NCBI RefSeq assembly: GCF_000423825.1
Contig: NZ_AUIS01000020.1
Location: forward strand, 1-46,164
Origin: Thermithiobacillus tepidarius DSM 3134
Lineage (GTDB): Bacteria; Pseudomonadota; Gammaproteobacteria; Acidithiobacillales; Thermithiobacillaceae
Reading direction: 5' to 3'
Length of the DNA: 46,164 nucleotides
Shown here: in pieces, positions 1 through 46,164 of the stretch
Layout of the letters: every line of letters starts with the position of its first letter
Position numbering within the stretch: the stretch's first letter is position 1
The notes under the pieces: generated by a model
Told to the model about the DNA's origin: nothing
Seen by the model: the letters and a program-made list of their open reading frames with translations, nothing else
The model's database searches: none
Translations under genes and position numbers: made by a program

Positions 1-309
1 CGCAGCACTGATCCAGGATCAGCCGGCCGAATTCATCGTGGCCGACAAGGGCTACGATTCGGATGCCTTCGTCGAAACAATTACGACGCAGGGCGGTCAG
101 GCGGTAATCCCGCCGCGTTCCAACCGACTCAACCCCCGCTCGTTCGACCGGCATATCTACAAGAGCCGCAATCTGATCGAGCGTTTCTTCGCTCGCATCA
201 AGCAATTCAGACGCATCGCCACGCGTTACGACAAGCTCGCCCACTCCTTCCTGTCGTTCGTCCATCTGGCTTGTTCCATCGTCTGGTTGGCTTGATTGAG
301 AACAGACCC
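1..309 (+). mobile_element. 3' end of an IS5-type insertion sequence
   Basis: The window opens inside an insertion sequence. The transposase reading frame is open from base 2 to its stop at 293-295. It is followed by TTGAGAACAGACCC (296-309), whose reverse complement GGGTCTGTTCTCAA looks like the terminal inverted repeat of an IS5-group element. The left end lies outside the window, so the pairing of the two ends cannot be confirmed. The nagZ ribosome-binding site begins two bases after the proposed IS end. Confidence 0.75.
2..295 (+). CDS. IS5-family transposase, C-terminal fragment (5' partial)
   Basis: This is the last 97 residues of a DDE transposase, which catalyses cut-and-paste movement of its IS. 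Visible hallmarks are VADKGYDSDAF, which carries the second catalytic Asp region, and the exact IS4/IS5 signature Y-(2)-R-(3)-E-(6)-K in YKSRNLIERFFARIKQ, which supplies the catalytic Glu. The C-terminal tail (FLSFVHLACSIVWLA) is typical of IS5-group proteins. A GTG at 38 is only an internal codon; the true start is upstream of the window. There is no frameshift in the visible part, so the element may be intact. Confidence 0.9.
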   Translation, partial: AALIQDQPAEFIVADKGYDSDAFVETITTQGGQAVIPPRSNRLNPRSFDRHIYKSRNLIERFFARIKQFRRIATRYDKLAHSFLSFVHLACSIVWLA

Positions 310-320
310 TAGGAGTTTCC

Positions 321-1361
321 ATGCCCCTATCCCTGCCCCTTGGCCCCGTCATGGCGGATGTCGCCGGCCTGCGCCTCACGCCCGAAGAGCGGGAGCGCCT
401 GCTGCATCCCATGCTCGGCGGCATCATTCTTTTCGCCCGCAACTGCGAAAGCCCCGCCCAGGTGGCCGAATTGGTGGCCGAGATCAAGGCCCTGCGCAGC
501 CCGGCCCTGCTGGTCGGCATCGACCAGGAGGGCGGCCGGGTGCAGCGCTTGCGCGAGGGCGTGACGCGCCTGCCGCCCATGGCGCGCCTGGGCCAGCGCT
601 ACGACGCCGACGCGGACGCCGGACTGCGGCTGGCGGAGAACGCCGGCCGGCTGCTCGGCGTGGAGATGCGGGCGCTCGGCATCGACATCAGTTTCGCGCC
701 GGTGCTGGACCTCGGCCTGGAAGTGAGCGCCGTCATCGGCGATCGCGCCTTCCACCGCGAGCCCGAGGGCGTGGCGCGCCTCGCAGCGGCCTTCTGGCGC
801 GGCATGGAAGCGGCAGGGCTGCGCGGGGTGGGCAAGCACTTTCCCGGCCACGGCAGCACGGCGCTGGATTCGCATCTGGCCATTCCCGTGGACGAGCGCC
901 CGCTGGCGGCCATCGAGGCGCTCGACCTCGTTCCTTTCCGCCGTCTGGTGGACGCCGGCATTCCCGGGATGATGCCGGCGCACGTCATTTATCCGCAGCT
1001 CGATCCCTTGCCGGCGGGTTTCTCCCGCTTCTGGCTGCAGGACGTGCTGCGCGGCCGGCTGGGCTTTGCGGGCTGCATCTTCAGCGATGATCTGTCCATG
1101 GCCGGGGCCGGCGCGGTGGGCGGCGTGGCGGAGCGGGTGGGGGCGGCGCTGCGGGCGGGCTGCGACATGCTGCTAGTCTGCAACGATCCGGCGGCCGCGC
1201 TGCAGGCCATGCAGGCGGCGGAAGCGCTCGGCGCGCGCGCCGACGCCGGGCGCCTGGAGCGCATGCGCGGGCAGGGCGGCACGCCCTGGCCGGCGCTGGC
1301 GGTGGCGCCGGATTATCTGGCCCTGCGCGAGGAGATCGGCCGCGCCTTCCCGCTGGCCTAA
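321..1361 (+). CDS. nagZ: Beta-N-acetylhexosaminidase NagZ
   Basis: Cytoplasmic glycoside hydrolase family 3 enzyme of peptidoglycan recycling. It removes N-acetylglucosamine from GlcNAc-anhydromuropeptides. At 346 residues it is full length for NagZ. The family signature is visible as KHFPGHGS at residues 172-179 followed by DSH at 183-185, which is the mobile loop with the general-acid His/Asp dyad. The nucleophile loop FSDDLSM lies at 254-260. The ATG at 321 has AGGAG at 311-315, five bases upstream. The IS ends just before this site, so the original upstream promoter or operon partner has been displaced and expression may rely on readthrough from the IS. The 3' end overlaps the convergent methyltransferase gene by 4 bp. 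Confidence 0.96.
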   Translation: MPLSLPLGPVMADVAGLRLTPEERERLLHPMLGGIILFARNCESPAQVAELVAEIKALRSPALLVGIDQEGGRVQRLREGVTRLPPMARLGQRYDADADAGLRLAENAGRLLGVEMRALGIDISFAPVLDLGLEVSAVIGDRAFHREPEGVARLAAAFWRGMEAAGLRGVGKHFPGHGSTALDSHLAIPVDERPLAAIEALDLVPFRRLVDAGIPGMMPAHVIYPQLDPLPAGFSRFWLQDVLRGRLGFAGCIFSDDLSMAGAGAVGGVAERVGAALRAGCDMLLVCNDPAAALQAMQAAEALGARADAGRLERMRGQGGTPWPALAVAPDYLALREEIGRAFPLA

Positions 1362-2821
1362 GCCAGGTTGCGCACCACGGCGCGCCGGCTGCCGGGGATC
1401 TGGCTCTTGAGCAGGCCGTCCTGCACCAGTCCCGCGCCCAGGCAGAGGCCGTCGTGGAAGATGGCGACTTGGCCGCCCTCCGGGCCGGCGTAGGGCACGC
1501 TGCCGCCCGCCAGCAGGGCCTGCAGGGCGCCTTGCTCGTGTTCGGCCAAGTCCACCCGGCGGCGGCTGATCCAGGGGGCGATGAACTGCAGGAAATCGCT
1601 GGTCACCTTGGTGAGCTTGCCCTCCCGGTTCAGGCGGGCCATGCGGATGCCGCTGCGCTGGGCCAGTTGCGCCACCGAGAGCTCCGTCTCCCGGCTGATC
1701 ACCCACAGGTCCTTGTCGCGCAGATAGGCGAACTGATCCAGCAGCTCCGCCGGCAGGCCGTACTCGCTTTCCATGCGGCGCAGGATGGGCTGGATCTCGG
1801 GATGTTCGGGGGTCAGCAGGTCCGGCGCCCCGGCGCGGGCCGGACCGGCATGGCTGCGGGCTGGCCGGACGCGCGCCGCGTCGCCGGTCTTGGTGAAGGC
1901 AGCGATGAAGAAGCCCTGGCCGTCGTTGTCCTGCGGATTGAGCCGGATGCTGCGCGCCAGGCGCGGATCCAGCGCTTGCCCGTCCACTTGGGTCCAGCCG
2001 GCTTCGACGTTCACCCCGGGCAGCGGGGGCAGGGCTTCCAGCGTCAACGGCAGTTGGCGCAGGGCCCAGTCCACCCGCAGCTCGTTTTCCTCGGCCGTCA
2101 GGGTGCAGGTGGAGTAGACCAGCCGGCCGCCGGGGCGCAGCGCCTTGACCGCCGCGTGAAACAGGCGCTCCTGCACCTTGACCAGACGCTCCATCCGCTC
2201 GCGGCTCCACCAGCCGAGCACTTCCGGCTGGCGGCCGATGATGCCGAGGGCGGAGCAGGGGGCGTCCAGGAGCACACGGTCGAAGTAGCCCGGCAGCAGA
2301 TTGCCCAAGCGTGCGCCGTCCATCTGGCTCTGGCTGACGTTGATCGTGCCGAGCCGGTCCAGGTTGAAAGCCAGGGCGCGCACGCGCGCCGCCGACACGT
2401 CGTTGGCCAGCACCAGGCCGCGGCCCTGCATGGCCTGGGCGAGCTGGGTGGTCTTGGAGCCGGGCGCGGCGCAGAGATCGAGCACGCGCTCGCCGGGCTG
2501 GGGATCGAGGACGCGCACCGGCAGGTAAGAGCTCAGATCCTGGAGGTAGTAGAGCCCCATGGCGTGCTCCAGGAGCCCGCCCACATTGGCATCTGCGGGC
2601 GCATAGGCGAGCAGGGCGGGGTCCAGGACGCTTGGACGGGTGTGGATGCCCTGGCGGGCCAAGCGGGCGCGCAGGGCCTCCACCTCGATGCGCTGGGTGT
2701 TGACCCGGATCTGGGAACGGGTCGGGCGGCCGGCGCAGGCGAGATAGGCCGCCGCCCGCTCGCCGAAGTAGCGCGTCGTAAAGTCGAGCAGGTCCTTGCC
2801 GGGCTCGAAGACGGCGGCCAT
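1358..2821 (-). CDS. rsmF: RsmB/RsmF (NOL1/NOP2/Sun) family 16S rRNA m5C methyltransferase, RsmF-like
   Basis: S-adenosylmethionine-dependent RNA cytosine-C5 methyltransferase. SAM-binding motif I is VLDLCAAPGSKTTQLA at about residues 113-128. The two catalytic cysteines are in DAPCSALG (C189) and STCTL (C239), as in the NOL1/NOP2/Sun family. The length of 487 residues and a C-terminal domain after about residue 330 match RsmF (about 480 residues, methylates C1407 of 16S rRNA) better than RsmB. RsmB is shorter and carries an N-terminal NusB-like domain that is absent here. Residues 310-335 are a low-complexity Ala/Arg/Pro linker. The exact target base cannot be read from the sequence. The gene is convergent with nagZ, overlapping by 4 bp, and lies 33 bp downstream of efp on the same strand. 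Confidence 0.88.
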   Translation of the reverse strand: MAAVFEPGKDLLDFTTRYFGERAAAYLACAGRPTRSQIRVNTQRIEVEALRARLARQGIHTRPSVLDPALLAYAPADANVGGLLEHAMGLYYLQDLSSYLPVRVLDPQPGERVLDLCAAPGSKTTQLAQAMQGRGLVLANDVSAARVRALAFNLDRLGTINVSQSQMDGARLGNLLPGYFDRVLLDAPCSALGIIGRQPEVLGWWSRERMERLVKVQERLFHAAVKALRPGGRLVYSTCTLTAEENELRVDWALRQLPLTLEALPPLPGVNVEAGWTQVDGQALDPRLARSIRLNPQDNDGQGFFIAAFTKTGDAARVRPARSHAGPARAGAPDLLTPEHPEIQPILRRMESEYGLPAELLDQFAYLRDKDLWVISRETELSVAQLAQRSGIRMARLNREGKLTKVTSDFLQFIAPWISRRRVDLAEHEQGALQALLAGGSVPYAGPEGGQVAIFHDGLCLGAGLVQDGLLKSQIPGSRRAVVRNLA

Positions 2822-2854
2822 GCTGCTGTGACCCGGCTCAGGGAATTCGGGCGC

Positions 2855-3415
2855 TCAGGCCCGGTCTAAATAGCTGCCGTCCACGGTGCTCACGCGGATC
2901 TTCTCGCCGGTGTTCACGAAGGGCGGCACCATCACGGTCAGGCCGGTCTCGACCTTGGCGGGCTTGTAGGAGCTGGCGGCGGTCTGCCCCTTGATGGCGG
3001 GGTCGGCCTCCACCACGGTCAGCACCACCGCCGGCGGCAGTTCCACGCCGATGGGACGGTCGTTATGGAAGTTGATCTGCACGTCCGTGTTCGGCAGCAG
3101 GAACTCCACCTGGCCTTCCAGGGCGTCGGCGTCCAGGGTCATCTGCTCGTAGGTGCTGGTATCCATGAACACGTAGCCGCTGCCGTCATTGTACAAGTAC
3201 TGCATGGCGCGCGGCTCCACCACCGCCTTCTCCACCTTGTCCTCGGAGCGGAAGCGGATGTTGGTCTTGGTGCCGGTCTCGATGTTCTTCATCTCCACCT
3301 GCATGAAGGCGCCGCCCTTGCCGGGCTTGACGTGCTGGGTCTTGGCCACGCGCCACAGGCCCTTTTCGTATTCCAGCAGGTTGCCGGGACGGATGTCGAA
3401 AGCGGAAATCTTCAT
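2855..3415 (-). CDS. efp: Elongation factor P
   Basis: Translation factor that binds between the P and E sites and rescues ribosomes stalled at polyproline. The 186 residues are the normal length, with a KOW-like N domain and two OB domains. The tip loop VKPGKGGAF places Lys at position 33. This is a lysine-type EF-P, of the kind modified by beta-lysylation (EpmA/EpmB) in many gammaproteobacteria, rather than the Arg type rhamnosylated by EarP. No modification enzyme is encoded in the window. The start is preceded on the minus strand by GAGGGAG. A TACAAT -10-like hexamer lies at 3460-3465 (minus) in the region shared with the divergent DUF971 gene. Confidence 0.97.
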   Translation of the reverse strand: MKISAFDIRPGNLLEYEKGLWRVAKTQHVKPGKGGAFMQVEMKNIETGTKTNIRFRSEDKVEKAVVEPRAMQYLYNDGSGYVFMDTSTYEQMTLDADALEGQVEFLLPNTDVQINFHNDRPIGVELPPAVVLTVVEADPAIKGQTAASSYKPAKVETGLTVMVPPFVNTGEKIRVSTVDGSYLDRA

Positions 3416-3534
3416 GAGCGCACTCCCTCGGAACGTTGCAATGATTTGAAATTCGCGCGATTGTACCCCATTCCCTTTTCGGCTGCCTAGCTGGCCCGGG
3501 CGGCACGGCCGCCCACTGACAAACGAGGACCACG

Positions 3535-3849
3535 ATGACGGACAAGCGCACCCAACCCCTGGAAATCCGGCCCATGATGCTGAGCAAGCAGATGGAGATC
3601 GACTGGGCGGACGGGCACACCAGCCGCTACAGCTTCGAATATCTGCGCGTGGAATGCCCGTGCGCCGACTGCAAGGGCCACACCCCCGACCAGGCCAAGG
3701 TCATCACCGGCAAGGAGGGGATCGGCATCACCAACATCGAGCCGGTCGGCAATTACGCCGTCAAACTGTTTTTCGAGGACGGCCACAACACCGGCATCTA
3801 CTCCTGGGATTATCTGCGTCACCTGGACCCGGCGGAGCGCAATAGCTGA
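3535..3849 (+). CDS. DUF971 family protein (gamma-butyrobetaine hydroxylase-like N-terminal domain)
   Basis: A 104-residue protein consisting of one DUF971 domain. The domain is recognisable from the DWADGHTSRYSFEYLRVECPCADCKG region at about residues 23-48 (CPCADC cysteine cluster) and YSWDYLRHLDP near the C-terminus. The domain resembles the N-terminal part of gamma-butyrobetaine hydroxylase, where it binds zinc, and is often linked to iron-sulfur or redox contexts. The function of stand-alone members is not established. It starts at an ATG with GAGGACCACG just upstream and ends 10 bp before uvrC, so it is probably the first gene of a DUF971-uvrC-pgsA transcript. Confidence 0.88.
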   Translation: MTDKRTQPLEIRPMMLSKQMEIDWADGHTSRYSFEYLRVECPCADCKGHTPDQAKVITGKEGIGITNIEPVGNYAVKLFFEDGHNTGIYSWDYLRHLDPAERNS

Positions 3850-3859
3850 TCTTTTCCGC

Positions 3860-5680
3860 ATGGCTTTCGATCTGAGCGAATTCCTGAAGAACCTGAGCAC
3901 CCGCCCGGGCGTCTATCTCATGATCGGCCGGGGCGGCGAGGTGCTGTACGTCGGCAAGGCCCGCAATCTCAAGCGCCGCGTCAGTTCCTACTTCCAGAAG
4001 ACCAAGCACCCGCCCAAGACCTTGGCCATGCTGGCCCAGGTGGATCACGTGGAGGTGAACGTCACCCACACGGAGACCGAGGCGCTGGTCCTGGAGAACA
4101 ACCTCATCAAGCAGCACCAGCCGCGCTACAACGTGCTGCTGCGCGACGACAAGGGTTATCCCTACATCTACCTGGACACCACCCATCCCTTCCCGCGCCT
4201 GAGCTACCATCGCGGCGCGCGCAAGGGGAGGGGACGCTACTTCGGCCCCTATCCGGCCGCCGCCAGCGTGCGCGAAAGCCTCAATCTCATGCAGAAGGTC
4301 TTTCCTGTGCGCCAGTGCGACGACACCTACTACAAGAACCGCACCCGCCCCTGCCTGCAGTACCAGATCAAGCGCTGCAGCGGCCCCTGCGTCGGGCTGA
4401 CGACACCCGAGGCCTACGCCGAGGACGTGCGCAACACGGTGCGCTTCCTGGAAGGCAAGACTCACGAGATCATCGACGAACTGGGCCGGCAGATGCAGGC
4501 CGCCGCCGAGGCGCTGGACTTCGAGCGTGCCGCGCAGCTGCGCAACCGCATCGCCGCCCTGAGCAAGGTGCAGGAGCGCCAGTACGTGGACCAGTCGGGC
4601 GGCGGCGACTTCGACATCGTCGCCGCCAGCCGCGAGCAGGACGCCGCCAGCGTCTACGTGGCTTTCATCCGCAGCGGCCGCCACCTGGGCGGCAAGGCGT
4701 TCTTCCCGCAGCATACGGAGGGCGTGAGCGAGGCCGATCTCCTGGCCGGCTTCCTGCCGCAGTTCTATCTGGACAAGTCGGTGCCCGGCAACGTCCTGGT
4801 CAGCCACATGCCGCGCAACGCCCAGTGGATCAGCGATGCGCTGGAGCAGCAGGCCGGCCACCGGGTGCAGATCAGCCACCCCCAGCGCGGGCCGCGGCGC
4901 CGCTGGCTGGACATGGCCGCCGTCAACGGCCGTGATGCCTTGCGCCGGCGCCTGGCCGGGCAGGCCACCGTGCTGGCCCGCTTCGAGGCCATGCGCGATG
5001 CCCTGGGCCTGGAGGCCACGCCCGAGCGCATCGAGTGCTTCGACATCAGCCACACCATGGGCGAGGCCACCGTCGCCAGCTGCGTGGTCTTCGACGCCAA
5101 CGGTTCGCGCAAATCCGATTACCGCCGCTACAACATCAGCGGCGTGGCCCCCGGCGACGATTACGGCGCCATGCGCCAGGCGCTGACGCGGCGCTACGAG
5201 AAGCAGGTGGCGGCCGGCACCCCGTTGCCCGACCTCATCCTCATCGACGGCGGCCCCGGCCAGATCGGCGTGGCGGTGGACGTGCTGAACGGCCTGGGCG
5301 TCCATGACGTGCAGTTGTTGGGCGTGGCCAAGGGCACGACCCGCAAGCCGGGCCTGGAGCAGCTTTTCCTGCCCGGGCGCAAGGAGGCGCTGGTGCTGCC
5401 GGCCGACTCGCCGGCCCTGCTCGGCATCCAGCAGATCCGCGACGAGGCGCACCGCTTCGCCATCACCGGCCACCGCGCCCGGCGCGGCAAGGCACGCACC
5501 CAGTCGAGCCTGGAGGAGATCGCCGGCGTCGGGCCGAAGCGGCGCCAGGCGCTGCTGAAGGCTTTCGGCGGGCTGAAGGGCATCCTGAACGCCGGGATCG
5601 AGGACCTTGCCCGCGTGCCCGGGATCGATCACAATTTAGCGCAGAGAATCTATAACCAACTGCATCCCGACACCCCCTAG
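3860..5680 (+). CDS. uvrC: UvrABC excinuclease subunit C
   Basis: Nucleotide-excision-repair nuclease that makes the 3' and then the 5' incision around bulky lesions after loading by UvrB. Domains in order are: the GIY-YIG nuclease (GVYLMIGRGGEVLYVGKARNL, near residues 16-36, split here by its motif core), a Cys-rich segment ending CSGPCVG at about 172-178, the UvrB-binding UVR motif (ALDFERAAQLRNRI, about 217-230), the RNase H-like endonuclease domain, and C-terminal tandem helix-hairpin-helix motifs (IAGVGPKRRQALL and the final 25 residues). The 606 residues are the normal length. It lies 14 bp upstream of pgsA. Confidence 0.98.
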   Translation: MAFDLSEFLKNLSTRPGVYLMIGRGGEVLYVGKARNLKRRVSSYFQKTKHPPKTLAMLAQVDHVEVNVTHTETEALVLENNLIKQHQPRYNVLLRDDKGYPYIYLDTTHPFPRLSYHRGARKGRGRYFGPYPAAASVRESLNLMQKVFPVRQCDDTYYKNRTRPCLQYQIKRCSGPCVGLTTPEAYAEDVRNTVRFLEGKTHEIIDELGRQMQAAAEALDFERAAQLRNRIAALSKVQERQYVDQSGGGDFDIVAASREQDAASVYVAFIRSGRHLGGKAFFPQHTEGVSEADLLAGFLPQFYLDKSVPGNVLVSHMPRNAQWISDALEQQAGHRVQISHPQRGPRRRWLDMAAVNGRDALRRRLAGQATVLARFEAMRDALGLEATPERIECFDISHTMGEATVASCVVFDANGSRKSDYRRYNISGVAPGDDYGAMRQALTRRYEKQVAAGTPLPDLILIDGGPGQIGVAVDVLNGLGVHDVQLLGVAKGTTRKPGLEQLFLPGRKEALVLPADSPALLGIQQIRDEAHRFAITGHRARRGKARTQSSLEEIAGVGPKRRQALLKAFGGLKGILNAGIEDLARVPGIDHNLAQRIYNQLHPDTP

Positions 5681-5694
5681 GAGCCGGCCCGGCC

Positions 5695-6264
5695 ATGCTG
5701 GCAAGACTGCCCAATTACCTGACCCTGCTGCGGATCGCCCTGATCCCGGTGTTCGTGGCGTTTTTCTTCGTCGACGCTCCCTGGGGCAATGCCGGCGCCG
5801 CGCTGGTTTTCGCCGTCGCCTCCCTGACCGATTGGCTGGACGGCTATCTGGCGCGTAAGTACAACACCGTGTCGCCCTTCGGCACCTTCCTGGATCCAGT
5901 GGCGGACAAGCTCATGGTGGCCACCGCGCTCGTGCTGCTGACCGGCGCGGACCGGGCGCCGGGCCTGCTGACCGCCATCATCGTCGGCCGGGAGATCACC
6001 GTGTCCGCCCTGCGCGAATGGATGGCGGAGGTGGGGCAGCGCGCCAAGGTGGCGGTGTCATGGATCGGCAAGGGCAAGGCCACCAGCCAGATGCTCGCCA
6101 TCGTTTTTCTGCTTTATGATTTCCCCATCTTTGGCCTGCCCACGCACAGCATCGGGCTCGCGCTGCTCTTTTTCGCCGCCTTCCTGACCTTGTGGAGCAT
6201 GCTGGCCTATCTGCGCGCCGCTTGGCCGAACCTGCGCTTCGCGCCGCCGGAAAGCAAGTTGTGA
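5695..6264 (+). CDS. pgsA: CDP-diacylglycerol-glycerol-3-phosphate 3-phosphatidyltransferase
   Basis: Inner-membrane enzyme that makes phosphatidylglycerophosphate from CDP-diacylglycerol and glycerol-3-phosphate, the committed step to phosphatidylglycerol and cardiolipin. The CDP-alcohol phosphotransferase signature D-x2-D-G-x2-A-R-x8-G-x3-D-x3-D is complete: DWLDGYLAR (about residues 46-54), then the FGTFLDPVAD segment. Several hydrophobic helices span the 189 residues. The start ATG is 14 bp after uvrC. The uvrC-pgsA-tRNA(Gly, Cys, Leu) order matches that in E. coli. Confidence 0.97.
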   Translation: MLARLPNYLTLLRIALIPVFVAFFFVDAPWGNAGAALVFAVASLTDWLDGYLARKYNTVSPFGTFLDPVADKLMVATALVLLTGADRAPGLLTAIIVGREITVSALREWMAEVGQRAKVAVSWIGKGKATSQMLAIVFLLYDFPIFGLPTHSIGLALLFFAAFLTLWSMLAYLRAAWPNLRFAPPESKL

Positions 6265-6276
6265 TGCAAGCGGGGC

Positions 6277-6304
6277 TTGACAGCCGCCGCGTAATCCATA
6301 GAAT
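6277..6304 (+). promoter_or_regulatory. Sigma-70 promoter of the tRNA-Gly/Cys/Leu array
   Basis: TTGACA at 6277-6282 is a perfect -35 hexamer. It is followed after 16 bp by TAGAAT at 6299-6304, a good -10. Transcription would start about 8 bases downstream, a few bases before tRNA-Gly at 6319. The tRNA-Asn promoter at 40390 uses the same TAGAAT element. Confidence 0.85.
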
Positions 6305-6318
6305 AGCGTTCATCACAT

Positions 6319-6393
<75 letters not shown>

Positions 6394-6403
6394 AGATTTC
6401 CAT

Positions 6404-6430
6404 GGGGAAAGCGGTGCTTTCCCCTTTCTT
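6404..6430 (+). terminator. Terminator-like hairpin between tRNA-Gly and tRNA-Cys
   Basis: Perfect 9-bp stem GGGGAAAGC (6404-6412) / GCTTTCCCC (6416-6424) with loop GGT, followed by TTTCTT. This has the form of an intrinsic terminator but sits inside the tRNA array, only 22 bases before tRNA-Cys. It may act as a partial terminator or as a processing signal for the precursor RNA. Confidence 0.6.
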
Positions 6431-6445
6431 GCATTAAGCGCCCCC

Positions 6446-6519
6446 GGCTGGGTGGCAGAGTGGTTATGCAGCGGCCTGCAAAGCCGTGGACGCCGGTTCG
6501 ATTCCGACCCCAGCCTCCA
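6446..6519 (+). tRNA. cysT: tRNA-Cys (GCA)
   Basis: Seventy-four bases. The acceptor stem GGCTGGG pairs with CCCAGCC, followed by discriminator T and an encoded CCA. The anticodon GCA is at 6478-6480 in the loop CTGCAAA. The T arm contains GGTTCGATTCC. It is the second tRNA of the array, as in E. coli glyW-cysT-leuZ. Confidence 0.97.
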
Positions 6520-6532
6520 AATTCCTTCCCCC

Positions 6533-6617
6533 GCCCGGGTGGCGAAATCGGTAGACGCAAGGGACTTAAAATCCCTCGCCTTCGGGCATGCCGGTTCGAG
6601 TCCGGCCCCGGGCACCA
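6533..6617 (+). tRNA. leuZ: tRNA-Leu (TAA)
   Basis: Eighty-five bases with a long variable arm, a class II tRNA. The acceptor GCCCGGG pairs with CCCGGGC, then discriminator A and an encoded CCA. The anticodon TAA is at 6567-6569 in the loop CTTAAAA between AGGGA and TCCCT. The variable arm is around CGCCTTCGGGC. No T-rich terminator follows immediately. This is the tRNA behind which the first accessory block begins. Confidence 0.97.
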
Positions 6618-6986
6618 TCCCGTAAGTCAAGCAGTGACAACGAATTTTTCCTTCCCACCGCAGCATGCGGCGTGCCAGGGCTGTTCCCGCGGCAACGACC
6701 GTGCTGTTTGCTCGCCGCCGCCAACTCATCGTTGCCCATCAGGTGGCCGGGAACATTCTCTGCCGGCCGGCTTGTTTAAGATCGATTGCTAAGTGGTTGC
6801 CAGGAATGCCTTTCTCACCAGCGGATAATTTGCTATTTTTAGCGGCTGTCTTGCTGCGTCTGTTCTAAATTGCTTCGGCTTGTGCATGCGCGATGCCATT
6901 CGGTTTGCAGTGGCAGCCGCTCGTATTGCTTTTGCCATCGCCGCATTCCCGAATCGACCTTCGCCTTCTGCTTCAAGGCTGAATCC
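6618..6986. other. Intergenic region 3' of tRNA-Leu, no gene recognised
   Basis: A stretch of 369 bases between tRNA-Leu and the kinase start. Open frames here are short and code-unlike, including the in-frame upstream extension of the kinase from 6870, which has no membrane or domain character. A GATAAT hexamer at 6824-6829 could be a -10 for the kinase but has no convincing -35. I see no copy of the tRNA-Leu 3' end, no integrase and no repeat array. Confidence 0.5.
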
Positions 6987-9884
6987 ATGCCTTCGATAAA
7001 ACCTGCGTTTTGGCACTACGCTGCTGCCTTGCTGCTCAGCGCGCTGGCCTTTTTCATCAATACGCTGCTGTCGCCCTACGGGGTGGCGCCTCTGGCTTTT
7101 TCCATCGCCGCGGTGATGCTGAGCGCATGGCTCGGCGGCTGGGGACCGGGGTTGCTGGCGACCGCCATGCTCGCCTTCGCGCTTCTGCACTTTCTGCCTC
7201 CCTTCGCCTCCTCCGAAGCAGCGCCCCTGTACGTGGTCTCGCGTCTGGCCAGCTTCATCCTGCTGGCGCTGCTCATCACCTGGCTCAGCGATCTCCTGCG
7301 CAGCGCCCTGCGGCGGACCGAAGCGGCGCAGGCGGATGCGGCCTTTCTCGCCGAAACCGGTGTGCTGCTGTCGGAATCCCTGGATTACACGACCACGCTG
7401 CAGCGCCTGGTCCAGGCGGCCGTTCCACGCTTTTGCGACGCCTGCATGGTGGACATGGCGCAACAGGATCGCTCCTTCGAGCGCGTGGCCGTGGCCCATC
7501 ACAATCCCGCCAAGGATATGCTGCTGCGCGACCTGGGGCGGCTCTATCCGCCGGCTCCGAATCCCCGCTACGGCGTGTCCAAGGTCATCGACACCGGTCG
7601 TCCGGAAGTTCTGGCAAGGGTGACCGACGACATGCTGGCTGCCGTGGCGCGGGATGGGGAGCACCTCGCCGCGCTGCGGCAGCTGAAAATCCGCTCCTAC
7701 ATGTGCGTGCCTCTCATCGCCCGCGGCCGCACCCTGGGTGCCATCTCCTTCATCCTGTCGGAATCGACTCGCCGCTACGGGCCGGCGGATCTGGCCCTGG
7801 CGGAGGAGTTGGCCCGCCGGGCCGCCCTGGCCGTGGACAACGCCCGGCTCTACAGCGAGGTCTGCGCGACCGAACAGCAGCTGCGCGCGCAACTGAATTT
7901 CACCCGGGCCTTGACCCAGTGCCTGGGGGAAGGTGTCTATGCGCTGGATCTGGACGGCCGGCTCAGCTACATGAATCCCGCCGCGGAACGCATGCTCGGC
8001 TGGACGGAAGCGGAGCTGCGCGGCCGGGTGGTGCACGACCTCATTCACTTTCAGCATGCCGACGGCAGCAGGCATCCCCGCAGCGAGTGCCCCACCACGG
8101 CGGTCATGCGTTCGGGCGAACCGGTGCGCATCGATGACGATGTCTTCACCCAACGGGACGGCTCGCTGCTGCCGGTGGCCTACACCGCTTCGCCCATCAC
8201 CGACGGCGACAGCAAGGGGGCGGTGCTCGCTTTCCACGACATCAGCGAGCGCAAGCGCAACGAAGCTCTGCTGCGCGGCCAGAAGGACCTGCTGGAGACC
8301 ATCGCCCGCGGTGCGGCACCGGAAGCGGTGTTTGGCGCCTTGGCTGCTTTCATGGAGAGCCAGGCCCCCGGCTCGATGTGCGCCGTCCTGGTCCTGGACG
8401 ACAGCGGCAGGCATTTCCGTTGCGCCGCACCCAGCCGCTTGCCGTCCGAGGTCGTTGACCTGGTCGAGGCGATGGCCGTCGCTCCCGGTGCCGGGCCTTG
8501 CGCCTGCGCCGCGGCGGCCGTGGACAAGGCGCCGGTCTTCGTGGCCGACATCATGGAGGATCCGCTCTGGAAGGATTACCTGGACTTGGCCCGCCGCCAT
8601 GGGCTGCGCGCCTGCTGGGGCGCGCCCATTCTGGGGTCCGACGGCAGCGTGCTGGGTGCCATCACCATGGACTTTCACGAACCGCGCCGTCCCAGCCCGC
8701 GGGATCGCCAGCTGATCGACATCTCCACCCACTTGGCCGCCATCGCCCTGGAGCGCAGCCAGGCGGAAAAGCGCTTGCGCGAGAGCGAGGCGCGCTTTCG
8801 CGCCACCTTCGATCAGGCGGCGGTGGGCATGGCGCAGACGCAGCCGGACGGACGGTTGCTCCAGGTGAATCAGCGGCTGTGCGACATGCTCGGCTACGCG
8901 CCCGAGGAACTCTTGCAAAAGCGCTTTCAGGACATCACCCATCCGGCGGATCTGGAATCGAATATCGCCTGGGTGCAGCGACTGCTGGCCGGCGAGATCC
9001 AGACCTTCACCATCGAAAAGCGCTATTTGCGCAAGTGCGGCGAGACCTTGTGGGCCAACCTGACCGTGTCGCTGGTGCGCGCGGGGGGCGAACAGCCCGA
9101 CCACTTCATTGCGATCATCGAAGACATCGGGGCGCGCAAGCGGGCGGAAGCGGAGATCCGGCGCCTGAACGCCAGCCTCGAGCAGCGGGTGGCGGAGCGT
9201 ACCGCCGAGCTGCAGGCCAGCAACCTGGAGCTGGAGGCGTTCAGCTACTCGGTGTCGCACGACCTGCGCGCGCCGCTGCGCGCCATCAACGGCTTCAGCC
9301 AAGTGCTGCTGGAGGACTACGGCAAGCGGCTGGACGAGGAGGGCAGGCGCTATCTGGCGCGGGTGCGCGCCGCCAGCGAGCGGATGGCCGATCTCATGGA
9401 CGCCCTGCTGAATCTGTCGCGGGTGACGCGCAGCGAGATGCAGCGGGAACAGATGAATCTGAGCGCCGCGGCGCACAAGATCGCGCGGCAACTGCAGCAG
9501 GCCGAACCGCAGCGGCAAGTCACCTTCGCGATTGCCGATGCGGTCACTGGCGAGGGTGATGCCAAGCTGCTGTGGCTGGCCTTGGAGAATTTGCTGGGCA
9601 ATGCCTGGAAATTCACCCGCGACTGCGCGGACGCGCGCATCGAGTTCGGCGTGCGGGAGGAAGCGGGGGAGCGGGTCTACTGCGTGCGCGACAACGGCAT
9701 CGGCTTCGACATGGCCTATGCCGACAAGCTCTTCGAGCCCTTCCATCGCCTGCACCCGCCTGCCCAATTCGAGGGCACCGGCATCGGCCTGGCCACCGTG
9801 CAGCGCATCGTCGCCCGCCACGGCGGGCGCATCTGGGCCGAAAGCACCGTGGGCCAGGGTGCGACCTTCTACTTCACTTTGTAA
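6987..9884 (+). CDS. Membrane-anchored multi-sensor histidine kinase (orphan)
   Basis: A 965-residue sensor kinase that should autophosphorylate on His and pass phosphate to an unseen response regulator. Residues 8-105 hold several hydrophobic helices of the KdpD-like DUF4118 type. Then come a GAF domain (about 120-285), PAS (about 300-420), a second Cys-rich GAF (about 430-585) and PAS (about 600-720), a short coiled coil, HisKA with FSYSVSHDLRAPLR (phospho-acceptor H758), and HATPase_c with the N box ENLLGNAWKF and G boxes DNGIGFD and GTGIGLA. The ATG at 6987 is preferred because the hydrophobic segment begins there; the open frame runs back to 6870. No receiver domain is fused and no regulator gene adjoins. 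The last 230 residues closely resemble those of the kinase at 43485. Confidence 0.9.
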   Translation: MPSIKPAFWHYAAALLLSALAFFINTLLSPYGVAPLAFSIAAVMLSAWLGGWGPGLLATAMLAFALLHFLPPFASSEAAPLYVVSRLASFILLALLITWLSDLLRSALRRTEAAQADAAFLAETGVLLSESLDYTTTLQRLVQAAVPRFCDACMVDMAQQDRSFERVAVAHHNPAKDMLLRDLGRLYPPAPNPRYGVSKVIDTGRPEVLARVTDDMLAAVARDGEHLAALRQLKIRSYMCVPLIARGRTLGAISFILSESTRRYGPADLALAEELARRAALAVDNARLYSEVCATEQQLRAQLNFTRALTQCLGEGVYALDLDGRLSYMNPAAERMLGWTEAELRGRVVHDLIHFQHADGSRHPRSECPTTAVMRSGEPVRIDDDVFTQRDGSLLPVAYTASPITDGDSKGAVLAFHDISERKRNEALLRGQKDLLETIARGAAPEAVFGALAAFMESQAPGSMCAVLVLDDSGRHFRCAAPSRLPSEVVDLVEAMAVAPGAGPCACAAAAVDKAPVFVADIMEDPLWKDYLDLARRHGLRACWGAPILGSDGSVLGAITMDFHEPRRPSPRDRQLIDISTHLAAIALERSQAEKRLRESEARFRATFDQAAVGMAQTQPDGRLLQVNQRLCDMLGYAPEELLQKRFQDITHPADLESNIAWVQRLLAGEIQTFTIEKRYLRKCGETLWANLTVSLVRAGGEQPDHFIAIIEDIGARKRAEAEIRRLNASLEQRVAERTAELQASNLELEAFSYSVSHDLRAPLRAINGFSQVLLEDYGKRLDEEGRRYLARVRAASERMADLMDALLNLSRVTRSEMQREQMNLSAAAHKIARQLQQAEPQRQVTFAIADAVTGEGDAKLLWLALENLLGNAWKFTRDCADARIEFGVREEAGERVYCVRDNGIGFDMAYADKLFEPFHRLHPPAQFEGTGIGLATVQRIVARHGGRIWAESTVGQGATFYFTL

Positions 9885-9901
9885 GGCTTGGATCTTGGAG
9901 G

Positions 9902-9927
9902 AGCCGGATAGGCGAGGCTATCCGGCT
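9902..9927. terminator. Bidirectional hairpin between convergent kinase and yqaJ genes
   Basis: Perfect 10-bp stem AGCCGGATAG (9902-9911) / CTATCCGGCT (9918-9927) with a 6-base loop. It lies between the kinase stop (9884) and the 3' end of the YqaJ gene. The right arm overlaps the YqaJ stop codon and last codons. There is no long T run, so it may terminate weakly or protect both 3' ends. Confidence 0.6.
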
Positions 9928-10778
9928 TGCTTGCGCTCGAGGGTGGAAATGGTGCAGACCAGGCTGCCCGGCTTGCGGTAGGGTTCCAGGTCCACCTCCT
10001 GGAGAAGCGGCACCTTGCCGTAATCGATGCTGCCCTTGCGGAAAGTCTTGGCGACCCGCACCCCGGCGCCCATGGTGACGCCGGTGCCGGCCAGGGCCTC
10101 CAGGCGCGCCCGGGCTTCGGCTTCGGCGGCCCTGGCCGCCTGCAGCGCCTGCTGGGCCTGCTGCCAAGCGCGGGCATGCCGCGCCCACTCGGCATCCTCG
10201 CGCAGCACGGGGTCCTGGGCGCCGAGTGGCGGCGGCTCGTCGGCTTGCACGTAGCCCCAGAAGGTGCGCTCGGCTTCCACCAGATCATGGATGTAGGCAC
10301 CATCCGGGTAGACCTCCACCAGCACGCCCTGCGCCCCGTCGAAGGACCAGAGGTGACACACTTCGGCGCCGGTCACGCTCAGTTGATGCTGAATCTGCGC
10401 GATGTACTTCTGCGGCACCTTGCCCGCCCGCGCCAGGGAATGATCCTCCGTCCCGGGACACTTGATTTCCAGGATGAGATCCTCGTCCAGGGAGATGCCG
10501 TCCAGGCTGGCCAGCATGAAATCGTGCTGGGGATGGATCCGGCAGTGCGGCTCCACGATGTTGCCGGTGTACGCCTCGTAGGCCGCGCGGGCGACCGGCT
10601 CCAGGGCGATGCCGCGGCGCATGGCCCCGGTGCGGGGCGCCGGCGCCCGGCGGCCGGTCTTGCTCTCCCACAGCTCAAAGGGCGTGGCCCAGGGCGAATC
10701 GCCTGTCACGATCGGGGCCTCGGACGAACCGATGCCCCGACTGCGCCACGCCAGCCAGTCGGCCGTGCGCTGCTTCAT
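9918..10778 (-). CDS. YqaJ-type phage recombination exonuclease
   Basis: A 286-residue member of the YqaJ/lambda-exonuclease superfamily (PD-(D/E)XK fold), which resects double-stranded DNA 5'-3' to give single strands for annealing. Catalytic features are visible: the N-terminal GIGSSEAP element (15-22), E60 in RRGIALEP, D93 in LASLDG, and E104-x-K106 in LEIKCPG, with a downstream QIQHQL helix that is typical of the family. Residues 190-225 are an Ala/Arg-rich coiled coil. The final 60 residues are an extension past the nuclease core. The start codon overlaps the stop of the upstream gene by 4 bp, so the two are translationally coupled. No phage structural, integrase or lysis genes are nearby. 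Confidence 0.9.
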   Translation of the reverse strand: MKQRTADWLAWRSRGIGSSEAPIVTGDSPWATPFELWESKTGRRAPAPRTGAMRRGIALEPVARAAYEAYTGNIVEPHCRIHPQHDFMLASLDGISLDEDLILEIKCPGTEDHSLARAGKVPQKYIAQIQHQLSVTGAEVCHLWSFDGAQGVLVEVYPDGAYIHDLVEAERTFWGYVQADEPPPLGAQDPVLREDAEWARHARAWQQAQQALQAARAAEAEARARLEALAGTGVTMGAGVRVAKTFRKGSIDYGKVPLLQEVDLEPYRKPGSLVCTISTLERKQAG

Positions 10779-11365
10779 GCCGCGGCCCGCCGCTTCTTCT
10801 CGAGCATCTTGACCGCCCGGTTATAGTCCTTGGCGGGCAGTTCCGCGAAGCTGGCGACGTGGAAGAAGGCCAGCATCTTGTCCACGTCCGCATGCACCTC
10901 GTCGGCCAGGGTGCGCAGATGCTCCTGCTGTTCCACCGTCACGGTGTCCACCTTCACTTCCTGCTGCTGGTGAATGGCGTTTTCCACCTCGTTGGCGCTG
11001 GCATACTCGCCGCCGTGCAGTCCCAGATTGGCCAGGGCCCGGCCCACCGCGCTGGTTTCGCAGTTCTCGATGGCGCTGGTGCGGTTGACCTGGCTGGAGT
11101 TGCGCCGCTCCTCGGCATAGCCGTTGCCGATCAGCACCCACTGGCCGTCATGGAAAAACTCGATGCGGGCCAGCACGATCACGCGCTCGTCGTTGGCCTC
11201 CACGATCTCGGTCAGAATGCGACCCTTGACGCCAAAGATTTCGCGGAAGACCTCGTTGCGTTGCGCGACGGTGGTGTAGCGCTTGCGGCCGAGCAGAATG
11301 CCCTTCTCGTTCAGTTCGGCAACCCGCTGCATGGCCGCTTTCAACAGTTTGTTCAACTCTTCCAT
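10775..11365 (-). CDS. Putative phage-type single-strand annealing protein (ERF-like)
   Basis: A 196-residue protein translated just before the YqaJ exonuclease, the usual place for a recombination partner. The block TSAIENCETSAVGRALANLG (about residues 96-115) resembles a segment shared by many phage ERF/RecT-type recombination proteins. The C-terminal EQQEHLRTL...AVKMLEKKR helical module also recurs in such proteins. The assignment to ERF is by resemblance and context only; a DNA-binding fold cannot be proven here. The start at 11365 is chosen because GGAG lies 6 bases upstream; in-frame ATGs at 11371 and 11377 are alternatives, and the frame is open to 11464. It overlaps the exonuclease gene by 4 bp. 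Confidence 0.65.
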   Translation of the reverse strand: MEELNKLLKAAMQRVAELNEKGILLGRKRYTTVAQRNEVFREIFGVKGRILTEIVEANDERVIVLARIEFFHDGQWVLIGNGYAEERRNSSQVNRTSAIENCETSAVGRALANLGLHGGEYASANEVENAIHQQQEVKVDTVTVEQQEHLRTLADEVHADVDKMLAFFHVASFAELPAKDYNRAVKMLEKKRRAAA

Positions 11366-11802
11366 ATTCATCTCCATACGTTCGCCTGCCGCATCCCGGC
11401 GGGAGGCGGCAAAACAGGGCGGTGCGCCCGGGGCGCCAGCAGGGTTGATCAGAGGCAGAAACAAAGCGCTTGGAAGCGGTTCCGGTGCTGGCGGTCGAAG
11501 CTGTTTCCCAAGCTATAATCAGACCGCGAAATCGCAGAAAAGTTTCCGATGGCGGGGAAAGTGGAAGAAGAAATATGAAAAGCCTGGGAAACCAGGAATG
11601 ATGGAGATGCGTCGTCAGGCGATCCCGCGTTCAAACAAAAGGATAAACGCTGGTGTTCGAGTTGTAAACATCCTTTGCAAGGCCGGAAACAAGGGGGCGG
11701 CCGGTGCGTGAGAGTGCCGGAAACCGGGGGTTTCTGGCCGCGGATGAAAAGTTGACCCGCTGATCGCCCGCATTAGGGGGGAAGGTCGCGCAGACGCGGC
11801 AC
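11366..11802. other. Intergenic region rich in inverted repeats between rlpA and the recombination operon
   Basis: A stretch of 437 bases with no convincing gene. It contains several potential hairpins: CCTGG-GAAA-CCAGG (11583-11596, a GNRA-type loop), AAAGGAT/ATCCTTT (11638-11644 with 11670-11676), and GCCGGAAACC/GGTTTCTGGC (11716-11725 with 11729-11738, one G-T pair). It also has an imperfect direct repeat GCCGGAAAC...GGGGG at 11682 and 11716. The first repeat copy can pair with the same 3' arm, so two folds compete. The content could be a structured leader of the minus-strand operon, a small RNA, or the scar of a lost element. Confidence 0.5.
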
Positions 11803-12606
11803 TCAGGGGAGCACCACCATCGCATTTATCCCCAGATCGTCGGCCAGGCGCAGCCTGACGGTTTCCGCTTCACGGCTGTCCGCGAAAGGGCCAATTCGGA
11901 CCTTGTAAAGCGTGCTCCCTGGCGATGGGTTGGACAGCACGCTGGCGTTGGCGATGCCCGCGCTCAGGAGCCGCTGGCGCAGTCCCTCGGCATTGCTGAC
12001 GAGGGCAAAGGCGCCGGTCTGCAGATAAACGCCCGCCGAAGCGGTGGACGGCAGCGCAGGGACTGCCGGCGCCACCGGCGGCGCGACGGGGACGGGTGCC
12101 GGGGCGGTCGGCAACGGCGCACCGCCCAAGGCCACCACTTCCACCGGCGCGGTGCCGGTGATGCCCAGGCGCTTGGCGGTGCCGGCGGACAGGTCGATGA
12201 GCCGGCCGTCGATGAAGGGGCCGCGGTCGTTGACCATCACCTCCACGGAACGGCCGTTTTGCAGGTTGGTCACGCGTACCAGGGTCGGCAGGGGCAAGGT
12301 GCGATGGGCGGCGCTGATGCCGTCGGGATCGAAGCGGGTGCCCATGGAGGTGCGGTTGCCGGATTCCCAGCCGTACCACGAGGCGATGCCCCGTTCCCGA
12401 TAGCCGGCGCTGCTGGCCATGGGGTAGTAGGTACGGCCCCGGATGGTATAGGGCCGGTTGTAGGCGGCCTTGGGATTGGGGGCGCTCAGTTCGGGGCGCG
12501 GCGGCGTGGTGCTGCAGGCCGTCACTGTGAGCAGGGTCGGGAAGGCGAGCAGGAGCGCTATGGCGCTGCCGGTCACGCGGGGCAGGCGTGGGATTGCAGT
12601 CGACAC
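11803..12606 (-). CDS. rlpA: RlpA-like septal ring lipoprotein with SPOR domain
   Basis: Outer-membrane lipoprotein of the RlpA family, some members of which are lytic transglycosylases acting on denuded glycans at the division septum. A signal peptide ends in lipobox VTAC with C31 as the lipidated residue. The double-psi beta-barrel domain spans about residues 70-160 (GIASWYGWESGNRTSMG, then TLPLPTLVRVTNL and VNDRGPFIDGR with D127). A Pro/Ala linker (162-188) leads to a C-terminal SPOR domain (193-267) that binds denuded peptidoglycan. The family motif normally reads T-A-x-G-E-x-F-D; here it is T-S-M-G-T-R-F-D, so the putative catalytic Glu is Thr at position 90. It lies 44 bp after dapE on the same strand. 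Confidence 0.92.
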   Translation of the reverse strand: MSTAIPRLPRVTGSAIALLLAFPTLLTVTACSTTPPRPELSAPNPKAAYNRPYTIRGRTYYPMASSAGYRERGIASWYGWESGNRTSMGTRFDPDGISAAHRTLPLPTLVRVTNLQNGRSVEVMVNDRGPFIDGRLIDLSAGTAKRLGITGTAPVEVVALGGAPLPTAPAPVPVAPPVAPAVPALPSTASAGVYLQTGAFALVSNAEGLRQRLLSAGIANASVLSNPSPGSTLYKVRIGPFADSREAETVRLRLADDLGINAMVVLP

Positions 12607-12650
12607 GGTGATCTTCCTCGGAGGCTTGGTGTTGTTCTTGCCGCGGGCGG

Positions 12651-13796
<1,146 letters not shown>

Positions 13797-13887
13797 TTAT
13801 TTCGCTGGATGTATGTTATCTTGCCGGCACTTTATAGTGGCCGTTTTCAGTGGCGCCACGCCCTTCACGATGGAGATGCAGCGGATC

Positions 13888-14148
13888 ATGAGTCTTTACC
13901 GCAAGGGGGAGCCTTACCTCGTCAAGCTGGCGGCGGGCGAGGGCGCGAAGATCTGCAGCTGCGGCCAGACCGCGTCCCCGCCCTTCTGCGACGACAGCCA
14001 CATGCGCTGCGACGGCCGGCACCGTCCCTTCGTGCTGGCGCCCGCCGGCTTCCCCCAGCATGTCTGGGTGTGCGGCTGCGGCCGCTCGCGGGCCATGCCC
14101 TACTGCGACGGCAGCCACAAGGCGGCTCAGGAGCAGAAGGCCTCGTAG
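13888..14148 (+). CDS. Twin-CDGSH iron-sulfur domain protein
   Basis: An 86-residue protein with two iron-sulfur binding motifs of the form C-x-C-x2-(S/T)-x3-P-x-C-D-x-S-H. The first uses C23, C25, C34 and H38 (CSCGQTASPPFCDDSH) and the second C62, C64, C73 and H77 (CGCGRSRAMPYCDGSH). Each should bind one [2Fe-2S] cluster with three Cys and one His ligand. The first motif has CDDSH rather than CDGSH. Bacterial members are thought to have redox or cluster-transfer roles, but no specific partner is known. In-frame ATGs at 13870 and 13876 are alternative starts; GGAG lies at 13872-13875. Its last 22 bases overlap the convergent yffB gene. Confidence 0.9.
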   Translation: MSLYRKGEPYLVKLAAGEGAKICSCGQTASPPFCDDSHMRCDGRHRPFVLAPAGFPQHVWVCGCGRSRAMPYCDGSHKAAQEQKAS

Positions 14149-14471
14149 TCGGCCGGCCGGAAGCCCAGCTGGTAGGCGCCGTCACGCGCCAGCAGGGGAC
14201 GCTTCAGCAGGGTCGGATGGCGGGCCAGCAGGGCGATGGCCGCCTCCCTGTCCGCCACCGTCCTGTCCGCTTCCGGCAGCTGCCGCCAGGTGCTGGATTG
14301 GCGGTTGAGCAGACGCTCCCAGCCGAGGGCGTCGGCCCAGGTCCGCAGCATGGCCGCGTCCAGGCCGTCCCGGCGCAGGTCGTGGAAGCGGTGGGCGATG
14401 CCGCGCTCCTCCAGCCAGCGCCGCGCCTTGCGGCAGGTGTCGCAATTGGGAATGCCGTAGAGGGTGAGCAT
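14127..14471 (-). CDS. yffB: ArsC/Spx-family protein, YffB-like
   Basis: A 114-residue thioredoxin-fold protein of the arsenate reductase-like family. The N-terminus LTLYGIPNCDTCRKARRWL carries a C10-x2-C13 motif as in Spx/YffB proteins, and LLKRPLL with the GFRP segment follows near the C-terminus. E. coli YffB sits beside dapE, and this gene also lies within the dap cluster, 5 bp after dapD. A glutathione-dependent reductase role has been suggested for the family but is not shown by the sequence. The start at 14471 is set by homology to this N-terminus; the frame is open far upstream through dapD. It is convergent with and overlaps the CDGSH gene. Confidence 0.88.
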   Translation of the reverse strand: MLTLYGIPNCDTCRKARRWLEERGIAHRFHDLRRDGLDAAMLRTWADALGWERLLNRQSSTWRQLPEADRTVADREAAIALLARHPTLLKRPLLARDGAYQLGFRPADYEAFCS

Positions 14472-14476
14472 GGCGC

Positions 14477-15298
14477 TCAGATGTCCCGCAGCAGCTCGTT
14501 GATGCCCACCTTGGCGCGGGTCTTGGCGTCGACCTGCTTGACGATGACCGCGCAGTAGAGGCTGTACTTGCCGTCCTTGCTCGGCAGGTTGCCGGACACC
14601 ACCACCGAGCCGGCCGGGATGCGCCCGTAGCTGATCTCGCCGGTCTCGCGGTTGTAGATTTTGGTGCTCTGGCCGATGTAGACGCCCATGGAAATCACCG
14701 AGCCTTCCTCCACGATCACGCCTTCCACCACCTCGGAGCGCGCGCCGATGAAGCAGTTGTCCTCGATGATGGTGGGGTTGGCCTGCAGCGGCTCCAGCAC
14801 GCCACCGATGCCGACGCCGCCGGAGAGGTGCACGTTCTTGCCGATCTGGGCGCAGGAGCCCACCGTCGCCCAGGTGTCCACCATGGTGCCCTCGTCCACG
14901 TAGGCGCCGATGTTCACGAAGGACGGCATCAGCACCACGTTGCGGCCGATGAAGGAGCCCTTGCGCACCGCCGCCGGCGGCACCACGCGGAAGCCGCCGG
15001 TACGGAAGTCGTTGCTGTTGTAGTCGGCGAACTTGGGCGGCACCTTGTCGTAGTACTGGGTCTCGCCGCCGTTCATGCGGTAGTTGTCGTCGATGCGGAA
15101 GGACAGCAGTACGGCTTTCTTGAGCCACTGGTGGGTGACCCACTGGCCTTCCTGTTTCTCGGCCACGCGCAGCACGCCCTTGTCCAGGCTCTCGATCGCG
15201 TGGTGCACGGCCTCGCGCAGCTCGGCGCTGGTGCTGCGCGGATTGATGCTGGCGCGGTCCTCGAAGGCGGTTTCGATGATCTGCTGCAGGTTCGACAT
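14477..15298 (-). CDS. dapD: 2,3,4,5-tetrahydropyridine-2,6-dicarboxylate N-succinyltransferase
   Basis: Trimeric acyltransferase that transfers succinyl from succinyl-CoA to tetrahydrodipicolinate, opening the succinylase branch to diaminopimelate and lysine. The 273 residues match the family. The central part shows the hexapeptide pattern of a left-handed beta helix (for example [20 protein letters not shown] and [20 protein letters not shown]), and the C-terminus ends [10 protein letters not shown] as in many DapD proteins. The gene lies 6 bp after dapC and 5 bp before yffB, clearly one operon. Confidence 0.98.
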
Positions 15299-15304
15299 AC
15301 GTCC

Positions 15305-16504
15305 TTATCCTTTTCTTGAGCTGACGAAATCTTGGATGCGGCGCGCGGCTTCCACGCACTCCTCCAGCGGCGCGACCAGGGCGATGCGCACCCGGTCCCG
15401 GCCGGGATTGGCGCCGTGGGCGGCGCGGGACAGATAGGCGCCGGGCAGCACGGTCACGTGCTGCTGGGCATAGAGATCACGGGCGAAGGCCTCGCCGTCG
15501 CCCACCTGCGGCCACAGGTAGAAGCCGGCCGCCGGGCGCGCCACCGGCAGCACCCCGGCCAGCACCTCGAGCACCGCGTCGAACTTCTCCCGGTAGGCGC
15601 GGCGGTTGGCGCGCACGTGCTCCTCGTCCTGCCAGGCGGCGATGGCGCCGGCCTGCACGAAGGGCGGGGTGGCGTTGCCGAGATAGGTGCGATACAGGAG
15701 AAACTGCGCCAGGATCTCCGGATCGCCGGCCACGAAGCCGCTGCGCGCGCCGGGCATGTTGGAGCGCTTGGACAGGCTATGGAAGACCAGGCAGTGCCTC
15801 AGGCTGTGGTGGCCCAGGCGCGCGGCCGCCTGCAGCAAGCCGGGCGGCGGGGCCGCTTCGTCCATGTAGATCTCGCTGTAGCACTCGTCGGCGGCGATGA
15901 TGAAGTCGTGCTGCTGCGCCTTGCCGATGAGGTAGGCGAGGGTATCCTCGTCCAGTACGGCGCCCGTGGGATTGTTGGGCGAGCAGACATAGAGCAGTCG
16001 GGTGCGCGTCCAGACCTCGTCCGGGACGGCGCGGTAGTCGGGTTGGCCGTCCGCGCCGCTGTTGAGGTAATGGGGCTCGCCGCCGGCCAGGATCGTCGCG
16101 CCTTCGTAAATCTGGTAAAAGGGGTTGGGCATCAGCACCCGCTGGGCCGGGCTGGCGCAGGGGTCCAGCGCGGCCTGGGCAATGGCGAAGAGGGCTTCGC
16201 GGGTGCCGTTGACCGGCAGCACGTGCCGCTCGGGCGCAAGGAAACCCGCGGGCAGGCCGAAGCGGCGCGTGGCCCAGGCGGCGATGGCCTCGCGCAGCGC
16301 CGGCGTGCCCGCCGTCTTCGGGTACTGGGAAATGCCGTGCAGGTGCTCGATGACGGCCTCGCTCACCCGCTGCGGGGTGGCGTGCTTGGGCTCGCCGATG
16401 GACAGATCGATGTGGTTGCGGTCCGTCGGCGGCGTCAACCCGCGCTTGAGGGCGGCCAGCCGCTCGAAGGGATAGGGGTGCAGATGTGCAAGCCGTGGGT
16501 TCAA
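15305..16504 (-). CDS. dapC: N-succinyldiaminopimelate aminotransferase
   Basis: PLP-dependent class I aminotransferase that makes N-succinyl-LL-diaminopimelate from the keto acid with glutamate as donor. The Schiff-base lysine is K246 in HSLSKRSNMPGARSGF. The substrate region SIGEPKHATP and the NPNNP-like SPNNPTGAV are visible. The start is taken as TTG at 16504 (reading LNPRLAHLHPYPFERL), which matches the usual N-terminus of DapC; the open frame upstream is not protein-like. A TATAAT promoter element lies just upstream at 16535-16540. First gene of dapC-dapD-yffB. Confidence 0.93.
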   Translation of the reverse strand: MNPRLAHLHPYPFERLAALKRGLTPPTDRNHIDLSIGEPKHATPQRVSEAVIEHLHGISQYPKTAGTPALREAIAAWATRRFGLPAGFLAPERHVLPVNGTREALFAIAQAALDPCASPAQRVLMPNPFYQIYEGATILAGGEPHYLNSGADGQPDYRAVPDEVWTRTRLLYVCSPNNPTGAVLDEDTLAYLIGKAQQHDFIIAADECYSEIYMDEAAPPPGLLQAAARLGHHSLRHCLVFHSLSKRSNMPGARSGFVAGDPEILAQFLLYRTYLGNATPPFVQAGAIAAWQDEEHVRANRRAYREKFDAVLEVLAGVLPVARPAAGFYLWPQVGDGEAFARDLYAQQHVTVLPGAYLSRAAHGANPGRDRVRIALVAPLEECVEAARRIQDFVSSRKG

Positions 16505-16534
16505 AGTCGCTCGTTTCCGTACTGAGAAAGCCGC

Positions 16535-16564
16535 ATTATAGAGGCAAGGGCAAGCCGGCTGCAA
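16535..16564 (-). promoter_or_regulatory. Putative sigma-70 promoter of dapC-dapD-yffB
   Basis: On the minus strand a consensus TATAAT (16535-16540) is preceded after 18 bp by TTGCAG (16559-16564), a partial -35. It lies 30 bases upstream of the proposed dapC TTG codon, so the leader would be short. Confidence 0.6.
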
Positions 16565-16619
16565 AGCAGGTCCAGGCCAGCGGCCTGGATACAAGAGCTG
16601 ATGGGAGGATGCGCGCAAC

Positions 16620-17513
16620 ATGACCGCGAGGGGCCGGCGTGCCTGGCTGCCGGTGCTGGCGCTGCTGCTCGGCGCCACGCTGTGGGGCATCATGTGGTGG
16701 CCGCTGCGCCACTTCGAAGGGGCGGGACTGGCGGGCGCCTGGCTGGCGCTGGCCATGTATGCCGTGGCCGTGGCGGTGGCATTGCCGTGGGCCTGGCGCG
16801 CGCGCGGCGACTGGCGCATGCACTGGCACGTCTTGGTCCTGCTGATGCTGCTGGGCGGCTGGACCAACGTGGCCTTCACCCTGGCCATGCTGGAGGGCCA
16901 AGTGGTGCGGGTGCTGCTCCTCTTTTATCTGGCGCCGGTGTGGAGCGTGCTCGGCGCGCGCCTTTTCCTGGCCGAACCGGTGACCTGGCGGCGGGGGCTG
17001 GGGGTGCTGGTGGCCCTGCTGGGCGCGGCGCTGGTGCTGGCGCCCGAGCACCTGGCCGATCTCGCCGACGCGCCGCTGAGCCGGGCGGACTGGCTGGCCC
17101 TCAGCTCGGGCATCTGCTTCGCCGGCACCAACATCACCCTGCGGGCCGGCCAGGGATTGGCCGATGCCAGCCGCGCCTGGGCGGTCTGGCTGGGCTGCAC
17201 CCTGATCGCGGCCCTCATCCTTGCCGGCCAGGACGCAGCGCTGCCCGACCTGCCGCTTTCCGTCTTCTTGCAGCTGTTTCTCTTTGCCGTGAGCTGGCTC
17301 GTGGTGGCCACCCTGGTGGTGCAGTACGGCGTGACGCGCATGGAGGTGGGCCGTTCGGCGCTCATCCTGCTCTTCGAGATCGTGGCGGGGGCGGTTTCGG
17401 CCGCTTGGCTGGCGGGGGAGACGATATCGAGCCGCGAGTGGTTCGGCGGCCTGCTGATCGTCGGCGCGGCGGTGCTCGAGGCGCGCCGAGCCGAGGACAG
17501 CAGCCGGGATTAA
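16620..17513 (+). CDS. EamA/DMT-family transporter
   Basis: A 297-residue inner-membrane protein with about ten hydrophobic helices arranged as two EamA repeats (about residues 10-140 and 155-290), the architecture of the drug/metabolite transporter superfamily. The substrate is unknown; family members export amino acids, nucleotides or other small metabolites. GGGAGG lies 11 bases upstream of the ATG. The gene is divergent from dapC and ends with a 4-bp overlap with the convergent permease gene. A link to lysine efflux is possible from position only and is not supported by motif. Confidence 0.88.
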   Translation: MTARGRRAWLPVLALLLGATLWGIMWWPLRHFEGAGLAGAWLALAMYAVAVAVALPWAWRARGDWRMHWHVLVLLMLLGGWTNVAFTLAMLEGQVVRVLLLFYLAPVWSVLGARLFLAEPVTWRRGLGVLVALLGAALVLAPEHLADLADAPLSRADWLALSSGICFAGTNITLRAGQGLADASRAWAVWLGCTLIAALILAGQDAALPDLPLSVFLQLFLFAVSWLVVATLVVQYGVTRMEVGRSALILLFEIVAGAVSAAWLAGETISSREWFGGLLIVGAAVLEARRAEDSSRD

Positions 17514-18907
17514 CGGGCCGGGCTGCCGCTCACGCCGGCGGCCAAGTGGCTGTGCCGGCGCGCATAGCCGAAGTAGACCAGCAGGCCGATGGCGGTCCAG
17601 ACCACGAAGCTCATCAGGGTGAAGGCGGACAGGCTGGCGATCAGGTAGGCGCAGAAGGCGATGGCCAACAGCGGCGTCCAGGGCATCAGCGGCGTCTTGA
17701 AGGGGCGCGGCAGGTCCGGATGCGTGCGGCGCAGCACCAGCACGCTGATGGAGACCAGGATGAAGGCCGACAGGGTGCCGATGTTCACCAGTTCCGCCAC
17801 CTCGTGGATGGGCAGAAAGCCGGCCACCAGGGACACCAGGAAGCCGGTGGCCAGGATGACCCGGGTCGGGGTCATGAAGCGCGGGTGCACGGCGCTGAAG
17901 GCGGGCGGCAGCAAGCCGTCGCGCGACATGGCGAAGAAGATGCGGCTCTGTCCGTAGAGCAGCACCAGCAGCACGGAGGTCAGGCCGGCAATGGCGCCGA
18001 CGGCGATGGTGCTGGCCACCAGATGCTCGCCCATGCGCGCCAGGGCGAAGGCCACCGGGTAGGAGACGTTCAGCTGCGGGTAGGGCACCAGGGCGGTGAG
18101 CAGGCCGGACACGAGAATGTAAATCAGGGTGCAGATGAGCAGGGAGGCGATGATGCCGATGGGCAGGTCGCGTTGCGGATTGCGGGCCTCCTCGGCGGCG
18201 GTGGAGACGGCGTCGAAGCCGATGTAGGCGAAGAAGATCAGGGCGGCGCCGCTCATCACCCCGGTCCAGCCGAAGGGCACGTAGGGATGCCACAGGCTGG
18301 TATCGGCATGGCGGAAGGCGACCAGGATGAACAGCGCGATGACCGCCAGCTTGATGAATACCACCACGTTGTTGAAGCGGCTGCTCTGCTTGACGCCGAT
18401 GGCCAGCACGGTGCTCATGAAGAGGATCGCCAGGAAGGCGGGCAGGTTGATCCAGCCGCCCTCATGGGGCGCCTTGGTGAGGAAGGCCGGCAGGGTGAGG
18501 CCGATGGCCTCCAGCACGTGGTTGAAGTAGCCCGACCAGCCGATGGCCACCACCGCCGAAGCGACGCCGTATTCCAGGATGAGATCCCAGCCGATGATCC
18601 AGGCGATGAACTCGCCCAGGGTGACGTAGGAGTAGGTGTAGGCGCTGCCGGAGATGGGCACGGTGGAGGCGAGTTCGGCGTAGGCCAGGGCGGTGAAGAT
18701 GGAGGCCAGGCCGGCGACGATGAAGGACAGGGTGATGGCTGGCCCGGCCTTGGTGGCGGCGGCGATGCCGGTGAGCACGAAAATGCCGGTGCCGATCACC
18801 GCGCCGATGCCCAGCAGGGTCAAATCCGTGGCGCTCAGGGCGCGCTTGAGGCTGTGCGGCCCGGTATCCAGGGCTCTCTCGACGGACTTGGTGCGAAACA
18901 GGCTCAT
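17510..18907 (-). CDS. APC-superfamily amino acid permease
   Basis: A 465-residue inner-membrane transporter with about twelve helices. The N-terminal GIGAVIGTGIFVLTG (about residues 34-48) is the substrate-binding loop typical of APC permeases, and IFFAYIGFDAVSTAAEEARNP-like sequence (around helix 6) is typical of the cationic amino acid transporter/YfnA group. Substrates are probably amino acids, but the exact one cannot be read. It lies 68 bp downstream of gph on the same strand; a TATATT hexamer inside the 3' end of gph (18979-18984, minus) might be a -10. Confidence 0.9.
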   Translation of the reverse strand: MSLFRTKSVERALDTGPHSLKRALSATDLTLLGIGAVIGTGIFVLTGIAAATKAGPAITLSFIVAGLASIFTALAYAELASTVPISGSAYTYSYVTLGEFIAWIIGWDLILEYGVASAVVAIGWSGYFNHVLEAIGLTLPAFLTKAPHEGGWINLPAFLAILFMSTVLAIGVKQSSRFNNVVVFIKLAVIALFILVAFRHADTSLWHPYVPFGWTGVMSGAALIFFAYIGFDAVSTAAEEARNPQRDLPIGIIASLLICTLIYILVSGLLTALVPYPQLNVSYPVAFALARMGEHLVASTIAVGAIAGLTSVLLVLLYGQSRIFFAMSRDGLLPPAFSAVHPRFMTPTRVILATGFLVSLVAGFLPIHEVAELVNIGTLSAFILVSISVLVLRRTHPDLPRPFKTPLMPWTPLLAIAFCAYLIASLSAFTLMSFVVWTAIGLLVYFGYARRHSHLAAGVSGSPAR

Positions 18908-18975
18908 GTGGTCTCCCCGTGCTTTGTCATGGTGTGCTTCCGTTCAGCCCGGGCATTCAGGCGCGGGTGCTAGCA

Positions 18976-19656
18976 TCAAATATAGCCGCATTCCCGCAAA
19001 GCTCCATGCAGCGCCGCCACGTCCACCAGGATGCGGTCCGCCGCCCACTGCGCCGGATCGTCGTCGCCGTAGATGTAGCCGTAGGCCGCCGCCCAGGCCC
19101 GGGCGCCGGCCGCGTGGGCGCACTGGATGTCGCGGCGGTCGTCGCCGATCAGGAGCGTGGCGGCGGGGTCGAGGCCCAGGCTTTGGGCGGCGTGGCGCAG
19201 GGGCAGGGGATCGGGCTTGCTGACCGGCAGGCAGTCGCCGCTGACCACCACGGCGGCACGCGCTGCCAAGCCCAGGGTCGCCAGCAGCGGGCGGGTGAGA
19301 AAGCCCGGCTTGTTGGTGATCACGCCCCAAGGCGTGCCGGCGGCCTCCAAGTCGTCCAGCACCTGGGGCATGCCCGGAAACAGGCGGGTGTCGCGGCAGA
19401 TGTGCAGGGCGTAGGTGTTGAGCAGCAGTTCGCGGGCGTCGTCGTAGCCGGGCATGCCGGGCTCCAGCGCCAGGCCCACCTTGAGCAGGCCGCGGGCGCC
19501 GTGGGAGGCGACCGGGCGGATCGTCGCCAAGGGCAGGGGGGGCAGGTCGTTCACTTCGCGCACGGCGTTGAGGGCGAAGGCCAGATCGGGGGCGGTGTCG
19601 GCCAGGGTGCCGTCCAGGTCGAAAAAAACCGCCTTGCGGGGCGACGTCATCGGCAA
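18976..19656 (-). CDS. gph: Phosphoglycolate phosphatase
   Basis: HAD-superfamily phosphatase that hydrolyses 2-phosphoglycolate, formed during repair of oxidised DNA ends or by Rubisco oxygenation. HAD motif I is FFDLDGTLADTAPD (about residues 11-24), motif II is the VITNKPG region, and motif IV is LLIGDDRRD. The 226 residues match the Gph/PGP group. It follows ubiG by 16 bp and mtaD precedes both on the same strand. This ubiG-gph pairing is conserved in many gammaproteobacteria. Confidence 0.93.
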   Translation of the reverse strand: MPMTSPRKAVFFDLDGTLADTAPDLAFALNAVREVNDLPPLPLATIRPVASHGARGLLKVGLALEPGMPGYDDARELLLNTYALHICRDTRLFPGMPQVLDDLEAAGTPWGVITNKPGFLTRPLLATLGLAARAAVVVSGDCLPVSKPDPLPLRHAAQSLGLDPAATLLIGDDRRDIQCAHAAGARAWAAAYGYIYGDDDPAQWAADRILVDVAALHGALRECGYI

Positions 19657-19672
19657 ATCTCCATCGGCGGGA

Positions 19673-20377
19673 TCACAGGGGCGGGCGCTGGAAGTGGGCC
19701 AGGTAGTTGACGCTCACGTCGCGCGTCAGGCTGAAGCGGCGGGTCAGCGGATTGTAGGCCATGCCTTTGAAACCGCGGACCTGCAGGCCCGCATTCTCGG
19801 CCCAGCGCAGCATTTCCGAGGGTCGGATCAGCTTGGCGTAGTCGTGGGTGCCCTTGGGCAGCAGACCGAGCACGTACTCCGCACCGACGATGGCGAAGAG
19901 GTAGCTCTTGGGGTTGCGGTTGATGGTGGCGAAGAACACGTGGCCGCCGGGCCGGGCCAGCCGGGCGCAGGCGGCGATGGTGGAGGCCGGGTCGGGGACA
20001 TGCTCCAGCACTTCCATGCAGGCCACCACGTCGAAGGCGCCGGGCTGCTCCGCCGCCAGCTCCTCGGCGCTGATCTGCCGGTAGTCGATGGCCAGGCCGC
20101 TGTCCTGGGCGTGCAGCTCGGCCACCGCCAGCGGCGCCCGCCCCATGTCGATGCCGGTGACCTGGGCGCCGGCGCGCGCCATGCTCTCGGCCAGGATGCC
20201 GCCGCCGGTGCCCACGTCCAGCACCCGCTTGCCCGCCAGCCCGCCGGCCGCGTCGGCGATGAAGTCGAGGCGTAGCGGATTGATGTCGTGCAGGGGTCGG
20301 AATTCGCCGCTGGGATCCCACCAGCGGTGGGCCAGGTTCTCGAATTTCTGCACCTCGTTGGGATCCATGTTCAGCAT
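19673..20377 (-). CDS. ubiG: Ubiquinone biosynthesis O-methyltransferase UbiG
   Basis: SAM-dependent methyltransferase that performs both O-methylations of the ubiquinone ring. Motif I is [16 protein letters not shown] (about residues 50-65). [16 protein letters not shown] and the [21 protein letters not shown] region are characteristic of UbiG, as is the N-terminal [16 protein letters not shown]. The 234 residues are the normal length. The protein acts at the inner membrane with the other Ubi enzymes. Located 24 bp after mtaD and 16 bp before gph. Confidence 0.97.
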
Positions 20378-20401
20378 GGGCTTTCCTTCGCGTTCTGTGA
20401 A

Positions 20402-21724
20402 TTATCGGTTCTGGTCGATGCGCTGGCGCCACTGCTCGGCTTCGGCGCGCAGGGCCGGCCAGCCCAGCTGGGTGAAGGCGCCGCCCGCCAGCAGGCGCCG
20501 GCCCGCCACCCACACGTCGCTCACCTGGTCGCGGCCGGCGGCGTAGGCCAGCTGCGAGGCCACGCTGTAGAGCGGCTGGGTGGCGGGATGGTCCAGGTCC
20601 ACGGCGATGCAGTCCGCCGCCTTGCCGGGCTCCAGGCTGCCGATCTCCCGCTCCAGGCCGAGCGCCCGGGCGCCATTCAGGGTGGCCATCTCCAGGGCGT
20701 CCCAGGCGGGCAGGGCGGTCGCCGCGCCGGCCACGGCCTTGGCCAGCAGCGCCGCCGTCTGCAGTTCGTTCAGCAGGTCGAGATCGTTGTTGCTGGCCGC
20801 GCCGTCGGTGCCCAGGGCCACGGTGACGCCGGCTTGCAGCAATCGATGCACCGGCGCCAAGCCAGAAGCTAGCTTAAGATTGGACTGCGGGCAATGGGCC
20901 ACCTTGACGCCGCGCGCGGCGCACAGGGCGATCTCCGCATCATCCAGCTGGGTCATGTGCACGGCCAGCAGGCGCGGCGACAGGAAACCCAGCCGCTCCA
21001 GGCGCGCCAGCGGGCGCAGACCGTGCTGCTCGACCGACTGCGCCACTTCGGCCGCGGTCTCGTGGATGTGCATGTGGATGGGCAAGTCGAAGCGCGCCGC
21101 CAGGGCCATGACCCGTTCCAGGGTGGCGTCGCCGACCGTGTAGGGGGCGTGCGGGGCGAGCATGCCGTGGACGCGCGCCATGTCGCTGAAGCGTAGCTGC
21201 AGCGCCTCGGCCTTGGCCAGGTACTCCTCGGCGTTTTGCGCGTAGCGCGTGGGAAAGTCGATGATCACGTGGCCGATGCTGGCGCGCAGCCCCATGGCCA
21301 CGGCGGTTTCGGCGGTTTCCGCCGGGAAGAAATACATGTCGTTGAAGCAGGTGGTGCCGCCGCGGATCATCTCGGCACAGGCCAGGCGGGTGCCGGCGCG
21401 CACGAAGTCGGGATCCACCCAGCGCTGTTCGGCCGGCCAGATGTGGCCCTGCAGCCAGTCCATCAGGGGCAGGTCGTCGGCCATGCCGCGAAAGAGGTTC
21501 ATGGCCACGTGGGTGTGGGCGTTCACCAGGCCCGGCAGCAGGGCGTGGCGCGGCAGGCGCACGACGTCGCTGGCCTGCCATCGCGCCTGGGCCTCGGCCA
21601 TGGGCGCCAGACCGACGATGCGGCCGGCGCGGATCGCCACGGCATGGTCTTCCAGGAGCTGCCGCCGGGGCGCCATGGGCAGCAGCCAGCGGGCTTCGAT
21701 CAAGGTGTCAACGGGGGTTGGCAT
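20402..21724 (-). CDS. mtaD: TRZ/ATZ-family amidohydrolase, 5-methylthioadenosine/S-adenosylhomocysteine deaminase-like
   Basis: A 440-residue metal-dependent amidohydrolase. Metal ligands are visible in NAHTHVAMNLFRG (HxH), HMHIHETAAEV, the LAVHMTQLDDAE region and the late Asp in ALGTDGAASNNDLDLL. Members with this pattern deaminate 5'-methylthioadenosine or S-adenosylhomocysteine. Divergence from mtnA, 111 bp away, supports a role in methylthioadenosine salvage. The ATG at 21724 is chosen for its GGAGGGG site just upstream; the frame is open 16 codons further. First of mtaD-ubiG-gph on the minus strand. Confidence 0.9.
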   Translation of the reverse strand: MPTPVDTLIEARWLLPMAPRRQLLEDHAVAIRAGRIVGLAPMAEAQARWQASDVVRLPRHALLPGLVNAHTHVAMNLFRGMADDLPLMDWLQGHIWPAEQRWVDPDFVRAGTRLACAEMIRGGTTCFNDMYFFPAETAETAVAMGLRASIGHVIIDFPTRYAQNAEEYLAKAEALQLRFSDMARVHGMLAPHAPYTVGDATLERVMALAARFDLPIHMHIHETAAEVAQSVEQHGLRPLARLERLGFLSPRLLAVHMTQLDDAEIALCAARGVKVAHCPQSNLKLASGLAPVHRLLQAGVTVALGTDGAASNNDLDLLNELQTAALLAKAVAGAATALPAWDALEMATLNGARALGLEREIGSLEPGKAADCIAVDLDHPATQPLYSVASQLAYAAGRDQVSDVWVAGRRLLAGGAFTQLGWPALRAEAEQWRQRIDQNR

Positions 21725-21835
21725 CGCCCCTCCAGGGCTTTCGGGCTGGTGCAACTTTCGGGGAGCCTGCACGCATGGGCAAGCAGAGTTCGGGGGACTA
21801 TACTAACTATTTATTTTTATCCCTGCGAGCTTGCC

Positions 21836-22876
<1,041 letters not shown>

Positions 22877-22878
22877 TG

Positions 22879-22912
22879 AAAAAAGACCCAAAAGTCGGTA
22901 TAATTCTTTTTT
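22879..22912 (+). promoter_or_regulatory. gyrA promoter region with -10 TATAAT inside an inverted repeat
   Basis: A consensus -10 TATAAT lies at 22899-22904, 47 bases before the gyrA ATG, without a good -35. It is bracketed by an 8-bp inverted repeat, AAAAAAGA (22879-22886) and TCTTTTTT (22905-22912), with a smaller GAC/GTC repeat inside. The right arm is a T run that could also end mtnA transcription. Promoters of gyrase genes are often supercoiling-sensitive in their -10 regions; whether this repeat matters is inference. Confidence 0.55.
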
Positions 22913-22951
22913 GCCCCAAACCTTGGGCCAGCAACAGGAAATAACTCGCAG

Positions 22952-25522
22952 ATGACGGATTTCGCCAAAGAAACTATCCCGGTCAGCCTTGAAGAGGAAA
23001 TGCGGCAGTCCTACCTGGACTACGCCATGAGCGTCATCGTCGGGCGCGCCCTGCCGGATGCCCGCGATGGCCTGAAGCCCGTGCACCGGCGCGTGCTCTA
23101 TGCCATGCACGAGATGGGCAACGACTGGAACAAGCCCTACAAGAAGTCGGCGCGCGTGGTCGGCGACGTGATCGGTAAGTATCACCCGCACGGCGACACG
23201 GCCGTCTACGACACCATCGTGCGCATGGCGCAGACCTTTTCGCTGCGCTATCCCCTGATCGACGGCCAAGGCAACTTCGGCTCCGTGGACGGCGACAACC
23301 CGGCGGCCATGCGTTACACCGAGGTGCGCATGGCGCGCATCGCCCACGAGCTCCTGGCCGACATCGACAAGGACACCGTCGACTTCGGCCCCAACTACGA
23401 CGAGTCCGAGGAGGAGCCGCTGGTGCTCCCGACCCGGATTCCCAACCTCCTGGTCAACGGCTCGGCGGGCATCGCCGTCGGCATGGCCACCAACATCCCG
23501 CCGCACAATCTCACCGAGATCATCAACGCCTGCCTGGCGCTGATCGATGATCCCGAGCTCGAGATGGAGCGGCTGCTGGAAATCGTGCCCGGCCCCGACT
23601 TCCCCACCGCCGGGATCATCAACGGCCGCGCCGGGATCCGCGAGGCCTACCGCACCGGCCGTGGCCGCGTGGTGATCCGCGCGCGCACCGAGGTGGAAAC
23701 GGACAAGAAGAGCGGGCGGCAGTCCATCATCGTCACCGAGCTGCCCTACCAGGTGAACAAGGCGCGCCTGCTGGAGAAGATCGCCGATCTCGTCAAGGAG
23801 AAGAAGATCGACGGCATCTCCGACCTGCGCGACGAATCGGACAAGTCCGGCATGCGCATGGTAATCGAGCTCAAGCGCGATGCCCTGGCCGAGGTGGTGC
23901 TGAACAATCTGTACCTCTACACCCAGATGCAGACGGTGTTCGGCATCAACATGGTGGCCCTGCTGGACGGCCAGCCGCGCACCCTGAATCTGCGCGAGCT
24001 GCTCGCCGCCTTCATCCAGCACCGGCGCGAGGTCGTCACCCGCCGCACCCTCTTCGAGCTGCGCAAGGCCCGCGAGCGGGCGCACATCTTGGAAGGACTG
24101 GCGGTGGCGCTGGCCAACATCGATCCCCTGATCGCCCTGATCAAGGAATCGGCCAGCCCGGCCGAGGCCAAGCAGGCCATGATTGCGCGCGTGTGGGCGC
24201 CGGGCATCGTGGCGGACATGCTGGCGCGGGCCAGCGCCGACAGCGGCCTGGAGGAAGGCGAGAGCGGCCTGCGGGCGGACGGCTATCACCTGTCCGAAGC
24301 CCAGGCCCAGGCCATCCTGGACCTGCGCCTGCATCGCCTGACCGGCCTGGAGCAGGACAAGATCATCGCCGAATACAAGGAAATCCTGGCGCAGATCAAG
24401 GAATTCACCGAGATCCTGGCCAGCGACAAGCGCCTGATGAAGGTGGTGCGCAAGGAACTGGCGGCGGTCAACAGCCAGTATGGCGACGAGCGGCGCACGG
24501 AGATCGTGGACGCGGCGGCGGACATCAGCATGGAGGACCTCATCCCCGACGAGGAGATGGTGGTCACCTTCACCCATGCCGGCTACATCAAGGCCCAGCC
24601 CTCCGCCCTGTACACGGCCCAGAAGCGCGGCGGCAAGGGCAAGGCGGCGACCGCCATGCGCGACGAGGACTTCGTCGAGCGCATGTTCTGCGCCTCCAGC
24701 CATTCGCAGCTCCTGTTCTTCTCCAACTTCGGCAAGGTCTATTGGCAGAAGGTCTACCAGTTGCCGCAGGCGGGCCGCACGGCCAAGGGCAAGCCCATCG
24801 TCAATCTGCTGCCCCTGGGTCACGGCGAGGTCATCACCGCGGTGCTGCCGATCAAGCAGTTCGCCGAGGGCGAGTACGTGTGCATGGTCACCGAGCAGGG
24901 CGTCATCAAGAAGACCCCGCTGATGGACTACTCCCGGCCGCGCAGCAGCGGCATCATCGCCCTGTCGCTGGACGAGGGCGATCGCCTGATCAGCGCCTGC
25001 CTGCTGGACGGCACCCGCGAGATGCTGGTCTTCACCACCCAGGGCAAGGCCATCCGCTTCAGCGAGGAAGAGGTGCGGCCCATGGGCCGCACCGCGCGCG
25101 GGGTGCGGGCGGTGAAGCTGGCCAAGGGCGACAAGGTCATCGCCGGCCTGCCGGTCGAAGCCGACTGCGACGTGCTGACCGCCACGGAGCATGGCTACGG
25201 CAAGCGCACGCCCGAATCCGAGTACCGTGCCCAGAGCCGCGGCGGCCAGGGGGTCATCGCCATCCAGACCACCAAGCGCAACGGCATGGTGGTGGGCGCG
25301 CTCATGGTCCAGGCCAGCGACGAGGTCATGCTGATCACCAACAGCGGCACGCTGGTGCGCACGGCGGTCAAGGGCATCCCGCAGATCAGCCGCAACACCC
25401 AGGGGGTGCGCCTGATCAAGTTCGGCGATGGCGAGCAGTTGGTCGGCATGGCGCGCGTGGCCGAGGAAGAGGAGGAGGATGGCGAGGACGTGCCCTGCGC
25501 CGACGGCGACGCGACCCAGTAA
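22952..25522 (+). CDS. gyrA: DNA gyrase subunit A
   Basis: Breakage-reunion subunit of gyrase, which introduces negative supercoils with GyrB. The active-site tyrosine is Y122 in AAMRYTEVR. The quinolone-resistance-determining region reads [10 protein letters not shown], so position 83 is Thr and 87 is Asp; Thr83 is the native state in some Pseudomonas and is not by itself evidence of selected resistance. The C-terminal beta-pinwheel contains a [12 protein letters not shown] segment, which has the form of a GyrA box and indicates gyrase rather than topoisomerase IV ParC. The tail is acidic ([11 protein letters not shown]). At 856 residues it is full length. Confidence 0.98.
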
Positions 25523-25556
25523 TTCCCTTATCCAGCAATCTGAAAAGGATTGAACG

Positions 25557-26639
25557 ATGACGCGTGTTTACAACTTCAGCGCCGGGCCCGCGGCCCTGCC
25601 CGTGGAAGTGCTGCAGCAGGTGCAGCAAGAGCTGGTCGACTGGCACGGCGCCGGCATGTCGGTGATGGAGATGAGCCATCGCGGCAAGGAGTTCATGCAG
25701 ATCGCCGCCGAGGCCGAGGCGGATCTGCGCGAGCTCATGCAGATTCCCGGCAACTACAAGGTGCTCTTCCTGCAGGGCGGCGCCAGCCTGCAGTTCGCCA
25801 TGGTGCCCATGAACCTGCTGCGCGGCCGCGGCAAGGCCGATTACGTGAACACCGGCCAATGGTCCAAGAAGGCCATCGGCGAGGCCAAGAAGTTCTGCCA
25901 GGTCAACGTGGCCGCCAGCGCCGAGGACCGCAACTTCAGCTACGTGCCGCCGCAGTCCGAGTGGCGCCTGGATCCCGAGGCGGCTTACGTGCACGTCACC
26001 ACCAACGAGACCATCGGCGGCGTGGAGTACGACTTCACGCCGGATACCGGCGACGTGCCCCTGGTGGCGGACGCCTCCTCGCATATCCTTTCGAAGCCCG
26101 TCGACGTGAGCCGCTACGGAGTCATCTACGCCGGCGCCCAGAAGAACATCGGGCCGGCTGGACTGACCGTGGTGATCGTGCGCGAGGACCTGCTCGGCCA
26201 TGCGCCATCCGGCACGCCCACCATGCTGGACTACAAGATCCAGGCCGACAACGAATCCATGTACAACACGCCCCCCACCTTCGCCATCTACGTGGCGGGC
26301 CTGGTGTTCAAGTGGCTGAAGGCCAAAGGCGGGCTGGCGGAGATGGAACGGATCAACATCCGCAAGGCGCAGAAGCTCTACGGCCTGATCGAATCCAACG
26401 ACTTCTATCAGTCGCCGGTGGCGCCGGCCAACCGCTCGCGCATGAACGTGCCCTTCACCCTGGCGCGGCCCGAGCTGGACGAGGCTTTCCTCAAGGAGGC
26501 CAAGGCGCATGGACTGGTGCAGCTCAAGGGCCATCGCTCCGTGGGCGGCATGCGCGCCTCCATCTACAACGCCATGCCCGAAGCCGGCGTCGATGCCCTG
26601 GTGGCATTCATGCAGGATTTTGCCGCCCGCCACGGATGA
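25557..26639 (+). CDS. serC: Phosphoserine aminotransferase
   Basis: PLP enzyme that makes 3-phosphoserine from 3-phosphohydroxypyruvate and glutamate; it can also serve in pyridoxal phosphate synthesis. The N-terminus [12 protein letters not shown] and the Schiff-base lysine K196 in [11 protein letters not shown] are diagnostic. The C-terminal [17 protein letters not shown] is also conserved. The 360 residues are typical. The ribosome site AAGGA precedes the ATG, 34 bp after gyrA. It is followed by serA, the preceding enzyme of the same pathway. Confidence 0.98.
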
Positions 26640-26717
26640 CTGGCGGCAAAGCCTGAGCAGTGAGCGGTAAGCAGGGAAAACACAGCCTTTTTCATTCATG
26701 CAAGAAAGGGGAGGCCC

Positions 26718-28298
26718 ATGCCCAAGGTGCTCATCAGTGACAAGATGTCCCCCCGCGCCGAGCAGATCTTCCGGGAGCAGGGGGTCGAGGTGGACGTCAA
26801 GACCGGCTTGGCGCCGGAGCAGCTCAAGGCCGTCATCGGCGACTACGACGGCCTGGTGATCCGCTCCGCCACCCAGGTGACGGCGGAGATCCTGGAAGCC
26901 GCCGGGCGGCTGAAGGTGGTGGGTCGCGCCGGCATCGGCGTGGACAATGTGGACATCGCCACCGCCAGCAAGCGCGGTGTGATCGTCATGAACACGCCCT
27001 ATGGCAACACGGTCACCACCGCCGAGCATGCCATCGCCCTGATGATGGCGGCGGCGCGCATGGTGCCCCAGGCCACCGCCAGCATGAAGGCGGGCAAGTG
27101 GGAGAAGACCCGCTTTGAGGGTGTGGAGCTCTACCAGAAGACCCTGGGCGTGATCGGCACCGGCAACATCGGTTCCTTGGTGATCGAGCGCGCCCACGGC
27201 CTCAAGATGCACGTGATCGCCTACGATCCCTACATCTCCAAGGCGCGCGCCGACGACCTCGGGGTGGAGCTGGTGGATCTCGACGCGCTCTTCGCGCGCG
27301 CCGATTTCATCACCATTCACACGCCGCTCACCGACGCCACCCGCAATCTCATCAATGCCGCCAATATCGCCAAGATGAAAGACGGCGCCATCGTCATCAA
27401 TGCCGCTCGCGGCGGCATCGTCAACGAGGACGATCTTTACGAGGCCTTGAAGTCCGGCAAGCTGCGGGCCGCCGCGCTGGACGTCTTCGCCAAGGAGCCG
27501 GTGGGCGAGCACAAGCTGCTGACCCTGGACAACTTCATCTGCACGCCGCACCTGGGGGCCTCGACGGTGGAGGCCCAGGTCAACGTCGCCATCCAGGTGG
27601 CCGAGCAGATCAGCGCCTTCCTGCTGCGCGGGGTGGTGCAAAACGCCGTCAACATCCCGGCGGTGGCGGAGGCCGACCTGCCGGTGCTGCAGCCCTACAT
27701 CAATCTCGGCGAGCGCCTGGGCATGGTGCTGGGCCAGCTGGCGGATTCGGGCCTCAAGCGTGTGGCCATCGAGTACGCGGGCGAGGTTTCCGGCCTCAAC
27801 ACCAAGCCGATCACTACCGCCGTTCTCAAGGGCATCCTGCAAAACGTCCTGCCGGAGACCATCAACATGGTCAACGCGCCCTTTCTGGCGCGCGAGCGCG
27901 GCATCGAGGTGGAACAGAGCACCCGCGAACTGGCGGACGAGCTGCGCTCGCGGGTGCGGGTGCAGCTGGTCATGGACCGCGGCCCCCTGGAAGTGGCCGG
28001 CACCCTGGTGCACGGCCACCAGCCGCGTCTGGTGTCCATCAACGACATGGATCTGGAAATGGGGTTGTCCGGCCGGATGCTCTACGTGGCCAACGTGGAC
28101 CAGCCCGGCCTCATCGGCCAGTTGGGTACCTTCCTGGCCGCGCACAACATCAACATCGCCAGCTTCCATCTGGGCCGCGAGCGGCCCGGCGGCAGGGCGG
28201 CCTCGTTCCTGGCCGTGGACACGCCGCTGGATCCGCCCCTGCTCGAAAAACTGCGCGGCCTGCCGAATGTGCTGGAAGCGCGCATGTTGACGCTGTAA
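26718..28298 (+). CDS. serA: D-3-phosphoglycerate dehydrogenase (long form with ACT domain)
   Basis: First enzyme of serine synthesis, oxidising 3-phosphoglycerate with NAD. The nucleotide-binding motif is GVIGTGNIGS (about residues 142-151). The catalytic Arg lies in NAARGGIVNEDDL, the Glu in the KEP segment and the His in CTPHLGAST. After residue 320 come the intervening allosteric substrate-binding domain and a C-terminal ACT domain (from about 450), giving 526 residues as in the long-form SerA group. GGGGAGG lies just before the ATG. A terminator-like hairpin follows the stop. Confidence 0.97.
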   Translation: MPKVLISDKMSPRAEQIFREQGVEVDVKTGLAPEQLKAVIGDYDGLVIRSATQVTAEILEAAGRLKVVGRAGIGVDNVDIATASKRGVIVMNTPYGNTVTTAEHAIALMMAAARMVPQATASMKAGKWEKTRFEGVELYQKTLGVIGTGNIGSLVIERAHGLKMHVIAYDPYISKARADDLGVELVDLDALFARADFITIHTPLTDATRNLINAANIAKMKDGAIVINAARGGIVNEDDLYEALKSGKLRAAALDVFAKEPVGEHKLLTLDNFICTPHLGASTVEAQVNVAIQVAEQISAFLLRGVVQNAVNIPAVAEADLPVLQPYINLGERLGMVLGQLADSGLKRVAIEYAGEVSGLNTKPITTAVLKGILQNVLPETINMVNAPFLARERGIEVEQSTRELADELRSRVRVQLVMDRGPLEVAGTLVHGHQPRLVSINDMDLEMGLSGRMLYVANVDQPGLIGQLGTFLAAHNINIASFHLGRERPGGRAASFLAVDTPLDPPLLEKLRGLPNVLEARMLTL

Positions 28299-28324
28299 AC
28301 TACGCGGCTTTGAACAGATGCTTG

Positions 28325-28359
28325 GCGCCCTCCAGGTGCGGGGGCGCGTTTGTTTTTCT
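28325..28359 (+). terminator. Intrinsic terminator or attenuator between serA and pheA
   Basis: GCGCCC (28325-28330) pairs with GGGCGC (28342-28347), extended by a T-G and a C-G pair on the inside. It is followed by GTTTGTTTTTCT. This fits a factor-independent terminator 26 bases after serA. Because pheA follows with no obvious promoter, it may act as an attenuator rather than a full stop. Confidence 0.6.
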
Positions 28360-28426
28360 GCCTCGGCCGGCGCTGCCGGCGAGGCCCGGGATGGGGGTGT
28401 CCTTGGAGGCGCGCTTCGCGCCTTCC
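28360..28426 (+). repeat. Two strong hairpins in the pheA leader
   Basis: The first hairpin pairs GCCTC (28360-28364) with GAGGC (28381-28385) and GCCGGC (28366-28371) with GCCGGC (28375-28380), with one bulged G. The second pairs GGCGCG with CGCGCC around loop CTT, within 28405-28426, and ends 11 bases before the pheA ATG. Neither has a T run. Together with the terminator-like hairpin at 28325 they make three hairpins in the 139-base leader. Confidence 0.55.
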
Positions 28427-28437
28427 GCTGCAAGGCT

Positions 28438-29532
28438 ATGGCAAACAAGGAAGAAGCGAAAGGGCTGGCGGCGCTGCGCCGGCAAATCGACCAGCTCGAC
28501 GATCAGCTCTTGGAACTGCTGAACCGCCGCGCCACGCTGGCCATGGAAGTGGCCCAGGTGAAGCAGGCCGCCGGCGAAAACGGCACCTTTTGGCGGCCCG
28601 AGCGGGAAGCGGAGGTCCTGCAGCGGGTCATGGCGCGCAATCCGGGTCCTCTGGACAGCGAGACCGTGGCTTGGCTGTTCCGCGAGCTCATGTCCGCGTG
28701 TTTGGCGCTGGAGCGACCGTTGACCGTGGCTTACCTGGGACCGGCGGGCACCTTCACCCAGATGGCCGCCACCAAGCACTTCGGTCAGGGCGCCCGCCTC
28801 ACCCCGGTTTCCAGCATCCCGGAAGTATTCCGCACCGTGCAGGCTGGGCAAGCGGACTTCGGCGTGGTGCCGGTGGAAAACTCCACGGAAGGCTCGGTGA
28901 ATCTCACGCTGGATCATCTGCTGGATTATCCGCTCAAGGTCTGCGGCGAGGTGCAGCTGCGCGTGGTGCACAACCTGGTGTCGGCCGGCGTGCCGCTGGC
29001 CGACATGCAGCGCATTTACGTGCATTATCAGACTCGTGCCCAGTGCCGCCACTGGCTGGCGGAGCACGCGCCGCGGGTGCAGTTGGTGGAGGTGGCCAGC
29101 AATGCCGAGGCGGCCCTGCGTGCCCGTGAGGACGCGGCGGGCGGCGCCATTTCCACGGCGGCGGCGGCGGAGCTCTATGGCCTGCGGATCCTGGCGGCGG
29201 GCATCGAGGATGATGCCGAGAACACCACCCGCTTTCTGGTCATCGGCGATCTCGACGTCCAACCCACCGGCCGGGACAAGACCTCGCTGGTGCTTTCCAG
29301 CCACAACCGGCCCGGCAGCCTCCACGAATTGCTCCGCCCCCTGGCGGCGGCCGGCATCAGCATGACGCGCATCGAATCCCGCCCGGCCCGGAGGGGACTT
29401 TGGCAATACGTGTTCTTCCTGGACCTGGAAGGTCATGCCAAGGACCCGGCGGTGGCGGCGGCGCTTGCCGAATTGCAGGAAAAAGCCACGTTTTACAAGT
29501 TGTTAGGCACCTATCCCAAAGCGGTCATTTAA
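28438..29532 (+). CDS. pheA: Bifunctional chorismate mutase/prephenate dehydratase (P-protein)
   Basis: A 364-residue enzyme that converts chorismate to prephenate and then to phenylpyruvate. An AroQ-type chorismate mutase domain occupies residues 8-90 (ALRRQIDQLDDQLLELLNRR). The prephenate dehydratase domain follows (about 95-270), starting AYLGPAGTFTQ and ending with the TRF motif in NTTRFLVIG. A regulatory ACT domain (about 282-355) includes the RPGSLHELL and ESRP phenylalanine-binding motifs, so feedback inhibition by Phe is likely. The ATG at 28438 is chosen because the mutase domain starts there; the frame is open to 28318. The stop abuts the hisC start. Confidence 0.97.
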   Translation: MANKEEAKGLAALRRQIDQLDDQLLELLNRRATLAMEVAQVKQAAGENGTFWRPEREAEVLQRVMARNPGPLDSETVAWLFRELMSACLALERPLTVAYLGPAGTFTQMAATKHFGQGARLTPVSSIPEVFRTVQAGQADFGVVPVENSTEGSVNLTLDHLLDYPLKVCGEVQLRVVHNLVSAGVPLADMQRIYVHYQTRAQCRHWLAEHAPRVQLVEVASNAEAALRAREDAAGGAISTAAAAELYGLRILAAGIEDDAENTTRFLVIGDLDVQPTGRDKTSLVLSSHNRPGSLHELLRPLAAAGISMTRIESRPARRGLWQYVFFLDLEGHAKDPAVAAALAELQEKATFYKLLGTYPKAVI

Positions 29533-30648
29533 ATGGTCAATTCGGTCGTCAATCCGTTTCTTTCCCTCACCGCGCCCGGCGTGGCAGGCCTGAAGCCCTA
29601 CGAGCCGGGCAAGCCCATCGAGACCCTGGAGCGCGAGTACGGCGTGCGCAACGCCATCAAACTGGCCTCCAACGAGAATCCGCTGGGACCGAGTCCGCTG
29701 GCGCTGGAGGCGGTGATCAAGGCGTCCGCCAAGCTCGCGCTCTATCCGGATGGCGCCGGCTTCGCCCTCAAGGCTGCCCTGGGTCGGCATCTGGGCGTGC
29801 AGCCGGAGCAAGTGGTGCTCGGCAACGGTTCCAACGAAATCCTGGAACTGGTGACCCGTACCTTCGTCACTCCGGCCGACGAGGTGGTGTTTTCCGAGCA
29901 CGCCTTTGCCGTCTATCCCATCGTCACCCAGGCGGTGGGAGCGACGGCGCGGGTGGCGCCGGCGCGGGATTACGGCCATGATCTCGATGCCATGGCCGGC
30001 CTGGTCAACGAGAATACCCGCCTGGTCTTCGTCGCCAACCCCAACAATCCCACCGGCACCTATCTGGCTCGTGAGGCGCTGGAGGCGTTCATCACCAGCA
30101 TGCCGTCCCATGTGCTGGTGGTGCTGGACGAGGCTTACTTCGAGTTCGTCGACGCGCCTGATTACCCCGATGGCATCGCCTGGCTGGAGCGCTTCGACAA
30201 CCTGCTGGTCACCCGCACTTTTTCCAAGATCTACGGCTTGGCCGGCCTGCGCGTGGGCTACGGCGTCGGCCACCCGAAGCTGATCAGCCTGCTGGAGCGC
30301 GTGCGCCAGCCCTTCAACGTCAACAGCGCAGCCATGGCCGCCGCCGAGGCGGCGCTGGCCGATCACGAGCACCTGCGGCGCAGCCGTGCGCTCAACGCGA
30401 GCGGCATGGCCCAGCTCGTCGCCGGCATCGAGGCGCTCGGCCTGCACGCCCTGCCGTCGGTGGGCAATTTCCTCGCCGTCCACGTGGGCCGCGATGCGGC
30501 GCCGGTCTACGAGGCCCTGCTGCGCCAGGGCGTGATCGTGCGTCCGGTGGCCGGCTACGGCATGCCCGAGTTCCTGCGGGTCACCATCGGCCGGCCCGAG
30601 GAAAACGCGCGCTTTCTGCAGGCCTTGGAAGCGGCTTTGAACAATTAA
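29533..30648 (+). CDS. hisC: Histidinol-phosphate/aromatic aminotransferase, HisC2 type
   Basis: PLP-dependent aminotransferase of 371 residues. The Schiff-base lysine is K232 in TRTFSKIYGLAGLR; LASNENPLGPS and NPNNPTGTY are the usual substrate and cofactor motifs, and VRPVAGYGMPEFLRVTIG carries the phosphate-binding Arg. It starts one base after the pheA stop. Placed between pheA and the DAHP synthase gene, and away from any his operon, it is probably the HisC2-type copy that can also transaminate aromatic keto acids such as phenylpyruvate. This role is inferred from position. Confidence 0.93.
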   Translation: MVNSVVNPFLSLTAPGVAGLKPYEPGKPIETLEREYGVRNAIKLASNENPLGPSPLALEAVIKASAKLALYPDGAGFALKAALGRHLGVQPEQVVLGNGSNEILELVTRTFVTPADEVVFSEHAFAVYPIVTQAVGATARVAPARDYGHDLDAMAGLVNENTRLVFVANPNNPTGTYLAREALEAFITSMPSHVLVVLDEAYFEFVDAPDYPDGIAWLERFDNLLVTRTFSKIYGLAGLRVGYGVGHPKLISLLERVRQPFNVNSAAMAAAEAALADHEHLRRSRALNASGMAQLVAGIEALGLHALPSVGNFLAVHVGRDAAPVYEALLRQGVIVRPVAGYGMPEFLRVTIGRPEENARFLQALEAALNN

Positions 30649-30677
30649 ACATCGCTTTGAAAGCAAGGATCGACCCC

Positions 30678-31694
30678 ATGATTATTGTACTGAAGCAGCA
30701 GGCCAGCGAGGCCGAGATCCAGCAGGTGCTGGACCGCATCGAATCCCTGGGGCTGACGCCCACCGTGAGCCGCGGCGCCGAGCGGGTGGTGGTCGGCGCC
30801 ATCGGCGACGAGCGCAAGCTGGCGGAAGGGGCCTTCGAGTCCATGGCCGCGGTGGAGCAGGTGTTGCCGATCCTCAAGCCCTACAAGCTGGTCAGCCGCG
30901 AGTTCAAGGCCACCGACACGGTCATCGATGTCAGCGGCGTGCCGCTCGGCGGCAATGCGGTGCAGATCATCTCCGGGCCCTGCTCGGTGGAATCCCAGGA
31001 ACAGATGGACCTGTCCGCCAAGGCGGTGCACGAGGCCGGCTGCCGGCTGATGCGCGGCGGCGCCTTCAAGCCGCGCACCAGTCCCTACACCTTCCAGGGC
31101 CTGGGCGACATCGGCCTCGACTACTTCAAGAACGCCGCCAGCAAGTACAATCTGCCCATCGTCACCGAGCTCATGGACGTGCGCAAGATCGATCTCTTCC
31201 TGGAAAAGGGCGTGGACGTCATTCAGATCGGCACGCGCAACATGCAGAATTTCGACCTCTTGAAGGAGGTGGGCCGGCTCGACGTGCCCATCATCCTCAA
31301 GCGCGGCATGTCCGCCACCATCAAGGACTGGCTGATGGCGGCCGAGTACATCGCCGCCCAGGGCAACCAGAAGATCATCTTCGCCGAGCGCGGCATCCGC
31401 ACCTTCGAAACCTACTACCGCAACGTGCTGGACGTGACCGCCATTCCGGTGCTGAAGAAGGAGACGCACCTGCCGGTGATCATCGACCCCAGCCATGCCG
31501 GCGGCAAGGCTTGGCTGGTGCCGGCGCTGAGCCGCGCGGCGGTGGCGGTGGGCGCCGACGGCCTGCTCATCGAGACCCATCCCTGCCCGTCCGAGGCTTG
31601 GTGCGACGCCGATCAGGCCCTGAATCCCGAGCAGCTGAAGACCTTGATGAAGGATCTGCGCGCCATTGCCCAGATCCTGGGCCGGGACCTCTAA
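30678..31694 (+). CDS. aroF: 3-deoxy-7-phosphoheptulonate (DAHP) synthase, type I-beta with N-terminal ferredoxin-like domain
   Basis: First enzyme of the shikimate pathway, joining phosphoenolpyruvate and erythrose-4-phosphate. A small ferredoxin-like regulatory domain (residues 1-70, [16 protein letters not shown]) precedes the TIM barrel, which carries GPCSVES (about 100-106) and [16 protein letters not shown] (about 126-141). The IDPSHAGGK segment supplies metal ligands. The regulatory N-domain is the site of aromatic feedback in relatives. The ATG at 30678 has AAGGA eight bases upstream; an in-frame start at 30657 is less likely. The protein has 338 residues. Confidence 0.95.
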
Positions 31695-31712
31695 AGGGTC
31701 ATCGGCGCGGCC

Positions 31713-32627
31713 ATGCCACTGGAAGAGCACGTGCTGGCCGGCGTGGAGCGCATCGCCGTCCTGGGCGTCGGCCTCATCGGCGGCTCCCTGGCGCTTGCAC
31801 TGCGCCGCGCCGGCTACAGCGGGCGCATCGCCGGCTACAGCCGCCGGACGGCGGAAAGCGAACGGGCGCTGGCCTTGGGCGTGGTGGACGAGGCCGCCGC
31901 GACCCCGGCTGAGGCGGTGGCGGGGGCGGATCTGGTGGTGCTGGGCGTGCCGCCGGGCGCCATGCCGGCATTGATGGCGCAGATCGCCCCGACCTGCGCC
32001 GGGCAGGCGGTCGTCACCGACGTCGGCAGCGTCAAGGCGGCGGTGGTGGCGGCGGGCGAAGCGCAGTTCGGCGGGCGCTTCATCGGCGCCCATCCCATTG
32101 CCGGCAAGGAGCGTCATGGCGTCGCTGCCGCCGAGGCCGGCCTGTTCCGGCATAGCCGCTGCGTCATCACGCCCACCGCCACCTCCGATCCGCGGGCGCT
32201 CGATCTGGTGCGCGCCCTGTGGGCAGCGGCCGGCTGCGAGGTGCTGGAAATGCCGCCGGCGGTGCACGACGAGGCGCTGGCCGTGACCAGCCATCTGCCG
32301 CACCTGCTGGCCTTCGCGCTCATGGAGCAGTTCGCCGCGCATCCACGCAGCAAGGAGCTCTCCCGCCTGACCGGCGGCGGCTTCCGGGATTTCTCCCGGA
32401 TTGCCAGCAGCGACCCGGCGCTCTGGGCGGACATCGCCCTGCAGAATCGCGAGGCCCTGCTGCAAGCCGTGCAGATTTATCAACAGACCCTGGAGCGATT
32501 CGCGGAGCAGTTGCGCCAGGGCGACCAGGCCGCCCTGGCGGCCGGCTTTGCCCGCGCCAAGCGCGCGCGGGATGCGGTTCTCGCCACTCACTCCTGCAGC
32601 AAGACTGGAAGCAAGCATGACGGATAG
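31713..32627 (+). CDS. tyrA: Prephenate dehydrogenase
   Basis: NAD-dependent oxidative decarboxylase that converts prephenate to 4-hydroxyphenylpyruvate for tyrosine. The Rossmann motif is VLGVGLIGGSLALAL (about residues 15-29). HPIAGKERHGV (about 128-138) carries the catalytic His, and LTGGGFRDFSRIASSDPALW is the conserved dimer-domain segment. The 304 residues correspond to a stand-alone enzyme. In Pseudomonas the tyrA and aroA functions are fused, whereas here the two genes overlap by 11 bp in different frames. Confidence 0.96.
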   Translation: MPLEEHVLAGVERIAVLGVGLIGGSLALALRRAGYSGRIAGYSRRTAESERALALGVVDEAAATPAEAVAGADLVVLGVPPGAMPALMAQIAPTCAGQAVVTDVGSVKAAVVAAGEAQFGGRFIGAHPIAGKERHGVAAAEAGLFRHSRCVITPTATSDPRALDLVRALWAAAGCEVLEMPPAVHDEALAVTSHLPHLLAFALMEQFAAHPRSKELSRLTGGGFRDFSRIASSDPALWADIALQNREALLQAVQIYQQTLERFAEQLRQGDQAALAAGFARAKRARDAVLATHSCSKTGSKHDG

Positions 32628-33939
32628 AAAGATCGATTACCTGGTGCACGGCGGCGGGCCCCTGCGTGGGCGCATCCGGGTGCCGGGGGACAAGTCCATT
32701 TCCCACCGGGCGGTGATGTTCGGCGCCCTCGCCGAGGGGGAGACCCGGGTCACCGGTCTGCTCGAAGGCGAGGACGTCCTGGCCACGCTCGGCGCCTTCC
32801 GTGCCATGGGCATGCGGGCCGAAGGGCCGGCGGATGGACAACTGCTCATCCACGGCGTGGGGCTGCGCGGGCTGCGGGCGCCGGCGGAGGCCATCGATTG
32901 CGGCAACTCCGGCACTTCCATGCGCCTGCTGGCCGGCATCCTGTCCGGGCAGCCCTTCAGCACGACCCTGACCGGCGACGCGAGCCTGCGCCGGCGCCCG
33001 ATGAACCGGGTGATCACCCCGCTGAGCGAAATGGGCAGCCGCATCGAGGCCGCCGAAAACGGCCGGCCGCCCCTGCAGGTGCACGGCAACGCTCAGCTGC
33101 GAGGCATTCACTATGCGTTGCCGGTGGCCAGCGCACAGGTGAAATCCGCCGTGCTGCTGGCAGGCTTGTTCGCGGACGGCGAGACCTGCGTGACCGAGCC
33201 GGCGCCGACCCGTGACCACACCGAGCGCATGCTGCACGGCTTCGGCTATCCCATTCGCCGCGAGGGACAGACGGTCTGCCTGCGCGGCGGCGGGCGGCTG
33301 CACGGCACCACGATCCAGGTGCCCGCCGACATTTCCTCCGCCGCTTTCTTCATGGTCGGCGCGCTGATCTGCCCGGATTCGGACCTGGTGCTGGAACACG
33401 TGGGGGTCAATCCCACGCGCACCGGCATCATCGAGATCCTGACCCGCATGGGCGGGCGCATCGATCTGCTGAACCTGCGCGAGGTCGGCGGCGAGCCGGT
33501 GGCCGACATCCACGTGCGCAGCTCCAGGCTGACCGGCATCCGCATTCCCGAGAAGCTGGTGCCGCTGGCCATCGACGAGTTCCCCGCCATTTTCGTCGCC
33601 GCCGCCTGCGCCGAGGGCGAAACCGTGCTGACCGGCGCCGAGGAGCTGCGGGTCAAGGAGAGCGATCGCATCGCGGTCATGGCCGACGGCCTGCAACGCT
33701 TGGGCGTGGATGCCCGGCCCACCGCGGACGGCATGGTCATCCGCGGCGGTCCGATCGGCGGCGGCGAGGTGGAGAGCCACACCGACCACCGCATCGCCAT
33801 GGCCTTCAGCATGGCCGGCTTGGTGGCCCGGGAGCCGGTGCGCATCCACGATTGCCGCCATGTGGCCACCTCCTTCCCGGGCTACGCCGAGCTGGCCCGG
33901 TCGGCCGGCCTGTCCCTGAGCGTGGAGGAAGGACGTTGA
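32617..33939 (+). CDS. aroA: 3-phosphoshikimate 1-carboxyvinyltransferase (EPSP synthase)
   Basis: Sixth step of the shikimate pathway, joining shikimate-3-phosphate and phosphoenolpyruvate. Conserved segments are VPGDKSISHRAVM near the N-terminus, CGNSGTSMRLLAG (about residues 95-107), the IDEFPAIF catalytic region, and LRVKESDRI. The GNSGTSMRLL form is unlike the NAGTAMRPL of E. coli and is closer to the other bacterial class. At 440 residues it is full length. The ATG at 32617 lies inside the tyrA 3' end; the longer open frame to 32401 is the tyrA shadow. Confidence 0.96.
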   Translation: MTDRKIDYLVHGGGPLRGRIRVPGDKSISHRAVMFGALAEGETRVTGLLEGEDVLATLGAFRAMGMRAEGPADGQLLIHGVGLRGLRAPAEAIDCGNSGTSMRLLAGILSGQPFSTTLTGDASLRRRPMNRVITPLSEMGSRIEAAENGRPPLQVHGNAQLRGIHYALPVASAQVKSAVLLAGLFADGETCVTEPAPTRDHTERMLHGFGYPIRREGQTVCLRGGGRLHGTTIQVPADISSAAFFMVGALICPDSDLVLEHVGVNPTRTGIIEILTRMGGRIDLLNLREVGGEPVADIHVRSSRLTGIRIPEKLVPLAIDEFPAIFVAAACAEGETVLTGAEELRVKESDRIAVMADGLQRLGVDARPTADGMVIRGGPIGGGEVESHTDHRIAMAFSMAGLVAREPVRIHDCRHVATSFPGYAELARSAGLSLSVEEGR

Positions 33940-34646
33940 GCGGATCGATGCCGAGCAGCGGGCGGGCGGTGCCCGTCATCACCATCGACGGCCCGAGCGG
34001 GGTGGGCAAGGGTACCCTGAGCCGGAAACTGGCGCAGCATCTGGGTTGGCATTTCCTGGACAGCGGCGCGCTCTATCGCATCCTGGCCCTCGCCGCCCAG
34101 CGGCGCGGGGTGGCGGACCAGGACGAGGCCGGCCTGGCCCGCTTGGCCGATGCGCTGGCGATCCGCTTCGAGGAAGGGAGCGACGCCAGCGCCGAGATCT
34201 TCGTGGACGGGGAACGCGTCACCAACGCCATCCGTGCCGACGAGGTAGGGGCCTTCGCCTCGCGCATCGCGGTCCTGCCGCAGGTGCGCGCCGCCTTGCT
34301 GGAGCGCCAGCGCCGCTTTCGGCAGCCGCCCGGCCTGGTGGCGGACGGCCGCGACATGGGTACCGTCGTTTTTCCCGACGCCACGCTGAAAATCTTTCTT
34401 ACCGCCAGCGTGGAGGAACGGGCCCGCCGGCGCCAAAAACAGTTGAGAGAGCATGGCGTAAGTGTTAACCTTCACGAGATTAGCCGGGACATCGAAGCGC
34501 GTGATAACCGTGATCGCACGCGCGCCGTTGCCCCTCTGAAACCGGCTGCTGACGCCAAAGTCCTGGATACGAGCGGTCAAAGTGTTGAAAAAAGCTTTGA
34601 CGAACTGCGTTCCTTGGTGGAAGCGGCCATTTTTGCTTCATTTTAG
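33936..34646 (+). CDS. cmk: Cytidylate kinase
   Basis: Phosphorylates CMP and dCMP with ATP. The P-loop is ITIDGPSGVGKGT and LDSGALYR is the CMP-binding region; VADGRDMGTVVFPDA and RDNRDRTRAVAPL are also diagnostic. Start choice: TTG at 33936 overlaps the aroA stop by 4 bases (TTGA) and has GGAGG at the right distance, giving 236 residues. The ATG at 33948 (232 residues) lies too far from that site but cannot be ruled out. It is followed by rpsA, a linkage conserved across many bacteria. Confidence 0.94.
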   Translation: MSGSMPSSGRAVPVITIDGPSGVGKGTLSRKLAQHLGWHFLDSGALYRILALAAQRRGVADQDEAGLARLADALAIRFEEGSDASAEIFVDGERVTNAIRADEVGAFASRIAVLPQVRAALLERQRRFRQPPGLVADGRDMGTVVFPDATLKIFLTASVEERARRRQKQLREHGVSVNLHEISRDIEARDNRDRTRAVAPLKPAADAKVLDTSGQSVEKSFDELRSLVEAAIFASF

Positions 34647-34723
34647 CCGGGGACCCGACAAGTCCCCCACAGCTGTTTCCGGCTGCGCCCGGGAGCAAAT
34701 TTTAACCATGAGGTTTTACTCAC

Positions 34724-36436
34724 ATGACCAACGTACAAACTGCAACCCCGCACGAACCCAGCTTCGCCGAGCTTTTCGAGCAGAGCGAAACGACCAAGGC
34801 CCTGAAGCCCGGTGAGTTGATCATCGGCGAGGTGGTTCACGTCGACAACGATGTGGTGATCGTCGACACGGGGTTGAAGTCCGAGGGCGCGATCCCCACC
34901 GAACAGTTCCGCAACGCCGAGGGCGAGATCGAAGTCAAGGTGGGTGATCAGGTCGAGGTCTGCCTGGAGAGCGTGGAAGACGGCACCGGCGAAACCCGCC
35001 TGTCCCGCGAGAAGGCCCGCCGCGCCAAGGCCTGGGTCGAGCTGGAGAAAGCCTTCGAGGCGGATGCGGTCATCAAGGGCGTCATCAGCGGCAAGGTCAA
35101 GGGCGGCTTCACCGTCGCCATCGACGGCATCCGCGCCTTCCTGCCCGGCTCCCTGGTGGACGTGCGCCCCCTGCGCGACACGACCCACCTGGAGGGCAAG
35201 GACCTGGAGTTCAAGGTCATCAAGCTGGACCGCAAGCGCAACAACGTGGTCGTGTCCCGCCGCGCCATCGTCGAGAAGGAGGTCAGCGCCGAGCGCAGCG
35301 CGCTGATGGCCAACATCGAGGAAGGCGCCATCGTCATGGGCACCGTGAAGAACCTGACCGACTACGGCGCCTTCATCGACCTGGGCGGCATCGACGGCCT
35401 GCTGCACATCACCGACATGGCCTGGAAGCGCGTCAAGCACCCCACCGAGGTGGTCAACGTCGGCGACGAGATCCGCGTGAAGGTGCTGAAGTTCGACAAG
35501 GAGCGCGGCCGCATCTCCCTGGGCTTGAAGCAGTTGGCCGACGATCCCTGGAAGGATCTGGCGCGCCGCTATCCGGAAGGCACCCGCCTGTTCGGCAAGG
35601 TCACCAACATCACCGACTACGGCGCCTTCGTCGAGATCGAAGACGGCGTGGAGGGGCTGGTGCATGTTTCCGAGATCGACTGGACCAACAAGAACGTGCA
35701 TCCCAGCAAGCTGGTGCACGTCGGCCAGGAAGTCGAGGTCATGGTGCTGGACATCGATCAGGAACGCCGCCGCATCTCCCTGGGCATGAAGCAGTGCCTG
35801 CCCAATCCGTGGGAAGAGTTCGCCGCCAACCATCAGAAGGGCGATCGCGTCAGCGGCCAGATCAAGAGCATCACCGATTTCGGCGTCTTCATCGGCCTGG
35901 AAGGCGGCATCGACGGCCTGATCCATCTGTCCGACCTGTCCTGGGACAAGCCCGGCGAGGAGGCGGTGCGCGACTACAAGAAGGGTGACACCGTGGAAGC
36001 CGTGCTGCTGGCGGTGGATCCCGAGCGCGAGCGCATCAGCCTGGGCATCAAGCAGCTGGAGGGCGATCCCTTCGCGCAGTTCGTGAGCATCAACGACAAG
36101 GGCAGCGTGGTCAAGGGCGAAGTGGTCTCCGTTGACGCCAAGGGTGCCGAAGTCAAGCTGGATGAAGGGGTGGAAGGCTACCTGGCGGCCCGGGAAATGG
36201 CCCGCGAGCGAGTCGAAGATGCCCGCAACCTGTTCAAGGCCGGCGATCAGGTCGAGGCGATGATCACCAATATCGATCGCAAGAGTCGCCACATCACCTT
36301 GTCCATCAAGGCGCTGAGCGCCCAGGAGGAGAAGGACGCCATGGCGCAGTACAGCCGCAGTGGCGCCGCTGCCGGTACCACCAGCTTGGGTGAACTGCTG
36401 AAGGAGCAGATGAAGCGCAAGCAGGAAGAGAAGTAA
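34724..36436 (+). CDS. rpsA: 30S ribosomal protein S1
   Basis: Large mRNA-binding ribosomal protein that helps load structured or weakly SD-led messages. The 570 residues contain six S1 OB-fold repeats: two N-terminal ribosome-binding copies (from about residues 25 and 110), then four RNA-binding copies marked by repeated phrases such as [63 protein letters not shown] and the last around [22 protein letters not shown] lies about ten bases before the ATG. A strong terminator follows at 36445, marking the end of the serC-rpsA transcription region. Confidence 0.98.
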
Positions 36437-36444
36437 GTTGTCCG

Positions 36445-36484
36445 CAACCCCCCTCAGCTTGTGCGCTGAGGGGGGTTGTCTTGT
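36445..36484 (+). terminator. Rho-independent terminator of rpsA
   Basis: A perfect 14-bp stem (36445-36458 with 36465-36478) encloses the loop TTGTGC and is followed by TCTTGT. It starts 9 bases after the rpsA stop. This is the strongest hairpin terminator in the window. Confidence 0.92.
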
Positions 36485-36527
36485 GCTGCACTCCAGAATT
36501 TTGGCCTAGCTACAATCTCACACGCTA

Positions 36528-37412
36528 ATGGGGACTTCCGTGTCAAAGCGCCGCAGTTGGTTCAGGATCAGCGTACTCGGTGTGCTGGCGTTCCTGCTGT
36601 TTTCGGGGCTGATGGGGCTTTGGCAGGCGATGTCCTCGGACAGCATGGGCTTTGCCCCCTACATCGCCAAGGTCAGGGTCAGCGGTCCCATCCTGAACGC
36701 GGACGATGTCCTGGACCAGTTGAAAGTGGTGGAAGAGGACAAAGCGGCCAAGGGGCTCCTGGTGGTGGTGGACTCGCCTGGCGGCGCGGTGGTGCCGTCC
36801 GAATCCATCTACAATGCCGTCAAGCGCATCAGCGCCGACCGGCCCGTGGCCGTCTCCATGCAGTCGCTGGCGGCATCGGGCGGCTACATGGTGGCTTGCG
36901 CCGCCGATCGCATCTACGCTTACGACTCCACGTTGACCGGCTCCATCGGCGTCATCATGCAATCGGCCAGCGTGACCGGCCTGCTGGACAAGCTCGGCGT
37001 GACGCCGCAGGTCATCAAGTCCGGCCAGTTCAAGGATGCCGGCTCGCCCTTCCGTGAAATGTCGCCGGCGGACCGGGAGTATTTCCAGGCCTTGATCATG
37101 GATTTGCGCAGCCAATTCGTGCAATTGGTTTCGCAGGGGCGCCGCTTGCCCGTGGAGAAAGTGTCGGAGCTGGCGGATGGCCGCGTCTTCACCGGCCGTG
37201 AAGCGCAACGCCTGGGCTTGGTGGACGCCATCGGCGACGAGGAGGATGCCGTCCAGTGGCTGCGCAGCCAGGCGCGCCTGCCCAAGGATGCGGAAGTGAA
37301 AGAGATGGACAGTACCCAAACCCGTCTGTTCAAGGTGTTCGGCGAAGCGCAGGAACAGTTGTTCATGGGCTTGGTGGCTGCGGCGAACAGCCCGCGCGCC
37401 TACTTCTTCTAG
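36528..37412 (+). CDS. sppA: S49-family signal peptide peptidase, SppA-like
   Basis: A 294-residue membrane-anchored serine protease that would degrade leftover signal peptides in or near the inner membrane. One N-terminal helix (about residues 14-33, ISVLGVLAFLLFSGLMGLW) anchors a single S49 domain. The likely Ser-Lys dyad is S117 in AASGGYMVA and K169 in KSGQFKDAGSP, spaced 52 residues apart as in short SppA enzymes. GSIGVIMQ and VFTGREAQRLGLVD are further family motifs. It sits after the rpsA terminator; a TACAAT hexamer at 36511-36516 may be its -10. Genes rpsA and ihfB are usually adjacent, so this gene is an insertion in that order. Confidence 0.92.
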   Translation: MGTSVSKRRSWFRISVLGVLAFLLFSGLMGLWQAMSSDSMGFAPYIAKVRVSGPILNADDVLDQLKVVEEDKAAKGLLVVVDSPGGAVVPSESIYNAVKRISADRPVAVSMQSLAASGGYMVACAADRIYAYDSTLTGSIGVIMQSASVTGLLDKLGVTPQVIKSGQFKDAGSPFREMSPADREYFQALIMDLRSQFVQLVSQGRRLPVEKVSELADGRVFTGREAQRLGLVDAIGDEEDAVQWLRSQARLPKDAEVKEMDSTQTRLFKVFGEAQEQLFMGLVAAANSPRAYFF

Positions 37413-37448
37413 GCCGGCCTCTCGACAAGCAAGTGTTTAGCAGGGGTT

Positions 37449-37745
37449 ATGACTAAATCCGAATTGATAGAGAAAATCGCACAAAGTCAAAGTCATCTCA
37501 GCCAGAAAGACGTTGAACTCGCGGTTAAGCTGATTCTGAACCACATGGTACAAGCGCTCAGCTGCGGCGATCGCATCGAGATCCGCGGTTTCGGCAGCTT
37601 TTGCGTGCATACCCGTCCCCCGAAACAGGGGCGCAACCCGAAGACGGGCGAGACCGTGCTGGTCGGCGCGAAATGCGTGCCCCACTTCAAGGCCGGCAAG
37701 GAACTGCGGGAGCAGGTCGACGGCAAGGCCCAGCAGGGCAATTGA
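37449..37745 (+). CDS. ihfB: Integration host factor subunit beta
   Basis: DNA-bending nucleoid protein that pairs with IhfA. The 98 residues match Ihf[12 protein letters not shown] at the N-terminus, [27 protein letters not shown] including the beta-arm with the intercalating Pro region, and the [10 protein letters not shown]-terminal helix. The ATG follows 36 bp after the SppA-like gene. IHF affects transcription, replication and site-specific recombination. Confidence 0.97.
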
Positions 37746-37869
37746 TCCTGGCCGCGTCGACGGGCGTGGCACTCTGCCGCTGACGTGGTGCATGGGCGTT
37801 GCCTAGCGGCGCCGCGGCCGCCGGAAGTGGGTCTCTTTCTTTTTCCAAACTTGTTCATACGGGGTCAGC

Positions 37870-39045
37870 GTGGGCCTGTTCGATTGGTTGCTCCTCTTGG
37901 CGGCGAGTCTGGCCAGCTTCTTGCTGGGCCGCTATTGGGCCGGCCATCTGACACCTCGGACCAGACCCGCAGGCAACGCTCTGTCCGACATCTACGTGCA
38001 GGGCATCAATTATCTGCTCAGCGAGCAGCCCGATGAGGCGATCGAAGCTTTCGATGCCATGCTGGCCAGTCATCCCCGCAACGCGGAGACGCACCTCGCC
38101 CTTGGGCGGCTGTTCCGCCATCGCGGTGAATTCGAGCGGGCCATCCGTGTGCACAAGAGCCTGCTCGACAAGCAGGATCTCCCGCCCGATGTCAAATACC
38201 AGGCCTTGTTCGAGCTGGGGCGGGACTACCTGAAAGCGGGGATTCTGGATCGCGCCGAATCGGTATTCCGGGAAATCGTCAATCAGCATGCACATGACCG
38301 AGCGGCATTGCACGCCCTGGCGGACATCTACGAGCTGGAGCAGGACTGGCCGGCCGCCATCGAGATCCGCAAGCGCCTGGCCGCCCTTGGGGATGCGCAG
38401 GAGCAGGCCGTGGTGGCGCTGCTCTACTGCGAACTGGCGGAAGCGGCGTTGAGCGGCGGCGATCTCAAGGCGGCCAGCCAGCATCTGGCCGAGGCTTATG
38501 CCATGGATCCAGATTCCCCGCGCGGCACGCTGCTGGCGGGCAAGCTGGCCATGGCCGCCGGCCGGTGCGATCAGGCGTTGGCCATGTGGGAGGCGCTCCT
38601 GGAACGCAGCCCCATGCACTTTGCCCTGATCCTGGATGAATTCTTCCAGTGCGCCGAGCGCGCCGGCCAGCAGGAGTTGAAGACCAAAGCCTTGTATCAT
38701 CTGGCCGGCACCCTGCGGGCGCCGCACCTGGTGGCGCAGGTGGCCAGGCACTTGGCGGCGGAGGAGGGGGGCGCGGTCGCACTGGACTATCTGCGCCACG
38801 TGCTGGCGCGCCGACCCCAGTTGCAGGGCCTGCAGGCCTTTGTGGAAATCGCGACCCGGGCGCAGGGCCTGGACCCGGAAGCCTGCCGTACCCTGGCGGA
38901 CGCCGTGGCACGGTTGCCCGCCGAGCCTTCACGCTTTCACTGCACCGTCTGCGGCTTCCACAGCCAAGCCCACTACTGGAAGTGCCCCGGCTGCCGGCGC
39001 TGGGATACCATGGAAGCCGTTCAGGAAAACAATAATCATGCTTAG
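37870..39045 (+). CDS. lapB: Lipopolysaccharide assembly protein B (TPR protein)
   Basis: Regulator of LPS synthesis; in E. coli LapB (YciM) links the FtsH protease to LpxC turnover. The 391 residues are the expected length. One N-terminal helix ([21 protein letters not shown]) anchors it in the inner membrane. Tetratricopeptide repeats fill about residues 35-330, and a rubredoxin-like knuckle CTVCGF...CPGC closes the protein. The start is GTG at 37870 with no clear SD. No lapA gene is found between ihfB and lapB; the 124-bp gap is too small. It overlaps pyrF by 8 bp. Confidence 0.95.
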
Positions 39046-39742
39046 CCCTGTCATCGTTGCCCTCGACTTCCCCGATCAGCAGCAGGCCCTGCGCTTTGCC
39101 CAGGGGATCGATCCTGCGCTCTGCCGGCTCAAGGTGGGCAAGGAGCTCTTTACCGCGTCGGGTCCAAGCGTGGTCGATGCCCTGCACCAGCTGGGCTTTT
39201 CCATCTTCCTTGATCTCAAGTTCCACGACATCCCCAACACCACGGCGCAGGCCTGCCTGGCCGCCGCCCGCTTGGGCGTGTGGATGGTCAATGTGCACGC
39301 CAGCGGCGGACCGGCCATGCTCGATGCCGCCCGCGCGGCTCTGGACAAATGCGCCAAGCCTCCGCTGCTCATCGCCGTTACCGTGCTGACCAGCATGGAT
39401 ACCGCCAACCTGCGGGCGATCGGCATCGGCGACAGCCCGGAAGCGCAGGTGCTGCGCCTGGCCCGGCTGGCCCATGCCGCGGGACTGGACGGTGTGGTGG
39501 CCTCGCCGCTGGAGGTTCCCAGCCTGCGTCAGGCGCTGCCGGCCCAATTTCAACTGGTCACCCCCGGCGTGCGCCCCAGTCACGCGGCGCGCGACGACCA
39601 GCAGCGCATCAGCACTCCGGCTGATGCGCTGCGGCAGGGCGCCAATCATCTGGTCATCGGCCGCCCCATCACCCAGGCAGCGGATCCGCAGCGGGCCCTG
39701 GAGGCCATCCTGGCGGAAATCCGGCCGTACCTGGGCGGCTAG
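39038..39742 (+). CDS. pyrF: Orotidine 5'-phosphate decarboxylase
   Basis: Last step of UMP synthesis. The TIM-barrel enzyme of 234 residues shows VALDFPD near the N-terminus, the catalytic region [11 protein letters not shown] with its Lys and Asp residues, and VTPGVRP and [10 protein letters not shown] as phosphate-binding loops. The ATG at 39038 overlaps the lapB stop by 8 bp; the longer frame to 38840 is the lapB shadow. It is followed after 32 bp by pyrE, the preceding enzyme. Confidence 0.97.
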
Positions 39743-39774
39743 GCGCGGCCCGTCAGTCACAGAGGAAGTTTTGC

Positions 39775-40365
39775 ATGGAAGACAATAACCACTACCTGGA
39801 TCTGTACCGCAGCAACAACGCCCTGCTCGAAGGCCATTTCCTGCTCTCCTCGGGCCTGCATAGCGACCGCTACCTGCAATCCGCGCTGCTGCTGCAACAT
39901 CCGCAGCACGCCGCCACCCTGTGCCAGGCGTTGGCCGACAACCTGCCGTCGGCGCTGCGCGAACAGATCGGCGTGGTGGTCGGGCCCGCCATGGGCGCCG
40001 TGCTGGTGTCCTACGAAACCGCCCGCGCCCTCGGCGTGCGCAGCCTCTTCACCGAGCGCCAGGACGGCCAGATGACCCTGCGGCGCGGCTTCACCCTGCA
40101 ACCGGGCGAGAAGATCCTGGTGGTCGAGGACGTCATCACGACCGGCGGCTCCACCAAGGAATGCATCCGCGCCCTCGAAGCCGCCGGCGGTCAGGTCATC
40201 GCTGTCGCCTCTCTGGTCGATCGCAGCGGCGGCAGCGCGGATTTCGGCGCCATCCCGTTCCACCCGCTGATCCGCCTCAGCGTGCAAACCTGGTCCCCCG
40301 ACCAGTGCCCCCTGTGCGCGGCCGGCAGTACCCCGGTCAAGCCGGGCAGCCGGGGCTTGAAGTAA
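39775..40365 (+). CDS. pyrE: Orotate phosphoribosyltransferase
   Basis: Transfers phosphoribose from PRPP to orotate, giving OMP for PyrF. The PRPP-binding signature is ILVVEDVITTGGST (about residues 117-130). HFLLSSGLHSDRYLQ (about 22-36) and the TERQDGQMTLRRGF loop fit OPRTase. The 196 residues end in a CPLC segment and a basic tail, features of one bacterial OPRTase subgroup. AGAGGAAG precedes the ATG. Confidence 0.94.
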   Translation: MEDNNHYLDLYRSNNALLEGHFLLSSGLHSDRYLQSALLLQHPQHAATLCQALADNLPSALREQIGVVVGPAMGAVLVSYETARALGVRSLFTERQDGQMTLRRGFTLQPGEKILVVEDVITTGGSTKECIRALEAAGGQVIAVASLVDRSGGSADFGAIPFHPLIRLSVQTWSPDQCPLCAAGSTPVKPGSRGLK

Positions 40366-40389
40366 AAGCCGGAAGGCACCGCCTCCGCC

Positions 40390-40418
40390 TTGACCTCAGG
40401 GATGGTTCCCCATAGAAT
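40390..40418 (+). promoter_or_regulatory. Sigma-70 promoter of tRNA-Asn
   Basis: TTGACC at 40390-40395 and TAGAAT at 40413-40418 are separated by an ideal 17 bp. Transcription would start around 40425, just before the mature tRNA at 40431. Same -10 as the tRNA-Gly promoter at 6299. Confidence 0.88.
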
Positions 40419-40430
40419 ACCCCGACCAAT

Positions 40431-40506
40431 TCCCCGGTAGCTCAGTCGGTAGAGCGGGTGACTGTTAATCACTAGGTCGGCGGTTCGAGCCCGTCCCGGG
40501 GAGCCA
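40431..40506 (+). tRNA. tRNA-Asn (GTT)
   Basis: Seventy-six bases. The acceptor TCCCCGG pairs with CCGGGGA, then discriminator G and an encoded CCA (40504-40506). The anticodon GTT is at 40464-40466 in the loop CTGTTAA. The T arm contains GGTTCGAGCCC. It has its own promoter and terminator, so it is a single-gene unit. The second accessory block begins 3' of it. Confidence 0.97.
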
Positions 40507-40521
40507 AATGAAATCAGAGTA

Positions 40522-40555
40522 GGGCCTAGCCTCAGCGGCTAGGCCCTTTTCTTTT
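40522..40555 (+). terminator. Rho-independent terminator of tRNA-Asn
   Basis: Perfect 10-bp stem GGGCCTAGCC (40522-40531) / GGCTAGGCCC (40537-40546) with a 5-base loop, followed by TTTTCTTTT. A classical strong terminator, 15 bases after the tRNA. Confidence 0.93.
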
Positions 40556-40623
40556 GCAACCAGGCCGCTTCGCAGGCGAGGTCATGCGGGGAGCGGCGTG
40601 CGTGTTGGCTTTTCGCGCAGCTC

Positions 40624-40668
40624 TTGCGTGGCCGCCTCTGTTTTGATTATCGTACAGAAACAATACGA
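40624..40668 (+). promoter_or_regulatory. Candidate umuDC promoter and operator
   Basis: A possible promoter consists of TTGCGT (40624-40629) and GATTAT (40645-40650), 15 bp apart. Overlapping its downstream edge is the inverted repeat TCGTA-N9-TACGA at 40650-40668, well placed to block transcription. It does not match the E. coli LexA box CTG-N10-CAG. Since umuDC operons are usually under SOS control, this may be a diverged LexA site; that is inference. Confidence 0.45.
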
Positions 40669-40684
40669 AGATCAGGAGGACGAC

Positions 40685-41275
40685 ATGGCGGGCAAGGGCA
40701 GGCGGGGTGGCGTGCGGGCGGGGGCGGGGCGGCCGCGGGGATCGGGGCCGTATGGGGAGGCGACCGAGGCGCTGCGGGTGCCGCTCAGTCTGGTCCCGCA
40801 GGTGAGGGCGCTGCTGGCGGCGCGCCGGCAGGGAGATGGGAAGGCCCTGCCGGCGCATCCGGACATCTTGATGCCGGCCGCGACGGCGCCGCAGCCGCTG
40901 CCCCTCTACGGCAGCCGGGTGGCCGCGGGCTTTCCGTCGCCCGCGGACGATCATCTGCATGCCACGCTGGATCTCAATGCCTATCTGGTCAAGCATCCGG
41001 CCGCGACCTTCTTCGTGCGGGTGGAGGGCGATTCCATGATCCAGGCCGGCATTCATGCCGGTGATATCCTGGTGGTGGATCGTGCCTTGGAGGCGCGGGA
41101 CGGCAAGATCGTGGTGGCGGCGCTCAATGGCGAACTGACAGTGAAGCGCCTGGACCTGCGCGACGGCCGCATCCGATTGCTGCCCGAGAATCCCGATTAT
41201 TCGCCCATCGAGGTGGGGGAGGAGGCGAACTTCCTCATCTGGGGCGTGGTGACCAGCGTCATCCACGCACTCTGA
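40685..41275 (+). CDS. umuD: UmuD-like DNA polymerase V subunit with N-terminal extension
   Basis: A 196-residue LexA/UmuD-type self-cleaving protein. The C-terminal S24 peptidase domain carries the Ser-Lys dyad S117 (EGDSMIQAG) and K154 (LTVKRL). The cleavage site is probably A81-G82 in RVAAGFPSP. E. coli UmuD has about 139 residues and cleaves near residue 24, so this protein has roughly 57 extra N-terminal residues. They are basic and contain GRPRGSGPYGE (15-25), whose GRPRG core resembles an AT-hook, followed by a predicted amphipathic helix. AGGAGG lies before the ATG at 40685; the frame is open to 40598. It is 9 bp before umuC. Confidence 0.93.
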   Translation: MAGKGRRGGVRAGAGRPRGSGPYGEATEALRVPLSLVPQVRALLAARRQGDGKALPAHPDILMPAATAPQPLPLYGSRVAAGFPSPADDHLHATLDLNAYLVKHPAATFFVRVEGDSMIQAGIHAGDILVVDRALEARDGKIVVAALNGELTVKRLDLRDGRIRLLPENPDYSPIEVGEEANFLIWGVVTSVIHAL

Positions 41276-41284
41276 GGCCCGGTC

Positions 41285-42562
41285 ATGGGCCGTATCTTCG
41301 CGCTGGTGGACTGCAACAATTTTTACGCCTCCTGCGAGCGGGTCTTCAATCCCGCCCTGGAGCGCCGGCCCATCGTGGTTTTGTCCAACAACGATGGCTG
41401 CGTCATCGCCCGTTCCAACGAAGCCAAGGCTCTGGGCATTTCCATGGGTGCGCCCTTTTTCAAGGTGCGTCGGATCGTCGAGCGGCACGACGTGGCCGTA
41501 TTTTCCTCCAACTACGCCCTCTATGGCGACATGTCGCGGCGGGTGATGGCGGTGCTGGCCGGGCTGGTGCCGCGTCTGGAGGTCTACTCCATCGACGAGG
41601 CCTTTCTGGATCTGCGGGGTCTGGGTGCTCAGGAGCTGAGCGAGTTGGGCCGGCACATCCGCCGTACCGTGCGCCAATGGACCGGCATTCCGGTGTCCGT
41701 CGGCATCGCGCCCAGCAAGACCCTGGCCAAAGCTGCCAATGCTTTGGCCAAGCGGGATCTGCTGCGGCAGGGCGTTTGCGATCTGTGCGATCCGCAGGCC
41801 CGGGAGGCGGCCCTGGCGCATCTGGCGGTGGAGGAAATCTGGGGCATCGGCGCCCGCTCGGGCGAGCGGCTGCGGGCGCGCGGCATCGCCACCGCCCGGC
41901 AACTGCGCGACAGCGATCCGGCGGCCATGCGGCGGCACTTCGGCCTGGTCATGGAGCGGATCATCTGGGAGCTGCGCGGGGTGTCCTGTCTCGCGCTGAC
42001 CGACATCCGACCGCCGCGCCAGCAGATCATCACCTCGCGTTCCTTCGGCGTGCGGGTGACGAGCTATCGCGATCTGGCCGAGGCGATCAGCCACTTTGCC
42101 AGCCGTGCCGCGGAAAAGCTCAGGAGCCAGGGCGACAACGCCCAGGCGCTCCAGGTTTTCGTGCGCACCAGTCCATTCAATACAGGGGAGCCTTTCTACC
42201 AGAATGCCGCCACCCTGCTCCTGCCGATGCCGACCCAGGACACCAGTCTGCTGATCCGCCACGCCCTGTTGGGGCTCAGGCAAATCTATCGGCGGGGATA
42301 TCGTTACCAGAAAGCCGGCATCATGCTGCTCGACCTCGTGCCGGCTTTGGGGGCGCAGGCCACGCTCTTCGCTGCGGGGGAGCGGGAAACGGCGAAATCC
42401 CAGGCGCTCATGCACGCCATGGACGAAATCAACCGCCGCATGGGGAGCGGCGCCCTGCGCTTTGCCGCGGAAGGCACCCGGCAACGCTGGCAGGGGACGG
42501 CGGCCCGCTGCTCGCCGGCCTACACCACGCGCTGGGAAGACTTGCCGCTGGTCAGGGCGTGA
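41285..42562 (+). CDS. umuC: UmuC-like Y-family translesion DNA polymerase V
   Basis: Catalytic subunit of error-prone polymerase V, active with processed UmuD' dimers and RecA filaments. The Y-family motifs are visible: [15 protein letters not shown] near the N-terminus (first catalytic Asp), [10 protein letters not shown] (second Asp-Glu pair, about residues 100-109) and [16 protein letters not shown]. The C-terminal part, with a little-finger domain and UmuC-specific tail, brings the length to 425, normal for UmuC. Immediately downstream of umuD in one operon. Confidence 0.97.
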
Positions 42563-42755
42563 CGCGGTTTTCCTGCCTAAGCCGGATTTCTGCGGGCTGC
42601 GGCGGATGTTAGTTTGGATGCGCATCATCCTGCCTCAATAATTCCAGGACCGTTTGCACAGTTGCGCCAGCGCACGTCAGGACGGCGGGAGAACGCCCGC
42701 ACCGGCCATGTGTTGCACGCGGTCTGCCACCATCCAATTCAAGAGGAGGAGCCTT

Positions 42756-43202
42756 GTGGACATCTATGCACTCCTGAAGCAGGACCACGAGAAAGTGACC
42801 GAACTGCTGGACAAGCTGGACGAGACCGGCGACGGCGCAGTGAAAACCCGGGAAAAGCTCTTTGCCCAGCTCAAACAGGAACTGACGGCACATTCAGAAG
42901 CGGAAGAAAAAACCTTCTATGACGCGCTCAAGAAAGCCGAGGAGACCCGTGAGATCGTCCTTGAAGGCGTCGAGGAGCACCATGTGGCGTCCGCGCTTCT
43001 GACGGAACTAGATGCCATGCCTAAGGACGACGAGCGCTGGGGCGCGAAGCTGAGCGTGCTGAAGGAAAACGTGACGCACCACATCGAGGAGGAGGAAAAG
43101 GAGCTGTTCAAAAAGGCCCGCAAGGTGTTGGATGCGGCGCAGGCCGAGGAGATCGGCAAGCGTATGGAAGCGGAAAAGCGCGCACTCCTGGCCCAGGTCT
43201 GA
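42756..43202 (+). CDS. Hemerythrin HHE-domain protein
   Basis: A 148-residue, mostly helical protein rich in charged residues. His and Glu ligands at hemerythrin spacing are visible in KQDHEKV, TAHSEAEEKTFY, EEHHVAS and THHIEEEEKELF, suggesting a di-iron centre that may bind oxygen, NO or iron. Proteins of this type are linked to stress or iron handling, but no role can be assigned. The start is GTG at 42756 with AGGAGGAG six bases upstream; the longer in-frame ATG at 42654 lacks such a site. A 10-bp hairpin follows at 43232. Confidence 0.9.
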   Translation: MDIYALLKQDHEKVTELLDKLDETGDGAVKTREKLFAQLKQELTAHSEAEEKTFYDALKKAEETREIVLEGVEEHHVASALLTELDAMPKDDERWGAKLSVLKENVTHHIEEEEKELFKKARKVLDAAQAEEIGKRMEAEKRALLAQV

Positions 43203-43231
43203 GCCGAGGCCGGATGCGGAAATCTGAGCGT

Positions 43232-43255
43232 CGGGATGGCGCTGTCGCCATCCCG
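43232..43255 (+). terminator. Hairpin downstream of the hemerythrin gene
   Basis: Perfect 10-bp stem CGGGATGGCG (43232-43241) / CGCCATCCCG (43246-43255) with loop CTGT, 29 bases after the stop. There is no T run after it, so termination is uncertain. The rest of the 282-base gap up to the kinase start at 43485 shows no gene. Confidence 0.5.
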
Positions 43256-43484
43256 CATCGCCGCGCCTGATGGCAAATGGGGAGCGCGGCGCCTGCGCTC
43301 CAGCGAACGCCGTTGCCGCGCGGACATCCCCGTGGTTACGCCGTGTCCGCTGGACCTCCCCACCTGCAGAATCATCGTCTATCTTTACTCATAAGCAGTG
43401 ACAACCCGCTGGAAGCGCACAGCCGTTTGCCGGCTGGCACGAGAGCAAGCACCAAATCGGCGTCAGACCGGTTCAGGCCCGAAC

Positions 43485-45398
43485 ATGAAGAATAATCAGG
43501 AATCCGCCCTCCTCCTGCGGGACCGTCCCGCCGGTGCAGCGCCGCCGCCCCCTGGCAGTCCGTCAGCCGTTTACGTGCTGCGGGTGGAAGAGGACAGGGT
43601 GGCGCCCGTCTGGGTCAGCGAGAGCATCACCCGCATTGCCGGCTACGATACCCACGAGATGCTGGGCAGCCACAGGTGGTGGTTGGATCGCATCCATCCC
43701 GAGGACCAGCCCCGGGTGGCCGCGCATCAATTGCTGCTCTTCGAGCAGAACCACCTGACGCAGGCATACCGCTTTCAACATAAAAACGGCGATTACGTGT
43801 GGGTGACGGACGAGCGCAAGCTCCTGCGGGATGCCGCGGGCAAGCCGCTGGAAATCGTGGGCACCTGGCATGGCGCCAGCTCCTGCAAGGAGGCGGTGGA
43901 GGCTCTGCGGGAAAGCGAAAAACGCTACCAGATCCTGACGAAAATGGCGCCGGTCGGCATTTTCCACACGGATGCGGAAGGCAACTACCGTTATGTGAAC
44001 GAGTGCTGGCGCGAACTCGCCGATCTTACCCTGGAAGAGGCCGCTGGCGCGGGCTGGACGCAAGCTCTGCATCCCGATGATCGCGAGTGGGTGTCTGCGG
44101 AGTGGCAGCGGGCCGCCAGGCTGAACCTGCCGTTCAAAGCCGAATACCGCTTCCGGCGCCGCGATGGCGTGGTCACCTGGGTCCTAGGCCAGGCAGTGGC
44201 GGAGTGGGATGCGAGCGGCGAGCTTGCCGGCTACATCGGCACCATCATCGACGTGACCGAGCACAGGCGGATAGAAAGAGCGCTGCGCAAGAGCGAGGAG
44301 CGGCTGAACAGGGCGCAGAAGATCGCCCAGCTGGGCAGCTGGGACTGGGATATCGTCAGCGGCGAACTGGTGTGGTCCGAGGAGACTTACCGCATCTTTG
44401 GCCGGCAGGCGCAAAATTTCCATCCAAGCTATGAAAGCTTCATGGCAACGGTGCACCCGGAGGATCAGTCCTCGCTGGCGGAGGCGCTCAAGCAGGCCCT
44501 GTTCGAGCACCGGCTGTTCAGGATCGATCATCGGATCATCCTGCCCGATGGCGCGGAACGCTTCGTCCACGAGGAAGCGGAAATCAGCTACGCCGACGAC
44601 GGCCGGGCGTTGCGCATGGTCGGCACGGTGCAGGACATCACCGCACGCAAGGAGGCGGAAGAGGAGATCCGGCGCCTGAATGCGGAACTGGAGCAGCGGG
44701 TGGAGGAACGCACGGCCGAACTGCTGGCCGCCAACCGTGAGCTGGAATCCTTCAGCTATTCGGTGTCCCACGACCTGCGCGCGCCGCTGCGCGCCATCAA
44801 CGGCTTTACCCAGATTTTGCTGAACGACCACGCCGCCTGCCTGAACGAAGAGGGCAGGCGGCATTTGGAGCGGGTGCTGTGCGCCAGCGAGCGCATGGGC
44901 CAGCTGATCGATGACCTGCTTAACCTGTCACGCATCACCCGCAGCGAGATGCACCGTGAATGGGTGAACCTGAGCACTTTGGCCCAGCAGATCGCCGAAA
45001 CGCTGCAGGCTGGCCAGCCGGAGCGGTCGGTGGCATTCGTCATTGCGCCGAATGTGGTGGCTCGGGGAGATGCGCGTCTGCTGCAAATCGTACTGGAGAA
45101 CCTGTTGGGCAATGCCTGGAAGTTCACCGGCAAGCACGCGCGGGCGCGCATCGAGTTCGGCACCGTGCAGTTGGACGGCAAGCGCAGCTATTTCGTGCGC
45201 GACGACGGCGCCGGTTTCGACATGAGCTACGCCGACAAGCTCTTCGGCGCCTTCCAGCGCCTGCACGGCGCCAGCGAATTCGAGGGCACCGGCATCGGTC
45301 TGGTTACCATCCAGCGTATCATCGCCCGCCACGGCGGCCGCATCTGGGCCGAAGGGGCAGTGGAGCAGGGCGCCACCTTCTACTTCACGCTGAACTGA
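43485..45398 (+). CDS. Soluble PAS-domain histidine kinase (orphan)
   Basis: A 637-residue sensor kinase without membrane helices. Three PAS/PAC-type domains occupy about residues 20-130, 145-265 and 275-390; the first has the IHPEDQPRV and WVTDERK patterns of PAS fold 3. A short coiled coil (EEEIRRLNAELEQRVEERTAEL) leads to HisKA with FSYSVSHDLRAPLR, phospho-acceptor H429. HATPase_c follows with ENLLGNAWKF, DDGAGFD and GTGIGLV. The ATG at 43485 is preferred; the frame is open from 43398 but that part is not domain-like. No response regulator adjoins. Coiled coil, HisKA and ATPase closely match those of the kinase at 6987, while the sensory parts differ. Confidence 0.9.
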   Translation: MKNNQESALLLRDRPAGAAPPPPGSPSAVYVLRVEEDRVAPVWVSESITRIAGYDTHEMLGSHRWWLDRIHPEDQPRVAAHQLLLFEQNHLTQAYRFQHKNGDYVWVTDERKLLRDAAGKPLEIVGTWHGASSCKEAVEALRESEKRYQILTKMAPVGIFHTDAEGNYRYVNECWRELADLTLEEAAGAGWTQALHPDDREWVSAEWQRAARLNLPFKAEYRFRRRDGVVTWVLGQAVAEWDASGELAGYIGTIIDVTEHRRIERALRKSEERLNRAQKIAQLGSWDWDIVSGELVWSEETYRIFGRQAQNFHPSYESFMATVHPEDQSSLAEALKQALFEHRLFRIDHRIILPDGAERFVHEEAEISYADDGRALRMVGTVQDITARKEAEEEIRRLNAELEQRVEERTAELLAANRELESFSYSVSHDLRAPLRAINGFTQILLNDHAACLNEEGRRHLERVLCASERMGQLIDDLLNLSRITRSEMHREWVNLSTLAQQIAETLQAGQPERSVAFVIAPNVVARGDARLLQIVLENLLGNAWKFTGKHARARIEFGTVQLDGKRSYFVRDDGAGFDMSYADKLFGAFQRLHGASEFEGTGIGLVTIQRIIARHGGRIWAEGAVEQGATFYFTLN

Positions 45399-45429
45399 GC
45401 CGATGGCAGGCCGCTGCCTCACCACCGGA

Positions 45430-45459
45430 ACCGGCCGCCTGAAACTGGCGGCTGCCGGT
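45430..45459. terminator. Hairpin between convergent kinase and small hypothetical gene
   Basis: ACCGGC (45430-45435) pairs with GCCGGT (45454-45459), and CGCC (45436-45439) with GGCG (45447-45450), with a 3-base bulge and a 7-base loop. It lies in the 80-bp gap between two convergent genes and could serve either, though no T run is present. Confidence 0.4.
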
Positions 45460-45478
45460 GGCTGATGCGCGTGCCGGA

Positions 45479-45712
45479 TCAGACCGCCAAGGCGTACTGG
45501 TCGTCAAAGAGGCAGTTGTCCGCGACCCGCTCCAAGCCGTCGTAGCTGCAACCGTGGAACAGGCAATCCCGGAAGCACGCCGCGCTTTGGCCGGGGCGCA
45601 CGGTGATGCGGCAGTTGTAGAAGGAACAGCCGACAAAAAGCGGCAGGGGATGGCTTTCGTCGATCAGGATTTCTGCATCGTACAGTTTGGCATTGCTGAT
45701 ATGCGCATTCAT
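45479..45712 (-). CDS. Small cysteine-rich hypothetical protein with pentapeptide-like pattern
   Basis: A 77-residue protein of unknown function. It has five Cys in a periodic pattern (VGCSFYNCRI, ACFRDCLFHGC) plus a late NCLF, which suggests short beta-helix coils of the pentapeptide-repeat type. No signal peptide or membrane helix is seen. The ATG at 45712 has GGAG seven bases upstream; an in-frame ATG lies at 45745. It is isolated between the kinase and the IS. The pattern is suggestive only; the Cys could instead bind metal. Confidence 0.6.
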   Translation of the reverse strand: MNAHISNAKLYDAEILIDESHPLPLFVGCSFYNCRITVRPGQSAACFRDCLFHGCSYDGLERVADNCLFDDQYALAV

Positions 45713-45736
45713 CGCTTTCTCCGGCAATAGGTGGCG

Positions 45737-45780
45737 CCGCCGCATAGCGGCGGGTTGCGACTGGCGGCGTGATCAACCCG
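45737..45780. repeat. Inverted repeats upstream of the small Cys-rich gene
   Basis: CCGCCGC (45737-45743) and GCGGCGG (45747-45753) form a perfect 7-bp stem with loop ATA. CGGGTT (45751-45756) and AACCCG (45775-45780) form a second, partly overlapping repeat. They lie between the Cys-rich gene and the ISL3-type transposase and could be regulatory or part of the IS insertion boundary. Confidence 0.4.
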
Positions 45781-45798
45781 AGCGTTGGGGGCGAGTCA

Positions 45799-46164
45799 GG
45801 CTACACTCTGAAAAATCGGCCTCTTTTCAATTTCGAGTGGGTAAGCTGGACCTGAGCAGGTACGGGATCGGGTATGACTGACAAGCTGTTTGAGGCTGCC
45901 TTGGGGGTCTCTCCGCCGTGGCAGGTGACGGGCGCGGACTTCGATTTGGCGGCCAAGACGCTCACCATCCGGGTGGACTTCATCGCCGGCAGCCGCTTCG
46001 CGCTGGCTGGCGTGGAGGGCCAGCATCCGGTTCACGACACCGTCGCCAAGCGTTACCGGCACCTGAACTTCTTCCAGCACGAGTGCTTCCTGGAAGTGCG
46101 TGTCCCCCGGGTAAAGCTGCCCGATGGCAGCGTCCGCCAGGTCGATCCGCCGTGGGCCGGCAAG
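45799..46164 (+). mobile_element. 5' part of an ISL3-type insertion sequence
   Basis: The transposase gene at 45874 defines an element that runs off the right edge. Its left end is not certain; GGCTACACTCTGAAAAATCG beginning near 45799 is a candidate terminal repeat by position, about 75 bases before the ATG, but the partner repeat is outside the window. Confidence 0.5.
45874..46164 (+). CDS. ISL3-family transposase, N-terminal part (3' partial)
   Basis: The first 97 residues of a transposase, cut by the window edge. The sequence MTDKLFEAALGVSPPW, then HPVHDTVAKRYRHLNFFQHE and CFLEVRVPRVKLPDGS, resembles the N-terminal region of ISL3-family transposases, which precedes the zinc-binding and catalytic domains not seen here. 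The ATG at 45874 fits that N-terminus. No frameshift occurs in the visible part. Confidence 0.88.
   Translation, partial: MTDKLFEAALGVSPPWQVTGADFDLAAKTLTIRVDFIAGSRFALAGVEGQHPVHDTVAKRYRHLNFFQHECFLEVRVPRVKLPDGSVRQVDPPWAGK

Follow-up and report, generated by a model that had tools for sequence, protein, structure and literature searches.

Exonuclease/annealase pairs are familiar as tools of phages and mobile elements. The DNA analysed here, a contig of Thermithiobacillus tepidarius DSM 3134 (46,164 nucleotides, below called the window), contains genes for such a pair, and the question is whether they belong to a working host system for recombination or repair or are a remnant of something that arrived from outside. 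A reading made from the letters alone (the sequence-only reading) had argued for a domesticated pair, and we followed it up computationally.

Operon structure

The upstream gene of the pair (10775-11365, minus strand) encodes a Rad52/Mgm101-like annealer of 196 aa that belongs to PHROG_11717. The downstream gene (9918-10778, minus strand) encodes a YqaJ-family nuclease of 286 aa (RecE/lambda-exonuclease-like, PD-(D/E)XK). Stop and start codon overlap in an ATGA (10775-10778, minus strand; read from the sequence). The annealer begins at the ATG at position 11365, which is preceded by a GGAG ribosome-binding site and is usable as a start in a second genus of the family, too. In the window, both reading frames are open and exactly placed, and thus the 4-bp coupling and the intact frames of the sequence-only reading were both borne out. 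The genes are adjacent, co-directional and coupled, as in a phage-type exonuclease/annealase operon, and this arrangement is kept in the second genus.

Alignment of the upstream regions revealed a promoter-like block common to both genera, AACTTTTC-N19-TATAGCTTGGG (11507-11544, minus strand). The exact TATAGCTTGGG occurs once in the whole window. A sigma-70 scan did not pick the block; we infer that it may be the promoter that drives the pair. No SOS box resembling CTGT-N8-ACAG was found upstream of the operon, and the count of this LexA motif in the window was below chance expectation. SOS control through such a box was therefore rejected.

The nuclease belongs to the YqaJ/lambda-exonuclease family

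Enzymes of the YqaJ/lambda-exonuclease family are Mg2+-dependent 5'-3' exonucleases that form a ring trimer. The nuclease matched Pfam PF09588 (1.9e-31; profile positions 1-150), PHROG_434 (RecE-like exonuclease; 6.4e-54) and NCBIfam TIGR03033 (lambda-exonuclease family; 1.9e-40, exceeding the cut-off). Its best solved relative was LHK-Exo of Laribacter hongkongensis (PDB 3syy; 1.8e-13), and the catalytic set E60, D93, E104 and K106 aligned with the motifs LEP, SxDG and EIK of that structure. With a profile match over the nuclease domain, and with the catalytic acidic residues and the lysine of its PD-(D/E)XK site in place, the protein is a YqaJ nuclease, and it is as complete as had been supposed from E60, D93 and E104-x-K106. 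It also has a C-terminal extension of ~140 aa. LHK-Exo shares the family and the catalytic motifs, but it is reportedly a prophage protein encoded together with a Bet/RecT-type annealase, whereas the window nuclease is chromosomal and has a Rad52/Mgm101-like partner. Close YqaJ relatives were found on plasmids and in mobile-element modules.

The annealer has a predicted Rad52 fold

The annealer matched PHROG_11717 (1.2e-27), as did all 37 aligned relatives. PHROG_11717 is listed as 'unknown function' and is absent from Pfam; Pfam yielded nothing for the annealer itself and only scattered chance-level matches for the 36 relatives aligned with it. A core, SAIENCETSAxGRALA, is invariant in the 37-member alignment and is kept in the window annealer.

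An AlphaFold2 model of the annealer, built with the alignment of the relatives, reached a pLDDT of 80 and had the topology H-bb-a-bbb-a. This predicted model contains the beta-beta-beta-alpha core of the Rad52-like superfamily, with a helix and a hairpin before the core. Members of this superfamily assemble as rings or filaments on ssDNA and anneal strands. When the model was compared with the PDB by Foldseek, the top 25 rows were all RAD52 or Mgm101, with probabilities up to 1.0, a moderate best E value for RAD52 (7e-4) and low global TM-scores (0.26-0.40). VIA-align superposed the model on RAD52 with a Z of 9.2 (113 residues, 3.1 A), on Mgm101 with 8.8, on phage 80alpha Sak with 7.5 and on phage Gp77 with 7.3. 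Among predicted viral structures, the named matches were ERF, Rad52/59/22 and RecT proteins. The likeness to RAD52 and Mgm101 resides in the predicted fold of residues 1-121; in contrast to these proteins, the window annealer is bacterial, and it has no detectable sequence family match to them.

The partner had been described as ERF-like. Its sequence gave no profile match to ERF (PF04404) at E 1, ERF was not among the families listed for the relatives, and an hhalign comparison with the ERF alignment was not significant (E 0.16, probability 0.4%). ERF membership was therefore rejected. The Sak3/SSAP_Sak family (PF06378) was likewise rejected, since there was no Pfam match and hhalign against the Sak alignment was not significant (E 0.16 over 13 columns). 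Because neither comparison was significant, we take the annealer, as modelled, to be a Rad52-fold protein that forms a sequence family of its own. 'ERF-like' thus fails as a statement about sequence and holds as a statement about kind, the predicted fold being Rad52-like. The concern that the gene might come from a family unrelated to annealing proteins was not realized either, as both the fold and the gene neighbourhood of the relatives (see below) fit the functional kind. Together, the profile and structure searches confirmed YqaJ and placed its partner in the unnamed Rad52/Mgm101-like family PHROG_11717.

Four annealer relatives from phages (L040, L045, L053 and L069) end in DEIPF or DDIPF, resembling the C-terminal tip of SSB that docks repair proteins. 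The window annealer is without such an end.

Relatives of the annealer are found in phage recombination modules

On phage contigs, the gene before the annealer is usually a PD-(D/E)XK, Cas4-like or YqaJ nuclease gene; the two often overlap, and in some cases SSB is next. Lactobacillus phage Ld17 has the order annealer, two small genes, exonuclease, SSB and NinB, with a RusA-like resolvase farther along. In Caudoviricetes MW202512, a homologue labelled 'mgM101-like' is followed by exonuclease and SSB, and a Desulfosarcina plasmid has the order SSB, nuclease, annealer. On an integrase-bearing contig binned as Euryarchaeota (L160:5770-7955), an annealer gene is followed by YqaJ and then by an SSB-like gene, close to the integrase-like gene; the first two overlap and have the same order as in the window. 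The SSB-like and integrase-like genes were judged by eye from the sequence. Among organised relatives, those closest to the pair are phage or prophage modules. Ld17, MW202512 and L160 share with the window the annealer family and its closeness to an exonuclease, and they add SSB; unlike the window locus, every one of these modules lies in a phage, a phage-like contig or a plasmid, and their identity to the window annealer is at most ~56%.

Two-part systems of this sort are also known outside phages. The SXT integrating conjugative element encodes an alkaline exonuclease and a single-strand annealing protein that form a two-part recombination system (PMC3118119). In contrast to that element, the window locus showed no mobile element and has an annealase of a different family. 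The SXT annealer is said to be Bet-type.

A Gemmatimonas metagenome-assembled genome contains a distant annealer relative (L159:5917-6576; 26% identity) with seemingly ordinary chromosomal neighbours and no YqaJ beside it. It is possibly a second chromosomal case.

The pair has the same chromosomal place in two genera

Among 96 relatives, the annealer was found only in G001, the one other genome of the family in the set searched, which represents another genus. It was restricted to T. tepidarius and G001 among 369 genomes drawn from the class, and to T. tepidarius among 398 genomes from the phylum. A pattern scan with the annealer alignment covered 84,980 species and yielded six further loci, mostly on phage-like or short contigs; an earlier contig scan with the single annealer protein as query had given no match.

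Directly upstream of the pair lies rlpA-dapE-dapD (11803-15298, minus strand), a housekeeping anchor outside the system whose order is shared with G001 and the sister family. The window (9949-40513) and G001 (C1, 191776-221727) are collinear over a block of ~30 kb, and in both the pair, which stands alone in the T. tepidarius chromosome, lies at the same rlpA-dapE-dapD junction. Amino acid identity between the two genera is 67% for YqaJ and 84% for the annealer. Rather than being confined to prophages of close relatives, the pair thus occupies one chromosomal place in another genus as well, and since it is intact there, the two genes probably work for the host. We think it likely that a phage-type exonuclease/annealase operon for RecA-independent recombination or repair was captured once. 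It would have entered the chromosome in the ancestor of the Thermithiobacillaceae before the two genera split, and would since then have been passed on vertically and retained by selection. The vertical part of this account rests on a single comparison, that of the two carrier genomes.

Homology between T. tepidarius and G001 stops exactly at the 3' end of the nuclease gene. The left flanks differ beyond this break, with a sensor kinase in T. tepidarius and HPP, DUF1622 and M61 genes in G001. At least one rearrangement has therefore affected the locus, and insertions could favour this site. In the sister family, dapD-dapE-rlpA is conserved and the pair is missing, which speaks for the ancestral capture. 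The YqaJ genes of that family (~40% identical) have ERF, DUF4942, actin-like, DUF932 or Gp3-like genes as neighbours and so belong to mobile-type modules. The loss of synteny on one side and the mobile-type company of these YqaJ genes would be expected if the same mobile element had arrived twice independently, or recently, at a hotspot beside rlpA. Such arrivals would have to reproduce the gene order, the orientation, the rlpA junction and the upstream noncoding sequence, all of which are shared, and synonymous divergence resembles that of the neighbours (see below). Furthermore, neither an integrase among the neighbours nor a convincing attachment-site-like or flanking repeat was found at the site, and the phage, plasmid and viral contigs searched held no close copy of the annealer (best identity ~56%). 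We regard separate or recent arrivals as improbable and retain a single ancestral capture.

One sister-family genome (L132:3642-7079) combines a YqaJ nuclease with an ERF annealer in a single mobile-type region that also contains an actin-like gene.

Genomic context and selection

The flanking genes examined were housekeeping, signalling and membrane genes, and no phage gene stood out among them. This agrees with the earlier statement that integrase, replication, packaging and lysis genes are missing nearby; integrase, packaging and structural genes around the pair were likewise absent from the neighbours examined. Terminase_6N, the one phage family scanned genome-wide, was absent from T. tepidarius and G001, and control matches were obtained in six genomes. 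The pair had also been placed 3' of tRNA-Leu and beside a sensor kinase. The kinase is indeed there (PAS/GAF histidine kinase, 1004 aa), but it lies between the pair and the tRNA cluster Gly-Cys-Leu (6319-6617), which is ~3.3 kb away. A defence origin, offered earlier as one option, found no backing: PADLOC had no match for the nuclease or the neighbours and only a weak Cas6 match (0.005) for the annealer. An anti-phage defence system was rejected for lack of a matching PADLOC model.

Comparing T. tepidarius with G001 by NG86, we obtained dN/dS ratios of 0.12 for the annealer (dN 0.099, dS 0.84) and 0.26 for YqaJ (dN 0.30, dS 1.15), with dS values near 1 being close to saturation. The housekeeping genes dapD, dapE and rlpA gave ratios of 0.12-0.31 and dS values similar to those of the pair (rlpA 1.03, dapE 0.87). 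As a control, the wrong-strand (antisense) frame of a neighbouring gene gave 1.5. The GC3 of the pair (0.86-0.87) is like that of neighbouring genes. Both genes are under purifying selection. The ratios well below 1 and the conserved place support the earlier suggestion of selection after domestication instead of decay.

These data also bear on the idea that the pair is a decaying prophage or plasmid relic that is still intact by chance and serves no host function. Phages and plasmids routinely carry such pairs, and the synteny break at the left border would suit a relic. Decay is at odds with two intact copies in two genera, with the low dN/dS of both genes at a dS like that of housekeeping neighbours, and with flanking genes among which no other phage gene was seen. 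A functionless relic is therefore doubtful, and retention by selection is the reading that we prefer.

A transposase-like fragment lies at the left contig end (window 38-295). In G001, an integrase gene (C1:222380-222829) lies just outside the syntenic block, at a distance of ~30 kb from the pair, and adjoins the place matching tRNA-Asn (window 40431-40506). This integrase region is likely a separate island.

Predicted role of the pair

By analogy with characterised systems, the likely role of the pair is RecA-independent annealing of resected ends. At a double-strand end, the YqaJ nuclease would degrade the 5' strand; the exposed 3' single strand would be bound by the Rad52/Mgm101-like protein and annealed to a complementary strand. 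If the two proteins cooperate in this way, the outcome would be RecA-independent recombination or repair. The host might benefit when repeats or broken forks need repair, or when incoming DNA is recombined.

The last of these uses could also be the main one, so that the pair would serve natural transformation or conjugation and not the repair of the cell's own breaks. Annealases of phage systems stimulate the recombination of DNA that is divergent or single-stranded (PMC8093625), which fits such a role; on the other hand, the genes beside the pair included no identified competence gene. We consider a dedicated role in the recombination of incoming DNA unlikely, if less so than the relic or the repeated arrivals, and prefer the broader recombination or repair function.

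On balance, we favour the view that the Thermithiobacillaceae have made a viral exonuclease/Rad52-type annealase pair part of their standing chromosomal repair or recombination machinery, and that they did so with a PHROG_11717 annealase to which the profile libraries searched assign no function. With the pair fixed at one chromosomal place in two genera, RecA-independent strand annealing by the host becomes directly testable. PHROG_11717, so far an unnamed family of phage proteins, also gains a likely function, and the pair is a candidate for recombineering from a sulfur-oxidiser lineage.

RecBCD and AddAB background

RecC and RecB were not detected in the T. tepidarius genome, and RecC is present in G001 and in nearly all sister genomes. 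This pattern would be compatible with the pair having replaced RecBCD as the main processor of double-strand ends. In T. tepidarius, however, an AddA-like helicase gene adjoins a TIGR03623 AddB-like nuclease gene (G000:C43, ~168986-174301; L127:3986-9301), and G001 carries a complete recBCD in addition to the pair. A replacement of RecBCD was rejected on these grounds and is highly improbable. The coexistence of recBCD and the pair in G001 means that the pair does not track RecBCD loss.
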